From positions 62,001 to 126,000 of the forward strand of contig JAIOYF010000005.1 of assembly GCA_021741245.1 (NCBI GenBank): a stretch of 64,000 bases of DNA, read 5' to 3'. Of the stretch, positions 1 to 64,000 are shown piece by piece. The notes beneath the pieces are model-generated. The model had not been told where the DNA came from, ran no database searches, and saw nothing but the letters and a program-made list of their open reading frames with translations. The stretch's first letter is position 1; the number at the start of each line of letters is the position of its first letter. Origin of the DNA: Paracoccaceae bacterium (GTDB lineage Bacteria; Pseudomonadota; Alphaproteobacteria; Rhodobacterales; Rhodobacteraceae). A program made the position numbers and the translations under genes.

Positions 1-718
1 CCACCGCAATCGCAGGCAGGCGCGCAGGACCGGGCCAAGGGCGGGTCGGGTAATCGCGACGGTAGAAATCCTGATCGGCACCGTCGACCATGCCCATAGC
101 GCGCCACCGGCGAAAGGACGGATGGGCCAGATGGGCCTGAACATAGGCCATTCCACGCGGGCTGACCGGCAGGTTATAGGTGGCGATGCGGGTGGCGACG
201 GGGGCGTAGAACGCGTCTGCTGCCGAATAGGCACCGCAGAGCCAGATGTCGCTGCCCGTCTGGTCGCGTGCCCAATCCCAAACGGTTTCAAGCCGCGCAA
301 GATCGTCCAGCACGGTCTGTGGCGGGGCGCAATCGGTGTAGCTGACGCGCAGGTTCATCGGGCAATGGCTGCGCAACGCCGTAAAGCCCGCGTGCATTTC
401 GGCGGCCAGAACACGGGCGATGGCGCGGGCCTTTGGGTCCGCTGGCCAGATCCCGGCCTGCGGGTGGCGCGAGGCCAATTCCTCGGCAATGGCGAGGCTT
501 TCGGGCACGACAACGCCATCGGGCGTGCGCATGGTGGGGGCGGTGCGGGACGGATGAAAGGCGCGCAACAGGTTTGGCAATTCGTCGGTGTAAAGCCGCG
601 CGCGGTGTTGGGTGAAGGGGATGTTGAACACGTCAAACAACAGCCAGCCGCGCAGGGACCAACTGGAATAGGCGCGGTCGCCAATGACCAGATCATATGG
701 GGCAGATGGGATGGGCAT
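1..718 (-). CDS. Glutathione S-transferase family protein (3' end outside window)
   Basis: The leftward reading frame is open from an ATG at 718 to the window edge, so the C-terminus is missing. The N-terminal half has the thioredoxin-like GST look: DLVIGDRAYSSWSLRGWL near residues 9-26, with Tyr/Ser candidates for activating glutathione, and VVPESLAIAEELA near 70-82, the Glu-Ser pair that binds the gamma-glutamyl group. A helical C-terminal domain follows with GAYSAADAFYAPVATR. GSTs of this type conjugate glutathione or isomerise small electrophiles in the cytoplasm; the substrate cannot be told. It lies 84 bp downstream of the phosphatase gene and is probably read with it. The family is clear, the specificity is not. 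Confidence 0.88.
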   Translation of the reverse strand, partial: MPIPSAPYDLVIGDRAYSSWSLRGWLLFDVFNIPFTQHRARLYTDELPNLLRAFHPSRTAPTMRTPDGVVVPESLAIAEELASRHPQAGIWPADPKARAIARVLAAEMHAGFTALRSHCPMNLRVSYTDCAPPQTVLDDLARLETVWDWARDQTGSDIWLCGAYSAADAFYAPVATRIATYNLPVSPRGMAYVQAHLAHPSFRRWRAMGMVDGADQDFYRRDYPTRPWPGPARLPAIAV

Positions 719-802
719 GGGGCACCTTTTTCGTTATGCGGGCAGCAATAGGGGTAACCGACAAAGCGCAGCGCGAAAAACGATGAATTCAGCGGCCACT
801 CA

Positions 803-1381
803 TCACGGAAGGTGATTGATTGCCTGTACGGACCACCCCGTGCCATCATGGTCAAGACGCGTGACCGAAAGGTTGTCGATCGAATGGGCCATCGCCTCAT
901 AGGGGGAAACCCCAAGTCCGCGTTGAACTTGGGTCAGGATAACGCCGAAATGGGCGACAATGATGATGTCGTCTGCGGGATGATCCGACAAAAGCGCCGC
1001 CACATCGGCATTGACACGGGCTTCGGCGGCGATCCAGCTTTCGCCGTTGGGCGGGGCGACATGGCCGGGCTCCTCCCAGTATTGGCGGCTGAGGGTGGGC
1101 CATCTGGCGGCGACCTCGGTAAAGATCATCCCATCCCAATCCCCAAAATGAAATTCCCGCAAGGATGGGCGATGGGGGAGTCGTGTCCGGCCCGCGCCGA
1201 TGGCATCTGCCGTCGCCGTCGCCCGGATCAGGTCGGAAGAGACGAGAAGTGCCTCATGCGGCAGATGGGCGTTCAGCCGGGCAATCGCCTTGGCATCTGA
1301 CAGGTCCGCCGGAATATCGCGCCAGCCTGCAAAGGCCTTGGAATGTGTCGGGCCATGGCGAACCCACCAAAGGCGGGTCAC
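803..1381 (-). CDS. Histidine phosphatase family protein (CobC-like)
   Basis: This 192-residue protein begins LWWVRHGPTHSK; RHG is the catalytic phosphohistidine motif of the histidine phosphatase superfamily. A second core histidine lies in IIIVAHFGVILTQV near the C-terminus. The GTG start at 1381 is chosen because it gives a normal N-terminus right before the RHG motif and overlaps the cobU stop by 4 bp (GTGA), implying translational coupling. Longer open frame upstream is the cobU shadow. Next to cobU the likely role is alpha-ribazole-5'-phosphate phosphatase (CobC) in assembly of the cobalamin nucleotide loop. That role is inferred from context, since family members also act on sugars, nucleotides and phosphoglycerate. 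Confidence 0.85.
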   Translation of the reverse strand: MTRLWWVRHGPTHSKAFAGWRDIPADLSDAKAIARLNAHLPHEALLVSSDLIRATATADAIGAGRTRLPHRPSLREFHFGDWDGMIFTEVAARWPTLSRQYWEEPGHVAPPNGESWIAAEARVNADVAALLSDHPADDIIIVAHFGVILTQVQRGLGVSPYEAMAHSIDNLSVTRLDHDGTGWSVQAINHLP

Positions 1382-1947
1382 AACACGCCCTCGCCAAGTT
1401 TGCCCTTCAGGACCATCGGCAGACCGGCCATGACGCCGATCACCAGATCCGCCTGTGCCGCGATCATCTGGTTCAGCCGTCCCTGCGCATCGCGGAACTG
1501 TCTGGCGAGCGCGTTGTCTGGCACGATCCCCCATCCGGTTTCATTGCTGACAACAACAACCGGCGCAGGGCAGGCACGCAGCGCGGCCAGCAACCCCGCG
1601 CAGGCGTTCTCCAGATCATGACCGGCCAAAAGATGGTTGGACAACCACAAGGTGGCACAATCCACCAAGACGGCATAGCATGGGTCACAACTTGAAAGCG
1701 AGGTGTCCAAGGACAAGGGTGCCTCGACGGTAATCCAATCTTCCCCACGATCAATTCGATGCCGGGCAATGCGCAAGCGCATTTCATCGTCAAAGGGCTG
1801 GGCGGTTGCGATGTAAAGACGTGGTTTTCCCATGGCCGTGACCAGCTTTTCGGCCAGCCGGGACTTTCCCGAGCGGGCGCCGCCGATCACCAGCGATAGG
1901 GCGGGCAATGAAAAAGTCGATACTTGGGGTGATCCAATTGGCGTCAC
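1378..1947 (-). CDS. cobU: Adenosylcobinamide kinase / adenosylcobinamide-phosphate guanylyltransferase
   Basis: CobU/CobP phosphorylates adenosylcobinamide and transfers GMP to it in late cobalamin synthesis. The sequence shows the family P-loop GGARSGKSRLAEKL near residues 22-35, then YIATAQPFDDEMRLRIARH (kinase/GMP-accepting region with His), DCATLWLSNHL, and VVSNETGWGIVPDNALARQFRD, all typical. Length (189) is normal. The GTG at 1947 is the longest start; a TTG at 1908 would start just before the conserved core and leave the rpoH promoter fully intergenic, so the N-terminus is uncertain. No cobalamin riboswitch was recognised upstream. It is coupled to the downstream phosphatase and divergent from rpoH. 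Confidence 0.9.
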   Translation of the reverse strand: MTPIGSPQVSTFSLPALSLVIGGARSGKSRLAEKLVTAMGKPRLYIATAQPFDDEMRLRIARHRIDRGEDWITVEAPLSLDTSLSSCDPCYAVLVDCATLWLSNHLLAGHDLENACAGLLAALRACPAPVVVVSNETGWGIVPDNALARQFRDAQGRLNQMIAAQADLVIGVMAGLPMVLKGKLGEGVL

Positions 1948-1959
1948 GCTGCGTAGAAC
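1930..1959 (+). promoter_or_regulatory. RpoE (ECF)-type promoter of rpoHII
   Basis: TGATCC at 1930-1935, an 18-bp spacer, then TAGAAC at 1954-1959. This matches the general form of RpoE promoters in Rhodobacter (TGATCC-type -35, short TA-rich -10). The predicted start is near 1966, giving a leader of about 45 nt before the ATG at 2012. RpoE control of rpoHII is established in R. sphaeroides; its presence here is inferred from sequence. Confidence 0.6.
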
Positions 1960-2011
1960 CTTTCAAAAGCGGCATATAAACCGCAACGATCTTGCGACTG
2001 GGGGTTCGAAA

Positions 2012-2890
2012 ATGGCACTGGACGGATATAACGACCAAACCATGTCCCGCCAAGCGATGAAGGCGGAACTTCTTGATGCGGAAACCGAATTGCGTCTTGC
2101 CTATGCGTGGCGCGATCAACGGGACGAGCAGGCGCTGCACCGGCTTGTGACCGCTTATATGCGGCTTGCGATCTCGATGGCGTCGAAATTCCGCCGCTAC
2201 GGCGCGCCGATGCCGGATTTGATCCAAGAGGCCAGCCTTGGCTTGATGAAAGCCGCCGATAAGTTTGACCCGGATCGCGGCGTGCGGTTTTCAACCTATG
2301 CGGTGTGGTGGATCAAGGCGAGCATTCAAGATTACGTGATGCGCAACTGGTCCATGGTGCGCACCGGCAGCACAAGCAGCCAGAAAGCCCTGTTCTTTAA
2401 CCTACGGCGCGTTCAGGCAAAGCTTGAGCGCGAGGCCTCGCAGCGCGGCGAGGTTTTGGATCAATTCCAGTTGCGTCAGATGGTGGCAACTGAAGTTGGG
2501 GTGCCGCTGGCCGATGTCGAGATGATGGAGGGGCGGCTTTCGGGGTCAGATTTCTCGCTCAACGCCACGCAATCTTCCGATGAGGATGGGCGTGAGTGGA
2601 TCGAGGCGTTGGAAGATGATGCGACACAAGCCGCGGAGTCCGTTGAATTGGCCCATGATGCAGCGCAACTGCGCACATGGCTGATCCGTGCGATGCAGTC
2701 GCTGAACCCAAGAGAGCGGTTTATCGTGACCGAGCGCAAGCTGCGCGACGAGGCACGGACGCTGGAATCCTTGGGCGAAGAACTGGGCCTGTCAAAGGAA
2801 CGTGTGCGTCAGCTTGAGGCCGCGGCCTTTGCAAAAATGCGACGCAACCTTGAAAGTCAGTCGCGTGAGGTGCAACACTTCCTCGTATGA
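2012..2890 (+). CDS. rpoH: RNA polymerase heat-shock sigma factor, RpoHII type
   Basis: A 292-residue sigma-32 family protein that directs core RNA polymerase to stress promoters. Region 2 is clear (PDLIQEASLGLMKAADKF near 68-85, then RGVRFSTYAVWWIKASIQDY), followed by the RpoH box at about 124-138 (QKALFFNLRRVQAKL). Region 4 carries LNPRERFIVTERKL and the helix-turn-helix LGEELGLSKERVRQLE. The ATG at 2012 is chosen because residues before it are unlike any sigma factor and would cover the upstream promoter. The N-terminus MALDGYNDQT fits the RpoHII branch of Rhodobacterales rather than RpoHI; this is from memory of the family. Its stop overlaps the next gene as ATGA. RpoHII in R. sphaeroides belongs to the photooxidative (singlet oxygen) stress cascade. 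Confidence 0.93.
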   Translation: MALDGYNDQTMSRQAMKAELLDAETELRLAYAWRDQRDEQALHRLVTAYMRLAISMASKFRRYGAPMPDLIQEASLGLMKAADKFDPDRGVRFSTYAVWWIKASIQDYVMRNWSMVRTGSTSSQKALFFNLRRVQAKLEREASQRGEVLDQFQLRQMVATEVGVPLADVEMMEGRLSGSDFSLNATQSSDEDGREWIEALEDDATQAAESVELAHDAAQLRTWLIRAMQSLNPRERFIVTERKLRDEARTLESLGEELGLSKERVRQLEAAAFAKMRRNLESQSREVQHFLV

Positions 2891-3693
2891 CCCGCGCTCC
2901 TCTGAGGTTTGCCGCAGCCTTCCTGATTTTGTCGGTGCTCCCGGCTTTGGCAGACGTTGTCGTGCCACGCGATGCCCAAGTCATTATTTTGGGTGAAGTC
3001 CACGACAACCCCTTTCATCACGCCGAGCAGGCGCGACTTGTCGCGGACCTCCGCCCAAAGGCGATGGTGTGGGAGATGCTGTCAGCCGAGCAGCTGACGC
3101 AAAGCCAAGGGGTTGATCGTGGCAATGCCGCGGCCTTGGGTGCAGCCCTTGGCTGGGAAGAGGCGGGTTGGCCCGATTTCGCCATGTATCACCCGATTTT
3201 TGCGGCCAGCGAAGGGGCTGAGCATTTTGGCGGTTCGGTGACGCGCGATTTGCTGATGCGCGCGATGAAACAGGGGGCGCTTTCGGCGTGGGAGGGGGTG
3301 ACAGATTGGTTCGACCCGTCACTTGCCCTTGGTCCCCTCGCGCCAGAAGATCAATCCGCGCGAGAGGACGAGCAGGCCGAGGCCCATTGTGGCGCGCTTC
3401 CCCCGCATTTGCTGCCCGGTATGGTCGAAGCACAGCGGTTTCGCGACGCCTTCATGGCCTCGGTGGCCCTCAAGGCCGTGCAAGACGGTCTGACGCCTGT
3501 CGTTGTGATCACGGGCACGGGCCACGCGCGTATGGATGTTGGTATTCCCGCCATGATCCGCGCTGCCCGCCCAGAGATCAAGGTTTGGTCGCTGGGCCAG
3601 TTGGAAGGGGAACCGGGGGCCGACGCGCCCTATGACGCGGTCACTGTCACAGCCCCGACCCCAAGGGGTGATCCCTGCGCAGCCTTTCAATAG
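2887..3693 (+). CDS. ChaN/PhuW-family exported haem-binding-like protein
   Basis: A 268-residue protein with an N-terminal signal peptide (hydrophobic FAAAFLILSVLPALA, about residues 8-22). The mature start has IILGEVHDNPFHH, the family's GExHDNxxHH motif, and the C-terminal part has VVVITGTGHARMDVGIP, the matching GxGHxxxxxGIP motif. ChaN proteins bind haem or iron in the periplasm or outer membrane; no lipobox cysteine is seen, so it is probably soluble and periplasmic. The ATG overlaps the rpoHII stop by 4 bp, so it is translated with the sigma factor and may share its RpoE control. The precise role is unknown. Confidence 0.82.
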   Translation: MTRAPLRFAAAFLILSVLPALADVVVPRDAQVIILGEVHDNPFHHAEQARLVADLRPKAMVWEMLSAEQLTQSQGVDRGNAAALGAALGWEEAGWPDFAMYHPIFAASEGAEHFGGSVTRDLLMRAMKQGALSAWEGVTDWFDPSLALGPLAPEDQSAREDEQAEAHCGALPPHLLPGMVEAQRFRDAFMASVALKAVQDGLTPVVVITGTGHARMDVGIPAMIRAARPEIKVWSLGQLEGEPGADAPYDAVTVTAPTPRGDPCAAFQ

Positions 3694-3759
3694 GCCGGAA
3701 CGGGTGTTGAGTTTGCCCCCTTTGCCGCCTAACGTGAGCCCGACTTTGGAGGGTGCGCC

Positions 3760-4953
3760 ATGCTTGCCGGAAAACGGATACTTCTGATCATCGGCGGCGG
3801 GATTGCCGCCTATAAATCCTTGGAATTGATCCGGCTTTTCAGCAAGGTAGGGGCTGTTGTGGTGCCTGTCCTGACCAAGGCAGGGGCAGAGTTTGTGACC
3901 CCGCTCAGCGTCTCGGCCCTCGCCGGAACAAAGGTCTATCAGGACTTGTTCGATCTGGGGGATGAGGCCGAGATGGGCCATATCCAATTGTCGCGCGCCG
4001 CCGATCTGGTGGTTGTGGCCCCGGCAACGGCGGATCTGATGGCAAAAATGGCGGCTGGCTTGGCCAATGACCTTGCCTCCACCCTGTTACTTGCCACGGA
4101 CAAGCCGGTGATGATTGCCCCCGCGATGAATGTGCGGATGTGGCTGCATGCTGCCACGCAGCGCAACCTGGCCACGCTGCGCGGCGATGCAATTTCGGTG
4201 GTTGGCCCAAATGAGGGCGATATGGCCTGCGGCGAATACGGGCCGGGGCGCATGGCAGAACCGGCCGAGATTCTGGCCGCCGTGGAGGCAAAGCTGACCA
4301 CGGGCCCGTTGATGGGCCGGCATGTCATCGTGACCTCTGGCCCGACGCATGAACCGATTGATCCGGTGCGATATATCGCGAACCGCTCCTCCGGTGCGCA
4401 GGGCACGGCAATAGCTGCCGCGCTGCGCGATCTGGGGGCAAGCGTCACCTTCGTGACCGGCCCCGCCCGAGTGGCGCCGCCCGCCGGGGTGCAAGTGGTT
4501 GCTGTGGAAACCGCGCAAGAAATGGCAGCAGCGGTGGCAGCGGCCTTGCCTGCTGATGCGGCGGTAATGGCGGCAGCGGTGGCGGATTGGCGGGTGGCCA
4601 ATGCCGCAACCTCAAAGATGAAAAAGGATGGCTCGGGTCGGGCACCGGCACTGGAGTTTGCCGAGAACCCCGACATTCTGGCCAGTGTTTCAAAGGGCGC
4701 AGGGCGTCCGCGTCTGGTGGTGGGCTTTGCTGCGGAAACCGATGATGTCGTGGCCCATGCCACGGCAAAACACCTGCGCAAGGGATGTGATTGGATCGTG
4801 GCCAATGATGTGCGCCCGGGTACCGGCATCATGGGCGGCTCCGAGAATGCGGTGGTGCTGATCTCCGACGCGGGGGCCGAGGTCTGGCCGCGCTTGCCCA
4901 AGGATGAAGTGGCCCGCCGCCTTGCCGCCCGGATCGCTGAGGCGCTCGGATGA
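3760..4953 (+). CDS. coaBC: Bifunctional phosphopantothenoylcysteine decarboxylase / phosphopantothenate-cysteine ligase
   Basis: CoaBC carries out two successive steps of coenzyme A synthesis. The N-terminal flavoprotein domain shows GGGIAAYKSLELIR, the catalytic-His segment MGHIQLSRAADL, IAPAMNVRMW (substrate clamp) and MACGEYGPGRMAEP with the active-site Cys. The C-terminal CoaB domain starts near residue 190 with VTSGPTHEPIDPVRYIANRS and contains the SKMKKDGSG lysine segment and WIVANDV. At 397 residues it is full length. The ATG at 3760 follows GGAGG. It stands 66 bp after the ChaN-like gene and is followed by a perfect palindrome and dut, a gene order common in alphaproteobacteria. Confidence 0.96.
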   Translation: MLAGKRILLIIGGGIAAYKSLELIRLFSKVGAVVVPVLTKAGAEFVTPLSVSALAGTKVYQDLFDLGDEAEMGHIQLSRAADLVVVAPATADLMAKMAAGLANDLASTLLLATDKPVMIAPAMNVRMWLHAATQRNLATLRGDAISVVGPNEGDMACGEYGPGRMAEPAEILAAVEAKLTTGPLMGRHVIVTSGPTHEPIDPVRYIANRSSGAQGTAIAAALRDLGASVTFVTGPARVAPPAGVQVVAVETAQEMAAAVAAALPADAAVMAAAVADWRVANAATSKMKKDGSGRAPALEFAENPDILASVSKGAGRPRLVVGFAAETDDVVAHATAKHLRKGCDWIVANDVRPGTGIMGGSENAVVLISDAGAEVWPRLPKDEVARRLAARIAEALG

Positions 4954-4956
4954 GCG

Positions 4957-4980
4957 CCAAATTTTTTCGAAAAAATTTGG
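4957..4980. repeat. Perfect 24-bp AT-rich palindrome between coaBC and dut
   Basis: Two 12-bp arms (CCAAATTTTTTC and its exact complement) meet without a loop, starting 4 bp after the coaBC stop. It is strikingly AT-rich in a GC-rich neighbourhood. As RNA it would fold into a weak A/U hairpin, so it is not a normal intrinsic terminator. It could be a protein-binding site or a dispersed intergenic repeat. Confidence 0.7.
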
Positions 4981-5020
4981 TCGTCGCTCTGCTTGGGCGC
5001 GGTCGCTTTGGGGGGATGGC

Positions 5021-5488
5021 GTGGCACCTGTTGTAAAGATCTTGTTTGAGGAGTGGGCTGACCGTGACCTGCCCTTGCCATCCTATGAGACGCCGGGGGC
5101 GGCGGGGGCGGATATCCGGGCCAATCTGCCGCTTGATCAGCGCGCGGATGGTCTGACGCTTGCGCCGATGCAGCGCGCGATTTGCCCGACGGGTCTGCGG
5201 GTGGAGATTCCTGTTGGATATGAAATGCAGATCCGCCCCCGGTCTGGTCTTGCGACGAAGTTTGGCATCACCTTGCCCAATACCCCCGGCACCATCGACA
5301 GCGATTATCGCGGGCCTTTGGGGGTGGCTTTGATCAACCTTGGCGATGCACCCTATACTGTGCAGCATGGGGATCGGATTGCGCAGATAATTGTGGCACC
5401 TGTGGTTCAGGTGGGCTTTGCCGTGGTTGAGGCCTTGGGGGATACAGCGCGAGGCAGTGGCGGTTTTGGCAGCACGGGCAAGCGCTGA
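5021..5488 (+). CDS. dut: Deoxyuridine 5'-triphosphate nucleotidohydrolase
   Basis: dUTPase hydrolyses dUTP to dUMP and keeps uracil out of DNA. All five family motifs are present: GAAGADIRA, IRPRSGLATKFGI, the catalytic-Asp motif GTIDSDYRGPL, HGDRIAQIIVAP, and the C-terminal lid GSGGFGSTGKR. The GTG at 5021 is chosen because GGGGGA lies 4 bp upstream and it gives a 155-residue protein of normal size; open frame before it crosses the palindrome. The stop overlaps the next gene by one base (TGATG). Confidence 0.95.
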   Translation: MAPVVKILFEEWADRDLPLPSYETPGAAGADIRANLPLDQRADGLTLAPMQRAICPTGLRVEIPVGYEMQIRPRSGLATKFGITLPNTPGTIDSDYRGPLGVALINLGDAPYTVQHGDRIAQIIVAPVVQVGFAVVEALGDTARGSGGFGSTGKR

Positions 5489-6528
5489 TGGTTCTTGTTT
5501 TTGCAATGACTGCAATGCTTTGGGGGATTGGCAGCGTTATGAAGGCGCCGGTGCGGCTGCGCTTTGGCATGATCCTTGGGCTGTGGCTTGCGGTTGTTGG
5601 GGCCCATGCGGTCTTGCCTTTGGGCAATCCGGTGCTGCAAGCGACGGGAGGGAATTTGCGGGTTTGGCTGTCGATCGGGGTGGTGGTGGCGATTGTGCTG
5701 GCCTATCGCCGATTGATCGCAGCCCTGCGTGCCCGGGCGGTTCCGGTGGCGGAACCCGTTGAAAAACCGGGGAGTTTTCGTCCAGCAGAGCTGGACCGCT
5801 ATTCCCGCCACATCATCTTGCGCGAGATTGGTGGGCCGGGGCAAAAGCGGTTGAAGCAGGCCCGGGTTTTGGTGGTGGGGGCAGGGGGGCTTGGGTCGCC
5901 TGCGCTGCTGTATCTGGCGGCCTCGGGCGTGGGGGTGATTGGGGTTATTGATGCGGATGAGGTTGATAACTCAAACCTGCAACGCCAGATTATTCATGCA
6001 GATCAACGAATTGGGATGCCAAAGGTGTTCTCGGCCGAACAGGCGATGCTGGCGCTGAACCCCTTTATCGAGGTGCGCCCCTATCACCGCAGGTTAGAGG
6101 GGGATGCGGCGGCGGCGCTGATTGCGGACTATGATCTGGTGCTGGATGGCACCGACAACTTTGACACTCGCTATCTGGTCAACCGCCTGTGCGCCGAGGC
6201 GGGCAAACCCTTGATTTCGGCCGCGATCACCCAATGGGAGGGGCAGATCAGCCTTTATGATCCGGCCCGTGGAACCCCTTGTTACGAATGCGTTTTCCCC
6301 GAGCGTCCGGCACCGGGAATGGTGCCCACCTGTGCCGAAGCGGGGGTTGCCGCGCCCTTGCCGGGGGTGATCGGGGCGTTGATGGCGATGGAGGCGGTCA
6401 AGCAGATCACAGGCGCGGGCGAGACATTGGCCGGGCGTTTGATGATCCATGACGCGCTTTATGCACAGACGCGGGTGATTGGGGTCAAGAAGCGGGTCGA
6501 TTGCGCCGTCTGCGGCGCAAGGCACTGA
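5488..6528 (+). CDS. moeB: HesA/MoeB/ThiF-family adenylyltransferase with N-terminal membrane anchor
   Basis: An E1-like enzyme that adenylates the C-terminal glycine of a small sulfur carrier protein (MoaD or ThiS). After DRYSRHIILREIGG come the ATP-binding GAGGLGSPALLYLAASG near residues 131-147, DADEVDNSNLQRQIIH, DGTDNFDTRYLVN, the PTCAEAGV segment with the candidate catalytic Cys, and two CxxC pairs (CYEC, CAVC) that bind zinc. Residues 1-100 are extra: two hydrophobic helices (about 1-24 and 50-72) and a linker, absent from E. coli MoeB. MoeB, ThiF and HesA members cannot be separated by sequence alone. Translation is coupled to dut. Confidence 0.85.
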   Translation: MVLVFAMTAMLWGIGSVMKAPVRLRFGMILGLWLAVVGAHAVLPLGNPVLQATGGNLRVWLSIGVVVAIVLAYRRLIAALRARAVPVAEPVEKPGSFRPAELDRYSRHIILREIGGPGQKRLKQARVLVVGAGGLGSPALLYLAASGVGVIGVIDADEVDNSNLQRQIIHADQRIGMPKVFSAEQAMLALNPFIEVRPYHRRLEGDAAAALIADYDLVLDGTDNFDTRYLVNRLCAEAGKPLISAAITQWEGQISLYDPARGTPCYECVFPERPAPGMVPTCAEAGVAAPLPGVIGALMAMEAVKQITGAGETLAGRLMIHDALYAQTRVIGVKKRVDCAVCGARH

Positions 6529-6579
6529 GAACGCTGGGGTAAGGATTGGGTTTTGGCCCAAAAGGGACCGTCACCCATG

Positions 6580-6612
6580 ATGCACCCTGCGTACACCCCC
6601 CGTGCAGACTGG
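6580..6612. repeat. 11-bp tandem element, copy A
   Basis: Three imperfect 11-bp units follow each other: (A)TGCACCCTGC, GTACACCCCCC, GTGCAGACTGG. The same three-unit arrangement recurs at 12700-12732, also just downstream of a rightward gene. The third unit forms part of the hairpin at 6593-6630. Confidence 0.6.
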
Positions 6613-6630
6613 GCGCTGCACCGGGGGTGT
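6593..6630. terminator. Hairpin between convergent genes
   Basis: Arms of 15 bp at 6593-6607 and 6616-6630 pair with one mismatch around an 8-nt loop. It sits between the moeB-like gene and the leftward dioxygenase gene, so it may end transcription in both directions. No strong T-run follows on either strand, so termination is inferred from position. Confidence 0.5.
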
Positions 6631-6664
6631 TAACTATGACGCAAAGTGCGGGGCCGTTGCGCGG

Positions 6665-7459
6665 TCAGTCGAAGCGGTAGCTGGAGGCGGTGACGCCGCC
6701 ATACACATTGGTGTCGTGATAGACGCGGGTCGCCACGGCATCTTCGGCCGCGCCAAGGGCGGCAAAGATCGGGGCAAGGTGATCTTCCTCTTTATGGCAG
6801 ATGCGGGCGTAGGGGGCCTGTTCCCAATCCAACAGCGCTTGAGTCCGGTCGGCGGGAGATTTGGCAAGGGCCGCGTCCAACCATGCGTCAAACCCGGCAG
6901 ACGGTTCCTTGGCCCCCGGCCCAAAGAGCCGCAGGTTATGATACGACAGGCCCGATCCCACGATCAGCACGCCCTCATCCCGCAGGGGGGCCAAGGCGCG
7001 GCCAAGGGCAAAGTGGGCCGCCGGATCGTAGCCATGTTGCAATGAGACTTGATAGAGCGGCACATTGGCCTTTGGATACATCACATAGGCAGGCACAAAG
7101 GTGCCGTGATCGTAGCCCTGTTTTGGGTCAAGCCTTGTGGGCAGGCCTGCGGCTGCGATCAGATCGGCCGTGCGCTGGGCCAAGGCGGGGGCACCGGGGG
7201 CAGGGTATTTGATCTGATAGGTTTCCGGGGGAAAGCCGCCGTAATCATAGACCATGCCCGGCGCAGGCGAGGACATGACGGCAAACCTGTCATCCTCCCA
7301 ATGGCCCGAGATCATCAAGATGGCCTTTGGCGTGGTGCCGATTTCTGCGGGCATCCGGGCAAGCGACACCTCGAGGCTGTGGAGCATTTGCCGCATGTTG
7401 GGCAGCCATGGCCAAGGCCCGCCGCCGTGGCTGATGAAATATGTGGGAAGTCGGCCCAT
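6665..7459 (-). CDS. ygiD: DODA-type extradiol aromatic ring-opening dioxygenase
   Basis: A 264-residue member of the LigB/DODA class III extradiol dioxygenase family. The N-terminal ISHGGGPWPWLP supplies an iron/zinc-binding His, ILMISGHWEDD a second, YDHGTFVPAYVMYP a third, and VGSGLSYHNLR a further conserved His. E. coli YgiD converts L-DOPA by 4,5-extradiol cleavage; the natural substrate here is unknown. The ATG at 7459 is used because it directly precedes the family N-terminus and has AAGGGGG upstream. It is divergent from the ABC binding-protein gene. Confidence 0.85.
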   Translation of the reverse strand: MGRLPTYFISHGGGPWPWLPNMRQMLHSLEVSLARMPAEIGTTPKAILMISGHWEDDRFAVMSSPAPGMVYDYGGFPPETYQIKYPAPGAPALAQRTADLIAAAGLPTRLDPKQGYDHGTFVPAYVMYPKANVPLYQVSLQHGYDPAAHFALGRALAPLRDEGVLIVGSGLSYHNLRLFGPGAKEPSAGFDAWLDAALAKSPADRTQALLDWEQAPYARICHKEEDHLAPIFAALGAAEDAVATRVYHDTNVYGGVTASSYRFD

Positions 7460-7560
7460 ATCTGTGGCCCCCTTTGCTGTGGTCTGCACTGAACATGGGC
7501 CTTTGTCGCCCCTGCCTGCAAGGGCGGGTTGTGGCAGGTTTTTGACCAAAGGTTCTGCAT

Positions 7561-7596
7561 GGCTGCACAATGGGCGGCACAATGGGCTGCACAGTG
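7561..7596. repeat. Three tandem 12-bp repeats upstream of ABC transporter gene
   Basis: Units GGCTGCACAATG, GGCGGCACAATG and GGCTGCACAGTG are consecutive and differ at one position each. They lie in the 225-bp divergent region, 89 bp before the binding-protein ATG. An operator array or a small minisatellite are both possible. Confidence 0.7.
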
Positions 7597-7684
7597 CCGG
7601 GCGGTTGGCGCGGCTAACCCTTGCGCTTGGACGCGGCTGCGGGAATAGTCGTGGGCAAATGTGTCGTGAGACGGAGTCCAGATC

Positions 7685-8470
7685 ATGAAAACCGCTGCCG
7701 CCCTTTTGGGCCTTTCACTTGCCCTTTCCTCCACTGCCCATGCCCAAAGCCTGCCCGATCTGGGCGGCAAGGAAATCGTGGTGGTGACCGAGAACGCCTA
7801 TCCGCCGCTGCAATTCCTTGATGCCTCGGGGGCGGCGATTGGCTGGGAGTATGACGCGATGGCCGAGTTGGCCAAGCGGATGAACTTTACCGTCAAGTAT
7901 GAGAACATCTCGTGGGATGCGATGATCCCGGCGGTATCCGAGGGCCAGTTCGATCTGGGTATGACGGGGATCACGATCCGCGATGACCGCAAGGAAAAGG
8001 TAGATTTTTCCGACAGCTACATGACCTCGGAAATGGTGATGATGGTGCGCGGCGACGAGGCGCGGTTTTCTGACAAGGCGTCTTTCGCGGCCAATGCCGA
8101 GCTTTTGATGGCGGCCCAGCCCGGCACGACGCCGTTTTATGTGGGCGTCTATGAGGTGCTGGATGGCGATGAAGCCAACCCGCGGGTCAAGTTGTTTGAA
8201 ACCTTTGGCGCGACGGTCGAGGCGCTGCGGGCGGGCGACGTGGATCTGGTGCTGACCGATGGCACGGCGGGCGCGGGCTATGTCGATGCGTCAAACGGCG
8301 GGCTGAAGATCGTGGGCGAAAAGCTGGGGACGGAGGATTTCGGCTTTATCTTCCCCAAAGGCTCGGATCTGGTGGGGCCGATGAATGCCGGGATTGCGGC
8401 GTTGCGGTCCGATGGCACCATTGAGGCGCTGAACAAGAAGTGGTTCCTTGATTACAAGTTGGGGCAATAA
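7685..8470 (+). CDS. ABC transporter substrate-binding protein, amino-acid type
   Basis: A 261-residue periplasmic binding protein of solute-binding family 3. A signal peptide (MKTAAALLGLSLALSSTAHA) is followed by IVVVTENAYPPLQFLDASG, the family opening, then EYDAMAELAKRMNF, SWDAMIPAVSEGQFDLGMTG, ITIRDDRKEKVDFSDSY and VDLVLTDGTAG. Family members bind polar amino acids or opines; the ligand cannot be assigned. GGAG precedes the ATG at 7685. A hairpin and the permease gene follow. Confidence 0.9.
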   Translation: MKTAAALLGLSLALSSTAHAQSLPDLGGKEIVVVTENAYPPLQFLDASGAAIGWEYDAMAELAKRMNFTVKYENISWDAMIPAVSEGQFDLGMTGITIRDDRKEKVDFSDSYMTSEMVMMVRGDEARFSDKASFAANAELLMAAQPGTTPFYVGVYEVLDGDEANPRVKLFETFGATVEALRAGDVDLVLTDGTAGAGYVDASNGGLKIVGEKLGTEDFGFIFPKGSDLVGPMNAGIAALRSDGTIEALNKKWFLDYKLGQ

Positions 8471-8478
8471 GGCCGTAA

Positions 8479-8496
8479 GCCCCGCTGGTGCGGGGC
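8479..8496 (+). promoter_or_regulatory. Intercistronic hairpin
   Basis: GCCCCG-CTGGTG-CGGGGC lies between the binding-protein and permease genes. Such stems often stabilise the upstream mRNA so that more binding protein than permease is made. No T-run follows that would make it a full terminator. Confidence 0.5.
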
Positions 8497-8506
8497 CGTT
8501 TGCCCG

Positions 8507-9304
8507 ATGCTGGGGCCATCTGATCAGGACAAGGACTTTCCCTATTGGCTGGTGATCGTCGGGGTGACGGTCGCTTGGCTGTTTTACGAAGTGCTTGCCA
8601 ATGACATCTATTCCCAAACCCTGACGACGCTGCTGCGCGGACTGTGGACCACGGTTTACGTGACGCTGATCGCCTATGCCGGGGCCTCGGCGCTTGGGCT
8701 TTTGCTGGCACTGGCGATGATGTCGCGGTTCATCGTGGTGCGGCAGGCGGCGCGGCTTTATGTCGAGGTGATGCGCGGTGTGCCGATCATCGTGCTGCTA
8801 TTGTATGTGGCCTTTGTGGTGGCCCCGGGGATGGTCGAGGGGTGGAACCTATTGGCCGCGCAGATCGGGCTGGAGCCGGTGCGGACACGGGATTTTCCGC
8901 TGATTGCGCGGGCGATCATGGCGCTTGTTCTGGCCTATGCCAGTTTTCTGGCCGAGGTGTTCCGGGCCGGCCTGCAATCGGTGGACAGGGGCCAGATCGA
9001 GGCGGCGGAATCGCTGGGGCTGAACGGCTGGCAACGCTTTCGTCACATCGTTTTTCCGCAAGCCTTTCGCACCATCCTGCCGCCTTACGGCAATGATTTC
9101 GTGGCGATGGTGAAGGACAGTTCCCTTGTGTCGGTTCTGGGCGTGGCGGATATTGCGCAATTGGGCAAGGTCACGGCGGCGGGGAATTTCAGGTATTTCG
9201 AGACCTATAACGTGGTGGCGCTGTTGTATCTGACCATGACAATCGGGCTAAGCCTGATCTTGCGCCGGGTTGAGATGCGGTTGCGCGCCCGAACGCATCG
9301 CTAG
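8507..9304 (+). CDS. Amino-acid-type ABC transporter permease
   Basis: A 265-residue inner-membrane permease of the HisM/GlnP family. TM segments begin near residue 12 (WLVIVGVTVAWLFYEVL), with others around 45-68, 80-105, 135-155 and 235-258. The hallmark EAA loop is present: QIEAAESLGLNGWQRFRHIVFPQA, followed by LPPYGNDFVAMVKDSSLVS. It starts 36 bp after the binding-protein gene. No ATP-binding protein gene is nearby, so the transporter must borrow one or its ATPase is encoded elsewhere. Confidence 0.88.
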   Translation: MLGPSDQDKDFPYWLVIVGVTVAWLFYEVLANDIYSQTLTTLLRGLWTTVYVTLIAYAGASALGLLLALAMMSRFIVVRQAARLYVEVMRGVPIIVLLLYVAFVVAPGMVEGWNLLAAQIGLEPVRTRDFPLIARAIMALVLAYASFLAEVFRAGLQSVDRGQIEAAESLGLNGWQRFRHIVFPQAFRTILPPYGNDFVAMVKDSSLVSVLGVADIAQLGKVTAAGNFRYFETYNVVALLYLTMTIGLSLILRRVEMRLRARTHR

Positions 9305-9308
9305 GGGG

Positions 9309-10295
9309 TTAGTCCTGCCGTGGGATCATTCCGGCCAAGGCGCGGCTGACCGTGGCCGAGGTGGAGGGCCGGTCTTGTGCCACAAAGGGCAAGGGGCGGC
9401 ACAGGTCCATCGCGGCAAGGCCGACGCGGGCGGTCAGGGCGCCATTGACCACCCCTTCGCCAAAGCGGCGCGAAAGTTTCGACAGCACCCCGCCCCCGGC
9501 GACAGAGCCGATCAGATCATCGGTCAGCGCAAGCGCCCCCGTGGCCACCAGATGCGAAAACACCCGCCGCAGCAGACCCCAAGAGCCAAGCGCGCCAGAC
9601 CGGCCGCCGTAAATCTCGGCGATCCGGCGGATCATGCGCAGATTGGCGAAAAGTGCCGTAGCCACATCGGCCAAGGCCAAGGGCACAAGGGCGGTGACGG
9701 TGGCGACCTGACGGGCGGAGGTTTCAATCTCGGCCCGCGCGAGGGTGTCGAGCGGGGTCAGAAGCTCGCTTTCCGTCAGGTTCAACAGGGCGTCGGCATC
9801 CATCACCTCGGCCTGACGGTCGGCAAGGCGGGCGCGGCCCCATGCGGTTTCATCGCGGTTGGCGTAAAGCCGCGTCAGGGCAAGGGAAATCTTGCGCGCC
9901 TGTTTGAGGTCGGCGGTGGTGCGGGCCGCGACCGCCCCGCTGCGCAGGGTATCAAGGCGTTGCAGGCGGGCATAGGCCGACCATTCGCGCAAGGCGAGGA
10001 GACAGGCTGCCAAGACCGCCGCAGCAAGCAGGGCAAAAGCGACCCAGCCCAGCATCACATTGCGGGCAAGAAGCGAGGTGACGAAATCATAGGCCGCGAC
10101 CGACAGGGCAAAGGAAAAGAAGGTGCCAAAGGCCCAAAGGGCCGCCCGCGTGAGGGCGGAGCGGGGACGGGTGGCGGCGGCCGCCAATTGCACCGCACGG
10201 CCCTGTGGCAGGGGATCGGGGACCGGGGGGGCAAGGCTGGGATCGGCCTCATCCTCCATCTCAAGGATCAGGGGTTTGCGGGGGGTATCGGTCAT
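9309..10295 (-). CDS. UPF0283 / YcjF-like membrane protein
   Basis: A 328-residue protein with an acidic, proline-rich N-terminus and two close TM helices (about residues 50-75 and 80-100, e.g. WVAFALLAAAVLAACLLAL), then a long helical soluble domain. The C-terminal half has another hydrophobic stretch (TALVPLALADVATALFANL) and RMIRRIAEIYGGRSG, which is typical of the family. It pairs with the YcjX-like NTPase gene upstream, as ycjX-ycjF do in E. coli, where both respond to heat or envelope stress. The molecular function is unknown. The ATG at 10295 is preferred over an upstream one that gives unrelated residues. Confidence 0.8.
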   Translation of the reverse strand: MTDTPRKPLILEMEDEADPSLAPPVPDPLPQGRAVQLAAAATRPRSALTRAALWAFGTFFSFALSVAAYDFVTSLLARNVMLGWVAFALLAAAVLAACLLALREWSAYARLQRLDTLRSGAVAARTTADLKQARKISLALTRLYANRDETAWGRARLADRQAEVMDADALLNLTESELLTPLDTLARAEIETSARQVATVTALVPLALADVATALFANLRMIRRIAEIYGGRSGALGSWGLLRRVFSHLVATGALALTDDLIGSVAGGGVLSKLSRRFGEGVVNGALTARVGLAAMDLCRPLPFVAQDRPSTSATVSRALAGMIPRQD

Positions 10296-10371
10296 GCCGC
10301 GGGGCCTTTGTTCAGCTTGGCGTATGTGGGGCATAGGCGAAGACGCCTTTGGCAAGCCATTGATGTTGCTG

Positions 10372-11784
10372 TCATAGCTGATCCCCGATCAGGAATTCGG
10401 CGGCGCGGTCCAGCCGGATATGGGGCGGGCCGTCGCCGGGTTTGAGGGTCATGCGGGCGGGGGCAAAGGCCATCAGCCCGTATTCGGCATCCAGCCAGCC
10501 CTCGGCCCCTTCGCGGGCGGGGGCGAGGATGCGGGCGGGGTCGGCGGGCAAATCCCCTGCGTGCATTGCGGCCTGCTTTCCGTTGGCCAAAAGCCGCCCC
10601 CGGACCACATCAAGCGGCGCGCCGTCGCGCTGCACCGTATCTTCGACCGTGGTACGCAAGGAGGCCATGGAGATCGCCATGGTCTTTGCCCCCGAAAACT
10701 CCGCCCGGCGTTTGGCATCCGACAACAGCGCCTCGGCAATCGCGGTCAGGCGGGGGTGTTGGTGGTGGTGTAGGTGATCGGCTTTGGTGGCGGCAAAGAG
10801 GATCCGCTCCACCCGCTTGCCGCCCAGAAGACCGGTCAGCCAGCCATTGCGACCGGGGCGAAAGGTGGAGAGGATTTCCGCCATGGTGCGGCGCAGATCC
10901 TCCACCGCTTGCGGGCCTTGGTGGATGGCACCCAGCACATCCATCAGCACGATCTGGCGATCAATGCGCGAAAAATGGTCGCGAAAGAAGGGTTTGACGA
11001 CACGGGCCTTATACCCTTCATACCGCCGCTCCATCTCGCGCCACAGCGCGTTGCGGGGGCTGTTGGCCGGTTTGGGCAGGGGGGCAAAGGTGAGGACGGG
11101 CGAGCCTGCCAGATCGCCGGGCAAGAGGAACCGCCCCGGCGTCAGGTCTGACCATCCCGCCTTGCGCGCGGCATGCAGATAGGTGGTAAAGGCGGCGGCG
11201 AGGGATTGGGCCTGCGCCTCGTCCAAGGGCAGGCTTGCGTCGGCGGCGCGGGCCTCGGCCATGAAGGCGGCAGCTTCGGGGCGCTTGGATAGGCGATCCA
11301 GCGTCTCATCTGCCCAAGTGGCATAGGGCTTGTCCAGAAGCGACAGATCCAGCAGCCATTCGCCGGGATAATCAACGATATCAAGGTGTAAGCGGCTTGG
11401 CCCGGTCAGGCCCGCGAAGAACCCCTGCGGTCGGATGCGGAAGGATAGCCGCAATTCGGATATGGCGCGGGTGGAGGCAGGCCAGCGCGGGTTGTCGCCC
11501 ATCAGGGCGGAAAGATGCGGTTCAAATTCAAACCTTGGCAGGATCAGGTCGGGTTGGGGTTGCAGGACCACAGTTTCAATGCGGCCCTGCATTTGTGCGG
11601 TCAGTTGCGTCATCCGCCCGCGATCCAACAGATTGGCCACGAGCGACGTGATAAACACGGTCTTACCCGCCCCCGAAAGACCGGTGACGCCAAGGCGCAG
11701 CGTCGGTTCGAAAAAGCCGGCCACAGAGGAGGTCATGCCTTCGACGCTGCGCGTGATGCCGTCGGTCAAAGCAGAGAGAACCAC
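10372..11784 (-). CDS. YcjX-like P-loop NTPase
   Basis: A 470-residue protein with Walker A GVTGLSGAGKTVFITSL near residues 32-48 and DIVDYPGEWLLDL as a Walker-B-like G3 segment, both typical of the YcjX family of GTPase-like proteins. VLMDVLGAIHQG and ILFAATKADHLHHHQHPRL (TKAD, a G4-like motif) follow. The GTG at 11784 is chosen because AAGGA lies 8 bp upstream and the extension before it has no family character. It is the first gene of the ycjX-ycjF unit and divergent from truA. E. coli YcjX binds nucleotide and interacts with membranes under stress; its role is otherwise undefined. Confidence 0.85.
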   Translation of the reverse strand: MVLSALTDGITRSVEGMTSSVAGFFEPTLRLGVTGLSGAGKTVFITSLVANLLDRGRMTQLTAQMQGRIETVVLQPQPDLILPRFEFEPHLSALMGDNPRWPASTRAISELRLSFRIRPQGFFAGLTGPSRLHLDIVDYPGEWLLDLSLLDKPYATWADETLDRLSKRPEAAAFMAEARAADASLPLDEAQAQSLAAAFTTYLHAARKAGWSDLTPGRFLLPGDLAGSPVLTFAPLPKPANSPRNALWREMERRYEGYKARVVKPFFRDHFSRIDRQIVLMDVLGAIHQGPQAVEDLRRTMAEILSTFRPGRNGWLTGLLGGKRVERILFAATKADHLHHHQHPRLTAIAEALLSDAKRRAEFSGAKTMAISMASLRTTVEDTVQRDGAPLDVVRGRLLANGKQAAMHAGDLPADPARILAPAREGAEGWLDAEYGLMAFAPARMTLKPGDGPPHIRLDRAAEFLIGDQL

Positions 11785-11902
11785 GCTGTTATCCTTTATC
11801 TTGCAACTCTTAACATATGGTTGTTGTGCGGGGCTTTGTAGGGGGAAAGCTGTGCGCAATGGCGGTGCTTGCCTTGGCGGGCAGATCAGGTAGATCAGGG
11901 GG

Positions 11903-12682
11903 ATGCCCAGATATGCGCTTGAAATAGACTATGACGGAGGCCCGTTTCAGGGCTGGCAGCGGCAAGCCGAGGGGCAGCCGTCGGTGCAAGCCACTGTAGA
12001 AGCAGCTCTTTCGCGGCTGGAGCCGGGGCCGCATACGATTGCGGCGGCGGGGCGGACGGACGCGGGCGTGCATGCGACGGGGCAGGTGGCGACGGTGGAT
12101 CTGGGGCGGGAGTGGGACCCGTTTCGTCTGTCTGAGGCGTTGAATTGGCATATGAAACCCGCGCCTGTGGCGGTTTTGACGGCAGCACGGGTGGATGATG
12201 ACTTTCATGCGCGCTTTTCGGCGCGGGAGCGGCGCTATCTGTTTCGCATGGTGGCACGTCGCGCGCCCGTCACGCATGACCGGGGCCGCGTCTGGCAGGT
12301 GCTGAGCCCCCCGGACGTGGCGGCGATGCGGGCCGGGGCCGCGTATCTGGTGGGGCATCACGACTTCACCACCTTTCGCTCTAGCATCTGTCAGGCGAAA
12401 AGCCCTTTAAAAACATTGGATTGCATCGAGATCTCCGAGCGCCCCTATGCCGGGGGGATCGAGGTGCGCTTTGCCCTGCGGGCGCGGAGTTTTCTGCACA
12501 ATCAGGTGCGCTCTATCGTGGGCACGCTGGAGCGGGTCGGGGCCGGGTCTTGGGCGCCGGAGGATGTGAAGACGGCGCTGGAGGCGCGCAATCGCGCCGC
12601 CTGTGGGCCGGTCTGCCCGCCGCAGGGTCTGTATCTGACGGGCGTGGGCTATCCAATTGATCCCTTTAGCCGGGACGGCTGA
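11903..12682 (+). CDS. truA: tRNA pseudouridine(38-40) synthase
   Basis: TruA converts uridines 38, 39 and 40 of tRNA anticodon stems to pseudouridine. The catalytic motif [21 protein letters not shown] (about residues 46-66) contains the essential Asp. The start [45 protein letters not shown] and [19 protein letters not shown] are all family blocks. Length (259) is normal. GGGGG precedes the ATG. It appears to be a single-gene unit, followed by tandem element B. Confidence 0.96.
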
Positions 12683-12699
12683 GGGCACGGCACCTGTTG

Positions 12700-12732
12700 T
12701 GCACCGGGCGTACACCGCCCGTGCATCTGGTG
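12700..12732. repeat. 11-bp tandem element, copy B
   Basis: GTGCACCGGGC, GTACACCGCCC and GTGCATCTGGT are three consecutive 11-bp units just after truA. They match copy A at 6580-6612 unit by unit. Unlike copy A it has no long hairpin partner downstream. Confidence 0.6.
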
Positions 12733-12820
12733 AAAAATCCCCTTGGGGGCTTTCGCGCAGGCTGGAGAATGTTAGATGGGGCCTGAACTTGGCCCAAGGG
12801 CCGCAAAATCGGAGCATCCC

Positions 12821-13783
12821 ATGACCAAACCAAAGCTGTTCATTGCGCGCAAATTGCGGGCCGCTGTCGAGGCACGGGCAGCGCGGGATTATGATGTGGT
12901 GTTGAACCCCGAGGATCGGTTGTTTTCCCGTGACGAGTTGGTTGCCATGTGCCGCCAAGTCGATGCGGTGCTGCCGTGCCATTCGGAACGCTTTAGCGCC
13001 GAGGTCATCGCAGAGCTTGGGCCAAGGCTGAAGATCATCGCGAATCATTCCGTGGGTACGGATCATGTTGATCTTGCCGCGGCAGCGGCGGCGGGGATCG
13101 TGGTGACGAATACGCCTGATGTCTTGTCGGATGCGACGGCAGAGATTGCGATTCTGTGCATGCTGGGGGCGGCGCGGCGCGGGGCCGAGGGCGATGCGAT
13201 GATCCGCGCGGGCAAGTGGGATTTCTGGTCGCCTGCCTTTATGGTGGGGCGGCAGGTGACGGGCAAACGCTTTGGCGTCTTGGGCATGGGGCGCGTGGGG
13301 CAGGTGACGGCGCAGCGCGCGCGCGGCTTTGGGATGGAGGTGCACTACCACAACCGTCGGCGACTGCCCGCGCATCTGGAAGAGGGTGCCGTGTTCCATG
13401 ACACGCTGGAAGGGCTTTTGGCGGTGTCGGATGTGCTGAGCCTGCATTGCCCCGCCACGCCTGAGAACATAGGGGTTCTCAACGCCCGGACGCTGGCGCT
13501 GTTGCCGGATCGCGCGATTGTGGTGAACACGGCGCGCGGCGCGCTGGTGGATGAGGCGGCCTTGGTTGCGGCGCTGTCTTCGGGCAAGCTGTTCGCGGCG
13601 GGTCTGGATGTGTTTCAGACCGAACCCGGCGGAAACCCCGAGATCGCGGCACTGCCGAATGTCTTTTTGTTACCTCACATCGGATCAGCGACAGAAGAGA
13701 CGCGAGATGCTATGGGGTTCAGGGCGCTCGACAACCTTGATGCTTTCTTTGCAGGAACATCGCCGGGTGATCGTGTCGCCTGA
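12821..13783 (+). CDS. D-isomer-specific 2-hydroxyacid dehydrogenase
   Basis: A 320-residue NAD(P)-dependent oxidoreductase that interconverts 2-keto acids and D-2-hydroxyacids. The nucleotide-binding motif GVLGMGRVGQVTAQRARG sits near residues 149-166. Catalytic residues are NTARGALVDEAAL (Arg), DVFQTEPGG (Glu) and LLPHIGSATEETR (His). NHSVGTDHVDLAAA is the family substrate-loop segment. The sequence looks closest to glyoxylate/hydroxypyruvate reductases, but the substrate is inferred. The ATG at 12821 has GGAG 6 bp before it. The TRAP genes follow on the same strand after 132 bp. Confidence 0.9.
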   Translation: MTKPKLFIARKLRAAVEARAARDYDVVLNPEDRLFSRDELVAMCRQVDAVLPCHSERFSAEVIAELGPRLKIIANHSVGTDHVDLAAAAAAGIVVTNTPDVLSDATAEIAILCMLGAARRGAEGDAMIRAGKWDFWSPAFMVGRQVTGKRFGVLGMGRVGQVTAQRARGFGMEVHYHNRRRLPAHLEEGAVFHDTLEGLLAVSDVLSLHCPATPENIGVLNARTLALLPDRAIVVNTARGALVDEAALVAALSSGKLFAAGLDVFQTEPGGNPEIAALPNVFLLPHIGSATEETRDAMGFRALDNLDAFFAGTSPGDRVA

Positions 13784-13790
13784 ACTGGGT

Positions 13791-13830
13791 TGTGAGCGCT
13801 AACGGTAGTTTTGGTAAAAAAAACTTACCA
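13791..13830. promoter_or_regulatory. Two operator-like inverted repeats upstream of the TRAP operon
   Basis: TGTGAGCGCTAACG (13791-13804) is an imperfect palindrome centred on AGC|GCT, resembling LacI-family operators with 5 of 7 positions symmetric. TGGTAA (13812-13817) and TTACCA (13825-13830) form a second, perfect repeat around an A-rich 7-nt spacer. Both lie 85-125 bp before dctP. No regulator gene is adjacent, so the factor is unknown. Confidence 0.4.
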
Positions 13831-13915
13831 GCACTTGCATTTTCGGCTGAGCAATTTAAAGTTGCCACAGTTACTCGTGCCGCGCCAGCGGCCATAATCG
13901 TCTGGGAGGACTCAT

Positions 13916-15052
13916 ATGACTGATACCCGCGACAAGTCGCTTTCGCGTCGTTCGTTCCTGCGTAAGGGTGCGCTTGGTGGTTCCGCTGCCGCAGCAACCG
14001 CATTGGCGGCACCTGCCGTTCTGGCGCAAGCGCCGCTCGTGATGAAGATGCAGACCTCTTGGCCAGCATCCGACATCTGGATGGATTTCGCCGCCGAGTA
14101 CGTGACCCGCGTTGAAGAAATGTCGGGCGGGCGTCTGAAGATCGACCTTCTGCCATCGGGCGCAGTCGTCGGCGCGTTCCAGGTTCTGGACGCGGTCAAT
14201 GACGGTGTTCTGGATGCGGCGCATTCGGTTCCGGTCTACTGGTACGGCAAGAACAAGGCCGCGTCGCTGTTCGGCACGGGCCCTGTGTTCGGCGGTTCGG
14301 CAACAACGATGCTGTCGTGGTTCTATGCAGGCGGCGGCGCAGAGTTCTACCGCGAACTGCAGCAAGACATCCTTGGCATGAACGTGGTTGGCTATATGGG
14401 CTTCCCGATGTTCGCGCAGCCCTTTGGCTGGTTCAAGGGCGAGGTCAACACGATCGCTGACATCCAAGGCTTCAAGTACCGGACCGTTGGTCTGGCTGCT
14501 GACCTGATGCAGGCGATGGGCATGTCGGTGGCACAGCTTCCGGGCGGCGAGATCGTTCCTGCGATGGAGCGTGGCGTGATCGACGCATTCGAATTCAACA
14601 ACCCGTCGTCGGACAGCCGTTTCGGCGCACAGGACGTGGCCAAGAACTACTATCTGTCGTCCTATCACCAAGCGTCGGAATCGTTCGAATTCCTGTTCAA
14701 CAAGGACTTCCTTGAAGATCTGGACCCAGATCTGCAGGCAATCCTGAAGTATGGCGTTGAGGCGGCTTCGACCTCCAACACCGCCCGCGCGATGGACAAC
14801 TATTCGGCTGACCTGCGCAAGCTGGAAACCGAATCGGGCGTGAACGTGCGCCGGACCTCGAAAGAGATCCTCGATGGTCAGATCAAGGCCTGGGATCAGC
14901 TGATCCCGACACTGGAAGCAGACCCCTTCATGAAGAAGGTTCTCGACAGCCAGCGTGCATGGGTTGAGCGCGTCAGCTATTACGAGATGATGAACGCCCC
15001 GGATTATGCTCTGGCATTCGAGCACTATTTCCCCGGCAAGCTGAAACTCTGA
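13916..15052 (+). CDS. dctP: TRAP transporter substrate-binding protein
   Basis: A 378-residue DctP-family periplasmic protein that captures an organic anion for a TRAP transporter. It carries a twin-arginine signal (SRRSFLRKGALGG, residues 10-22) ending in APAVLAQAP. Family features are LVMKMQTSWPASDIWMDF, EEMSGGRLKIDLLPSGAVV, the ligand-gripping Arg region IQGFKYRTVGLAADLM, and GGEIVPAMERGVIDAFEFNN. It resembles the branch of TRAP binding proteins that takes 2-oxo or 2-hydroxy monocarboxylates, but the coupled amidase hints at an amide or amide-derived ligand. A strong GGGAGGA site precedes the ATG. An attenuator follows the gene. Confidence 0.92.
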   Translation: MTDTRDKSLSRRSFLRKGALGGSAAAATALAAPAVLAQAPLVMKMQTSWPASDIWMDFAAEYVTRVEEMSGGRLKIDLLPSGAVVGAFQVLDAVNDGVLDAAHSVPVYWYGKNKAASLFGTGPVFGGSATTMLSWFYAGGGAEFYRELQQDILGMNVVGYMGFPMFAQPFGWFKGEVNTIADIQGFKYRTVGLAADLMQAMGMSVAQLPGGEIVPAMERGVIDAFEFNNPSSDSRFGAQDVAKNYYLSSYHQASESFEFLFNKDFLEDLDPDLQAILKYGVEAASTSNTARAMDNYSADLRKLETESGVNVRRTSKEILDGQIKAWDQLIPTLEADPFMKKVLDSQRAWVERVSYYEMMNAPDYALAFEHYFPGKLKL

Positions 15053-15064
15053 TCGCGATATAGT

Positions 15065-15090
15065 GGGGGCGATTCCGTCGCCCCCTTTTT
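15065..15090 (+). terminator. Rho-independent terminator/attenuator after dctP
   Basis: An 8-bp perfect stem (GGGGGCGA / TCGCCCCC) with loop TTCCG is followed by five T. Since dctQ and dctM lie downstream in the same direction without an obvious own promoter, it probably reduces read-through so that binding protein exceeds permease. Confidence 0.8.
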
Positions 15091-15102
15091 CAAAGGCACC
15101 TG

Positions 15103-15129
15103 TGCGCCGAGGGTAAACCCCCCGGCGCA
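15103..15129 (+). promoter_or_regulatory. Second hairpin before dctQ
   Basis: TGCGCCG (15103-15109) pairs with CGGCGCA (15123-15129) around a 13-nt loop. It ends about 12 bp before the dctQ ribosome-binding site (GGAG at 15142) and could protect the 5' end of a processed dctQM message. Confidence 0.4.
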
Positions 15130-15153
15130 ACTGCATAAACGGAGTTCCCCTAC

Positions 15154-15729
15154 ATGGTCGGGTATATTCGCTTTGCCGACAGGCTCTCGGCTTGGTTTGG
15201 CAAGACCTTTGGTTGGCTTGTGATCCTGATGACCTTTGGCATGAGCTATGAGGTCATGGTGCGTTATCTGTTCAATGCGCCGACCCCGTGGGCGTTGGAC
15301 CTGTCGTTCATCATGTACGGGACGTTGTTCATGATGGGCGGGGCCTATACCTTGTCGCGTGGGGGGCATGTTCGCGGAGACTTTTTGTACCGCACATGGT
15401 CGGCCCGCACGCAGGCGGCGGTTGATCTTGTCCTTTACATCGTATTCTTCTTTCCGGGCATTTTGGCGCTGGTCGTGACCGGAACCAAATATGCATCGCG
15501 GTCGTGGTCTTACACCGAGGTTTCGGTCAACAGCCCGGCCGGTATTCCGATCTATCAGTTCAAGACAGTGATCGTGGCTGCCGGGATCTTGTTGCTTATT
15601 CAGGGCATCGCGCAGGTGTTCCGTTGCATCATGTGCATCAAGAGCGGTGCATGGTTGGAAGCGGAAGATGACGTGGAAGAAACCGAAGAACTGTTGATCA
15701 AGCAGGCCGCTCTGGCCGCCAAAAAGTAA
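15154..15729 (+). CDS. dctQ: TRAP transporter small permease
   Basis: A 191-residue integral membrane protein of the DctQ family. Four TM helices are visible: about residues 20-40 (LVILMTFGMSYEVMVRYL), 48-68, 90-115 (VLYIVFFFPGILALVV) and 135-158 (VIVAAGILLLIQGIAQV). VRYLFNAPTPWALDLSF is the family signature after TM1. It forms a complex with DctM in the inner membrane. GGAG lies 8 bp before the ATG, and dctM follows after 35 bp. The larger size is usual for DctQ partners of this DctP type. Confidence 0.9.
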   Translation: MVGYIRFADRLSAWFGKTFGWLVILMTFGMSYEVMVRYLFNAPTPWALDLSFIMYGTLFMMGGAYTLSRGGHVRGDFLYRTWSARTQAAVDLVLYIVFFFPGILALVVTGTKYASRSWSYTEVSVNSPAGIPIYQFKTVIVAAGILLLIQGIAQVFRCIMCIKSGAWLEAEDDVEETEELLIKQAALAAKK

Positions 15730-15764
15730 ACGGCCCTGACGGGACCGAACCGGAGATCGCACAA

Positions 15765-17189
15765 GTGACCGACCCCCAGATCGCCCTTATGATGCTGGCC
15801 ATTTTCATTGGCTTTGTCTTCTTGGGCTTCCCTATCGCATTCACGCTGATGGCTCTTGGCATCGGCTTTGGCTACTACGCCTATTTCGACGAAGGCCGTA
15901 TGTGGCGCGCCTTTAACCGGCTGGATGAAAATGCCAGTTGGTGGGACAGCACCTCTTTGTGGCTCGAGGGGTTTTACAATAACCGCATCTTCGATTTGTT
16001 CGTCAACCAGACCTATACAGTGATCTCGAACGAGGTTCTGACGGCGATTCCGTTGTTCCTGTTCATGGGTTACATCGTGGAACGGGCCAATATCGTTGAC
16101 AAACTGTTTGGCACCATCGCGATTGCGACGCGCAACATTCCCGGATCGATGGGGGTGGCCGCACTGATCACTTGCGCCTTGTTTGCGACAGCGACGGGGA
16201 TTGTGGGCGCGGTTGTGACGCTTATGGGTCTTTTGGCGCTGCCGCAGATGCTCAAGGCGCGGTATGACCATTCCTTTGCCAGCGGTATCATCTGCGCAGG
16301 CGGGACCTTGGGCATTCTGATCCCGCCGTCGATCATGCTGATCGTCTATGCGGCCTCGTCCGGGGTTTCCATCGTGCGGCTCTATGCGGGTGCCCTGCTG
16401 CCCGGCTTTACCCTCGTTGGGTTGTATCTGGTCTATATCGTTGGGCGGTCCATCCTGAACCCGAAGTTGGCGCCAAAGCCTTCCAAGGAAGAGATGCCCG
16501 AAGTGCCGTTTGGCAAGATGATGTGGATGCTTGCGACCAGCTTCCTGCCCTTGGCGCTTTTGATCCTGTCGGTTCTCGGCTCCATCCTGTTTGGTCTGGC
16601 GACGCCCACCGAAGCGGCCTCGATCGGGGCTTTGGGCGGCATGGTTCTGGCGGTGGCCTACCGCGCCATGACCTTCCAGCGTCTGCGTGAAAGCGTTTAC
16701 CTGACGGTGCGGACAACGGCGATGGTGTGCTGGCTGTTCGTGGGCTCTTACACCTTCTCGGCTGTGTTCAGCTATCTGGGCGGCGAGCAGGTGATTGGCG
16801 AGTTTGTGCGGGGCCTTGATATCAGCCCGATCCAGTTCCTGATCATCGCGCAGTTGATCATCTTCTTGCTGGGTTGGCCGCTGGAATGGTCAGAGATCAT
16901 CATCATCTTCGTGCCGATCTTCTTGCCCTTGCTGCCGCATTTCGGGATTGACCCGCTGTTCTTTGGCGTCTTGGTTGCGCTGAACCTGCAGACGAGTTTC
17001 CTGACTCCGCCCATGGCCATGAGCGCCTATTACCTGAAGGGCATCGCGCCCCCACAGGTGAAGCTGACCGAGATCTTCAAGGGCGTGCTGCCGTATTGTG
17101 GCATGGTCGTGATCTGTATGGTGCTGCTGTATGTCTTCCCGCAAATCGTGTTTGCGCTGCCGGAGGCATTCTATGGCCCTTCGCGCTGA
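15765..17189 (+). CDS. dctM: TRAP transporter large permease
   Basis: A 474-residue DctM-family protein with about 12 TM helices, the ion-coupled transport channel of the TRAP system. Conserved blocks include GFPIAFTLMALGIGFGYY, FLFMGYIVERANIVDKLF, GTLGILIPPSIMLIVYA, LATPTEAASIGALGG and the C-terminal FLTPPMAMSAYYLKGIAP. The central insertion around residues 40-80 (RAFNRLDENASWW) marks the larger DctM subtype. It starts with GTG at 15765 after GGAG. Its last 17 bp overlap the amidase start. Confidence 0.92.
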   Translation: MTDPQIALMMLAIFIGFVFLGFPIAFTLMALGIGFGYYAYFDEGRMWRAFNRLDENASWWDSTSLWLEGFYNNRIFDLFVNQTYTVISNEVLTAIPLFLFMGYIVERANIVDKLFGTIAIATRNIPGSMGVAALITCALFATATGIVGAVVTLMGLLALPQMLKARYDHSFASGIICAGGTLGILIPPSIMLIVYAASSGVSIVRLYAGALLPGFTLVGLYLVYIVGRSILNPKLAPKPSKEEMPEVPFGKMMWMLATSFLPLALLILSVLGSILFGLATPTEAASIGALGGMVLAVAYRAMTFQRLRESVYLTVRTTAMVCWLFVGSYTFSAVFSYLGGEQVIGEFVRGLDISPIQFLIIAQLIIFLLGWPLEWSEIIIIFVPIFLPLLPHFGIDPLFFGVLVALNLQTSFLTPPMAMSAYYLKGIAPPQVKLTEIFKGVLPYCGMVVICMVLLYVFPQIVFALPEAFYGPSR

Positions 17190-18531
17190 TCAGGCAGAGG
17201 CGATTCTGGCGCTCAGCGCGGTTGCGCTGCGCGACAGGCTGGCCTCGGGGGCGCTGCGGGCGGTGGAGTTGGTCGAGGCGTGCCTTGCCCGCATCGCCAC
17301 CGTGGAGCCAAAGGTGCAAGCCTGGGCTTGGCTGGATGGCGAGCACGCGCTGGAACAGGCGCGGGCGCTGGACAAACGGCGGCAGGCGGGTCTGCCCATC
17401 GGGGTGCTGCATGGCCTTCCGGTGGGGTTGAAGGATGTGATCGACACCAAGGGCATCCCCACCGCCAATGGCACGGCCATTGATGCGGGACGGGTGCCTG
17501 CCGAGGATGCCTGGATCGTGGCGCGGCTGCGGGCCGAGGGCGCGATCATCATGGGCAAGACCGTCACGGCGGAATGCGCCTTCATGCATCCGGGCAAGAC
17601 GACGAACCCGCATAACGCGGCCCATACGCCCGGCGGTTCCTCACAGGGGTCGGCGGCGGCGGTGGCGGCGGGCATGGTGCCCTTGGCCATCGGCACGCAA
17701 ACCGGGGGGTCGGTGATCCGGCCAGCCAGCTTTTGCGGTGTAGTCGGGTTCAAGCCCAGCTTTGGGATGATCCCGCGCACGGGTGTTCTGACCCAATCGC
17801 CGTTTCTGGATACGATGGGCGTTTTCGGCAAAACGGTCGAGGACTGCGCCCTGTTGGCCGAGGTGCTGACGGGCCATGATGTGGGGGATCGGGCCACGGC
17901 ACCGCTGCCCACGCCACGGATGTTGGATGTGGCGCTGTCAAAGGTGCCAGTGACGCCGACATTCGCCTTTGCCAAGCCGCCGGGGCATGAGCAGACCGAT
18001 CCGCAGATGCAAAGCGCGCTTGACGAATTGGCCGGGCTTTTGCCCGATGCCTTTGACGTGCCGCTGGCTGGCTTTGACGAGATCTCGGCCATTCGGCAGC
18101 GGATCAACTATGCCGAGATGTCGAAATGCTATTACGGGCTGGAGCGGCGGGGCCGGGATCTTATGTCAGACGTGCTGAAAGGTGCGATTGACGAGGGTAA
18201 GGCCGTTCTGGCGCGCGATTATCTGGCGGCGCTGGATTGGCGCGATCTGATGAATACGGCGCTGGCCGAGGTGTTTGACCGTTGCGATGCGATTGTCACC
18301 CCGGCGGCCCTTGGGCCCGCGCCCGAGGGATTGGGCTCTACCGGGTCATCGCTGTTCAACGGGTTGTGGACGATGGCCGGGGTTCCGGCGATTTCGGTGC
18401 CGCTGTTTGTGGCCGAAAACGGGATGCCGATGGGCGTGCAACTGGTTGGCCGCCGTGGCGATGACGCAAGGTTGTTGCGCACGGCGCGCTGGCTTGCCCA
18501 TCATGTCGAGACTTTGGATCAAGGAAACTGA
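17173..18531 (+). CDS. Amidase (amidase-signature family)
   Basis: A 452-residue serine amidase. The Ser-cisSer-Lys triad is complete: Lys in GLPVGLKDVIDTKG, the bridging Ser in TPGGSSQGSAAAVAAG, and the nucleophile in TQTGGSVIRPASFCG. These enzymes hydrolyse carboxamides to acid and ammonia. The ATG at 17173 has GGAGG 6 bp upstream and lies inside the dctM end, so translation is coupled. This suggests the imported compound, or a product of it, is an amide. Without a GatB/GatC pair, a role in tRNA amidation is unlikely. The substrate is not predictable. Confidence 0.9.
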   Translation: MALRADQAEAILALSAVALRDRLASGALRAVELVEACLARIATVEPKVQAWAWLDGEHALEQARALDKRRQAGLPIGVLHGLPVGLKDVIDTKGIPTANGTAIDAGRVPAEDAWIVARLRAEGAIIMGKTVTAECAFMHPGKTTNPHNAAHTPGGSSQGSAAAVAAGMVPLAIGTQTGGSVIRPASFCGVVGFKPSFGMIPRTGVLTQSPFLDTMGVFGKTVEDCALLAEVLTGHDVGDRATAPLPTPRMLDVALSKVPVTPTFAFAKPPGHEQTDPQMQSALDELAGLLPDAFDVPLAGFDEISAIRQRINYAEMSKCYYGLERRGRDLMSDVLKGAIDEGKAVLARDYLAALDWRDLMNTALAEVFDRCDAIVTPAALGPAPEGLGSTGSSLFNGLWTMAGVPAISVPLFVAENGMPMGVQLVGRRGDDARLLRTARWLAHHVETLDQGN

Positions 18532-18535
18532 ACTG

Positions 18536-18700
18536 ATGAACAACGTTCTTGCGATACTCGCCTTTGCGATTTTCATCGCGTTTCTGGCCATCTTGCTGTG
18601 GTCGGTTCCGCGCCCGGACCTGATCTTTGTGGTCGGCCTGACGGTGGCACTGGCCGGCTGGGATCTGGTTCAGACCCTGAAGGGCAATCACGACAGCTAA
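18536..18700 (+). CDS. Small membrane protein, 54 residues, unknown
   Basis: A short frame starting with ATG 5 bp after the amidase stop. It is almost wholly hydrophobic, with two TM helices (about residues 4-24, VLAILAFAIFIAFLAILLWS, and 29-46, LIFVVGLTVALAGWDL) and a polar tail ending KGNHDS. Position at the end of the TRAP-amidase unit, directly before a terminator hairpin, supports it as a real last gene. No family was recognised. It might assist the permease complex, but that is a guess. Confidence 0.6.
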   Translation: MNNVLAILAFAIFIAFLAILLWSVPRPDLIFVVGLTVALAGWDLVQTLKGNHDS

Positions 18701-18706
18701 ACCGCC

Positions 18707-18730
18707 AAGGCCCCCTTTGTTGGGGGCCTT
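18707..18730. terminator. Bidirectional hairpin ending the TRAP-amidase unit
   Basis: AAGGCCCCC and GGGGGCCTT form a perfect 9-bp stem with loop TTTGTT between two convergent genes. The right arm runs into the stop codon of the leftward DUF2461 gene. There is no long T-run, so its strength is uncertain. Confidence 0.65.
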
Positions 18731-19385
18731 AACGCAAGGCGTCGAGCTGTTGCCAAAGCGGCATATAGGCGCGCGCCATATCGGTCAGGGTGGGCATCAG
18801 GCCGTGCTCTTGCCATGTTGCGGGCAAGTCAGCCGAAAGCGCAAAGGACCTGCGGCGCAAAAGATCAGCATGGGCATGCCCCTCATCATAGGGTTTTGGC
18901 ACGCGCTTTAGCGGGGGCGTGCCCCAGTCGGAAAAGCTGGCCCCGATGGTCTGGTGGCATTGGGCAAGAGCGTCGGAAAGATCATCGCCATCGTGGTCGA
19001 TCATGGCGCGCAGGCGGGTCAGGCGGTCACCCTCCAGCCCCATGGCGGCAAGACCCATCACCAGATAGTCGGGGGCCGCGCCGAAAAAGAAGGCAGGTCC
19101 ATTGCCGGGTGATTGCCACATCATATGCAGATGGGTGTTGTAGGGCGTCTTGTCCTTGGAAAAGCGCACATCGCGGTGCAGGCGAAAGACCTTTGGTTGC
19201 AGGCTGCGCCCGGTCAGGCGCGACAGATCCTCGGCCAAAAGGTCGGCCATGAATTCGGCGGGCTTGCGGATGGTGGCGGCATAGCGGTCCTTGCGCGGCT
19301 CATACCAGTCTTTGGTATTGTTGGCGGCAAGCTCGGCAAAGAAGGCGCGTGCCGCCACGACCATTTCGGCAAACCCGTCTGACAT
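18729..19385 (-). CDS. DUF2461 (TIGR02453) family protein
   Basis: A 218-residue cytoplasmic-looking protein. Recognisable family features are ARAFFAELAANNTKDWYEPRKDRY at the N-terminus, FRLHRDVRFSKDKTPYNTHL in the middle (about residues 67-86), and GDDLSDALAQCHQ toward the C-terminus. The family is widespread and has no established function. The ATG at 19385 is used since upstream residues are low-complexity Arg-rich shadow. It lies 97 bp after the thioredoxin-like gene on the same strand and might be read with the ccdA unit. Confidence 0.78.
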   Translation of the reverse strand: MSDGFAEMVVAARAFFAELAANNTKDWYEPRKDRYAATIRKPAEFMADLLAEDLSRLTGRSLQPKVFRLHRDVRFSKDKTPYNTHLHMMWQSPGNGPAFFFGAAPDYLVMGLAAMGLEGDRLTRLRAMIDHDGDDLSDALAQCHQTIGASFSDWGTPPLKRVPKPYDEGHAHADLLRRRSFALSADLPATWQEHGLMPTLTDMARAYMPLWQQLDALR

Positions 19386-19482
19386 TGTATCCCCCGTCAC
19401 CTGTGACCGGGTGGATAATGGGGGCAGGCGCGCGCAAAAGGCAACCTTGGTTGCCGCGCGCGCCCCTTTTGTCAGGCTGCGT

Positions 19483-19890
19483 TCAGGCTGCGGCCAAGGC
19501 CGTGTCAAGCAGCGCCTTGATATCGGCCTTTGAGGTGCCCGCCACGATCCGGCCCAGCTCTTGCCGCCCTTTGAGCGCCACAAGGGTAGACCTGCGCGGG
19601 ATCTTGAGCGATTTCGACAGCTTGCCTTTGGCGTGTTCATCCCAATCCACGATGAAGAACACGATGTTTTGGGCGTAAGCCGGATTTTCGGCCTTTAGTG
19701 CGGTCAGGACCCTTTCCTGTGCGGCGCAGGTGGAGCACCAGCTTGCCCAGAAATCCAACAGCACGATCTTGCCCGCATCCATCGCGGCCTCGGCGGCGCC
19801 GGGGGTATAGCGGATGGGTTCGGCGGCGCGGGCAGCAAGCGGGGATAGGGTCAGGGCGGCAGAGAGGGCAATAAAGTCGCGGCGGTTCAT
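19483..19890 (-). CDS. Exported thioredoxin-like protein
   Basis: A 135-residue protein with a twin-arginine-like signal (MNRRDFIALSAALTLSPLAARA) and a thioredoxin fold. The active site is FWASWCSTC near residues 46-54, a CxxC pair. VFFIVDWDEHAKGKLSKSLK and IPRRSTLVALKG (in place of the usual cis-Pro strand) follow. It starts 17 bp after the ccdA stop, so CcdA probably supplies it with electrons and it reduces disulfides in the periplasm. The target could be cytochrome c haem-binding cysteines or envelope proteins. It is shorter than CcmG and SoxW, so it is not assigned to either. Confidence 0.85.
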   Translation of the reverse strand: MNRRDFIALSAALTLSPLAARAAEPIRYTPGAAEAAMDAGKIVLLDFWASWCSTCAAQERVLTALKAENPAYAQNIVFFIVDWDEHAKGKLSKSLKIPRRSTLVALKGRQELGRIVAGTSKADIKALLDTALAAA

Positions 19891-19907
19891 GGAACATCTC
19901 CTTGGGG

Positions 19908-20621
19908 TCAAAGGGCAACAGAAAGGTCGATCAGCCAGGCAGGCAGGTTTTGCACCAGCCAACCTTCGATGATGTGATTGATGCCGAACCACAGGCCGGC
20001 CCCGACAAGGATGAAGGCGAGGGCCATGGCGGGTTTGGCGCGCTGTGCAAAGGCGCGGAGGCTGGCTTGCCGTTTGCGGATCGCGGATTGTGCGCCGTAA
20101 GCCAGGGTCAGGATCAGGGTTGAGACGCCAATGGCAAAGGCCAGCATGACGCCGCCCGCCCGGCCAAGGCTTTCCCCGGTGGAGGCAAGCGCAATGGCAG
20201 CGCCCAGCGTCGGGCCGATGCAGGGGCTCCATACCGCGCCAAGCAGGGCACCGGAAAGGAACTGTCCGCCCAGCCCTGCGTCTGACGCGCGATCCATCTG
20301 CGCATCGGCACGGGCGGCGAGGCCTGCCGTGGCCATCGAAAACCGTCCCGAAAAGGCGGGCACCAGCATCACAAGGCCAAAGGCCACCATGGCCAGTGCC
20401 GCCCCCCGTGCCACCATGTCGCTGTCAAGGCCAAGCGCCGGGCCAAGGGCCGTGACGCCCAGCCCAAGCACGACAAAGGACAGGCTGAGCCCGGCGGCAA
20501 GCGCCAGCGGGGCCCGTCTGTCACGGTGCAGGCTGCTGGCCAGAACGATGGGCAAGACGGGCAGGACGCAAGGGTTGATCAGGGTCAAAAGGCCCGCAAG
20601 ATAGGCAAAGACAAATTCCAC
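19908..20621 (-). CDS. ccdA: CcdA-family thiol-disulfide transmembrane reductase
   Basis: A 237-residue membrane protein of the CcdA/DsbD-gamma family that carries electrons from cytoplasmic thioredoxin to the periplasm. The two redox cysteines are in FAYLAGLLTLINPCVLPVLP (TM1, Cys18) and GALLGAVWSPCIGPTLGAA (TM4). Six TM helices are visible. The gene is followed by the thioredoxin-like gene 17 bp away. Upstream, on the same strand, lies a GTGTAAC-N16-CGAAAA promoter, the mirror of the promoter of the adjacent ECF sigma gene, so it is probably a target of that sigma factor. Confidence 0.9.
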   Translation of the reverse strand: MEFVFAYLAGLLTLINPCVLPVLPIVLASSLHRDRRAPLALAAGLSLSFVVLGLGVTALGPALGLDSDMVARGAALAMVAFGLVMLVPAFSGRFSMATAGLAARADAQMDRASDAGLGGQFLSGALLGAVWSPCIGPTLGAAIALASTGESLGRAGGVMLAFAIGVSTLILTLAYGAQSAIRKRQASLRAFAQRAKPAMALAFILVGAGLWFGINHIIEGWLVQNLPAWLIDLSVAL

Positions 20622-20733
20622 GCGACTGGTCCTTTGTGCCGGGGGTTTGGTGCAGCGCCGCCGCCCCAGTTGGATGGGAACGTCGCATGCGTGCAGTCTT
20701 TCTGTTGGCGATAAGGGGGTAAGCTTATATGTC

Positions 20734-20762
20734 TTTTCGCAGGATCCCGCCTTTCGTTACAC
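20734..20762 (-). promoter_or_regulatory. ECF-type promoter of ccdA-thioredoxin operon
   Basis: Read on the minus strand: GTGTAAC (20762-20756), 16-nt spacer, CGAAAA (20739-20734). The predicted start lies near 20727, about 105 nt before the ccdA ATG. Element sequence and spacing equal those of the divergent sigma-gene promoter. Confidence 0.65.
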
Positions 20763-20814
20763 CGATCACGAACAGGTGTTTCGGGGGGGAGGGGCGCTAA
20801 AAATTGTGCTGGGC

Positions 20815-20843
20815 GTGTAACAAAACCATGTCGGCCCCGAACT
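20815..20843 (+). promoter_or_regulatory. ECF-type autoregulatory promoter of the sigma gene
   Basis: GTGTAAC (20815-20821), 16-nt spacer, CGAACT (20838-20843). A start near 20850 is expected, which would leave almost no leader before the ATG codons at 20852 and 20855, or 17 nt before the ATG at 20867. Confidence 0.65.
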
Positions 20844-20854
20844 GAAGGGCAATG

Positions 20855-21400
20855 ATGGCAGAGCAGATGGACGAGTGGGGACAGCTTTTGACGGCTGCAA
20901 ACACTGGCGACAGCCGGGCCTATGCGCTTTTCTTGCAGGCTGTGGCGCCTGTGATGCGGGGAATTGTGCGGGCCAAGGGGGCTGGCTTGGGCGAGGCTGC
21001 CTGTGAAGACGTGGTGCAAGAGGTGTTGCTGGCCATTCACCTCAAGCGGCACACATGGGACCCGAGTGCGCCGGTGCGTCCGTGGCTTTATGCCATTGCG
21101 CGTTACAAGGTGGTCGATGCCTTTCGCTCTCGCGGGCGCAGGGTCGATCTGCCGATTGAGGATTTTGCCGATGATCTGGCGGCGGAGGCCGGGCCGGACC
21201 CGACCGAGGCGGCGGACATGGCCAAGATGATCGGGATGCTGGATGGCCGTTCGGCACAGATTGTCCGCAAGATCGGATTGGAAGGCGCCAGCGTGGCCGA
21301 AACGGGCCAGCTGCTGACGATGAGCGAAGGCGCGGTGCGGGTTGCCCTGCACCGGGCATTGAAAACTTTGGCCGTCCTTCGGGAAAGGCATGTGAAATGA
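20855..21400 (+). CDS. ECF RNA polymerase sigma factor (NrsF-controlled type)
   Basis: An ECF sigma factor of about 181 residues. Region 2 includes CEDVVQEVLLAIHLKRHTWDP and VRPWLYAIARYKVVDAFRSRGR; region 4 has LDGRSAQIVRKIGLEGASVAETGQLLTMSEGAVRVALHRALKTL with the helix-turn-helix near residues 145-170. The following gene, overlapping by ATGA, encodes an NrsF-type membrane anti-sigma factor, which places it in the SigF/NrsF class known from Caulobacter. In-frame ATGs occur at 20852, 20855 and 20867. 20855 is listed because AAGGG is better spaced, but the predicted promoter would make that transcript nearly leaderless. It probably activates its own operon and ccdA. Confidence 0.92.
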   Translation: MAEQMDEWGQLLTAANTGDSRAYALFLQAVAPVMRGIVRAKGAGLGEAACEDVVQEVLLAIHLKRHTWDPSAPVRPWLYAIARYKVVDAFRSRGRRVDLPIEDFADDLAAEAGPDPTEAADMAKMIGMLDGRSAQIVRKIGLEGASVAETGQLLTMSEGAVRVALHRALKTLAVLRERHVK

Positions 21401-22032
21401 AGACTGATGATCTGATCCGCGCGCTTGCCGCCGATACCCGCCCTGAACGCCCGCTTTGGGCGCTGTTGATGCTTGGGCTGTTGCCTGCGCTGGCCTTTGC
21501 CGTGGGTGTGGTTTGGGCGACGCTTGGCTTTCGAGTCGATCTGGCGACGGCGCTGGTGACGCCGGTTTCGGCGGCGCGGATCGTGCTGACCGGGGCCTTG
21601 GGGATCGTGGGGATGCGTCTTGCGCTGTTGCTGGCCCGGCCCGAGGGGCGGGGTCGCGCGCGGTTTTGGCCGTTGGCCGTCGTGGGGGCAGTGGCGCTTG
21701 GACTGTTGGCTTGGGCCTATGTCACCATCCCACCCGAGGCGCGGCAGATGGCGGTTGTGGGCAAGACCATGACCACCTGTCTGGTGATGATTCCGCTTTT
21801 GTCGATCCTGCCGGTCACCTCGATCCTTTATGCCCTGCGGCAGGGGGCCACGACGGTGCCAGCGCTTGCGGGGGCTGTGGCCGGGCTGGCGGGGGGTGGC
21901 ATGTCGGCGGCGATCTATGCGCTGCATTGCAGCGAGGACAGCCCGCTGTTTTATGTGACGTGGTATGGGCTTTCGATCCTTGGGGTGACTTTGGTCGCAA
22001 CGGTTTTGGGGGCGCGGCTGCTGCGCTGGTAG
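21397..22032 (+). CDS. nrsF: NrsF-family (DUF1109) membrane anti-sigma factor
   Basis: A 211-residue protein with six predicted TM helices (starting near residues 21, 54, 90, 126, 153 and 188) and a short cytoplasmic N-terminus MKTDDLIRALAADTRP that is typical of the family. Two cysteines, Cys128 (KTMTTCLVMIP) and Cys178 (YALHCSEDSP), sit where the paired conserved cysteines of NrsF are expected and could sense metals or thiol stress. NrsF proteins hold their ECF sigma factor at the membrane until a signal arrives. It is translationally coupled to the sigma gene. Confidence 0.88.
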   Translation: MKTDDLIRALAADTRPERPLWALLMLGLLPALAFAVGVVWATLGFRVDLATALVTPVSAARIVLTGALGIVGMRLALLLARPEGRGRARFWPLAVVGAVALGLLAWAYVTIPPEARQMAVVGKTMTTCLVMIPLLSILPVTSILYALRQGATTVPALAGAVAGLAGGGMSAAIYALHCSEDSPLFYVTWYGLSILGVTLVATVLGARLLRW

Positions 22033-22039
22033 CGTGGTA

Positions 22040-22867
22040 TCAGGGCTGCGCCTCGAACCAATCCAGCGCAAGGGTGGCCCAGCCCTTTGGCACGGTATGA
22101 CCGCCGGGGTGCAGGGCAAAGGCCAGCCCTGCACCGGGCAGGCAGGTGGTCCATTCGCGGATCTGAAAGGGGCCTTTGGTGGCAAAGCTGTCGGGGCGCA
22201 TGGCGGTGCAGCCGTTCGTTTCGCGCCAAAGGCTGAGGGCCGCAAACACATCGCCTTGGGCAAAGCCGGAGCCAAGCCTCCGCCCCTCCAGCGGGACGGT
22301 AAGATCGGTCCAGCCATGGGTGTGCAGCAGTCGCACCGGGCCGTTGCAGGCCGTGGGATGGGGCCGCCAGAAGCTGCCCGCAACCGGGGCATAGGCCGCG
22401 AAATCACCGGGGCGAGTGCAGGCGGCATAGCTGACCATGGACCCGCCGATGGAAAACCCCGCAAGCAGCATTGCGCCCCGATCCAGATCAAAGCGGCGGG
22501 CGGCATCATCGGCCACCTCGGCCAGAAAGGCGGCCTCATCCCGGCGGGCGGGGCGGTCGGGGTGGAAATCCCATGTCAGGCCGGTGCGGGTGGTTTGCCC
22601 TTGGCGCGGCTGGCCGTCCGGGGCGATCACGGCATAGCCGCGCGACAGCAGCACCGCCACCATGCCGCGATTGCGCAAGGTGCCCGCACCAGAGCCGCCA
22701 AAGCCGTGCAAGACCATGACGGCCTTGTGGGGGCCTGCGCCTTCGGGGCGTTCAAGGTGATAGGTGCCGTGGGGTGTCTGGCAGGGGGCTGGATCGTTGT
22801 TGCAGCCCGCCTGTGCCACGCTGGCCAGCAGGCAAAGCCAAAGGGCTGCGGTCAGGGGGCGGATCAT
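22040..22867 (-). CDS. Exported alpha/beta hydrolase, PHB depolymerase/LpqC-like esterase
   Basis: A 275-residue protein with a signal peptide (MIRPLTAALWLCLLASVAQAG) and an alpha/beta-hydrolase fold. VMVLHGFGGSGAGTLRN forms the oxyanion-hole region, LLAGFSIGGSMVSYAA the nucleophile elbow GFSIG, and HPGGHTVPKGW the catalytic His. It resembles the PHB depolymerase/feruloyl esterase family of exported carboxylesterases. The ATG overlaps the opgH stop by 4 bp, so it is the last gene of the opg operon. A role in trimming ester substituents (such as succinyl groups) from periplasmic glucans is attractive but only inferred from position. Confidence 0.82.
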   Translation of the reverse strand: MIRPLTAALWLCLLASVAQAGCNNDPAPCQTPHGTYHLERPEGAGPHKAVMVLHGFGGSGAGTLRNRGMVAVLLSRGYAVIAPDGQPRQGQTTRTGLTWDFHPDRPARRDEAAFLAEVADDAARRFDLDRGAMLLAGFSIGGSMVSYAACTRPGDFAAYAPVAGSFWRPHPTACNGPVRLLHTHGWTDLTVPLEGRRLGSGFAQGDVFAALSLWRETNGCTAMRPDSFATKGPFQIREWTTCLPGAGLAFALHPGGHTVPKGWATLALDWFEAQP

Positions 22868-24639
22868 GATCTGCCCTCCAACGGGCGAAACAGCCGGTTG
22901 CGCGGGGCTTTGGTTTGCACCAGCCATGCCAGCGGAACCGTAAGGTTGAGCCCGATGGCGACGGGCAAGAGCCATGGTGTCAGCCCGCCGATCAGGGCGA
23001 GGGCCAGAAGGCCAAGGCCAAGCAGGGTTTCCGTGGCGTGAAAGCGGATCAGGCTGGCAAGGGGGGTCTTGCCGGTTTGATGCGGCATCCAGCCCCCGTC
23101 GATCCCGGCCAGAATGCGCAGCACGGCGCGCACCTGATGCACCATCATCATGGGGGCCAGCAGCATGGAAAGCGTGACCTCGGCCACAAGGCTGGCGGCA
23201 AAGGCGGGAAGCTGAGCAAGGGCGGGGCGGCGGTCGCGCAGATGGGCAATGGTGCCGATCAGCTTTGGGGCCAAAAGCATCAGGGCCACGGCAAGGGTCA
23301 GGGTGCCTTGGGTCACGGCTGGAAGCTCTGGCCAGACCGGCATAAGGCCGTTGGTGGGATAGGCTTGGGGGGCGGTGGGGGTCACCCAATCGGTCAGGTC
23401 CGGCAGCGCCCAAAGCGCCAGCAGAACCAGCCACCAGACCGAGGAAAGATAGGCCATCGCCCCGTGCAGCAGATGAAACCGCGAGACGGGGTGCAGGCCA
23501 GGTGTTCGAAGCAATGAGAGGTGTTGCATATTGCCCTGACACCAGCGCCTGTCGCGGCGCAGATAACCGGCAAGGGTTTCGGGCGTGTCTTCAAAGCTTT
23601 CGTCGGCCTGCGGCAGCAGACGCACGCCCCATCCGGCCCGGCGCAAAAGGGCGGCCTCGACAAAATCATGGCTCAGGATCACCCCCCCGCGCGGTGCGCG
23701 GCCCGGCAGATGCGGCAGGCCCGCGCTTGCGGCAAAGGCGCGGGTGCGGACCAGCGCATTATGGCCCAGAAAATTCCCCTCGGCCCCGGTCCAGAACGCA
23801 AAGCCCCGGCCCAGATTGGTGCCGTAAACCTCGGAGGCGAAGGATTGCATTCGTTGCCACAGGCTGTGGCCGGGGCGGACGCGGGGCACGGTTTGCAGCA
23901 GGCCACAGCCGGGATCGGCGGCCATGACATCGGCCAGATGCAAAACGGTTGGTGCTCCCATGATGCTGTCGGCATCAAGGATCAGCATCGCCTCATATGC
24001 CTGACCATGGCTGCGGACCCAATCGCGGATATTGCCGGACTTGAAGTCAATGTTCTGGGCGCGGTGGCGATAGTGGATCGCAAGGCCCGGATGGCGGTGG
24101 CGGAACAGGGTGGCAAGGGCCTGTTCGCGCGCCTGCGCCTTTGGATCGCGGCTGTCAGACAAGATGTGCAGCGCAAAGCGGTGGGGGGTGGCCAAGGCGT
24201 GCAGTTGGCGCAGCAGGTGGATGGCATGGCCCATGGTCAGGCGAGCAGGCTCGCCATACATTGGCAGCAAGATTGCGATGTGCAGGCCGTTGCGGGGGGG
24301 GATGGGGATGGGGTCCCTTGGGTGAAACAGGCCCAAAAGGGCGGTCAGGACGGACAGCATGCTCCAGTAAAGCGCAAAGGCGGTGACGGCGATCAAGGTC
24401 GCCTCGATCAGGCCCAGATGCCCGTCAAGCGCAAACCAGCCCAAGGCGATGCGGCCAAGGGACAGACTGCCCAAGGCGGGCAGGGTCAGGGTCAGCACCC
24501 GCAACAAACGGACCGCTGCAGTGGAGCCGGTGCCGGGGGCATTGGGATCGCGGTAGGGGGCGTGCAGGTCCTGATCCGCCATCATCAGCGGTTGTGGCAG
24601 GGTTTGCGGCAAAACTGGGCTGCGCAGGGGAAAGTTCAT
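22864..24639 (-). CDS. opgH: Periplasmic glucan glucosyltransferase
   Basis: OpgH (MdoH) uses UDP-glucose to polymerise the beta-glucan backbone and moves it across the inner membrane. The 591-residue protein has N-terminal TM helices (about 45-100), a GT2 catalytic domain with HIAILLPMYGEPARLT, LHILSDSRDP, MLILDADSIMGAP, SHDFVEAALLRRAGW and YLRRDRRWCQGNMQHL (the RW-type product-binding motif), then four or five C-terminal TM helices. It is shorter than E. coli MdoH (over 800 residues), as in other alphaproteobacteria. The ATG overlaps the opgG stop (ATGA). It sits in the opgC-opgG-opgH-esterase chain. Confidence 0.92.
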   Translation of the reverse strand: MNFPLRSPVLPQTLPQPLMMADQDLHAPYRDPNAPGTGSTAAVRLLRVLTLTLPALGSLSLGRIALGWFALDGHLGLIEATLIAVTAFALYWSMLSVLTALLGLFHPRDPIPIPPRNGLHIAILLPMYGEPARLTMGHAIHLLRQLHALATPHRFALHILSDSRDPKAQAREQALATLFRHRHPGLAIHYRHRAQNIDFKSGNIRDWVRSHGQAYEAMLILDADSIMGAPTVLHLADVMAADPGCGLLQTVPRVRPGHSLWQRMQSFASEVYGTNLGRGFAFWTGAEGNFLGHNALVRTRAFAASAGLPHLPGRAPRGGVILSHDFVEAALLRRAGWGVRLLPQADESFEDTPETLAGYLRRDRRWCQGNMQHLSLLRTPGLHPVSRFHLLHGAMAYLSSVWWLVLLALWALPDLTDWVTPTAPQAYPTNGLMPVWPELPAVTQGTLTLAVALMLLAPKLIGTIAHLRDRRPALAQLPAFAASLVAEVTLSMLLAPMMMVHQVRAVLRILAGIDGGWMPHQTGKTPLASLIRFHATETLLGLGLLALALIGGLTPWLLPVAIGLNLTVPLAWLVQTKAPRNRLFRPLEGRS

Positions 24640-26174
24640 GCGCCTGCCCAACGGTTCAGCCAGACCTCGGCCACGGGGTGCCCGTCGCGCCAGAGTTCGG
24701 CGCGCAGTTCGGCAGGCCCGGTTGCCCCGCGAAGCGTCAGGTCAAGGCGGATGCCCCCGGTGGCGGGGTTGCGCTGCACCAGCGTGGTGCTGATCTGCCC
24801 CGATGTGGAGGTGACCCGCGGCTCAAGCTGGGCGGGGTCAGGGCCAAGGGCGGGGTGGGGGGCATAGTCGATGCTGAAGATGCGCCCCTCTTCAAACACG
24901 CGCGCGCCGGTTCGGGTGGCGGTTATGGCGGCCAGACGCCCCTCGGCCGGGGAGGCGGCGCACCAGTGCAGGCGATAGTCAAAGCGATAATCCCGCCCCG
25001 CCAGCAGCGAGGCCGCAGGGCGCCAGAAGGCCACGATATTGTCGTTGATCTCTTTGTCGGTCGGAATTTCGACCAGCATCACGGCCCCCGCGCCCCAATC
25101 GCCCAAGGGTTCCACCCACAGCGAGGGGCGGCGTTCATAATGGGCCACCAGATCGTTGTAATCGCCGGGGCTGCGGGCGCGCTGCATCAGGCCAAAGCCG
25201 CGCGGGGTGGCATCGGAAAAGGCGCTGACCTCTACGCCCGAGGGGTTGGTCAGGGGCCGCCACAGCACCTCGCCCGCGCCATTCATCATCAAAAGGCCAT
25301 CGCTGTCATGCACCGCCTCGCGGAAATCATCAAAGCGGGTGCGGTTGATATCGTTGAACAAGAACATCGATGTGCCGGGGGCGATGCCGACGGTGGTCAG
25401 ATCGGTGCGGGGGAAAAGATGGCTGGTGACCGTCATTTCGGTCGCCTCGCCCTTGGCGATGGTAAAGGTATAGGCCCCGGCGACCGAGGGGCTTTCAAGC
25501 AAGGCATGGATGCGGGCGGTCGGTGCGCCGGGGTCTGACGCCTCAATCCAGAAATCGCGGAAGACGGGGAATTCCTCTGGGCCTTGACCGGCGGTGTTCA
25601 GGGCAAGGCCACGGGCCGAGAGGCCGTAGATCTGCCCGCGACCGATGGCGCGGAAATAGCTGGCGCCCTGAAAGACGGCATATTCCTGAAAGCGGCCCTC
25701 CACCTCCACCTCGCCCAGCAGGCGAAAGCCCGCAAAGCCGGTGCCTGCTTCGGCAAGCGTGGGGAATTGGTCGGTGGTGTCAAAGGTGCGGAGTTCAAAC
25801 AGGATGGGCTGAGACTGGCCATTTTGCACCGCGTTCAGGCCGATCTTGTGCGGGAAATAGAGGCCGGCGGCAAAGAATTCGGCCTGCACCGCGCCGGGTT
25901 GGCCACGATAAAGCGTGTGGCGTGTGTCAAACCAGATGCCGCGAAAGGCATCATAGGACAGGTCCAGCCAGTCCTGCGCGACCATTGGCGGCGGGGCATA
26001 GGGGGTGGCGGCCAAGGCGCGGGCGCGGTCTATGATCATTTCGGGGGAAAAGGGTGTTGCGGGGCCAAGGGTCATGCCTGCCTGCGCGGCCTCGGCGCTA
26101 GCTGGCAGGGGCAAACCAAAGGCAGAGGCGCTGGCCAGCAATGACAGGAACTGACGGCGGGAAAGGCTGCTCAT
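24636..26174 (-). CDS. opgG: Periplasmic glucan biosynthesis protein
   Basis: OpgG (MdoG) is a periplasmic protein needed to branch or release osmoregulated glucans. At 512 residues it has the usual size. The N-terminus MSSLSRRQFLSLLASASAFG is a twin-arginine signal. Family blocks include LSYDAFRGIWFDTRHTLYR, FDTTDQFPTLAEAGTGFAGFRL, FQGASYFRAIGRGQIYGLSA, TSMFLFNDINRTRFDDFREA, and ERRPSLWVEPLGDWGAGAV. OpgG is known elsewhere as a glucan-active glycoside hydrolase. The start at 26174 overlaps the opgC stop by 4 bp. Confidence 0.94.
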   Translation of the reverse strand: MSSLSRRQFLSLLASASAFGLPLPASAEAAQAGMTLGPATPFSPEMIIDRARALAATPYAPPPMVAQDWLDLSYDAFRGIWFDTRHTLYRGQPGAVQAEFFAAGLYFPHKIGLNAVQNGQSQPILFELRTFDTTDQFPTLAEAGTGFAGFRLLGEVEVEGRFQEYAVFQGASYFRAIGRGQIYGLSARGLALNTAGQGPEEFPVFRDFWIEASDPGAPTARIHALLESPSVAGAYTFTIAKGEATEMTVTSHLFPRTDLTTVGIAPGTSMFLFNDINRTRFDDFREAVHDSDGLLMMNGAGEVLWRPLTNPSGVEVSAFSDATPRGFGLMQRARSPGDYNDLVAHYERRPSLWVEPLGDWGAGAVMLVEIPTDKEINDNIVAFWRPAASLLAGRDYRFDYRLHWCAASPAEGRLAAITATRTGARVFEEGRIFSIDYAPHPALGPDPAQLEPRVTSTSGQISTTLVQRNPATGGIRLDLTLRGATGPAELRAELWRDGHPVAEVWLNRWAGA

Positions 26175-27385
26175 GTGCGCATCTCGGCCATAAGGGCGGT
26201 GGGAGAGGGGCGTGGAACCTCGGGGTTTTGGCGCGGGGCGGTGGCAGTTTTCCACGGCTGACGCTTTAGGGTGGCGGTCAGGTGGGCCACGCCGATTATC
26301 ACGGCAAAGCCCGCAAGGTTGACCATCAGCGCGGCCAATGGCCCGCCACCCCCTGCGTGCAGCACGGCCCCAAGTGCGCGCGCAAGGACCATCGAGGTTG
26401 CAAAGACCGCAAGCGACTGTTGGCCGACGCGCGAGATCAGCGCGATCCCACGGCCCCGCCATCCGCCTTGGCGCAGGCGCGCGCCCATCGGTCCGGCAAA
26501 GACCCATGCCAGATAGGCAAGGGCCAGAAAATGGATCAGCCGCAGCAGGCCGAAATCGGATTTGTCGAACAGCACGGCCCAATCGCGCCGCCAGTCGCGG
26601 ATCGCCTCGGAGGCGGCGATGATCTTGTGCCACGCAAGGGGCACCGACAGCAGGACGATGGCGGCGGCAAGTGCGATCAGCCCGCGTGAAACCGGGGGGG
26701 TGGGAAGCCAACCCATCATCAGGGCAAAGCCGCAAAAGAACACCAATTGCCATGCAAAGGGGTTGAAGAACCACTCCCGCGCCGAGGGCTTGGTAAACCA
26801 CAATTCGGCGGGCAGGTTCAGTCCCGCCGTGGCCGCCAGCCACAGGGTCAGGCTGGCCAGAATGGCGAGGCGGGCGTCGATCCGGGCAAGGGCCATCATG
26901 ACCGGGATCAGCGCTAGGATCACCAGATACATCGGCAAAATGTCAAAGTAATTAGGCACATAGGTCAGGGTGAACAGGCCCAGAAGGTTTGGCCCCGTGG
27001 TGTTGAGGAAGGGGTAAAGGTTCAGCGCCCCCACCTCATCCCGGGGAAAGGCCCCGGTTTGGTTGATGGCCAGCATCAGCACCAGCGTTGTGAAAAAAAC
27101 GCCGATATGCACCCAATACACCTGCCAGATCCGATGGGCGATGCGCAGGCTGCCCAAGGCCCAGCCCGCCTTTGAAAACACCGCGCCAAAGGCAAGGGCG
27201 GAGGCCATGCCAGAGCAAAAGACGAACATCTCGGTCGCATCGGAAAAGCCAAAGCGGGCGGGAATCCACAGCGTCCATGGGTTGTTGGTGATATGGGCGA
27301 TCAAGATGATGAACATGCCCAAGCCGCGAAAGAAATCGAGGCGCGGGTCGCGAAGGCGCGGGGCGGAGGGTGCGGGCGCGGGCAT
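26171..27385 (-). CDS. opgC: Periplasmic glucan succinyltransferase
   Basis: A 404-residue multi-pass membrane protein (about 10 TM helices) of the OpgC/acyltransferase-3-like family. Family blocks are RDPRLDFFRGLGMFIILIAH, NNPWTLWIPARFGFSDATEMFVF and RIWQVYWVHIGVFF. OpgC transfers succinyl groups to periplasmic glucans in R. sphaeroides and related bacteria, giving them negative charge. The ATG lies 3 bp after the stop of the TPR gene, and its own stop overlaps opgG. No opgI homologue is present between opgG and opgH, unlike the R. sphaeroides opgGIHC operon as I recall it. Confidence 0.9.
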   Translation of the reverse strand: MPAPAPSAPRLRDPRLDFFRGLGMFIILIAHITNNPWTLWIPARFGFSDATEMFVFCSGMASALAFGAVFSKAGWALGSLRIAHRIWQVYWVHIGVFFTTLVLMLAINQTGAFPRDEVGALNLYPFLNTTGPNLLGLFTLTYVPNYFDILPMYLVILALIPVMMALARIDARLAILASLTLWLAATAGLNLPAELWFTKPSAREWFFNPFAWQLVFFCGFALMMGWLPTPPVSRGLIALAAAIVLLSVPLAWHKIIAASEAIRDWRRDWAVLFDKSDFGLLRLIHFLALAYLAWVFAGPMGARLRQGGWRGRGIALISRVGQQSLAVFATSMVLARALGAVLHAGGGGPLAALMVNLAGFAVIIGVAHLTATLKRQPWKTATAPRQNPEVPRPSPTALMAEMRT

Positions 27386-27388
27386 GGA

Positions 27389-28726
27389 TCAGACCGCCTG
27401 CACACGGGCCGAACGGATCAGGGCCAAGCGCGCCTCGGTATAGCCATCGGTGGTGCCTGCGCGTTGTGCGATGCGGTCTTGCAGCAAGTGATCCGCTGCC
27501 TCAAGATAGCCTGCGCGCAAGGCGGCCTCGATCGTGATGCGGTCAAACACGTCTCGCTGGGCGTGACTGCCGCCAATCTGTTGCAGATCGGCGCGGCCTG
27601 CGCGCAAGTGCACCCATGCCGCAGAATACTCGCCCGCGGCAAAGGACTGCAGCCCTTGGGCCATGTGAAGGCCGGGGTGGGCGATGATGCGGTCAGCCTC
27701 GGTTCCTGAGGGGCGGGTGGCTTGCATCCGGGCGATCAGGCGGGCGGCGGCCTCGGGTCGGGACCCGCCGCACAGGGCCAAAAGGTAGTGCAGATCGGCA
27801 AAGGCAAGGCAGCCATCGGCGGCGCGGGTTTCCGACAAGTCGGCGAGTTCCTCCCACCGGGTGCCGACATTGACCCCCTCCAGCTCCAGCCGCGAGAGCA
27901 GCGAGGCGGCGTTGGAGATATCGCGGTAATCGTCGGTCTTTTCGGCGCGGATATCGGTATCGTAAAGGGCAAGGGCGGTGTCATGCTCGCCCAAATCCAG
28001 ATGCATCAGGGCCCGGTGCCACCAGACGTGAAAGCGAAAGTTGTTGCAATGCGCCCAGCTTTCTTGCCGCGTGGACAGCCAGTTCAGCCCTTCGGCGGCG
28101 CGGCCGGTCATGTCATAGACATGCGCCACGGCATGCAGGCCCCATGCATCATCCGGGGCCAATGCGACGCCTGCGCGCCCGATGCGTTCGGCCTGCGCAT
28201 GCTCGCCGGTTTCTTCCAGCGCAAAGGCATGGCAGCCCAGCAGATAGCCCCGCGCGGGATGGTCGACCCATGCGGCCATGACCCCTTCGACCGAGGCGCG
28301 CATGGCCTGTGGGCGGCCCATGATGAAGTGCAGGGCCTGCACCATTTTCATCGCCAAGGCGTCGGTCGGATGTTGGGCTATGACCATCTGCAAGCGGGCG
28401 GTGGCGCGGGTTGGGTGCCCCGCCAGCCAATCGCCAAGGGCCTGGACAAAGGCCATTTCGCGGGCGGTCGGGCTTGCCCCGGTCAGGGCGGCGTGATGGG
28501 CCGCTTGGGCAATGGCGACCATCTCGGCACGCCCCAAGAGCAGGCATGACAGCCCGCGCAGGGCCTGACCCAAGGCGAAATCCGGTTTTTCGGCCAATAG
28601 GGTGGCGAGATCCGGCCCGGTGGAGGCGGCATGCGACAAGACCCCCCGCAGGACCGCGTTCCATCTGGGGATCAGGTCGGGCGAAAGGCTGGTGGGCATC
28701 CCACTCAGATCATCGGGCAGGGGCAC
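27389..28726 (-). CDS. TPR-repeat protein, first gene of the opg operon
   Basis: A 445-residue soluble, alpha-helical protein without a signal peptide. The body consists of tetratricopeptide-like helical pairs, for example SHAASTGPDLATLLAEKPDF, HHAALTGASPTAREMAFVQA, VAHVYDMTGRAAEGLNWLS, MHLDLGEHDTALALYDTDI and YSAAWVHLRAGRADLQQIGG. Such proteins usually serve as protein-binding scaffolds. The GTG at 28726 is chosen because AAAGGA is 6 bp upstream. Its stop is 3 bp from opgC, so it should be co-transcribed with opgC, opgG, opgH and the esterase, and could help regulate glucan synthesis. An ECF-type promoter lies about 70-95 bp upstream. Confidence 0.8.
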   Translation of the reverse strand: MPLPDDLSGMPTSLSPDLIPRWNAVLRGVLSHAASTGPDLATLLAEKPDFALGQALRGLSCLLLGRAEMVAIAQAAHHAALTGASPTAREMAFVQALGDWLAGHPTRATARLQMVIAQHPTDALAMKMVQALHFIMGRPQAMRASVEGVMAAWVDHPARGYLLGCHAFALEETGEHAQAERIGRAGVALAPDDAWGLHAVAHVYDMTGRAAEGLNWLSTRQESWAHCNNFRFHVWWHRALMHLDLGEHDTALALYDTDIRAEKTDDYRDISNAASLLSRLELEGVNVGTRWEELADLSETRAADGCLAFADLHYLLALCGGSRPEAAARLIARMQATRPSGTEADRIIAHPGLHMAQGLQSFAAGEYSAAWVHLRAGRADLQQIGGSHAQRDVFDRITIEAALRAGYLEAADHLLQDRIAQRAGTTDGYTEARLALIRSARVQAV

Positions 28727-28792
28727 TGGGTTTCCTTTCGCGGCAGGGGCGGCCAGATCGCAGCGCATGCAGATCAACCGGGTCTGTTTTGC

Positions 28793-28820
28793 GGTTCGTG
28801 GGGGGCTTTGGCTTCGTTAC
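28793..28820 (-). promoter_or_regulatory. ECF-type promoter of the TPR-opg operon
   Basis: On the minus strand: GTAAC (28820-28816), 17-nt spacer, CGAACC (28798-28793). The predicted start near 28785 gives a leader of about 60 nt to the GTG at 28726. It has the same elements as the two promoters at the sigma gene, with one extra spacer base. Confidence 0.5.
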
Positions 28821-28869
28821 GCCTGCGACGGTCGCCTCACGCGGACGTGACCTTGGGGGCGGGTTCCGC

Positions 28870-30495
28870 TCAGAACGCGCCGTCATAGGCGCGGCGGGGG
28901 ATTTGTGCCGCGATCAGGGTAAAGTTGTCGCGGTGCAGGGCGGCCAGCGCCTCGTCCCGCAAGGTGGTGGGGTCGGTGACCGTAACCCCGTGGCCGCCAA
29001 AGGCGCGGGCAAGGGCTGCAAAGTCGGTTCTGGTGCCGCCGTGGCCAAAGTCAACGCCAAGCGGGGGGCGGCCTGCGCTGCGCTGCTTCATCTCGATCAG
29101 GGACAGGCTGTCATCGACCAGAACACAGATCACGATGGGCAGGTTTTGCGCCCGAAGCGTGGCGAGTTCGCCTGCCCCCATCTCAAGCCCTGCGTCGCCG
29201 ACAAAGGCCAGAACCGGGGCGCGGGGGCGGCCCATCTTGGCCCCGGCGGCCAAGGGTACGGCGCAGGCCATGGTGCACAGGCCCGAGGATTGCAGCATTT
29301 GGCGTGGGGCGGTGCAGGCCCACATCTGGCTGGCCAAAATCCGGTGCGCGCCGCTGTCGGCGGTCACGATGGTGTCTGCGGGCAGGGTGGCGCGGAGGGT
29401 TTCAAACACCTGATGTGGCCCCCAATGGGCGGGGGCGGCAAAGGCTGTGTGCAGGGCCGCGCGGGCCATGGCCGGGGCACCATCGGGCCAGCGCGGGGCG
29501 GCGGGGGCGTGTGACAGCGCCGCCAAGGTTTCCGCCAGATCCCCGATAAGCATGTGGTCGGCCCGGTGCATGCCATGGTTGCGGGGGGTGGGGGCAATCT
29601 CGATCACCGTTTGGGCGGGGGTCCATGGATTGCGCCAGCCCAGACGCATCTCGATCGGGTCATAGCCCAAAAGCACGATGCAATCGGATTGGGCCATAAG
29701 CGGCATCAAAATCCGGTCGGCCTTTGGCGACAGGCCCGCGCCGCCAAGGCACAGCGGATCGCCCTCGGGCATCAGGCCCTTGCCTTTGTAGGTGGTGATC
29801 AGCGGGATGCCGTGATCGTGGCAAAACTGCGTGATCGGGGGACCGGCCCCTTCGTTCACCGCATCCACCCCGGCGATGGCAAGGGGGCGGTGCGCGGCCA
29901 TGAGTGCGGCCTTGGCCGAATGAAGCGCACCCGCAAAGGGCAGGCCGGGGCGGGTGGGGGCGATGGGGGGAAAGGGGGCCTTGGTCGCTAAGCCTTCGGC
30001 CACACCGATGGGCACATCGACATGCACCGGGCCGGGTTGGCCGGTGGTGGCAAGGGCGATGGCCTTGGCCATGCCCGCCCCGACGGCCCCTGTGGCAAGG
30101 CGAAAGCTGCCCTTGACCACCGGGCGCAGCAGGGCCTGATGGTCAAAGATCTGATGGGTGTAGGTTTCCACCTCGGCCGCATCGACGCATCCGGTCAGAA
30201 AGATCAGCGGCACGCGGTCTTGCATCGCATTGGCCACCACATTCACCGCATTGGCGACACCGGGGCCCAGCGTGGCCACCAGCACCGGCAGCGCGCCCGT
30301 CATGTGCCACAGCCCCTCGGCCATGAAGCCGCCGCTGTTTTCGTGTTTGACCAGCACAAAGCGCAGACCCGCCACATCCAGCCCCTGCATCAGGGCCAGC
30401 ACCTCGCCCCCCGGAATGCCAAAGGCATGGCTCGCCCCGGCGCGGGCAAGGCTTTGGCCGATGATATCGGCGCCGGTCAGGTGGTCTTGTGTCAT
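28870..30495 (-). CDS. Thiamine pyrophosphate-dependent enzyme, acetolactate-synthase-like
   Basis: A 541-residue member of the TPP enzyme family. The N-terminal domain opens with LTGADIIGQSLARAGASHAF and has the TPP-activating Glu in FVLVKHENSGGFMAEG. A central domain follows (near 190-310) and the C-terminal TPP/Mg site reads FVGDAGLEMGAGELATLRAQ, with VDDSLSLIEMK. It resembles IlvB-like decarboxylases but no ilvN small subunit is nearby. The gene is coupled by ATGA to a class III CoA-transferase, a pairing reminiscent of oxalyl-CoA decarboxylase with formyl-CoA transferase, although its sequence does not look like oxalyl-CoA decarboxylase. The substrate is unknown. Confidence 0.82.
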   Translation of the reverse strand: MTQDHLTGADIIGQSLARAGASHAFGIPGGEVLALMQGLDVAGLRFVLVKHENSGGFMAEGLWHMTGALPVLVATLGPGVANAVNVVANAMQDRVPLIFLTGCVDAAEVETYTHQIFDHQALLRPVVKGSFRLATGAVGAGMAKAIALATTGQPGPVHVDVPIGVAEGLATKAPFPPIAPTRPGLPFAGALHSAKAALMAAHRPLAIAGVDAVNEGAGPPITQFCHDHGIPLITTYKGKGLMPEGDPLCLGGAGLSPKADRILMPLMAQSDCIVLLGYDPIEMRLGWRNPWTPAQTVIEIAPTPRNHGMHRADHMLIGDLAETLAALSHAPAAPRWPDGAPAMARAALHTAFAAPAHWGPHQVFETLRATLPADTIVTADSGAHRILASQMWACTAPRQMLQSSGLCTMACAVPLAAGAKMGRPRAPVLAFVGDAGLEMGAGELATLRAQNLPIVICVLVDDSLSLIEMKQRSAGRPPLGVDFGHGGTRTDFAALARAFGGHGVTVTDPTTLRDEALAALHRDNFTLIAAQIPRRAYDGAF

Positions 30496-31757
30496 ATTCT
30501 GCCCTTTGTGGCGATCACGCCTTGGGCCGCCAGAGCGGCGCAGGTTTGGGAATCCATGCCCAAAAGCCGCGACAGGACGGCTTGGCTGTCTTGGCCCAGC
30601 AGGGCCGGGGCCTTGGCGGGATGGATGGGGGTGTGGGAAAATTTCAGCGGATTGCCGATCAGTTCGACCGTGCCTGTGGCCGAGGTTGGGTGGGGCAGGC
30701 TGATCCGCATCTGGCGCGCCGCGACCTGTGGGCTGGCAAAGACCTGATCGAGCGTGTTGACCGGCCCCGCAGGCACATTCATCCGCGTGCAGGCTGCCAG
30801 CCAATCGGCGGTGCTGCGGCCTTGGGTCAGGGTGGCGATCAGCGGGATCAGGGCCGTGCGGTTGCGCACCCGGTCGGCATTGGTGGCAAAGCGGGGATCG
30901 TGTGAGAGGTGGGTCGCCCCGGCCTCGGCCACGAAGCGTGCGAATTGGCCGTCATTGCCGATGGCGAGGATGAAATCGCCATCTGCCGCCGGAAAGCTGC
31001 CATAGGGCACGATGGTGGGGTGGTCATTGCCGCGCCGGGGCGGGATTTGCCCATCGGTCAGGTGGGCCACCCCTTGATTGACCAGCATCGCGACCTGAGC
31101 ATCCATCAGCGCAAGGTCAATATGCTGGCCGCGTCCCGTGGCATGGCGGGCCTGAAGGGCCGCCAGAATGCCAACGGCGGCATACATGCCGCACAAGATA
31201 TCGGCGATGCCGACCCCTGCCTTCATCGGCGGGCCATCCGGGGTTCCGGTCAGGCTCATCAACCCAGCCTCGCCCTGCACAAGGAAATCGTATCCCGCCC
31301 GATGCGCATTGGGCCCGGTCTGGCCAAAGCCCGTGATCGAGCAATAGATCAGCCGGGGATTGAGGGCCGAGAGGCTGGCGTAATCAAGGCCATGCCGGGC
31401 CAGATCGCCGGGCTTGAAATTTTCGACCAGAACATCGCTTTGGGCGGCGATATCGCGCAAGATCGCCTGCCCGCGTGGATCGGCGATGTTCAGGGCGAGG
31501 GACTCTTTGCCGCGATTGGCCGACAGGTAATAGGCGCTTTCGCGGGTCTCTTGCCCGTCCTTGCCCGTCAGAAACGGCGGGCCCCAGCCGCGGGTATCAT
31601 CGCCGATGCCGGGGCGTTCGACCTTTATCACCTCGGCCCCCAGATCGGCCAAAAGCTGGGTTGCGGTCGGGCCTGCCAAGATGCGCGACAGATCAAGCAC
31701 GCGCAGGCCCGTCAGGGCCTGCGGTGAGGGCGGGGTATAGGGGGCCGCTTTGGGCAT
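30492..31757 (-). CDS. CaiB/BaiF-family (class III) CoA-transferase
   Basis: A 421-residue CoA-transferase that exchanges CoA between carboxylic acids through an enzyme-bound anhydride. Blocks include LTGLRVLDLSRILAGPTATQ, LADLGAEVIKVERPGIGDDTR, LSANRGKESLALNI, GYDFLVQGEAGLMSLTG and KAGVGIADILCGMYAAVG with the candidate nucleophilic Asp (about 178). GQHIDLALMDAQVAML is also typical. The ATG at 31757 is listed; a TTG two codons upstream is possible. It is translated with the TPP enzyme gene. Donor and acceptor acids cannot be inferred. Confidence 0.88.
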   Translation of the reverse strand: MPKAAPYTPPSPQALTGLRVLDLSRILAGPTATQLLADLGAEVIKVERPGIGDDTRGWGPPFLTGKDGQETRESAYYLSANRGKESLALNIADPRGQAILRDIAAQSDVLVENFKPGDLARHGLDYASLSALNPRLIYCSITGFGQTGPNAHRAGYDFLVQGEAGLMSLTGTPDGPPMKAGVGIADILCGMYAAVGILAALQARHATGRGQHIDLALMDAQVAMLVNQGVAHLTDGQIPPRRGNDHPTIVPYGSFPAADGDFILAIGNDGQFARFVAEAGATHLSHDPRFATNADRVRNRTALIPLIATLTQGRSTADWLAACTRMNVPAGPVNTLDQVFASPQVAARQMRISLPHPTSATGTVELIGNPLKFSHTPIHPAKAPALLGQDSQAVLSRLLGMDSQTCAALAAQGVIATKGRI

Positions 31758-31773
31758 TCGCAAGGGCCAGCCC

Positions 31774-32295
31774 TTAGCTTTTGGCCGGGGCCTTTGAGGA
31801 AAAGTTCGGGATCTTGTCGCCCGAAGCCCCCTTTGGCTCCAGCTTTGGCCAATTTCCGGTGGATTTCTTCAGATTGCCGGGGATGTCCTCTTCCCAAAAG
31901 CCCACAACGTTTTTGGTGATGTTGAGGTAAAGCTTGCCATCGACGATCCGCCATAGTGTCGGATTGCCGGGCACCTTGCCGCCCTTGGCCACGCCATAGG
32001 CGCAATGGCCATCATATTGCGGAACAAAGGCCGCCGGATTGGCCAGAAAGCGGTTGCGGTTCTCTTCCGAGGCAAAGGCGAATTTGGCACCGTTATACTC
32101 GGCCGTCAGCGCGGCCTTGCCCGCCAGCGGCGTGGTTTGCGGCTGCCCGACAGAGGATTGCGGCAGATCGAAATAGGACACGACATCATAGCCCGAAACG
32201 GCAAAGCCGGTGCCATCGACATATTGTTCGCCCGCAAAGGCGGTGCCGATCATGGCGGTGGTAAGGGCAAGGGCGAGGGTGGTCATCTTGAACAT
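31774..32295 (-). CDS. Exported YHS-domain protein
   Basis: A 173-residue protein with a signal peptide (MFKMTTLALALTTAMIGTAFA). The mature part holds a YHS-like domain: VSGYDVVSYFD near 33-43, AEYNGAKFAFASEENRNRFLANPAAF, and HCAYGVAKGGKVPGNP with one conserved Cys. YHS domains occur with metal-binding and metal-transport proteins. The C-terminal WRIVDGKLYLNITKNV is shared by exported alphaproteobacterial YHS proteins. It has its own ECF-type promoter just upstream. The role is unknown; metal or redox binding in the periplasm is a reasonable guess. Confidence 0.82.
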   Translation of the reverse strand: MFKMTTLALALTTAMIGTAFAGEQYVDGTGFAVSGYDVVSYFDLPQSSVGQPQTTPLAGKAALTAEYNGAKFAFASEENRNRFLANPAAFVPQYDGHCAYGVAKGGKVPGNPTLWRIVDGKLYLNITKNVVGFWEEDIPGNLKKSTGNWPKLEPKGASGDKIPNFSSKAPAKS

Positions 32296-32326
32296 CTGAA
32301 CGCTCCGGTTTTGGGTTACGTCTGTC

Positions 32327-32354
32327 TGTTCGCGCAGGGGCGGGGCTGCGTTAC
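32327..32354 (-). promoter_or_regulatory. ECF-type promoter of the YHS gene
   Basis: On the minus strand: GTAAC (32354-32350), 17-nt spacer, CGAACA (32332-32327). The predicted start is near 32320, 25 nt before the YHS gene ATG at 32295. Confidence 0.5.
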
Positions 32355-32393
32355 GGATGTGACAGCGATCTCGCGGGGTCGTGATTGCGCGGC

Positions 32394-33263
32394 TCAGTTC
32401 ATCGCCATCTGTTTGGCAATCGCCTCACATATCGCGGCACGGCGCAGGGCCAGAAATCTGGTGGCGCCTGCTTCGGTGGGATGGAACGGGTCTTTGACCC
32501 GGCCCGAGGCTTTGCGCCGGAAATTCGCGGCATTGCCTTGATTTTCGGCAATGGTCACGGGGGTAAAGCCGGGGACAAAACTGCAATGGCTGGCCCCCGA
32601 GGCAAAGGCACGAGCCATGTTGTCTTGGGCCTTTTGGCGCTGCGCCACCACCTTGGCCCCAAAGGGCGGGGCTGTGGTCATGAACAGGCAGGGCTGGCCC
32701 TTTGGCAGATCGCGCATCACGGCGCGCAGATCGGCCGCGGCGGCATCGGGGCTGTCGGCCCAGCGGTCCGTGGCATTGCCCAGAAAGAACAGGATCAACA
32801 GGCGCGGGCTGTAATAACCATCCTTGAACACCGCGCCGAGGGGCGAGGTATCGGGGCTGCAAAACTGCAACTCGGCCCCGCGCCCGATCTGGACATAGGG
32901 GTTTTCACCCTTTGCCAGCGTGCCATAGACGCCTGCATTCACCCGCCACTTTGGGTCAATCTCGCAGATTGCGGATTTGCCCTTTTGGGTGCGGGCTGTC
33001 CATGCGGCGGGGGCGCTGGAGCGCACGCCGATCACCCCGGTGGTTGTGCCAGCCTCCAGCCCGCAGGTGCCGGCCATCTTGTCCAGCAGCGCCACAAAGG
33101 CCTTGCCCGCGCCAAAGGTCAGTTGCGAGTCGCCAAGGACCAGCACATCGGGCCCCTGTGCCGCGGCAGGGGTGGCCAAGGGGGTGGCAAGGCAGGCCAT
33201 CAGGCAAAGATGCCCAAGGGTCTTGCGTAAACGGCGGGGGATTGGCGGCAGGGGGTGGGGCAT
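32394..33263 (-). CDS. Exported SGNH/GDSL-like hydrolase
   Basis: A 289-residue protein with a signal peptide (RRLRKTLGHLCLMACLATPLATPAAA). The mature start VLVLGDSQLTFGAGKAFV carries the GDS block with the nucleophilic Ser, followed by a block III-like LFFLGNATDRWADS (GN) and a C-terminal DPFHPTEAGATRFL with the Asp-x-x-His pair. The SGNH fold is therefore complete and probably an esterase or acyl-group remodelling enzyme in the periplasm. ATGs at 33287 and 33263 are both possible; 33263 gives a more compact signal peptide. The gene has an ECF-type promoter upstream. Confidence 0.78.
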   Translation of the reverse strand: MPHPLPPIPRRLRKTLGHLCLMACLATPLATPAAAQGPDVLVLGDSQLTFGAGKAFVALLDKMAGTCGLEAGTTTGVIGVRSSAPAAWTARTQKGKSAICEIDPKWRVNAGVYGTLAKGENPYVQIGRGAELQFCSPDTSPLGAVFKDGYYSPRLLILFFLGNATDRWADSPDAAAADLRAVMRDLPKGQPCLFMTTAPPFGAKVVAQRQKAQDNMARAFASGASHCSFVPGFTPVTIAENQGNAANFRRKASGRVKDPFHPTEAGATRFLALRRAAICEAIAKQMAMN

Positions 33264-33314
33264 GGGGCGGCGTTCCGGGGCCCACATGCCGGAATGGCCG
33301 GGGCGTCCATCACC

Positions 33315-33342
33315 TATTCGCCCTTTGGCCCCGTCATGTTAC
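33315..33342 (-). promoter_or_regulatory. ECF-type promoter of the SGNH gene
   Basis: On the minus strand: GTAAC (33342-33338), 17-nt spacer, CGAATA (33320-33315). The predicted start is near 33308, leaving 21 or 45 nt before the two candidate ATGs. Confidence 0.5.
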
Positions 33343-33367
33343 GGGGCCTGCCGGTTTTTGTGGCCCA

Positions 33368-34306
33368 TCAGGCCTTTATGCGCCCGATGAAGTTCAGCAA
33401 GATCTGCGCGGCAAGGATCGCCGTTGTGCCGGTGTGGTCGTAGTCGGGGGCGACCTCCACCAGATCGACGCCCACGACCTTGCCCTGTTTGACAAGACCC
33501 GCCAGCAGTTCCAGCACCTCGTAATAGATGAATCCACCATGGCTGGGGGTGCCGGTGCCCGGCGCGATGGAGGGGTCAAATCCGTCGATGTCGATGGTGA
33601 CATAATAGTTCACCCCGGCAGGAATACGGGCGAGAACCCCGTCGATCCCAAGGGCGCGGAGTTGGCGCACTGACAAGATGTCAGACCCCATGGCGCGGGC
33701 ATCGTCATAGCCCTGTTTGGCGGTCGACGAGACGTTGCGGATGCCAATCTGGCTTAGCCCCGTGACATAGGGTTTTTCGGCGGCGCGGCGCATCGGGTTG
33801 CCATGGCCATAGCGCACACCGTGGCGTTCATCCACGAAATCGAGATGCGCGTCGATCTGCACAAGGTGGATGGGGCCAAAGTCGGAGAACGCGTTGATGC
33901 AAGGAATGTTGATTGAATGATCGCCCCCCAGCACCACGGGCAGCGCCCCCGCCTTCAGGATCGCGCGCACGCCGGTTTCGATATTGGCGTGGCTTTGCAG
34001 GGTGTCGGTGTGGATGATATCGGCATCGCCAATATCGACCATGCGCACGCCTTCAAGATAGGTCACGTCATCTTCATGGTCATAGGCCCCGGCATGGCCA
34101 AAGGAAAACAGGGTCGAGGCCTCGCGGATCGCGCGGGGGCCAAACCGCGCCCCTGCACGAAACTGGGTGCCAAAATCATAGGGCGCGCCAAGGATGGCCA
34201 CATCGGCGTCAATGGCCTCCCAATCCGGTTGATAGGGCGATTTGCCAAAGGTTGAGATGCCCACAAACGGCAGGTTCAGGCGGCCTTTGTCATAGGAGTT
34301 GGTCAT
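33368..34306 (-). CDS. speB: Agmatinase-family ureohydrolase
   Basis: A 312-residue ureohydrolase that releases urea from a guanidino compound. The binuclear manganese site is complete: VVLGGDHSINIPC, IHLVQIDAHLDFVDE and YVTIDIDGFDPSIAPGTG. DVAILGAPYDFGTQFRAGAR and GPRAIREAS are also family blocks. Agmatinase is the default name, but guanidinobutyrase and guanidinopropionase share these motifs, so the substrate is open. The ATG at 34306 is preceded by AAGGA. It lies 141 bp downstream of the TauE/SafE permease gene on the same strand. Confidence 0.88.
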   Translation of the reverse strand: MTNSYDKGRLNLPFVGISTFGKSPYQPDWEAIDADVAILGAPYDFGTQFRAGARFGPRAIREASTLFSFGHAGAYDHEDDVTYLEGVRMVDIGDADIIHTDTLQSHANIETGVRAILKAGALPVVLGGDHSINIPCINAFSDFGPIHLVQIDAHLDFVDERHGVRYGHGNPMRRAAEKPYVTGLSQIGIRNVSSTAKQGYDDARAMGSDILSVRQLRALGIDGVLARIPAGVNYYVTIDIDGFDPSIAPGTGTPSHGGFIYYEVLELLAGLVKQGKVVGVDLVEVAPDYDHTGTTAILAAQILLNFIGRIKA

Positions 34307-34447
34307 GGCGGGGTCCTTGGGATGCGCGCGCAGCGGGGGGGTGGGCACCAATCCAGTGCCATCGCAGCATTTCCGCTTGTCTGGCGATGTTCAAGGGGCA
34401 TCAGGCAAAGTTCGGGGAGGCCCCATGGGTTTGCCAAGATCTTGGCG

Positions 34448-35191
34448 CTAGAGGATCGCGCGCAGGATCAAGATTGCAGCCGCCGTGCCCGCGATGGCCA
34501 GCAAAAGCGGGCGATAGCGCCGATCAAACCGCCCCGCCAGTTTGCGCGCGATCAGGGCCCCAAGGATCATCGCGGGCACCATCAGGGCCGCCAAGCCAAA
34601 ATCGCGCCAGCCCGCCCATCCGCTGATGTAGACGCCCGCAAGTGACATCGCGCAGCCGATGGAGAAAAACGCGGCAAGGGTGGGCCGTGCCGCCGAGGCG
34701 GCGCGATCTTGGTAGAGGATGGCCAAGGGGGGGGCGCCCACGGATGTGATTGTGCCCATCAGGCCCGACAGCAGCGCCATGGCGATCAGGTTGGTCCGGG
34801 TAAATCGCAACCGCAGCCCCAGAACCGACAGCAACACCGCCGCCCCGATCATCGCGCCAAAGATCAGGGAAAAGGACTCGCGCGAGGCAAGCCCGGCCAA
34901 GACCACCGTTGCCATGGCCACGCCGACAAACCGGCCCAGACTTGCGGTGCCCACCTCGGGCCAGTGGATATCGCCGCGTTCGCGCCATGCCCCCCAGCCA
35001 GAGGTCATCATGCCGATCATCAAGGTGGCGCCGGGCACCAGAACCGGGTCAATCAGGGCCAGAAGTGGCGATGCGGTCAGGCCAAAGCCCATGCCAAGGC
35101 CAAATTGCACGACTGAGGCAAAGACGACGATGGCAAAGACCAGCCCGGCCTGCCACGGATCGTTCATCACATGCGAGAAAAGCCAATCCAC
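34448..35191 (-). CDS. TauE/SafE-family membrane transporter
   Basis: A protein of about 247 residues with eight or so TM helices of the TauE/SafE (DUF81) family, probably an anion exporter or sulfite/organosulfonate permease. GLVFAIVVFASVVQFGLGMGFG and LVPGATLMIGMMTSGWGAW form the first repeat; FTRTNLIAMALLSGLMGTITSVGAPPLAIL is the typical start of the second. The start is uncertain: GTG at 35191 is listed, ATG at 35167 also fits, and neither has a clear ribosome-binding site. The substrate is unknown. Confidence 0.8.
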   Translation of the reverse strand: MDWLFSHVMNDPWQAGLVFAIVVFASVVQFGLGMGFGLTASPLLALIDPVLVPGATLMIGMMTSGWGAWRERGDIHWPEVGTASLGRFVGVAMATVVLAGLASRESFSLIFGAMIGAAVLLSVLGLRLRFTRTNLIAMALLSGLMGTITSVGAPPLAILYQDRAASAARPTLAAFFSIGCAMSLAGVYISGWAGWRDFGLAALMVPAMILGALIARKLAGRFDRRYRPLLLAIAGTAAAILILRAIL

Positions 35192-35490
35192 GATAGGCTC
35201 AGTGCCCCCGCATTTGCGGCACAGGAAGGGCAGGCCTGTGGCGGCGGGGGGGCCGGTCTTGCGTGACAATCATGGCGAGGGATGGTCCAAAGATGTTGAT
35301 AGGGATGTGCAACCGGTGATGCGCCCTGGGGCGCAGGCTATGTCAGAGGCGACTGGGACTGATCTAGAACACCTGTCGCGCCATCAAAAGCCCAAACTCT
35401 TCTGATGCAGGGGGCGGGGCAGGCTTTCCTTTGGCCGTGGCAGGTGGGGTCACCTGTTCCCTTGTGCGACGGTGATACGAAAAGGCCACT
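35192..35490. other. Intergenic stretch, no gene recognised
   Basis: About 300 bp between the TauE/SafE gene and the racemase-like remnant. Reading frames here are short and have no family character. No strong promoter or hairpin was recognised. Confidence 0.5.
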
Positions 35491-35610
35491 TTGGTGATGG
35501 AATTGCCCGCAAAATGCGCTGTAATCCCACTTGATTGGAAAAATATCGTGCCCTATGCACGCGATATGCGCCGGGCGACTGGCCTGCCCGTGTTTTCGAT
35601 CCTTTCCCCC
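35491..35610 (+). pseudogene. Possible remnant of an Asp/Glu racemase-family gene
   Basis: One frame reads AVIPLDWKNIVPYARDM followed by RRATGLPVFSI. This resembles the C-terminal segment of aspartate/glutamate/hydantoin racemase-family proteins, where a (ECTN)MxPYAxxxRxATGLPVFDI pattern is common. Here the usual Glu-Cys-Thr-Asn is replaced by Leu-Asp-Trp-Lys. A TGA stop at 35473 closes the frame just upstream and no N-terminal part of such a protein can be found, so if related it is a decayed fragment. It lies directly before the aminotransferase gene. The resemblance is judged by eye and is weak evidence. Confidence 0.35.
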
Positions 35611-35704
35611 CTCTGCTGTGGTCGCAGGCCGCCCTTCTGTTGCGCAAAAATGCGCCTTGGTCGGATGATCGTGCCCACTGGCCCCCAAATGCTGGAGACC
35701 TTTG

Positions 35705-36955
35705 ATGATTGCCCAACGCCAAGGCCTGCTGGAGGCCGTTCGTGGCCGCTTTGCCCATGTGGATGTCTGCCCGTTCGAGGGGCCACGGGTGTTTTTCGAA
35801 AACGCAGGCGGCGCGTTGCGGCTGAAGTCGGTGATCGAGACGTCGGCGGACTATGCCGGATATGCCGACAATCAGGGGCGGGACAACCCGGCGTCAAAGG
35901 CGCTGATGGCGGCGATTGATCAGGGCCGGGCCGATATGCGGGTGTTTTTCAACGCGCAGGGGGGACAGGTGTTTGTGGGCGAAAGCGGGACGGAGGTGCT
36001 GTTTCGCCTTGTGCGCACGGCCTCGCTGGGGGCAAAGGCGGGCGGGGTGATGATCGGCTCCACGCTGGAACACCCTGCCTCGGCCAGTGCGATGACCCGT
36101 TGGGCCGAAGTGACGGGCCGTCCGCTGATCCGGGTGGCGCATGATGATGCGACAGGCACCGTTGGTGTGGCGGCCTATCAGGCGGCCTTGACCCCGGATG
36201 TGCGGGTGGCGACGATTGTCCACACCTCGCCCGTGACGGGGATGACGGTGGATGTGCCCGCCATTGCGGCGGCGATCCGGGCGGTGGCGCCTGAGTGTCT
36301 GATCATCGTTGACGGCATTCAGCATGCCAGCCACGGGGCGGTGGATGTGACGGGCGCGGATGGCTATGCCGTGTCGCCCTACAAGGTGTTTTCGCGCCAT
36401 GGCTATGGCATCGGCTGGGCCTCGGACCGGCTGACCGCCTGTGCAAAGGAGCAGATCGTGGGCGGGCCTGCGCAGGCGTGGGAACTGGGCACGCGTGATG
36501 CGGGCAGCTATGCGACGTTCAGCGATGTGGTGGCGTATCTGGATTGGCTGGGCGCGCAATTCACCGACAGCCCCGACCGCCGCACGCGGCTGGAGGCGGC
36601 GGGTAAAGCCGTCGCCCGGCATGAACATGATTTGATTGATGCGATGATCAACGGCGTGGGCGAGGTGCGCGGTTTGGCAGCCATGCCGGGGGTGGTGCTG
36701 ATCGGCGGCGCCAGCGTTGACGGGCGCGAAGGTGTGGTGTCGCTATACCACAAAACCGTTGCCTCCGCCGATCTGGTCAGCCGTCTGGCGGACAATGGCG
36801 TGCGCGTGCATATCCGCAAGAACGACCATTACTGCGGCAATATCCTTGGCCCTTTGGGGGTGGAGGACTGTATCCGCGTGTCTGTCTGTCACTACAATTC
36901 GCAGGCCGAGGTTCTGGCGTTTCTGGCCGCGATGGAGGTCACGATCGCGGGCTGA
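35705..36955 (+). CDS. Class V aminotransferase / cysteine desulfurase-like PLP enzyme
   Basis: A 416-residue PLP-dependent enzyme of the class V fold. FFENAGGALRLKSVIE near residue 32 is the family opening; FVGESGTEVLFRLVRTAS binds the cofactor phosphate; STLEHPASASAMTRWAE, VVATIVHTSPVTGM and CLIIVDGIQHASHGAVDV (PLP-Asp) follow; the Schiff-base lysine is in GYAVSPYKVFSRHGYGIGW. The mobile Cys loop of true desulfurases is not evident, so it may be a lyase, kynureninase-like or epimerase-like member. The ATG at 35705 follows GGAG. It seems to be a single gene, convergent with the formate dehydrogenase operon. Confidence 0.82.
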   Translation: MIAQRQGLLEAVRGRFAHVDVCPFEGPRVFFENAGGALRLKSVIETSADYAGYADNQGRDNPASKALMAAIDQGRADMRVFFNAQGGQVFVGESGTEVLFRLVRTASLGAKAGGVMIGSTLEHPASASAMTRWAEVTGRPLIRVAHDDATGTVGVAAYQAALTPDVRVATIVHTSPVTGMTVDVPAIAAAIRAVAPECLIIVDGIQHASHGAVDVTGADGYAVSPYKVFSRHGYGIGWASDRLTACAKEQIVGGPAQAWELGTRDAGSYATFSDVVAYLDWLGAQFTDSPDRRTRLEAAGKAVARHEHDLIDAMINGVGEVRGLAAMPGVVLIGGASVDGREGVVSLYHKTVASADLVSRLADNGVRVHIRKNDHYCGNILGPLGVEDCIRVSVCHYNSQAEVLAFLAAMEVTIAG

Positions 36956-36976
36956 AAGGCCCGCGTATCGCAAGGC

Positions 36977-37204
36977 TCAGGCCATTTCCTTTAACGTTTC
37001 CGCCGCGCGGCGCACGAAAGGGTCGATCTCGATATCGACCTTTTCGGTCCCATCCACGATGCGGAACAGTTGCAGGCGCATCCTTGGTTCCCAAAAATCC
37101 TTGATATGGGCGGCCACGCGGTCAGCCTGATCGGTGCCGGGCTGGCTGCGGAAAAAGGTGGCGATCTGGTTGGCCATATAAATCAGCTTGTCAGGCGACG
37201 ACAT
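36977..37204 (-). CDS. fdsD: Formate dehydrogenase delta subunit
   Basis: A 75-residue protein of the FdsD family, with LIYMANQIATFFRS, DQADRVAAHIKDFWEPRMR and the C-terminal IDPFVRRAAETLK that mark it. FdsD is a small cytoplasmic subunit needed for a stable and active FdsGBA complex in Rhodobacter capsulatus and Cupriavidus. The ATG at 37204 lies within the end of fdhD (14-bp overlap), so the two are translationally coupled. It is the last gene of the operon. Confidence 0.9.
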   Translation of the reverse strand: MSSPDKLIYMANQIATFFRSQPGTDQADRVAAHIKDFWEPRMRLQLFRIVDGTEKVDIEIDPFVRRAAETLKEMA

Positions 37205-38030
37205 GGGTGGTTCCTCCATTGCCTTGCGGCGGTGTGTCGATCCGGCCTGCGCCGGAAAAAATGTCGGCCCCGTCGCCACGCGCAAGCGCGACGAGCGTCA
37301 GGCCCGCGTGTTGGGCCAGCCGCACGGCATGGGCGGTAGGGGCGGAGACGGCAATCAGCGCGGGGCAGCCCGCCATCACCGTCTTTTGCACCATATCGAC
37401 CGAGACGCGCGAGGTGATGACCATGGCCCCGGTGCTGCGATCCACGCTGTCACGGGCGAGTGCACCAATCAGCTTGTCCAGCGCGTTGTGGCGGCCCACA
37501 TCCTCGCGCACATGGGTCAGACCTTGGCCCGGCACGTAAAACCCGGCGGCATGCATGGCGCGGGTCTGGTCATGCAGCGGTTGTCCCGTGCGCATGCCAT
37601 TCACGGCGGCGTCGATATCGGCGGGTGTCAGGGTAAGCGTGGTTTCGGGCAGCGCGGGCAGGCTGCGCAGCGCCTGTTCCAGACTGTCGATCCCGCACAG
37701 CCCACAGCCCACTGGCCCGACTGAGGCACGTGCGCGGGCGGCCATCGCGGCGGCGCGATCCTCACCCACCCACATCCGCACCTCGGACCCAAGGTCATGC
37801 TCCACCACCTCAATCTCGGTGATCTGGGATGGGGTGGCGATGCCTTCGGTGAGCGAAAAGCCGATGCCGAAATCCAGCAGATCAGCGGGGGTGGCCATCA
37901 TCACCGCGCTGGTGGCCCCGTTATAGACAAGTGCCACGGCCCATTCCTCGGGCAGGGCGCGGCTGGTGTCATGGGCGGCGCCCTGACGCAAGCTGACACC
38001 ACCAAGGGATTGGACCGGGCGCATGATCAT
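37191..38030 (-). CDS. fdhD: Formate dehydrogenase accessory sulfurtransferase
   Basis: FdhD (FdsC in Rhodobacter nomenclature) passes sulfur to the molybdenum cofactor and inserts it into the formate dehydrogenase alpha subunit. The 279-residue sequence has ALVYNGATSAVMMATPADLLDF, the loop VGPVGCGLCGIDSLEQAL with the conserved CxxC, MHAAGFYVPGQGLTHVREDVGRHNALDKL and ITSRVSVDMVQKTVMAGCP. The ATG at 38030 overlaps the fdsA stop by 4 bp (ATGA). Confidence 0.94.
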   Translation of the reverse strand: MIMRPVQSLGGVSLRQGAAHDTSRALPEEWAVALVYNGATSAVMMATPADLLDFGIGFSLTEGIATPSQITEIEVVEHDLGSEVRMWVGEDRAAAMAARARASVGPVGCGLCGIDSLEQALRSLPALPETTLTLTPADIDAAVNGMRTGQPLHDQTRAMHAAGFYVPGQGLTHVREDVGRHNALDKLIGALARDSVDRSTGAMVITSRVSVDMVQKTVMAGCPALIAVSAPTAHAVRLAQHAGLTLVALARGDGADIFSGAGRIDTPPQGNGGTTHVVA

Positions 38031-40921
38031 TCCGCCGCAGGCAAGATACGGCGCGACAGGGCTGCGTGTTCGCTATACCCCTCTTGCCATTCGCTGGGGC
38101 CGTTGGACGGGCTGACCTGCACCGCCGTCACCTTGTATTCCGGGCAATTGGTGGCCCAATCGCTGAAATCGGTGGTGATGACATTGGCCTGCGTGCTGGG
38201 GTGGTGGAAGGTGGTGTAGACCACACCGGGCGACACGCGGTCGGTGATCTTGGCCCGCAGGGTTGTGTCGCCCGAGCGGCTGGCCAGACGGATGAACTGG
38301 CCATCGGTCACGCCGCGCACCTCGGCGTCATGGGGGTGAATTTCCAGAACATCCTCATCATGCCAGACCACATTCGCCGTCCGCCGCGTCTGCGCGCCGA
38401 CGTTATACTGGCTAAGGATGCGCCCGGTGGTCAGCAGGAGCGGGAAGCGCGGGCCGGTTTTCTCATCGGTCGCCACATATTCGGTGACGATGAACCGCCC
38501 CTTGCCGCGCACAAAGCCGTCGATATGCATCAGCGGCGTGCCGTCTGGGTTCGCCTCGTTGCAGGGCCATTGGACGGAACCTTTTTCCTCCAGCACCTCA
38601 TAGCTGACACCCGCGAAGGAGGGGGTCAGCATGGCGATTTCGTCCATGATCTGGCTGGGGTGGGTATAGGTCCAACCTGCGCCCCCCGACTGTTTCAGAA
38701 TCGCGTTGGCGAGCATCTGGGTGATTTCCCAATCGGCATAGCCATTGCGCGGGGCCATGACACGACGCACACGGTTGATGCGGCGTTCAGCATTGGTAAA
38801 GGTGCCGTCTTTTTCAAGGAAGGTGGAGCCCGGCAGGAAGACATGGGCGTAATTCGCGGTCTCGTTCAGGAAGAGGTCATGGACGATCACGCATTCCATC
38901 GCGGCCAAACCGGCGGCGACATGTTTGGTGTCGGGGTCAGATTGCAAGATGTCTTCGCCTTGGCAATACAGTCCCTTGAACGTGCCCTCAACCGCCGCAT
39001 CCAGCATGTTGGGGATGCGCAGGCCCGGTTCGGAATCGATCTTGGTGCCCCAGACGCCTTCGAACAACTCACGCACATCGGCGTTCTTGACGTGGCGATA
39101 GCCGGGCAGTTCGTGCGGGAAGGAGCCCATGTCGCACGAGCCTTGCACGTTGTTCTGGCCGCGCAGCGGGTTCACCCCCACACCGGGGCGGCCCACATTG
39201 CCGGTCAGCATGGCAAGGTTGGCAATGCCGATCACGGTGGTGGAGCCTTGGGAATGTTCTGTCACGCCAAGGCCATAGTAGATGGCGCCATTGCCACCCT
39301 TGGCGAACAGACGCGCGGCGGCGCGCAGTTCTTCGGCCGGAACGCCGGTCAAAAGCTGCGTTGCCTCGGGCGAGTGGCGGTCTTGGGCGACGAATTCGGC
39401 ATATTCGCGGAATTCATCCCAATCGCAGCGTTCGCGGATGAACGCCTCATCCATCAGGCCCTCGGTCACGATGACATGGGACAGGGCGGTGACGACGGCC
39501 ACGTTCGTTCCCGGCGTCAGGGCAAGGTGATGAGCGGCCTTGATATGGGCCGATTTGACCAGATCAATGCGGCGCGGGTCGATCACGATCAGCTTGGCCC
39601 CTTTGCGCAGGCGCTTCTTCAGGCGGCTGGCAAAGACGGGGTGGCCATCGGTCGGGTTGGCGCCGATGACGATGACAACATCGGTGTGTTCAACGCTGTC
39701 AAAGTCTTGCGTGCCCGCAGAGGTGCCGAAGGTCTGGCCAAGGCCATATCCGGTGGGCGAGTGGCAGACACGGGCGCAGGTGTCGGTGTTGTTATTGCCA
39801 AAAACCGCGCGTGTCAGCTTTTGCACAAGGAAGGTTTCTTCATTCGTGCAGCGGCTGGAGGTGATAACGCCGATGGACTTTTGCCCGTATTTTTCCTGCA
39901 AACCGCGCAGACGGGTGGCGGTAAAGCTCAGCGCCTCATCCCAGGACACTTCCTTCCATGGGTCACTGATGCTGTCACGGATCATCGGGTTCAGGATGCG
40001 GTCGGTGTGGCTGGCGTAGCCATAGGCAAAGCGGCCCTTGACGCAGGAATGGCCCCGGTTGGCCTTGCCGTGCTTGTAGGGGGTCATGCGCACCAGCTCA
40101 TCGCCGCGCATTTCGGCCTTGAAGGAGCAGCCCACACCGCAATAGGCGCAGGTGGTGATGACGGAATGCGACGGGGTGCCGATCTCGATGATCGACTTTT
40201 CTTGCAAGGTGGCAGTAGGGCAGGCGTTGACGCAAGCGCCGCAGGACACGCAATCGCTGGCGAGCGCATTGTCGGTTTTCGCACCAAAGGACACGCGGCT
40301 GTCGAACCCCCGGCCCTCGATCGTCAGGGCAAAGGTGCCCTGCACCTCTTCGCAGGCGCGCACGCAGCGCGAGCAGACGATGCATTTGGCCGGATCATAG
40401 GTGAAATAGGGGTTCGAGGTGTCTTTGGGGATATATTGCGGGTTCGCCTCGCCCGAGTTGTTCTTGGCGCGGAAATGGGTGTCGATTGCCTCATAGCGCA
40501 CATCGCGCAGGCCAACGGCCCCGGCCATGTCCTGCAATTCGCAATCGCCATTGGCCGAACAGGTCAGGCAATCGAGCGGGTGGTCAGAGATATAAAGCTC
40601 CATCACGCCGCGACGCAGTTGTTTCAGCTTGGCGTTCTGGGTGTGAACCTGAAGGCCCGCCGCAACCGGGGTGGTGCAAGAGGCGGGCGTGCCGTTGCGG
40701 CCTTCGATTTCCACAAGGCACAGGCGGCAAGAGCCGAAGGCCTCAAGACTGTCTGTCGCGCAGAGTTTGGGCACCTGAATGCCCGCCTCGGCCGCCGCGC
40801 GCATGATGCTGGTGCCTTCGGGAACCGTCACGTCAAAGCCGTCGATGGTCAGCGTGACCATGGTTTTGGATTTCGCGGCGGGGGTGCCGAAATCGCGGTC
40901 AGGGATGATAAAGTCTTTCAT
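38027..40921 (-). CDS. fdsA: NAD-dependent formate dehydrogenase, molybdenum alpha subunit
   Basis: FdsA oxidises formate to CO2 at a bis-MGD molybdenum centre. The 964-residue protein starts with a [2Fe-2S] domain (GSCRLCLVEI), a NuoG-like HPLDCLTCSANGDCELQD motif, two [4Fe-4S] motifs (CIVCSRCVRAC and CVSCGACVNACPT) and CAYCGVGC for the cluster beside molybdenum. The molybdenum ligand is a normal cysteine, in TDTCARVCHSPTGYG, not selenocysteine. The C-terminal MGD-binding domain follows (LLLTTGRILSQYN and on). The ATG at 40921 is chosen because the product then starts at the family N-terminus. It is 1 bp after the DUF4287 gene. Confidence 0.97.
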   Translation of the reverse strand: MKDFIIPDRDFGTPAAKSKTMVTLTIDGFDVTVPEGTSIMRAAAEAGIQVPKLCATDSLEAFGSCRLCLVEIEGRNGTPASCTTPVAAGLQVHTQNAKLKQLRRGVMELYISDHPLDCLTCSANGDCELQDMAGAVGLRDVRYEAIDTHFRAKNNSGEANPQYIPKDTSNPYFTYDPAKCIVCSRCVRACEEVQGTFALTIEGRGFDSRVSFGAKTDNALASDCVSCGACVNACPTATLQEKSIIEIGTPSHSVITTCAYCGVGCSFKAEMRGDELVRMTPYKHGKANRGHSCVKGRFAYGYASHTDRILNPMIRDSISDPWKEVSWDEALSFTATRLRGLQEKYGQKSIGVITSSRCTNEETFLVQKLTRAVFGNNNTDTCARVCHSPTGYGLGQTFGTSAGTQDFDSVEHTDVVIVIGANPTDGHPVFASRLKKRLRKGAKLIVIDPRRIDLVKSAHIKAAHHLALTPGTNVAVVTALSHVIVTEGLMDEAFIRERCDWDEFREYAEFVAQDRHSPEATQLLTGVPAEELRAAARLFAKGGNGAIYYGLGVTEHSQGSTTVIGIANLAMLTGNVGRPGVGVNPLRGQNNVQGSCDMGSFPHELPGYRHVKNADVRELFEGVWGTKIDSEPGLRIPNMLDAAVEGTFKGLYCQGEDILQSDPDTKHVAAGLAAMECVIVHDLFLNETANYAHVFLPGSTFLEKDGTFTNAERRINRVRRVMAPRNGYADWEITQMLANAILKQSGGAGWTYTHPSQIMDEIAMLTPSFAGVSYEVLEEKGSVQWPCNEANPDGTPLMHIDGFVRGKGRFIVTEYVATDEKTGPRFPLLLTTGRILSQYNVGAQTRRTANVVWHDEDVLEIHPHDAEVRGVTDGQFIRLASRSGDTTLRAKITDRVSPGVVYTTFHHPSTQANVITTDFSDWATNCPEYKVTAVQVSPSNGPSEWQEGYSEHAALSRRILPAAE

Positions 40922-40922
40922 C

Positions 40923-41135
40923 TCAGGCGGCCTTTTTCTTGGCGAGTTGATGGGCGACGATGGCGTTTGCATGGCCGTGGCCCATGGCGTGGGTTTCCTT
41001 CAGGAAGGCCACGATCTGCATATGGGGCTGATCGAGCATGTCCTTGATCTGGTCGAACCAATGGCTCATCGGCTGGCCGTATTTCGCCTCGATCGAGGGG
41101 AAATAAGAGGCGGGGCCTTTCACGGGTTCGGTCAT
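40923..41135 (-). CDS. DUF4287 small protein between fdsB and fdsA
   Basis: A 70-residue, soluble protein that matches the DUF4287 pattern: SYFPSIEAKYGQPMSHWFD, MLDQPHMQIVAFLKETHAM and GHGHANAIVAHQLAKKK. The ATG overlaps the fdsB stop (ATGA) and its stop lies 1 bp before the fdsA ATG, so it is made together with the dehydrogenase. It is not among the classical FdsGBACD subunits. DUF4287 has no established function. Its place suggests an assembly factor or extra subunit. Confidence 0.82.
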   Translation of the reverse strand: MTEPVKGPASYFPSIEAKYGQPMSHWFDQIKDMLDQPHMQIVAFLKETHAMGHGHANAIVAHQLAKKKAA

Positions 41136-42664
41136 TCGGCAGCCTCGCGGACGCGGTCGAAATCTGCGGGGAAATGGGTCAGGGCCGACATCACCGGATA
41201 GGGGGTAAAGCCACCAAGCGCGCAAAGCGAGCCCGATTTCATCGTGGTACACAAGTCGGTCAACAGCGGGATGGCCGAGGCATCGCCGCGCGCGATGCGA
41301 TCAACCGTTTCCACCCCGCGCACGGCCCCGATGCGGCACGGCGTGCATTTGCCACAAGATTCGATGGCGCAGAATTCCATCGCAAAACGCGCCTGTTTCA
41401 GCATATCGGCAGAGTCGTCGAAAATGACGAGGCCCGCATGGCCGATCAGCCCCTCTTTCGCGCCGAATTCCTCATAGCCAAAGGGGGTGTCGAACATGGA
41501 TGTCGGGAAATAGGCCCCCAAGGGGCCACCGACCTGCACTGCCTTGACGGGCCGCCCGGTGGCGGTGCCGCCGCCGATGTCTTGCACGATTTCGCCCAAT
41601 GAGAGGCCAAAGGCGCATTCAAACAGGCCGCCGAATTTCACATTTCCGGCAATTTGCAGCGGAATGGTGCCGCGTGAGCGGCCAAGGCCGAAGTCCTTGT
41701 AGAAGGCAGCCCCGCGTTCGAAAATGACAGGAACGGTGGCAAGGCTGATCACGTTGTTGACGACCGTGGGCTTGCCAAGGAAGCCTTCCAGCGCCGGAAG
41801 TGGCGGTTTGGCGCGGACCACGCCGCGCTTGCCTTCAAGGCTGTTGAGAAGGCTGGTTTCCTCGCCACAGACATAGGCACCCGCGCCCACGCGGATTTCC
41901 ATGTCAAAGGCAAAGCCTGCGAAGGGGCCGGTTGAGGCCAATGGCGCGCCCAGCAGGCCAGCGGCCTGCGCTGTCCGGACAGCGCTTTGCATTGTGCGGA
42001 TCGCGTCGGGGTATTCGGAGCGCAGGTAGACGTAGCCGCGTGTCGCGCCGGTGGCGAGGCCCGCAATGATCATCCCTTCGATCAGGGTGAAGGGGTCGCC
42101 TTCCATCAACATGCGGTCGGCAAAGGTGCCGCTATCGCCCTCATCCGCGTTGCAGACGATGTATTTCTGATCGGCCTTCGCCTCGGCCACGGTTTTCCAT
42201 TTGATGCCGGTGGGAAAGCCCGCGCCGCCACGGCCGCGCAGGCCGGAGTCCGTGACCTCGGCCACGATCTGCGGGCTGGTCATCGCAAGGGCGCGGGTCA
42301 GGCCAGACAGGCCGCCATGCGCCTTATAATCGTCAAGGCTGAGCGGGTCGATCACGCCGACGCGGGCAAAGGTCAGGCGGGTCTGACGCTTGAGCCACTC
42401 GATCTGATCGGTGGGGCCAAGGGCCTTGGCCGAGGTGCCCGCCAGAATGGCTGCGGCATCCGAGGGCAGGGCCGGGCCAAAGGCGTGACGGATGCCGTCA
42501 ACTTCGACCTCAACCAAGGGTTCCAGCCAGACCATGCCACGGCTGCCATTGCGGATAATGGTCAGATCAATGCCGGCAGCTTGGGCCGCCGAGGTCAAGG
42601 CAGCGACCACTTCATCTGCGCCAAGGGCGAGGGCGGCGGCGTCGCGGGGGACATAGACCTTCAT
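41132..42664 (-). CDS. fdsB: NAD-dependent formate dehydrogenase, NAD/FMN beta subunit
   Basis: FdsB carries FMN and a [4Fe-4S] cluster and reduces NAD, like NuoF of complex I. The 510-residue protein has an N-terminal thioredoxin-like extension (about 1-100), then SGLRGRGGAGFPTGIKWK (NADH/FMN site), YIVCNADEGDSGTFADR, YVCGEETSLLNSLEGKRG and the cluster motif SCGKCTPCRIG. The ATG at 42664 overlaps the fdsG stop as ATGA. The gene order G-B-(DUF4287)-A-fdhD-D is complete for the enzyme. Confidence 0.96.
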   Translation of the reverse strand: MKVYVPRDAAALALGADEVVAALTSAAQAAGIDLTIIRNGSRGMVWLEPLVEVEVDGIRHAFGPALPSDAAAILAGTSAKALGPTDQIEWLKRQTRLTFARVGVIDPLSLDDYKAHGGLSGLTRALAMTSPQIVAEVTDSGLRGRGGAGFPTGIKWKTVAEAKADQKYIVCNADEGDSGTFADRMLMEGDPFTLIEGMIIAGLATGATRGYVYLRSEYPDAIRTMQSAVRTAQAAGLLGAPLASTGPFAGFAFDMEIRVGAGAYVCGEETSLLNSLEGKRGVVRAKPPLPALEGFLGKPTVVNNVISLATVPVIFERGAAFYKDFGLGRSRGTIPLQIAGNVKFGGLFECAFGLSLGEIVQDIGGGTATGRPVKAVQVGGPLGAYFPTSMFDTPFGYEEFGAKEGLIGHAGLVIFDDSADMLKQARFAMEFCAIESCGKCTPCRIGAVRGVETVDRIARGDASAIPLLTDLCTTMKSGSLCALGGFTPYPVMSALTHFPADFDRVREAAE

Positions 42665-43143
42665 GCGCGGCATCCTTCGACGATGGCATCAAAGCGGGCC
42701 TCATCCACGCGGCCCACAACTTTGCCATCGACCAAGGCGGCGGGCGCACAGGCGCACAGGCCAAGGCAATAAACGGCCTCCAGCGTGACCTTCCCATCCG
42801 GGGTGGTGCCGTGGAAATCAACGCCCAAAGTGGTTTTGGCATGGTCGGCCAAGTGGTCTGCGCCCATGGCCTGACAGGCCTCGGCCCGGCAGAGTTTGAC
42901 GACATGAGCGCCCGGCGAGTGTTCGCGAAAATCATGGTAGAAGGACATCACACCATGCACCTCGGCCTTGGTGATGTTCAGCGCATCGGCAATCACCGGC
43001 AAAGCCGTCTGCGGCACATGGCCAAAGGCCGCTTGCACCGCATGCAGAATCGGCAACAGCGGCCCCTCCAGTGACATGTGATCAGCCACAATACCTGCGG
43101 TCCTTTCATGGACCTGAGTGTCGCTTGGATTGTGGTGATGCAT
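42661..43143 (-). CDS. fdsG: NAD-dependent formate dehydrogenase, [2Fe-2S] gamma subunit
   Basis: FdsG is the NuoE-like subunit with one [2Fe-2S] cluster. The 160-residue sequence has PLLPILHAVQAAFGHVP and HGVMSFYHDFRE, then four cluster cysteines in LCRAEACQAMG and YCLGLCACAPAALVDGKVVG. The ATG at 43143 is the family start; the longer frame crosses the promoter region. It is the first gene of the operon, 222 bp from the divergent regulator gene, with a LysR-type operator and -35 box upstream. Confidence 0.95.
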   Translation of the reverse strand: MHHHNPSDTQVHERTAGIVADHMSLEGPLLPILHAVQAAFGHVPQTALPVIADALNITKAEVHGVMSFYHDFREHSPGAHVVKLCRAEACQAMGADHLADHAKTTLGVDFHGTTPDGKVTLEAVYCLGLCACAPAALVDGKVVGRVDEARFDAIVEGCRA

Positions 43144-43191
43144 CAGGCGGGCTCCGGCGCTTGTTCTTTGCGTGTTAATGCGCTGCGGTGA

Positions 43192-43220
43192 TAGGCATTG
43201 CAATATGACAATTCCGTCAA
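43192..43220 (-). promoter_or_regulatory. Candidate sigma-70 promoter of the fds operon
   Basis: On the minus strand TTGACG (43220-43215) abuts the inverted repeat at 43221-43241; a weak -10 (TGCCTA or GCCTAT) follows after 17-18 nt. The poor -10 fits a promoter that needs an activator. The fdsG ATG lies about 50 nt downstream. Confidence 0.45.
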
Positions 43221-43241
43221 TTGATAGGTGTAAGCTATCAA
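43221..43241. promoter_or_regulatory. LysR-type operator upstream of fdsG
   Basis: TTGATAG (43221-43227) and CTATCAA (43235-43241) are perfect inverted repeats with a 7-nt spacer. The core follows ATAG-N-T-N3-A-N-CTAT, the general T-N11-A form of LysR-family sites. It directly adjoins the -35 box of fds, an activator position. Confidence 0.6.
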
Positions 43242-43365
43242 AGAGCGCTTTTGGGCTGGGGACAGGCGCAAGACACCGCGCCGAATGCGGGGGGCTTTCT
43301 TCCAAGCGAATGGCTGGCGCAAACCTTTCATTTCTGGCATCTGCACCGATCAAAGAGGACAGATA

Positions 43366-44376
43366 ATGATCAGCGATTCATCGCGTTTTGTGGCGAAAGG
43401 TGTGGCCCATATCGACCTGCCCAAAGTGGCAGAGCCGGTTCACGTGACCTTTGTGTTGTTGCCCAAGTTCACGATGCTGGCGTTTTCCTCGGCGATTGAA
43501 CCGCTTCGGATTGCAAATCAGTTGACGGGGCAAATCCTGTTCAGATGGCAAACCCTGTCTGCCGATGGTCTGCCCGTCGCCTGTTCCAATGGCGTGCCGG
43601 TGATGGTGGATGGCGTTGTTTCCGGCAGCCAGCCAGAGGGGATCGTTCTGGTCTGTTCGGGGGTGGAGCCGGAGGATCAGGCAACGGTGGCGCTTGGGGA
43701 TTGGTTGCGGGGGCTGTGGCGACGCGGTCGCACGGTGGGCGGTCTTTGCACAGGGGCCTATGCCTTGGCCAAGGCGGGTATTTTGAAGGACCGTCGCTTT
43801 ACCCTGCATTGGGAGAACATCGCCGGTTTCGCCGAGACGTTTCCCGACTTGCACGCGGCGCGGCAGGTATTTTGCATTGATGACCGGATCGTCACCTGTG
43901 CCGGGGGTGTGGCGGCGGCGGATCTGATGCTGAAGATCATTCACGACCATTTTGGGATGGCCCTGAGCCAAGAGGTCATGAACATGTGTCTGCTGACCCA
44001 GCGGCGGACAGAAGGGGATGAGCAGACCACCTCATTAGCGGCACGCTTGGGCACGCGGCATGAAAAGCTGATCGAGGCAGTGTCCTTTCTGGAGGCGCGA
44101 ATTGAAGAGCCGTTTGATCTGGATGCCTGCGCGGCACAGCTTAAACTGTCTCGCCGTCAGATTGAGCGGCTGTTCAATCGCTATCTTGCGGTGACGCCCG
44201 TCAGATACATGAACGATCTGCGTTTGCAGCGGGGCCGTGCCCTTTTGGCCGAAACGGATATGAGCGTGACAGAGGTCGCGATTGCCTGCGGCTATGCCAG
44301 CACATCGCATTTCTCGAAGTCGTTTCGAACAAAATATGCGATTTCGCCCTATCGGTTTTCGCATTTCGGAAAGTAG
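43366..44376 (+). CDS. GlxA-family transcriptional regulator (DJ-1/PfpI + AraC HTH)
   Basis: A 336-residue regulator. Residues about 15-190 form a DJ-1/PfpI (class I amidotransferase-like) domain: VHVTFVLLPKFTMLAFSSAIEPL at the start and VGGLCTGAYALAKAGIL with the nucleophile-elbow Cys. Residues about 230-336 are the AraC DNA-binding domain: LDACAAQLKLSRRQIERLF and VTEVAIACGYASTSHFSKSF. This architecture is shared with CdhR and GbdR, regulators of carnitine and glycine betaine use. The ATG at 43366 follows GAGGA. It is divergent from fds, and betaine demethylation yields one-carbon units ending in formate, so control of fds or of a betaine pathway is plausible. Confidence 0.9.
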   Translation: MISDSSRFVAKGVAHIDLPKVAEPVHVTFVLLPKFTMLAFSSAIEPLRIANQLTGQILFRWQTLSADGLPVACSNGVPVMVDGVVSGSQPEGIVLVCSGVEPEDQATVALGDWLRGLWRRGRTVGGLCTGAYALAKAGILKDRRFTLHWENIAGFAETFPDLHAARQVFCIDDRIVTCAGGVAAADLMLKIIHDHFGMALSQEVMNMCLLTQRRTEGDEQTTSLAARLGTRHEKLIEAVSFLEARIEEPFDLDACAAQLKLSRRQIERLFNRYLAVTPVRYMNDLRLQRGRALLAETDMSVTEVAIACGYASTSHFSKSFRTKYAISPYRFSHFGK

Positions 44377-44548
44377 CCTAGGCGCGGCCTGATGGGGCAC
44401 AGTGACGTAGCGTCGCCTGTGAATCGTTCATCCTGAAGACATACTTACGGATGTAGTGTTGCCGTTTGGTCATAGCCAAATGGTTAACGTCTTGCTACGG
44501 TTTTCGGACAAATAAAAAAAACGAAGAGCAGTCTAAGGAAATACAGGT

Positions 44549-45619
44549 ATGGTAGCGGGCTCAAAAGGCACGTTTGTCATCTCCTGGTCACAGACAGAAA
44601 TTGATGGCCTTCGGGCCGCGCCAGTCGACGTTCTTGCCGTTGGTGCCTCATGGCGCTGGTCGGGCGATAGCGTTCGCGTGGATGGGTCACAAGGACCGCT
44701 GCTTCTTGAAGGGGCTGAGGGGATAGTAGAGGTACGGCGACGCGCGGCACGGATGGTGCGGCGCCTGATCGGTGCGGCGGTCGCGTCTGATGCGGCGGCG
44801 GAGGTTGCGATCGAGGACGATCAAGACGCTCTGGATCAGGGGTTTATCGTAACGGACGGCCATCAAAGTTGGTCTGTGACGATCCTGCCCGTGCCCGATA
44901 CAGGCGCCCGGCTTTTGATGTTTGTGGGCGATCTTCCTCCGGTTGGGCAGGACCTTTGGGTGGTCCGCACCGCGATTGACCGCACGCATTCCGGTGCAGG
45001 GGCCAAGACGGCGGGGGGTGTCATCTGCTTTACACCGGGGACGAGGATTGCGACGGCGCAGGGCTTGAAGCTGATTGAAACTCTGCGGCCGGGCGACAAG
45101 ATCCTGACCCGCGACAATGGCGAACAAGAGATTTTGTGGAGTGCAAGCCGCCGCATGTCGGGTGCGCGGCTTTATGCGATGCCGCATCTGCGGCCCATCC
45201 GGTTCAAGGCGGGGGCGTTGGGGATTGATCGGCCGGACCAAGACCTGATCGTGTCGCCACAACACCGGATGCTGTTAAGCGGCCCATGGGCGCGGGCTTT
45301 GTTCAACACCGAAGAGGTCTTGATCAAGGCAGAGGATCTGCTGAACGACGCGACCGTCTGTGTGGATCACGCGCTTCGTGAGGTCACCTATACCCATATC
45401 TTGCTAAGCCAGCATAATGTTGTCTGGGCAAACGGGCTGGAGACGGAAAGCTTTCACCCCTCCAATACTGCGATGGACACGATTGATCCGGCGGAGCGCT
45501 CGGCGCTGTTGTCGTTATTTCCCAACCTTGCGCAAAATCCGGCGACCTATGGCGACTATGCCCGCCGCAATCTTTCATCGTCTGAGGCCGCGATCTTGCG
45601 TCACGAAATGGCGGCCTGA
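44549..45619 (+). CDS. Hint-domain protein
   Basis: A 356-residue protein without a clear signal peptide. Residues 1-150 are not recognised. From about 160 a Hint (Hedgehog/intein-like) domain is seen: GVICFTPGTRIATAQGLKLI with the catalytic-type Cys, ETLRPGDKILTRDNGEQEI, LIVSPQHRMLLSGPWA with the TxxH-like His, and HILLSQHNVVWANGLETESF. Such proteins are common in Rhodobacteraceae, often several per genome, and are thought to self-process or resemble RTX-type exported proteins; their role is unknown. AAGGAA precedes the ATG. GGTTAAC about 60 bp upstream is a possible half-site for CtrA (weak). Confidence 0.8.
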   Translation: MVAGSKGTFVISWSQTEIDGLRAAPVDVLAVGASWRWSGDSVRVDGSQGPLLLEGAEGIVEVRRRAARMVRRLIGAAVASDAAAEVAIEDDQDALDQGFIVTDGHQSWSVTILPVPDTGARLLMFVGDLPPVGQDLWVVRTAIDRTHSGAGAKTAGGVICFTPGTRIATAQGLKLIETLRPGDKILTRDNGEQEILWSASRRMSGARLYAMPHLRPIRFKAGALGIDRPDQDLIVSPQHRMLLSGPWARALFNTEEVLIKAEDLLNDATVCVDHALREVTYTHILLSQHNVVWANGLETESFHPSNTAMDTIDPAERSALLSLFPNLAQNPATYGDYARRNLSSSEAAILRHEMAA

Positions 45620-45670
45620 GGCATCATCTTAACGCGGTCCGTGCAAGCGGCCCGTTGCGGGAAGGGGCGT

Positions 45671-45693
45671 GGCGGTGGGGCCGCCCCTTTTTT
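45671..45693 (+). terminator. Rho-independent terminator after the Hint gene
   Basis: GGCGG-TGGGG-CCGCC followed by CC and six T. Outer GGGGC/CCCC pairing could lengthen the stem. It lies about 50 bp after the stop codon. Confidence 0.85.
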
Positions 45694-45734
45694 CCGTTCT
45701 GGCCCTGTGGCTATTGGCCTTTGCCTCATTGCGG

Positions 45735-45762
45735 TTGACATGGGCGGAATCGCACGTATAAG
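45735..45762 (+). promoter_or_regulatory. Sigma-70 promoter of rpsD
   Basis: TTGACA (45735-45740), 16-nt spacer, TATAAG (45757-45762), close to consensus. The transcript would carry a leader of about 135 nt before the GTG at 45906, long enough for a regulatory fold. Confidence 0.75.
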
Positions 45763-45905
45763 CCGCCCACGGGTCCCGGAGCGTTGCGCCGGGGCTTTTC
45801 ATTGGTGTTGGTGGACTGCGTAAGCAGAACCCTGTCGGGAAAGTCCTTGCAAGAGGAACATTCCAAAGGACAACGCCCTTCGATAACTTAGAAGGAGATC
45901 AGACG

Positions 45906-46526
45906 GTGACAAAACGCACCTCTGCCAAGTACAAAATTGACCGCCGCATGGGCGAAAACATCTGGGGCCGTGCAAAATCCCCAGTGAATAAGCGTGAATA
46001 CGGTCCGGGCCAGCACGGCCAGCGCCGCAAGAACAAGCTGTCGGACTTTGGTACGCAGCTGCGCGCCAAGCAAAAACTGAAGGGTTACTACGGCGACCTG
46101 ACCGAAAAGCAGTTCCGCAAGATCTATGGCGAAGCCGAGCGTGTGCGCGGCGACACCGGTGAGATGCTGATCGGTCTGCTGGAGCGTCGTCTGGATGCCG
46201 TGGTGTATCGCGCCAAGCTGGTTCCAACCATTTTCGCGGCACGTCAGTTCGTCAACCATGGCCACGTTCTGGTGAACGGCAGCCGTGTGAACATCGCGTC
46301 GTATCGCGTCAAAGAAGGCGACGTTATCGAAGTGCGCCAGAAGTCCAAGCAGATGGCCTTGATCCTTGAGGCGATCCAATCGGTAGAGCGTGACGTTCCA
46401 GACTATCTGGAAGTTGACCACCACAAGATGACCGCCAAGTTCGTGCGCACCCCCGCTTTGGGCGATGTGCCGTATCCGGTTGTGATGGAACCAAACCTCG
46501 TCGTCGAATATTACGCAAAGAACTAA
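45906..46526 (+). CDS. rpsD: 30S ribosomal protein S4
   Basis: S4 binds 16S rRNA early in 30S assembly and takes part in decoding fidelity. The 206-residue sequence begins [20 protein letters not shown] and contains [37 protein letters not shown] and the S4 RNA-binding domain [20 protein letters not shown] through [17 protein letters not shown] at 45906 is used with AAGGAG upstream; the protein starts at the family N-terminus. It stands alone, outside the alpha operon, as usual in alphaproteobacteria. Confidence 0.98.
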
Positions 46527-46550
46527 TCGTTCGTAGTGTATGGATTTCAG

Positions 46551-46581
46551 GGGGCTGCATCTTCGGATGCGGCCCCTTTTT
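46551..46581 (+). terminator. Rho-independent terminator of rpsD
   Basis: An 11-bp stem (GGGGCTGCATC / GATGCGGCCCC, one G-T pair) capped by a TTCG tetraloop and followed by five T, 25 bp after the rpsD stop. Confidence 0.95.
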
Positions 46582-46687
46582 CATGGCGACGATCTGTTGG
46601 GCCGCGTCACGTCGCCCCTTGGGCGAAATGCTGCTGGCAATGGCCTCGCCCCCCGGATAAAACCCGCGCAACAGCTTGGGGATTCCT

Positions 46688-47773
46688 ATGAACGACGCCA
46701 TTCGCCCGCAGCCCGGCATTCTTGACATCGCCCTTTATGAGGGTGGAAAAGCCCAAGTTGCGGGTATGAACAATGTGCTGAAGCTGTCTTCGAATGAAAA
46801 TCCCTTTGGGGCGTCGGATCGCGCCAAGGAGGCCTTTGGCAAGACCGTTCACACCCTGCACCGCTATCCCAACACCGATCACCACAGCCTGCGCCATGCC
46901 ATTGGCGATGTGCATGGGCTGGATGCCGACCGGATCATCTGTGGCGTCGGCTCTGATGAAGTCATCATGATGCTGTGCCAAGCCTATGCCGGGCCGCGCG
47001 ATGAGGTGGTTTTTACCGAGCACGGCTTTTTGATGTATCGCATCAGCACGCTTGCCGTCGGTGCCACCCCGGTGGAGGTGCCCGAGCGCGAAAGGGTGAC
47101 AGATGTCGACGCGATCCTGAAGGCCTGCAACAAGCGCACGAAGCTTGTGTTTGTCGCAAATCCCAACAACCCGACGGGAACGATGATCTCGCCTGCGGAA
47201 ATGGAGCGTCTGGCGGCGGGCTTGCCGCCGCAGGCGATCTTGGTGATCGACGGGGCCTATGCGGAATATGTCGATGGCTATGATGGTGGGGCGGGCCTTG
47301 CCAGCACCTGCGACAACGTGGTCATGACCCGGACGTTTTCCAAGATTTACGGGCTTGGGGGCCTGCGCATTGGCTGGGGCTATGGCCCACGTCAGATCAT
47401 TGATGTGCTTAATCGCATCCGGCAGCCCTTTAACCTGTCGAACACGCAGCTTGATGTGGCAGAGGCTGCGGTCCGGGATCAGGATTGGGTCAACAAATGC
47501 CGCGCAGAAAATGCCCGCATGCGCCATTGGCTGGCCGAGGCCCTGGCCGAAGTTGGCGTGCCGTCCGATACCAGCCTTGCCAATTTCGTCCTTGCGCGGT
47601 TTTCGACCGTGGAAGAGGCCGAGGCCTGCGATGCCTTTTTGCAATCCCAAGGGCTGATCATCCGCCGGGTGGCGAGTTACAAATTGCCAAATTGCCTGAG
47701 GATCACAGTGGGGGATGAGTCTGGGTGTCGGCGGATTGCCCATGCGGTCGGGCAATTCAAGGGTATGAAATGA
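46688..47773 (+). CDS. hisC: Histidinol-phosphate / aromatic aminotransferase
   Basis: A 361-residue class I/II PLP aminotransferase. [47 protein letters not shown] (PLP-Asn), [13 protein letters not shown] and [20 protein letters not shown] with the Schiff-base Lys are all HisC motifs. HisC converts imidazole-acetol phosphate to histidinol phosphate, and paralogues act on phenylpyruvate. The ATGA overlap with tyrA suggests this copy serves mainly in tyrosine and phenylalanine synthesis. The ATG at 46688 is the family start. Confidence 0.93.
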
Positions 47774-48705
47774 CGGTTGTCTATCAAAGGGTCGCGTTGA
47801 TCGGGCTGGGCCTGATTGCCTCTTCCATGGCGCATGCGATGCGGCAGTTCGGGCTTGCGGCGGAAATCACGGGCCATGCCAAATCGGCCGAGACACGGGC
47901 CATTGCGGCAGAAATCGGCTTATGTGACCGTGTGTTTGAAACAGCGGCCGAGGCGGTTGCGGGCGCGGATCTGGTCGTGCTGTGCGTGCCGATTGGTGCG
48001 ATGGCGGCCATTGCCGCCGAGATTGCGCCGCATCTGGCTGCCGGGGCAACCGTGACGGACGTGGGATCGGTCAAAGGCGCGGTGGTGGAGGCGGTTAAGC
48101 CCCATATGCCCGACCATGTGCATTTCATTCCGGGCCATCCGATTGCCGGCACCGAACATTCTGGTCCCCGCTCGGGCTTTGCGACGCTGTTTCAGAACCG
48201 TTGGTGGCTTTTGACCCCGCCCGAAGGCGCTGATCCGGCTGCCGTTGCGCGGTTGCGCGCGCTGTGTGAGGGGATGGGGGCCAATGTCGATGAAATGGAC
48301 GCCGCCCATCATGACCTTGTGTTGGCCGTCACCAGCCACACACCGCATCTGATCGCCTATACGATGGTGGGTGTGGCCGAGCATATGCGCCGCGTCTCAA
48401 ACTCCGAGGTCATCAAGTATTCCGCAGGCGGGTTTCGTGACCTGACGCGCATCGCGGCCAGTGATCCGGTGATGTGGCGGGATGTGTTCTTGAACAACAA
48501 GGACGCGGTTCTAGATATCCTCGGTCGCTTTACCGAAGAGCTTTTCGTGCTTCAGCGGGCCATAAGGATGGAGGATGGTGAGCATCTTCACGCCTATTTC
48601 ACCCGCACCCGCGCGATAAGGCGTGGCATTATCGAGGCAGGTCAGGATACTTCGGCCCCAGACTTTGGGCGTGTTGCACGAGTCGAGGGCAAAGGGACGG
48701 CCTGA
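47770..48705 (+). CDS. tyrA: Prephenate/arogenate dehydrogenase
   Basis: A 311-residue TyrA-family dehydrogenase for tyrosine synthesis. The Rossmann motif [18 protein letters not shown] is at residues 9-26, the substrate region has [31 protein letters not shown] and [14 protein letters not shown] with catalytic His, and [19 protein letters not shown] is typical. No chorismate mutase or ACT domain is fused. The ATG overlaps the hisC stop (ATGA); its stop overlaps the next gene by one base. Preference for prephenate, arogenate or both cannot be read from sequence. The alternative name tyrC is also used for this type. Confidence 0.92.
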
Positions 48706-49610
48706 TGAAGGTTCGATTGCGGGTGTTCGGTTTGGCCATGTTGGCCGTGCTTGCGACCAGTTTTGCCGAGGCCGAGGCACCGAAAACGTCCATCCGCCCG
48801 ATGCCCCGAGCAATCATCGAGACGCCCGTTCCTGCGCTGACCGCATCCACGCCGGTTGCGAGTGAGGCACCAGTCTCCGTTTTGGCAGGCTTTCGCCCGC
48901 GCAGTCGCCCGTCCGGGTTGGCGGCAACGCTTGCAAGCGCACCCGCCAAGGTTTCCCCAACCGACGTTGCGGCACAAGATGCCATCGCTCCCGATGTCGC
49001 TGAACAAGAACCCGCCCGCAAAGGATTGCTGGCCTTGTTGCGCCCGGTGAAGCGGCCAGATGTGCCACCAAAGACCACATCCAAGAAACAAGCACCTGCG
49101 TCCACCAAGGGATCAGTCTGCGGCGACCCCGAGATCAAGGGCGAGAAGTTGGCCCCCGTCAAATCCAAGGTCAAGGGCTGTGGCATCCCCGATGCGGTGC
49201 GGGTGACAAGTGTGGCTGGTGTACGCCTTTCGACCCCTGCCACGGTCAATTGCAGTGCTGCCAAGGCATTGAAGACATGGGTTAAAAAGGGTGTGGAGCC
49301 GGTCTATGGCAAGGGCAAGGTGGTGCAGTTGGAGATCTTTGCCAGCTATTCGTGCCGCCCGCGCAACAACCAAAAGGGCGCCAAGGTCAGCGAACATGGC
49401 CGGGGCAACGCCATTGATATCGGCGGGCTGACCTTTTCAAACGGCAAGTCGGTGTCGGTGTTGAAAAACTATGACAAATCAATGCGCAAGATCCACAAGA
49501 ATGCCTGCGGGCCCTTTGGCACCACGTTGGGTCCGGGTTCGGATGGCTATCACGAGAACCATCTTCACTTTGATACCATAAGCTATCGCGGCGGCCGCTA
49601 TTGCCGCTGA
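48705..49610 (+). CDS. Exported extensin-like protein
   Basis: A 301-residue protein with a signal peptide ([23 protein letters not shown]), a Pro/Ala/Val-rich low-complexity region (about 25-135) and a C-terminal extensin-like domain with CGDPEIKGEKLAPVKSKVKGCGI, VNCSAAKALKTWVKKGV, SEHGRGNAIDIGGLTF and GYHENHLHFDT. The His/Asp pattern (SEHGxxxAID and HLHFD) resembles metal-dependent D,D-carboxypeptidase-like peptidases of the VanY/M15 fold, so a cell-wall enzyme is possible. It shares one base with the tyrA stop (TGATG) and is translated with it, although no functional tie is obvious. Confidence 0.85.
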   Translation: MKVRLRVFGLAMLAVLATSFAEAEAPKTSIRPMPRAIIETPVPALTASTPVASEAPVSVLAGFRPRSRPSGLAATLASAPAKVSPTDVAAQDAIAPDVAEQEPARKGLLALLRPVKRPDVPPKTTSKKQAPASTKGSVCGDPEIKGEKLAPVKSKVKGCGIPDAVRVTSVAGVRLSTPATVNCSAAKALKTWVKKGVEPVYGKGKVVQLEIFASYSCRPRNNQKGAKVSEHGRGNAIDIGGLTFSNGKSVSVLKNYDKSMRKIHKNACGPFGTTLGPGSDGYHENHLHFDTISYRGGRYCR

Positions 49611-49614
49611 TCCC

Positions 49615-50595
49615 CTAGTTCAGGCGGGGTGCGGGACCCAGCGGCAGCGGCCCAAGGCTCATCCGCCCATTGGCAAAGATTAGCGGCAGTTCAAACACCT
49701 CGGGATTGCCCGCAGAGGTCGCCATGGTTTCGAGCATCCGCTCAACCGTTGGCGAGACGTCCGGTTGCACAGCACCCACCGCAACCGCAAGCGTCACAAG
49801 ATTGCGCCACCCCTCGATCCGGATCGTAATGCGCCCAGCAGGATAGCCAGAGACCACATCAAGATCACCCTTGGCAAAAACCGACAAAGCGCCCCAGTTG
49901 AAGATGCCTTCCTTGATCGAAAGCGCCGTCAGCGTGGGCCGCGTGTCCCCGCTGTGGCGGTCAATCGGGGCCGAGAGGCTGGCCAAGGCGTCCAGCCGGA
50001 TCAGGGCGATGGTCGCGGGCAGATCGGGCATCAGGGCGGCAATCGTTGGGTCGGGGGTCAGGGACTTGACCTCCAGCCCGATGTCATGGGCATTGGCAAT
50101 CGAAGGGTCCGCGCGGGTGGCGAAGCGGATTTCCTCCGCGGTGACCGACCAGTTTCGCGTTGAGGCAAAGGCCAGATTGCTGCCCACAAACGCGGTGCGA
50201 TCCAAAGGCAGGTCCGGGTTTGGCGATACCACGACACTGGCTTGCAGTTTGTCGGATGTCATCGTGATGTCTTCCAGCGGCGTGGTGACGACCTGAGTCG
50301 GTGGAAAGGCCGCGATCACATGCCAAGGTGTATAGGAAAGGGTCAGGATCTGGATAAACGGGCCACTCCACTCCAGCCCGCGCCGGGGATCGCCGATCTT
50401 TGGCTCGGTCACCGTCAGGTCAAAACGGTTAGGATAGCCATGGATGGAAAGCCCGTTGTTCTGCGCGACAAGGCCCTGCGATTGCGCCTGTTGAAAAAAC
50501 GCCTCTGCCCCGCGCTCAAAGGCGGATTGCCCGATATACCAATAGCCAGACCATATGGCCGCCAGAAAGATGCTGATCCAAAGGAGCAAGCGCAT
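49615..50595 (-). CDS. DUF2125 family protein
   Basis: A 326-residue protein with an N-terminal TM/signal anchor (LLLWISIFLAAIWSGYWYIG) and a periplasmic domain. Features shared by the family are QGLVAQNNGLSIHGYPNRFDLTV, LEWSGPFIQILTLSYTPWHVIAAFPPTQ, and the C-terminal VFELPLIFANGRMSLGPLPLGPAP, a pattern like AsmA-type bridge-forming proteins. Function is not established. The ATG at 50595 gives the usual N-terminus. It is convergent with the extensin-like gene (4-bp gap) and divergent from the chaC gene. Confidence 0.82.
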   Translation of the reverse strand: MRLLLWISIFLAAIWSGYWYIGQSAFERGAEAFFQQAQSQGLVAQNNGLSIHGYPNRFDLTVTEPKIGDPRRGLEWSGPFIQILTLSYTPWHVIAAFPPTQVVTTPLEDITMTSDKLQASVVVSPNPDLPLDRTAFVGSNLAFASTRNWSVTAEEIRFATRADPSIANAHDIGLEVKSLTPDPTIAALMPDLPATIALIRLDALASLSAPIDRHSGDTRPTLTALSIKEGIFNWGALSVFAKGDLDVVSGYPAGRITIRIEGWRNLVTLAVAVGAVQPDVSPTVERMLETMATSAGNPEVFELPLIFANGRMSLGPLPLGPAPRLN

Positions 50596-50660
50596 GGTCG
50601 AACCCTTTTCATTCCGTTGCCCATGATGTTTAGAGGGACGAGTGCAGGAGGACCAGTCAT

Positions 50661-51197
50661 TTGACCAAGACAATGTGGGTCTTTGGATATGGATCGCTGA
50701 TCTGGAACCCGGATTTTCCCGTGGCCGAGCAGCGCATTGCGCGTGTGCGCGGCTGGCAGCGCAGTTTTTGCATGCGCTCAATTCATCATCGCGGCTCAAT
50801 CGAGGACCCTGGCCTTGTTCTGGCACTGGATGCCCATGCAGATGGCCAATGTGACGGGGTGGCGTTTCGCGTGGCTCCGGGGCATGAGGCGGCGACACTT
50901 ACCGCGCTGCGCGAGCGCGAGTTGATCTCTAGCGCCTATCTGGAAACCCATGTCCCGGCCCAGTTGCACGAAGGTGAGACGGTGCAGGCGCTTTGCTATG
51001 TGATTGACCGCGACCACGATCAGTATTGTGGTGGCATTTCATTGGCAGAACAGGCGGAAATCATCGCGCGGGCCATCGGGGGGCGGGGCAGCAACCGTGA
51101 CTATCTGTGGGCAACAGCCGCGCATCTGGCCCAGTTGGGGATTGAAGATGCAGATTTGACCAATTTGGCCGAAAGGGTACGACTCCTTTGCCGATAA
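50661..51197 (+). CDS. chaC: ChaC-like gamma-glutamylcyclotransferase
   Basis: A 178-residue enzyme of the ChaC/GCG family that cleaves glutathione to 5-oxoproline and Cys-Gly in the cytoplasm. WVFGYGSLIWNPDFP is the substrate-binding loop; LRERELISSAYLE carries the conserved catalytic Glu; DHDQYCGGISLAEQAEIIARAIGGRGSN.. is the typical C-terminal part. The TTG at 50661 lies 8 bp after AGGAGGA and is listed; the ATG at 50673 is too far from it. It is monocistronic. Confidence 0.9.
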   Translation: MTKTMWVFGYGSLIWNPDFPVAEQRIARVRGWQRSFCMRSIHHRGSIEDPGLVLALDAHADGQCDGVAFRVAPGHEAATLTALRERELISSAYLETHVPAQLHEGETVQALCYVIDRDHDQYCGGISLAEQAEIIARAIGGRGSNRDYLWATAAHLAQLGIEDADLTNLAERVRLLCR

Positions 51198-51233
51198 CCG
51201 CATTTTTCATCTCTGGGGTGGCGGGCTTTCCCT

Positions 51234-51262
51234 TGGAATTTCTAAACTTTGTCGCGTATTGT
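51234..51262 (+). promoter_or_regulatory. Sigma-70 promoter of the TolQ/MotB-like pair
   Basis: TTGGAA (51234-51239), 17-nt spacer, TATTGT (51257-51262). A start near 51269 gives a 29-nt leader to the ATG at 51298. Confidence 0.55.
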
Positions 51263-51297
51263 CGCCTTGGGCAGTACAAGGGTGCAGGCATCGCCTG

Positions 51298-52515
51298 ATG
51301 GAAAAGACCGAGGCCAGATTGAAGGCGGATCATCGCAGTGCCGTAAGGGCCGCCAGAACGGCGGTTGCGGCCCGCTTTAGCCAACCTATCCAACAGATTG
51401 TGACGATGCTGGTGATCACGGCGCTTGTCGTGGCTGGCGCGTGGTTCATCCATGCGCAAGTGGCCAGCGTGTTCCGTTCAAACCTGTGGCTGAATGGATT
51501 CATCGGGATCGTCTTTCTGCTGGGGGTCGTCACCTGCTTTTGGCAAGTTCTGATCCTGATCCAGTCGGTGAGCTGGATTGAGGATTTCGTGCGCAATGTG
51601 CCCGGCCATGAGGCACACCGCCCGCCCCGGCTCTTGGCGCCGCTGGCCTCGCTGTTGCGATCGCGTGGGCAAAAGATGCAAATCTCGGCATCGTCCTCAC
51701 GCTCCATCCTTGAATCGGTGGCAACGCGGATTGATGAGGCCCGCGATATCACGCGATATTTGACCAACCTTTTGATCTTTCTGGGTCTTTTGGGAACATT
51801 CTATGGCTTGGCCACAACGGTTCCCGCGATTGTTGAGACCATTCGCTCACTGACCCCGCAGCAGGGCGAAAGTGGGATTTCGGTTTTTGGCAAGCTGATG
51901 GGGGGGCTGGAGGCCCAGCTTGGCGGGATGGGCACGGCGTTTTCGTCCTCCTTGTTGGGTTTGGCGGGGTCACTGGTTGTTGGTCTGTTGGAACTTTTCG
52001 CAGGGCACGGCCAAAACCGCTTTTATCGCGAGCTTGAGGAATGGTTGTCGTCGATCACACGCTTGGGCTTTTCCAGTGGCGAAGGCGACAGTGACGGCGA
52101 TGGAAGCCCGATGGTTGGCGTTCTGGATCACATGGCTGGGCAGATGGAGGCGATGCAAACCCTGTTCACGCAATCCGAGGTCAGCCGCAATGTGGTGGAT
52201 CAAAAGATCGGGGAATTGGCGGGCGCGGTGGCCTCACTTGCCCAACGGATAGAGGCGGAGGCTGGACAAGCTGCGGCCCTTGCCCGGATCGCCGAGGGGC
52301 AAGAACGCCTGATCATGGCGTTGACGGGGGCCGAGGGGGGCGCGCATTCCGATGCGGAAAGCCGGATGCGGCTGCGCTCCATCGACGTGCAGTTGTTGCG
52401 CATTCTGGAAGAGATTGCCGCCGGGCGGCAGGAAAGTCTGGCCGATATCCGGGGCGACCTCTCCGCGCTTACCTCTGCAATCCGTCAGCTTTCCCGCACT
52501 GGTGTGGGGCGATAG
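51298..52515 (+). CDS. MotA/TolQ/ExbB-like channel protein with C-terminal helical tail
   Basis: A 405-residue membrane protein. TM helices lie at about 33-55 (MLVITALVVAGAWFIHAQV), 64-88, 155-180 (NLLIFLGLLGTFYGLATTVPAIV) and 205-230 (FSSSLLGLAGSLVVGLLELF). The GLLGTFYGL and GMGTAFSSSLLGLAGS segments are the TolQ/ExbB/MotA proton-channel signature. Residues 240-405 form a long helical cytoplasmic tail (VASLAQRIEAEAGQAAALAR and on). With the OmpA/MotB-like gene 3 bp downstream it should form an ion-driven stator-like complex in the inner membrane. It is neither flagellar nor part of a tol or exb cluster. GTG/ATG alternatives upstream have no support. Confidence 0.85.
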   Translation: MEKTEARLKADHRSAVRAARTAVAARFSQPIQQIVTMLVITALVVAGAWFIHAQVASVFRSNLWLNGFIGIVFLLGVVTCFWQVLILIQSVSWIEDFVRNVPGHEAHRPPRLLAPLASLLRSRGQKMQISASSSRSILESVATRIDEARDITRYLTNLLIFLGLLGTFYGLATTVPAIVETIRSLTPQQGESGISVFGKLMGGLEAQLGGMGTAFSSSLLGLAGSLVVGLLELFAGHGQNRFYRELEEWLSSITRLGFSSGEGDSDGDGSPMVGVLDHMAGQMEAMQTLFTQSEVSRNVVDQKIGELAGAVASLAQRIEAEAGQAAALARIAEGQERLIMALTGAEGGAHSDAESRMRLRSIDVQLLRILEEIAAGRQESLADIRGDLSALTSAIRQLSRTGVGR

Positions 52516-52518
52516 CAC

Positions 52519-54405
52519 ATGGGACTGTCACGGCGCAGAGATTCGTCGATCATCTGGCCGGGCTTTGTGGACGCGGTCACGACGCTTTTGATGGTGTTGA
52601 TGTTCGTGCTGACGATCTTCACCGTGATGCAATCGGTCCTGCAAGAAACCATTTCCACGCAAGATAATCAGCTTGATAGTCTGACCCAGCAGGTGGCGGA
52701 TCTGGCGGATGCTTTGGGTCTGGAACGCAACCTGACCACGCAATTGCAAGGCGAAATTGGCAGCTTGCGTGCAGGTCTTGCCGAGGCCGAGGCCGAAGGC
52801 ATGCGTCAGGCGGGGGCGATTGCTGCCCTGTCTACCCAATTGACTGCCCGCGAGGGGGAGCTTGCCGCGGCACAGGGCAGGATCGCCAGTTTTGAGGCGC
52901 AAGTTGCAAGCCTGCTGGTCGAACGGGATGCGGCACAGCAAGAGGTCGCGTCGCTGACCACGCGGTTGCTGACAACGGAAACTGCCCGCGATGACGTGAC
53001 CGCGCGCGCCGAAGGTCTGGCTGCAAGTCTTGCCGAGTTGGAGGCCGCTAAGGCGCGCCTGATCACCGAGCAAGAGGCGATGCAACTTGCCTTGGCGCAA
53101 GCCCGGAGCGAGATTGATCAATCCGCTGAGGAGGCCCGGCTTGCCGCTGCCCGGCGCGAGGCACTGGAGGCCCTTTTGGCCGAGGTGCGCGCAAAGGCGG
53201 CGCTGGATCTGGCCGCGCTTGCCACCTCAGAGGGGGCCTTGCAAAGCGTGCAGACAGAACTGGCCCAAACCCGGTCTGATCTGGAAAGCACCCAAGCCGA
53301 GTTGGCAACGGTTGGCGGCCTGCTTCCCCCCACGCAGGCCGAGTTGGAGGCCGCGCGGCTGGCGCTGAGTGTCAGCAAAGAGGATCTGGAGGCGGCAAAG
53401 GCGGCCCTTGTGACCCGATCTGCCGAGTTGGAGGCCGCGATGGCCAGCCTGTCTGCCGAAGAGGCGGCACGCTTGGCCGATGCGGCGGCGCTTGAGGCGC
53501 TGCGGGCGCGTCTGGCGGCGTCAGACGATGAATTGACTGCGATGACCCTTGCCTTGGAAGAACAGCGCAAACGGGCCGAAGACACCCTGACCCTGCTGGC
53601 AGCTGCAAATACCGATACCGCCCTTGCGATCACCGAACAGGAACGCCGCGATGCGGCCCTTGCCGCGGCCCGGTTGGCCTTGACAGAGGAGCAGGCAAAA
53701 TCTGTTGAAGCAGCCCAGCGTATGGCGCTGTTGAACGAACAGATTTCTGCACTGCGGGCACAGCTTGGTTCGCTTCAGGCCGTTTTGGATGAGACGAAGG
53801 CCCGCGATTCCGATGCGCAGGTGCAACTGGATACACTGGGGAGCCAGTTGAATGAGGCGCTTGCCCAAGTCGCAGCCGAACAAAAGCGCAGGGCCGAGTT
53901 GGAAGCGGCAGAGCGCCGTCGGCTGGAGGCAGAGAACCAGAACCTTGAGAAATTCCGCAGCGAATTCTTTGGCCAGCTGAGCGTTTTATTGGCTGGCAAA
54001 GAAGGAATCCGCGTCGTGGGCGACCGTTTCGTGTTTTCCAGCGAGGTTCTTTTCAACCCCGGTGCCGCCGATCTGGCGCCCGAAGGGCAGGCACAGATTG
54101 CGGGCGTCGTTTCGATCCTCAATGATATCCGGTCTGAGATCCCGAAAGGGATCGATTGGATCATCCGGGTGGATGGGCATACCGACAACGTGCCCCTTTC
54201 AGGTCTGGGGGAGTTCAAGGATAATTGGGAGCTTAGCCAAGCCCGCGCCCTGTCGGTTGTGCGGTTCATGCAAGACGATCTTGGGTTCCCGCCAGATCGG
54301 CTGGCCGCCACCGGCTTTGCCGAATATCGCCCGGTCGCCGAAGGCACATCAGAAGCGGCGCGCGCACAAAACCGACGGATCGAGTTGAAGCTGACCGAAA
54401 GATAG
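52519..54405 (+). CDS. MotB-like protein: TM helix, very long coiled coil, OmpA domain
   Basis: A 628-residue protein. A single TM helix near residues 16-40 reads PGFVDAVTTLLMVLMFVLTI, with Asp18 in the place of the proton-binding Asp of MotB and TolR. Residues about 45-480 are almost unbroken coiled coil rich in Ala, Glu, Leu and Gln (repeats such as TQAELEAARLALS). Residues about 490-625 form an OmpA/MotB peptidoglycan-binding domain: WIIRVDGHTDNVPLSG, NWELSQARALSVVRFM and AQNRRIELKL. It is the peptidoglycan-anchored partner of the TolQ-like protein upstream. A coiled coil of over 400 residues could span several tens of nanometres if straight, more than the periplasm, so it may fold back or bundle. 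The physiological role is unknown. Confidence 0.88.
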   Translation: MGLSRRRDSSIIWPGFVDAVTTLLMVLMFVLTIFTVMQSVLQETISTQDNQLDSLTQQVADLADALGLERNLTTQLQGEIGSLRAGLAEAEAEGMRQAGAIAALSTQLTAREGELAAAQGRIASFEAQVASLLVERDAAQQEVASLTTRLLTTETARDDVTARAEGLAASLAELEAAKARLITEQEAMQLALAQARSEIDQSAEEARLAAARREALEALLAEVRAKAALDLAALATSEGALQSVQTELAQTRSDLESTQAELATVGGLLPPTQAELEAARLALSVSKEDLEAAKAALVTRSAELEAAMASLSAEEAARLADAAALEALRARLAASDDELTAMTLALEEQRKRAEDTLTLLAAANTDTALAITEQERRDAALAAARLALTEEQAKSVEAAQRMALLNEQISALRAQLGSLQAVLDETKARDSDAQVQLDTLGSQLNEALAQVAAEQKRRAELEAAERRRLEAENQNLEKFRSEFFGQLSVLLAGKEGIRVVGDRFVFSSEVLFNPGAADLAPEGQAQIAGVVSILNDIRSEIPKGIDWIIRVDGHTDNVPLSGLGEFKDNWELSQARALSVVRFMQDDLGFPPDRLAATGFAEYRPVAEGTSEAARAQNRRIELKLTER

Positions 54406-54413
54406 GTGCAGGC

Positions 54414-55366
54414 CTAGCGTGAGATCGTCAAAGTGGTCGAAATCTGGTCAATCTCGGACCCTGCCCGGATCAGGGTGATGCGCCCCTCATAGGTGCCAGC
54501 CGCCCAGTTGGGTGCCCGTAATGTCTTGCCGACTGCGCGAAACCCTTGGGCCTGTTGGCGATCAACCGAGACGGTTTCCTCCAGCACGGTTCCCTGCGGA
54601 CCGGAAATGTGAAAGCGCAAGCCATCGCCCTGACGCAGGCCAAAATACTGTGCCCAGAGCACCAAGGCGGGCGCTGTTGGTGCGAGGGGTGGCTGCGCAA
54701 GACCGGCCTTGACCGCCTCCCATTGGGGGACGTGATCGGCAAAGCCCGCGCCGATCAGGCCGCCGGGGGTATAGGCGATGGGATCAGCCCAAAGCGCGGG
54801 CACCGGCCCCTCTCCGCATGCGGTGGTGCCGTCGGGGTCAAAGGGGTCAACCTCGGCCCCGTCCTGGCGCACCGAAATGTGCAGATGCGGAAATTCCGTA
54901 TTGCCGGAAAGGCCAATCAGACCAAGGGTATCACCGGTGGCGATTTGATCGCCCGCCTTGTGGCGCATACTGCCCCGGGCCATGTGGCAATACTGGGTTT
55001 CCCATCCATCACCGTGGTCGATTACCACGCCGTTGCCGCAATCGCGCCCCGCAAGCGGCGGGGCGGCGGGATCGCGGCGGGAAATGTCAGGCATGCCGTC
55101 GCGCACGCCCTTTACCACCCCTGCCGCCGCGGCACGAACCGTCACCCCGCCTTGCATGGCGCGCAGGGTTGGCAGCGCGATATCCGTGCCTTTGTGCCCA
55201 TCATAGCTGAGCGGGCCACAGGTAAAGTCGCTGACCCCGCCCGTGGGATCACGATCCATGAATTGCTGGATGAAACAGGTGTCGTTCAATTTGCAATCAA
55301 CAGGAAATTCCATGGAAAAGGCCCCCGCCTGAGCGGGGGCCATTATCAGCGCTAAAAGCAGTCTGT

Positions 55367-55370
<4 letters not shown>
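54414..55370 (-). CDS. Exported M23 (LytM) metallopeptidase
   Basis: A 318-residue protein with a signal peptide (MNRLLLALIMAPAQAGAFS) and a zinc peptidase M23 domain. The site is complete: YDGHKGTDIALPT (HxxxD), YCHM and FPHLHISVR (HxH). VIDHGDGWETQYCHM and GDTLGLIGLSGNTEFPHLH are typical. It should cut or bind peptidoglycan peptides in the periplasm. A C-terminal beta-rich domain of about 110 residues (from ALVLWAQYFGL) is not recognised. The ATG overlaps the clpA stop (ATGA), yet a strong terminator hairpin lies within the first 20 codons. Confidence 0.88.
55316..55341 (-). terminator. Intrinsic terminator inside the start of the M23 gene
   Basis: On the minus strand GGCCCCCGC-TCAG-GCGGGGGCC is a perfect 9-bp stem with a TCAG loop followed by TTTTCC. 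It lies about 25 bp after the clpA stop, where its terminator would be expected, but within codons about 10-18 of the M23 gene, where it encodes APAQAGAF of the signal peptide. Confidence 0.75.
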
Positions 55371-57685
<2,315 letters not shown>

Positions 57686-57862
57686 AGTGTTCGTGCTCCT
57701 GTTTCTTGGGGAAGGTCGGGCCTTCGCGAGGTCCCGAACCAACCGTTGCCTCATAATCTTAAAGTTCGGTTTTATTTGCCGCACTTCAAGCGGAATTATC
57801 GTCTAAAGGTGCATTATTCGTGCAGACGCCATAAAAGTGATCACCAGTACGCTTGTGGAAGT

Positions 57863-58627
57863 TTAGAAACGGTCCTTGCGCTTGCGTATTTCGGCAAAAC
57901 TCTCCGCATCCGTTGCATCAGCCATGCCAAGCAAGGTTTTCATTTCGGAAAGATTTGCCCGCAAGAAAGGGTTGGTCGACAACTCTTCGGCAAGGCGGGA
58001 CGGGACAGTGGGCATATTTTCGCGTCGCATCGCAGCGACTTGGCTCTGTCTGGAAATAAGTGCCGAATTGCCCGGTTCAAGGGACAAAGCGAAACGAATG
58101 TTCGAGGTCGTGTATTCGTGGCCCGAACAGACCAATGTTTCCGGGGGCAGGGCCGCCAGTTTTGACAGGCTTGCCCACATGAGATCGGCGCTGCCCTCAA
58201 ACAAGCGGCCGCATCCCGCTGCCATCAGGCTGTCGGCGGTAAAGACATAGCCACTGGCCGCAAGATAAAAGGCAAGATGGCCCTTGGTGTGGCCCGAGAC
58301 GTCAAGAACATCGACGGTCTGGCCAAAAAGATCAAAATGATCGCCATCCTCGACCATCAGGTCGAGCGCGGGCAGGCGGTGCGCGTCGGCTTTTGCCCCG
58401 ATGACCCTGACCCCCGGCGTGCGCAGGCCTTCGACCCCGTCGATATGGTCGGCGTGATGATGGGTGATCAAGATATCGGTCAGCGTCAGGTTACGATCTT
58501 GAAGAACCTTTTTGATCGGGGCCACTTCGGGTGCATCAATCAGGGCGGCCCTTTTTCCGTCGGGCGAGACCACAAGAAAGGCATAGTTGTCTGACAGGCA
58601 GGGGATGGTGATCAGGTCAAGCGTCAC
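57863..58627 (-). CDS. gloB: Hydroxyacylglutathione hydrolase (glyoxalase II)
   Basis: GloB hydrolyses S-D-lactoylglutathione to D-lactate and glutathione, the second step of methylglyoxal detoxification. The 254-residue metallo-beta-lactamase protein has the two-metal motif LITHHHADHIDGVEGL, DVSGHTKGHLAFYL, VFTADSLMAAGCGRLFEG, and VCSGHEYTTSNIRFAL. The C-terminal family helix is MPTVPSRLAEELSTNPFLR. It begins with GTG at 58627 and is divergent from the methyltransferase gene. Confidence 0.95.
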   Translation of the reverse strand: MTLDLITIPCLSDNYAFLVVSPDGKRAALIDAPEVAPIKKVLQDRNLTLTDILITHHHADHIDGVEGLRTPGVRVIGAKADAHRLPALDLMVEDGDHFDLFGQTVDVLDVSGHTKGHLAFYLAASGYVFTADSLMAAGCGRLFEGSADLMWASLSKLAALPPETLVCSGHEYTTSNIRFALSLEPGNSALISRQSQVAAMRRENMPTVPSRLAEELSTNPFLRANLSEMKTLLGMADATDAESFAEIRKRKDRF

Positions 58628-58834
58628 GTCGTCGTCTCCGGTTATCTGGGCGCGTCATCCTTGGTGCCGTTGGCGAAAGTGCGGATGAGAAGGGCTGCGC
58701 CATATCATTTGCGGCGGTTTTTCCAACACGAGGCGCGTTCGGATTCGGGTGTTGCCGCATCGGGCATGGTAATGGTGTGCGATCCGGGTATGATCCCGTC
58801 GAACCAGCATGGCCCGAGATGGGACTGATCCGCA

Positions 58835-59617
58835 ATGCATCTTGATGTGCTTGATCTGCGCAATTTCTACTATCGCACGCAGTTGGGCCGCGTGGCCCAA
58901 CGGGCCATTCGGGACCAAGTGACCACATTCTGGCCGCCGGCTGCGGGTCAGACCGTGGCTGGCTTTGGCTTTGCGGTCCCGCTTTTGCGCCCCTATCTTG
59001 CCACGGCCCGCCGGGTCATTGCCCTTATGCCGGGGCCGCAGGGTGTGATGCCATGGCCCGCCGGGATGGATAACGTCAGCGTCCTTTGCGAAGAGATGGC
59101 GTGGCCGTTGACGACGGGCTTTGTCGACAGGCTTGTGGTCATGCATGGCTTGGAAACGTCAGAAAACCCCTCGGCCGTTCTGGCCGAGGCGCATCGCGTT
59201 CTGGGGCCGGGGGGGAAAGCACTTTTTGTGGTTCCCAACCGGTCGGGCCTGTGGTCGCGCCGAGACGGGACACCTTTTGGGTTTGGCCGCCCCTACAGCA
59301 TTGGCCAGCTGGAGGCGCAGTTGCGCCAGCATGATTTCACCCCGGAACGGGCCGTGGCGGCACTGTTTGCGCCGCCCTCCATGGGGCGTTTTTGGCTGCG
59401 CACAGCAGATTTCTGGGAACAGATCGGACGGCGCGCGCCGTGGCTGGTGGGGGGGGTGTTGATCGTGGAGGCGACAAAACAGGTCTATGCGCCCACACGC
59501 GGTACGTTGGCCGCCGCAATGCGCAGGCCTCTGAGGGTGCTGGAGGGGATGCCCGCGCCGGTGCCCAGCTCCAAAATAGGAGGAGCGCCTTGCGGGTTCC
59601 ACAAGGCCGGCCGGTGA
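58835..59617 (+). CDS. SAM-dependent methyltransferase-like protein
   Basis: A 260-residue protein with a class I methyltransferase-like fold: [19 protein letters not shown] in place of the usual SAM loop, [43 protein letters not shown] in the later strands, where LxPGGxxxxxxPN is typical. The glycine-rich SAM motif (GxGxG) reads GFGFA, slightly degenerate. Methyltransferases of this kind are regularly divergent to gloB in alphaproteobacteria; the substrate is unknown. Confidence 0.8.
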
Positions 59618-59627
59618 TGCGGCCTTT
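59602..59627 (+). terminator. Terminator of the methyltransferase gene
   Basis: AAGGCCG (59602-59608) pairs with CGGCCTT (59619-59625) around a 10-nt loop that contains most of the stop codon, followed by TT. The T-run is short (four T in total including the stem end). Confidence 0.6.
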
Positions 59628-60182
59628 TCCGCGACGGAACTTGTGGTGATGACCCGTCGCGGCTGATCCAGCCGGGGAACCAGTGCCCCTTGCCGCGCCG
59701 TAAAGATCATTGGTCGCTTGTGTGTCCCGGCAGCCCATCGGGCCCGGCGTGCCGCCCCTCGTGCGCCGCGCTATCACGGCCGGTTTTCCTGTCGTGCTGA
59801 CACCTTGCTAAAGGCGGATCCCCTTTTGCAGACTATTCAGAACTATAGCTTGCGCCCATGGCGCGCGGGTGTTGGGAATCATGCTGCAAGGATAGATAAA
59901 CAGCTGCCCGGATTCGGGGCCAGGGACGATCATAATTGTCGCAATGCTGCTGTGCAGCAGCTTCAAAGAGTCGCACTGTTTCATCTGCAGCGCTAACACG
60001 CCAAAATGGCGGCCTTTCCTTCACGATTTGCTGACCAACCCGGTTGCGGGGTTGGCTGACCTCTGCTAGAGACGCGCCAAATTCAAGACGCATACACCTG
60101 TGTGCGCCAACGACTGCTTCTGACCCAAAATCACCTCTCGTTCTTGTGACAATGGGCAGAGCCAAGAAACGGAAGGGTTGAC
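59628..60182. other. Long intergenic region before the ATP synthase operon
   Basis: About 555 bp with no convincing gene. It holds several short stems: GCTGCTG-TG-CAGCAGC (59946-59961), CGCCA-AAA-TGGCG (59999-60011) followed by a pyrimidine-rich run, and CCAACCC/GGGTTGG (60035-60055). A weak sigma-70-like promoter for atpH, TTGCGG (60044-60049), 17 nt, TAGAGA (60067-60072), overlaps the last hairpin. A small RNA or leader regulation is possible but not shown. Confidence 0.5.
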
Positions 60183-60742
60183 GTGTCCGAACCAGCTTCG
60201 ATCTCCTCCGGCATTGCTGCACGCTACGCAGCAGCCGTGTTCGATTTAGCGAAAGAGGAAAAGGGCCTGAATGGGCTTGCTGCAGATTGTGATGCGCTTT
60301 CGGAAGCCCTCGCGACTTCGGCCGACTTTCGCGAGATGATCTCATCGCCCGTCGTGTCGCGTGAAGATCAGGGAAATGCCATCACGGCGATTGTCGCAAA
60401 GATGAAGCTGTCTCCCCTGTTGGCAAACACGCTGCAACTCATGGCGTCCAAGCGCCGGTTGTTCGTGCTGCCGCAGATGATTGCCGATATTGCGAACCGT
60501 ATTGCGGTCGAAAAAGGCGAAGTCACCGTCGAAGTGACCTCGGCTGCTGCCTTGACGGCGGATCAGGCTGCCAAGCTTGCCGCGACGTTGAAGGCAAGCG
60601 TCGGTAAAGAAGTGAAATTGAAAACGGCCGTCGATGAATCGCTCATCGGCGGTCTTGTCGTCAAGCTGGGCTCGACCATGATCGATACGTCGGTCAAGGC
60701 AAAGCTCTCGGCTCTCCAGAATGCAATGAAAGAGGTTGGGTG

Positions 60743-60743
<1 letters not shown>
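60183..60743 (+). CDS. atpH: F1F0 ATP synthase subunit delta
   Basis: The delta subunit joins F1 to the peripheral stalk. The 186-residue sequence has the family N-terminus [39 protein letters not shown] in the middle, and a C-terminal [38 protein letters not shown]. It starts with GTG at 60183 after GGAAGGG. The stop shares one base with the atpA start. As in other Rhodobacterales, the F0 genes are not upstream. Confidence 0.96.
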
Positions 60744-62281
<1,538 letters not shown>

Positions 62282-62301
62282 GCGTCTGAAAGGACAGGGA
62301 T

Positions 62302-64000
<1,699 letters not shown>

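Follow-up and report, generated by a model that had tools for sequence, protein, structure and literature searches.

The locus described here very probably encodes a stress switch of the ECF16 (SigF/NrsF) type, in which attack on two cysteines of an anti-sigma factor would release the sigma factor, the freed sigma factor would transcribe its own operon together with a divergent ccdA-thioredoxin pair, and a second factor would act at a putative operator on the outward promoter. The locus lies in a 64,000-nucleotide stretch of a Paracoccaceae bacterium genome (contig JAIOYF010000005.1, positions 62,001 to 126,000), hereafter the window. Within a lineage of the Rhodobacteraceae, and there in at least two gene arrangements, a periplasmic electron-supply pair would thereby be tied to sigma factors of the ECF16 type, which respond to copper and oxidants. 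Furthermore, ECF16 target promoters often carry a conserved additional putative operator that the sigma factor's own promoter lacks.

Genes of the locus

The sigma gene (20852-21400, forward strand) encodes a SigF-like protein of 182 amino acids that scores 219 bits against NF009165 (cutoff 198) and contains regions 2 and 4 only (PF04542 and PF08281), as is the rule in ECF16. Its end overlaps by 4 nt the start of nrsF (21397-22032, forward strand), which encodes a membrane protein of the DUF1109/NrsF anti-sigma family (PF06532, 158 bits, cutoff 26.8, E = 3.6e-46) and is the only copy in this genome. Judged by its sequence, this protein belongs to the same family by Pfam and stands outside the NCBIfam equivalog AntiSigF_NrsF (NF042994), against which it scores 93.5 bits, under the 300-bit cutoff. 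A simple hydropathy method found five segments at the cutoff used; the ECF16 anti-sigma class has six transmembrane segments. The protein has two cysteines, C128 and C178, the first kept in 72 and the second in all of 73 sequences (the window's included), and their distance of 50 residues is that expected of ECF16 and that of Caulobacter C131 and C181. By this analogy, the proposal in an earlier, sequence-only reading of the window that the two cysteines may act as sensors is supported. On these features, we assign the two genes to ECF16 as a sigma-NrsF pair.

On the reverse strand, ccdA (19908-20621) encodes a CcdA/DsbD-like membrane thiol electron carrier (PF02683 and PF13386, and its place in a CcdA tree). 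It is followed, after a gap of 17 nt, by a gene (19483-19890, reverse strand) for a thioredoxin (PF00085) with a WCSTC motif and a Tat-like signal, MNRRDFI, which was recognized by eye and suggests export. The two neighbouring genes thus have the composition of a reductant pair, namely a DsbD/CcdA membrane domain and a presumably exported CxxC thioredoxin. CcdA matched one other protein in this genome at E 0.001, with 30% identity. Further along the window, at 22864-26843 (reverse strand), are genes that we take, by eye, to be OpgH/OpgG-like glucan synthesis genes, the second with a Tat-type signal.

A pair of predicted divergent ECF16-type promoters

Between ccdA and the sigma gene, GTGTAAC-N16-CGAA occurs once on each strand, as GTGTAACGAAAGGCGGGATCCTGCGAA at 20762-20736 (reverse strand) and GTGTAACAAAACCATGTCGGCCCCGAA at 20815-20841 (forward strand), so that the two elements face outward with the same N16 spacing. 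The sequence-only reading had reported this pair and judged it unlikely to have arisen by chance. Both points are borne out: shuffling the window (100 dinucleotide shuffles) left a mean of 0.00 matches, and the genome holds no exact copy besides these two. Allowing N15-17, GTGTAAC-N15-17-CGAA again gave just these two matches in 4,196,036 bases on 27 contigs (backwards control, 6). The looser GTAAC-N15-17-CGAA had 22 matches versus 137 for its backward control and is not rare, so the pair is distinctive only through the longer -35 element. The strength of the observation therefore lies in the longer -35 together with the equal spacing and the position. The resemblance that it pointed out to the promoters of the Caulobacter SigF/NrsF system was also correct; in the excerpts of the literature on which this and later citations rest, the Caulobacter SigF promoter is given as GTAACC-N16-CGAA (PMC3511200) and the ECF16 promoter as tGTAACc-N16-CGAA (PMC3420878). 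The base 3′ of GTAAC is A or G in the window, versus C in these ECF16 promoters, and 20815-20841 still has the form expected of an autoregulatory ECF16 promoter.

From the motif and its conservation, we predict that 20815-20841 (forward strand) is the ECF16-type promoter of sigma-nrsF and that 20736-20762 (reverse strand) is the outward ECF16-type promoter of ccdA and the thioredoxin gene. As only 10 nt separate the sigma-side CGAA from the first ATG, the sigma-nrsF transcript would probably be almost leaderless. The predicted 5′ leader of the ccdA-thioredoxin transcript is about 108 nt.

Conservation and gene arrangements in relatives

We compared a named set of 80 loci, all from Rhodobacteraceae or other Rhodobacterales except L034 (Sphingomonadales) and L089 (labelled only ‘bacterium’). 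The sigma gene was recognized in 75 of them, and a sigma-side motif was defined as GTAA[CT]-N15-18-CG[AT]A at most 75 nt before the sigma start. This motif is present in 55 of the 75 relatives, mostly about 37 nt upstream of the sigma start, and an outward motif is present in 33. Conservation of both motifs, which had been proposed as a check on the original observation, is thus found, and paired divergent promoters, as predicted from these motifs, are usual in the group and no peculiarity of this genome. The 20 loci that have no sigma-side motif comprise 15 in which sigma-nrsF closes a co-linear bufferin run, two (L082 and L110) that are cut by a contig end, and three (L043, L069 and L087) that have no recognized motif. 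NrsF is present in 13 of the 16 genomes of the genus, and 9 of these 13 loci have the sigma-side motif; the outward motif occurs in 3/3 of those with ccdA opposite the sigma gene, versus 0/6 of the others. Genus loci and named loci are in part the same records, and their counts were never summed.

The 33 outward motifs of the named set face bufferin (copper-peptide) operons (20), ccdA (9) or methionine-sulfoxide reductase (Msr) genes (4), and nothing else. One of these three targets stands opposite the sigma gene in 39 loci, including all 33 with the outward motif, and the other 36 loci are without an outward motif. The family names come from Pfam searches of one bufferin operon (L065: DUF2282, MNIO PF05114, DUF2063 and DoxX) and one Msr operon (L067: MsrB, a CcdA-TlpA fusion, MsrA and LysR), and by tblastn from these for the rest. 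Thirteen loci have ccdA opposite the sigma gene, nine of them with the outward motif; L034, with ccdA and the thioredoxin gene present and the sigma gene unrecognized, is left out of this count. A culturable species that shares the window's layout is Pseudotabrizicola alkalilacus (L046). The four ccdA loci that have no outward motif at the pattern used are L038 and L057, with intact ccdA, and L037 and L049, with ccdA fragments only. In the latter two, a decayed ccdA thus stands opposite sigma-nrsF and the outward motif is gone too.

In a second arrangement, found in seven loci, ccdA and the thioredoxin gene lie on the same strand as sigma-nrsF and directly 5′ of it, behind bufA, MNIO, DUF2063 and DoxX genes, with bufA and MNIO present in all seven. 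A promoter motif was found at bufA in 14 of the 15 co-linear loci, a number that includes these seven. In a third arrangement, the ccdA-thioredoxin pair is located elsewhere in an NrsF-containing genome: L167 has GTAAC-N16-CGTA and the palindrome described below before ccdA, and the distant ccdA of L168 has the palindrome only, with no -35 at that distance.

These arrangements bear on what the electrons delivered by CcdA are for. Use in Msr repair, for bufferin thiols or in the resetting of NrsF would each be conceivable, and a main role in supplying periplasmic methionine-sulfoxide reductases, with thiol proteins or bufferin served less, is a serious contender to which we give somewhat under an even chance. 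Opposite sigma-nrsF, genes for MsrB, a CcdA-TlpA fusion and MsrA are found in L067, L079 and L099 (Cypionkella and Pseudorhodobacter; Pfam for L067, tblastn for the other two), which because of the fusion were counted under Msr and not under ccdA, and in L194 ccdA and the thioredoxin gene are followed by frames similar to MsrB (43%) and MsrA (40%). The same role has been proposed for Bradyrhizobium (PMC3420878), and in Haemophilus influenzae the ECF sigma factor RpoE2 controls the msrAB operon, which encodes CcdA and an exported thioredoxin (PMC9404787). As predicted for our locus, the Haemophilus system thus places such a pair under an ECF sigma factor, but there the operon belongs to Msr repair, and no Msr gene adjoins the window's pair among the neighbouring genes scanned. 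In L067, L079 and L099, MsrA is followed by a gene of the L067 LysR cluster.

A palindrome at target promoters

Aligning the promoters on their -35 elements drew attention to a palindrome, [AT]CAC-N6-GTGA, which on the outward side lies upstream of GTAAC with 5 nt in between. In the window, this putative operator, ACACCTGTTCGTGA, occupies 20766-20779 (reverse strand), at the same distance of 5 nt upstream from the outward -35; the outward side scores 7/7 and the sigma side 3/7. The description of the two promoters as mirror images therefore holds for their boxes and spacing, but not for the palindrome, which is an extra element of the outward side only.

A strict pattern (N6-7) finds the palindrome in 19/33 outward versus 0/55 sigma promoters. 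When at least six of seven positions were required and small shifts allowed, it was present in 27/33 outward promoters, a figure biased by the discovery of the palindrome on these same 33, in 14/14 co-linear bufA promoters and in 2/55 sigma promoters, versus about 0.9% of controls in which the 40 bases upstream were simply shuffled. By target, it occurs at 8/9 ccdA, 4/4 Msr and 15/20 bufferin promoters, and after removal of similar sequences at 20/25 outward versus 1/45 sigma promoters.

Two further searches are fairer tests. Searching the 295 family genomes for a composite pattern (the palindrome, 5 nt and GTAAC-N16-17-CGAA) gave 10 matches, against 1 for the backward control; these fall in 8 genomes, all of which are among the 41 with NrsF (hypergeometric P = 7e-8). 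The genes 3′ of the ten matches, identified partly by eye, are bufA (4), DUF2063 (1), MsrB (2), the window's ccdA-thioredoxin pair, a DoxX-like frame (1; 31% identity) and LysR (1). Among 387 genomes of the class, four match, including that of the window, and the backward control gives one. Of the remaining three matches, two are bufA promoters opposite sigma-nrsF, and the third, L206, has no recognized ECF16 gene beside it. The second test used an independent class-wide set, the best-scoring 29 NrsF loci besides the window's, counted by hand with a looser motif (CG[AT], N14-18). Here the palindrome is found in 9/20 outward versus 0/24 sigma promoters (Fisher P = 0.0002), with the outward matches L236, L237 and L238 (scores 4, 2 and 3) left out for lying far from or inside the sigma start. 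The palindrome is, on these counts, common in predicted ECF16 target promoters, without being universal.

The centre of the palindrome is about 44 nt upstream of the predicted transcript start, a position that would suit a class II activator. The target genes probably need a second regulator besides the sigma factor, and since the operator is on the outward promoter only, target output would probably be gated by both factors and sigma autoregulation would not. The palindrome might instead be an extended part of the promoter that is read by the sigma factor or RNA polymerase, with no second protein involved. Its nearly fixed distance of 5 nt from the -35 is compatible with this idea, and so is the lack of a candidate regulator, since close matches to the linked LysR are missing from the genus. 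We nevertheless find it unlikely, because nearly all sigma promoters, which the same sigma factor should use, are without the palindrome (2/55 and 0/24 carry one), because the palindrome is G+C-rich, unlike an A+T-rich UP element, and because L168 keeps it without a -35 at that distance.

We considered the LysR protein of the L067 Msr operon as the binder of the putative operator; a gene for a 69% identical protein lies behind the composite site of L203. It was rejected, as the 16 genus genomes contain a single match at E ≤ 1e-25 (G006, 36% identical) and the window's genome none, so that this protein is no general binder. The identity of the protein that shares control of bufferin, Msr and CcdA-thioredoxin genes with SigF has thus become a testable question. 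We found no description of a second operator at ECF16 promoters in the excerpts of the literature searched, and other papers may exist.

CcdA across the family

Of the 295 family genomes, 41 have NrsF above the cutoff, 105 have the window's type of ccdA, and 13 have both. There is no positive co-occurrence of the two: ccdA is present in 13/41 genomes with NrsF versus 92/254 genomes without (P = 0.77, cross-tabulated by hand). The wide claim that the ccdA-thioredoxin pair belongs to SigF was therefore dropped, and the missing association marks the pair as an optional target. It looks like a wider module that is controlled by an ECF16 sigma factor in part of the family.

We also considered whether the two linked arrangements had recruited ccdA independently. 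In the CcdA tree, however, both arrangements fall, together with L167 and L168, into one clade (22 rows, support 100/100), with the unlinked rows being the best-scoring 29 where 105 genomes match. A single origin followed by rearrangement is thus possible. Among the same 29 unlinked loci, again the best-scoring where 105 genomes match, the commonest neighbour of ccdA is an EamA-type transporter gene (cluster k2, 20 members, with Pfam run on one).

The abundance of this ccdA type in genomes without NrsF, and its EamA-type neighbour at those unlinked loci, would suit a sigma factor that controls its own operon only, with the outward motif inactive or redundant and the ccdA-thioredoxin pair on a housekeeping promoter, as perhaps in many Rhodobacteraceae without NrsF, but this is quite improbable given that the outward motif tracks recognized targets (33/39 versus 0/36 loci) and, in the genus, ccdA (3/3 versus 0/6), that it is missing where ccdA has decayed (L037 and L049), that the co-linear operon exists, and that such control has been measured in Bradyrhizobium (PMC3420878).

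Proposed mechanism and known ECF16 systems

In the ECF16 switch that we favour, NrsF would keep the sigma factor at the membrane until an oxidant or a soft metal of the copper type attacked its two cysteines and thereby freed the sigma factor. This step is suggested by the conservation of C128 and C178 and by mutants in Caulobacter (NrsF cysteine mutants; PMC3511200) and Bradyrhizobium (PMC3420878). The signal is likely to be copper or an oxidant, by analogy with Caulobacter, where copper induces the SigF regulon and a sigF::Tn5 mutant is sensitive to this metal (PMC8224329). From 20815-20841, the freed sigma factor would transcribe the operon that encodes it, and from 20736-20762, in the opposite direction, the ccdA-thioredoxin pair, with a second regulator acting at the putative operator of the outward promoter (20766-20779). 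CcdA would then deliver electrons through the membrane, and the exported thioredoxin that receives them would reduce thiols or feed periplasmic repair enzymes.

That the sigma factor drives both itself and the ccdA-thioredoxin pair was the central claim of the sequence-only reading, and motif conservation together with a precedent in Bradyrhizobium japonicum supports it. There, deletion of the anti-sigma gene osrA raised expression of bll1027 and bll1026, encoding a DsbD-like protein and a periplasmic thioredoxin, 89.5- and 92.4-fold, and GTAAC-type motifs were reported (PMC3420878). The EcfF-OsrA system, also ECF16, thus controls the same kind of pair, and Msr genes too, and its transcripts start 6 bp after the -10, close to the start codon, which we count as a further likeness. 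Unlike in the window, bll1027-26 are not divergent from the sigma gene, being by locus tag beside ecfQ (bll1028) while ecfF is blr3038, and the spacing of the EcfF promoter is given as N14-15, not N16. A divergent layout is known from the ECF16 system RpoE7-EcfR7 of Sinorhizobium meliloti. The four genes on which this system acts most strongly point away from the sigma operon, and ECF16-like motifs have been predicted for either side; unlike the predicted targets in the window, these genes are orthologues of Caulobacter CC3254-CC3257, a bufferin-type operon (PMC6180224). Given the control shown in Bradyrhizobium and the divergent targets in S. meliloti, the central claim adds one more example to a design already described.

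Caulobacter crescentus SigF-NrsF resembles our locus in its sigma-NrsF operon, its GTAACC-N16-CGAA promoter, the two NrsF cysteines 50 residues apart and the autoregulation that is predicted here, but its targets are bufferin-type operons and YedY, not a ccdA-thioredoxin pair, and the excerpts describing it make no mention of a second operator. Similarly, BcrS-AbcS of Brucella melitensis combines an ECF16 sigma factor with a DUF1109 anti-sigma factor containing C129 and C179, but its target is the bcrXQP operon and it responds to hypochlorite (PMC8315932). Sigma and NrsF genes are also reported in Buf1 clusters, in a paper whose main text, in the excerpts available, lacks CcdA and thioredoxin (PMC12452194). 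Among the titles searched, none deals with CcdA and ECF sigma factors in Rhodobacteraceae, and we found no earlier description of the operator or of the co-linear bufferin-ccdA-thioredoxin-sigma run in that literature.

A more elaborate version adds an AND gate and closes the system into a periplasmic redox loop. Oxidized or metal-bound NrsF would free the sigma factor, the ccdA-thioredoxin pair would be induced only with a second regulator at [AT]CAC-N6-GTGA, and the thioredoxin would re-reduce NrsF and so end the response. Such a loop would be the extracytoplasmic counterpart of the σR-RsrA-thioredoxin loop. We regard it as speculative, with only a small chance of being correct in full; if it were, its second-regulator part would hold for ECF16 target promoters of several families of Alphaproteobacteria.

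Bufferin operons of this genome and its genus

The bufferin operon of this genome lies on another contig, and we rejected it as a third target of SigF since no forward GTAAC-N14-18-CGNA is present upstream of it. The regulon in this genome may accordingly be very small. Nine other bufferin loci of the genus divide into six with the motif (three N16 CGAA, one N17 CGTA and two N18 CGTA) and three without. By eye, the genome's own locus (L155, contig C17) has, upstream of the MNIO gene (8152-8946, reverse strand), a reversed GTGTGA-N5-GTAACGAA and a palindrome-like CACACGGGCCTGTGA, and similar reversed elements were seen in several genus mates. Also by eye, L155, L161 and L163 contain a partly degenerate inverted repeat, CATCGC...GCGATG, between the promoter region and the bufA start, which is possibly a leader hairpin or an operator.
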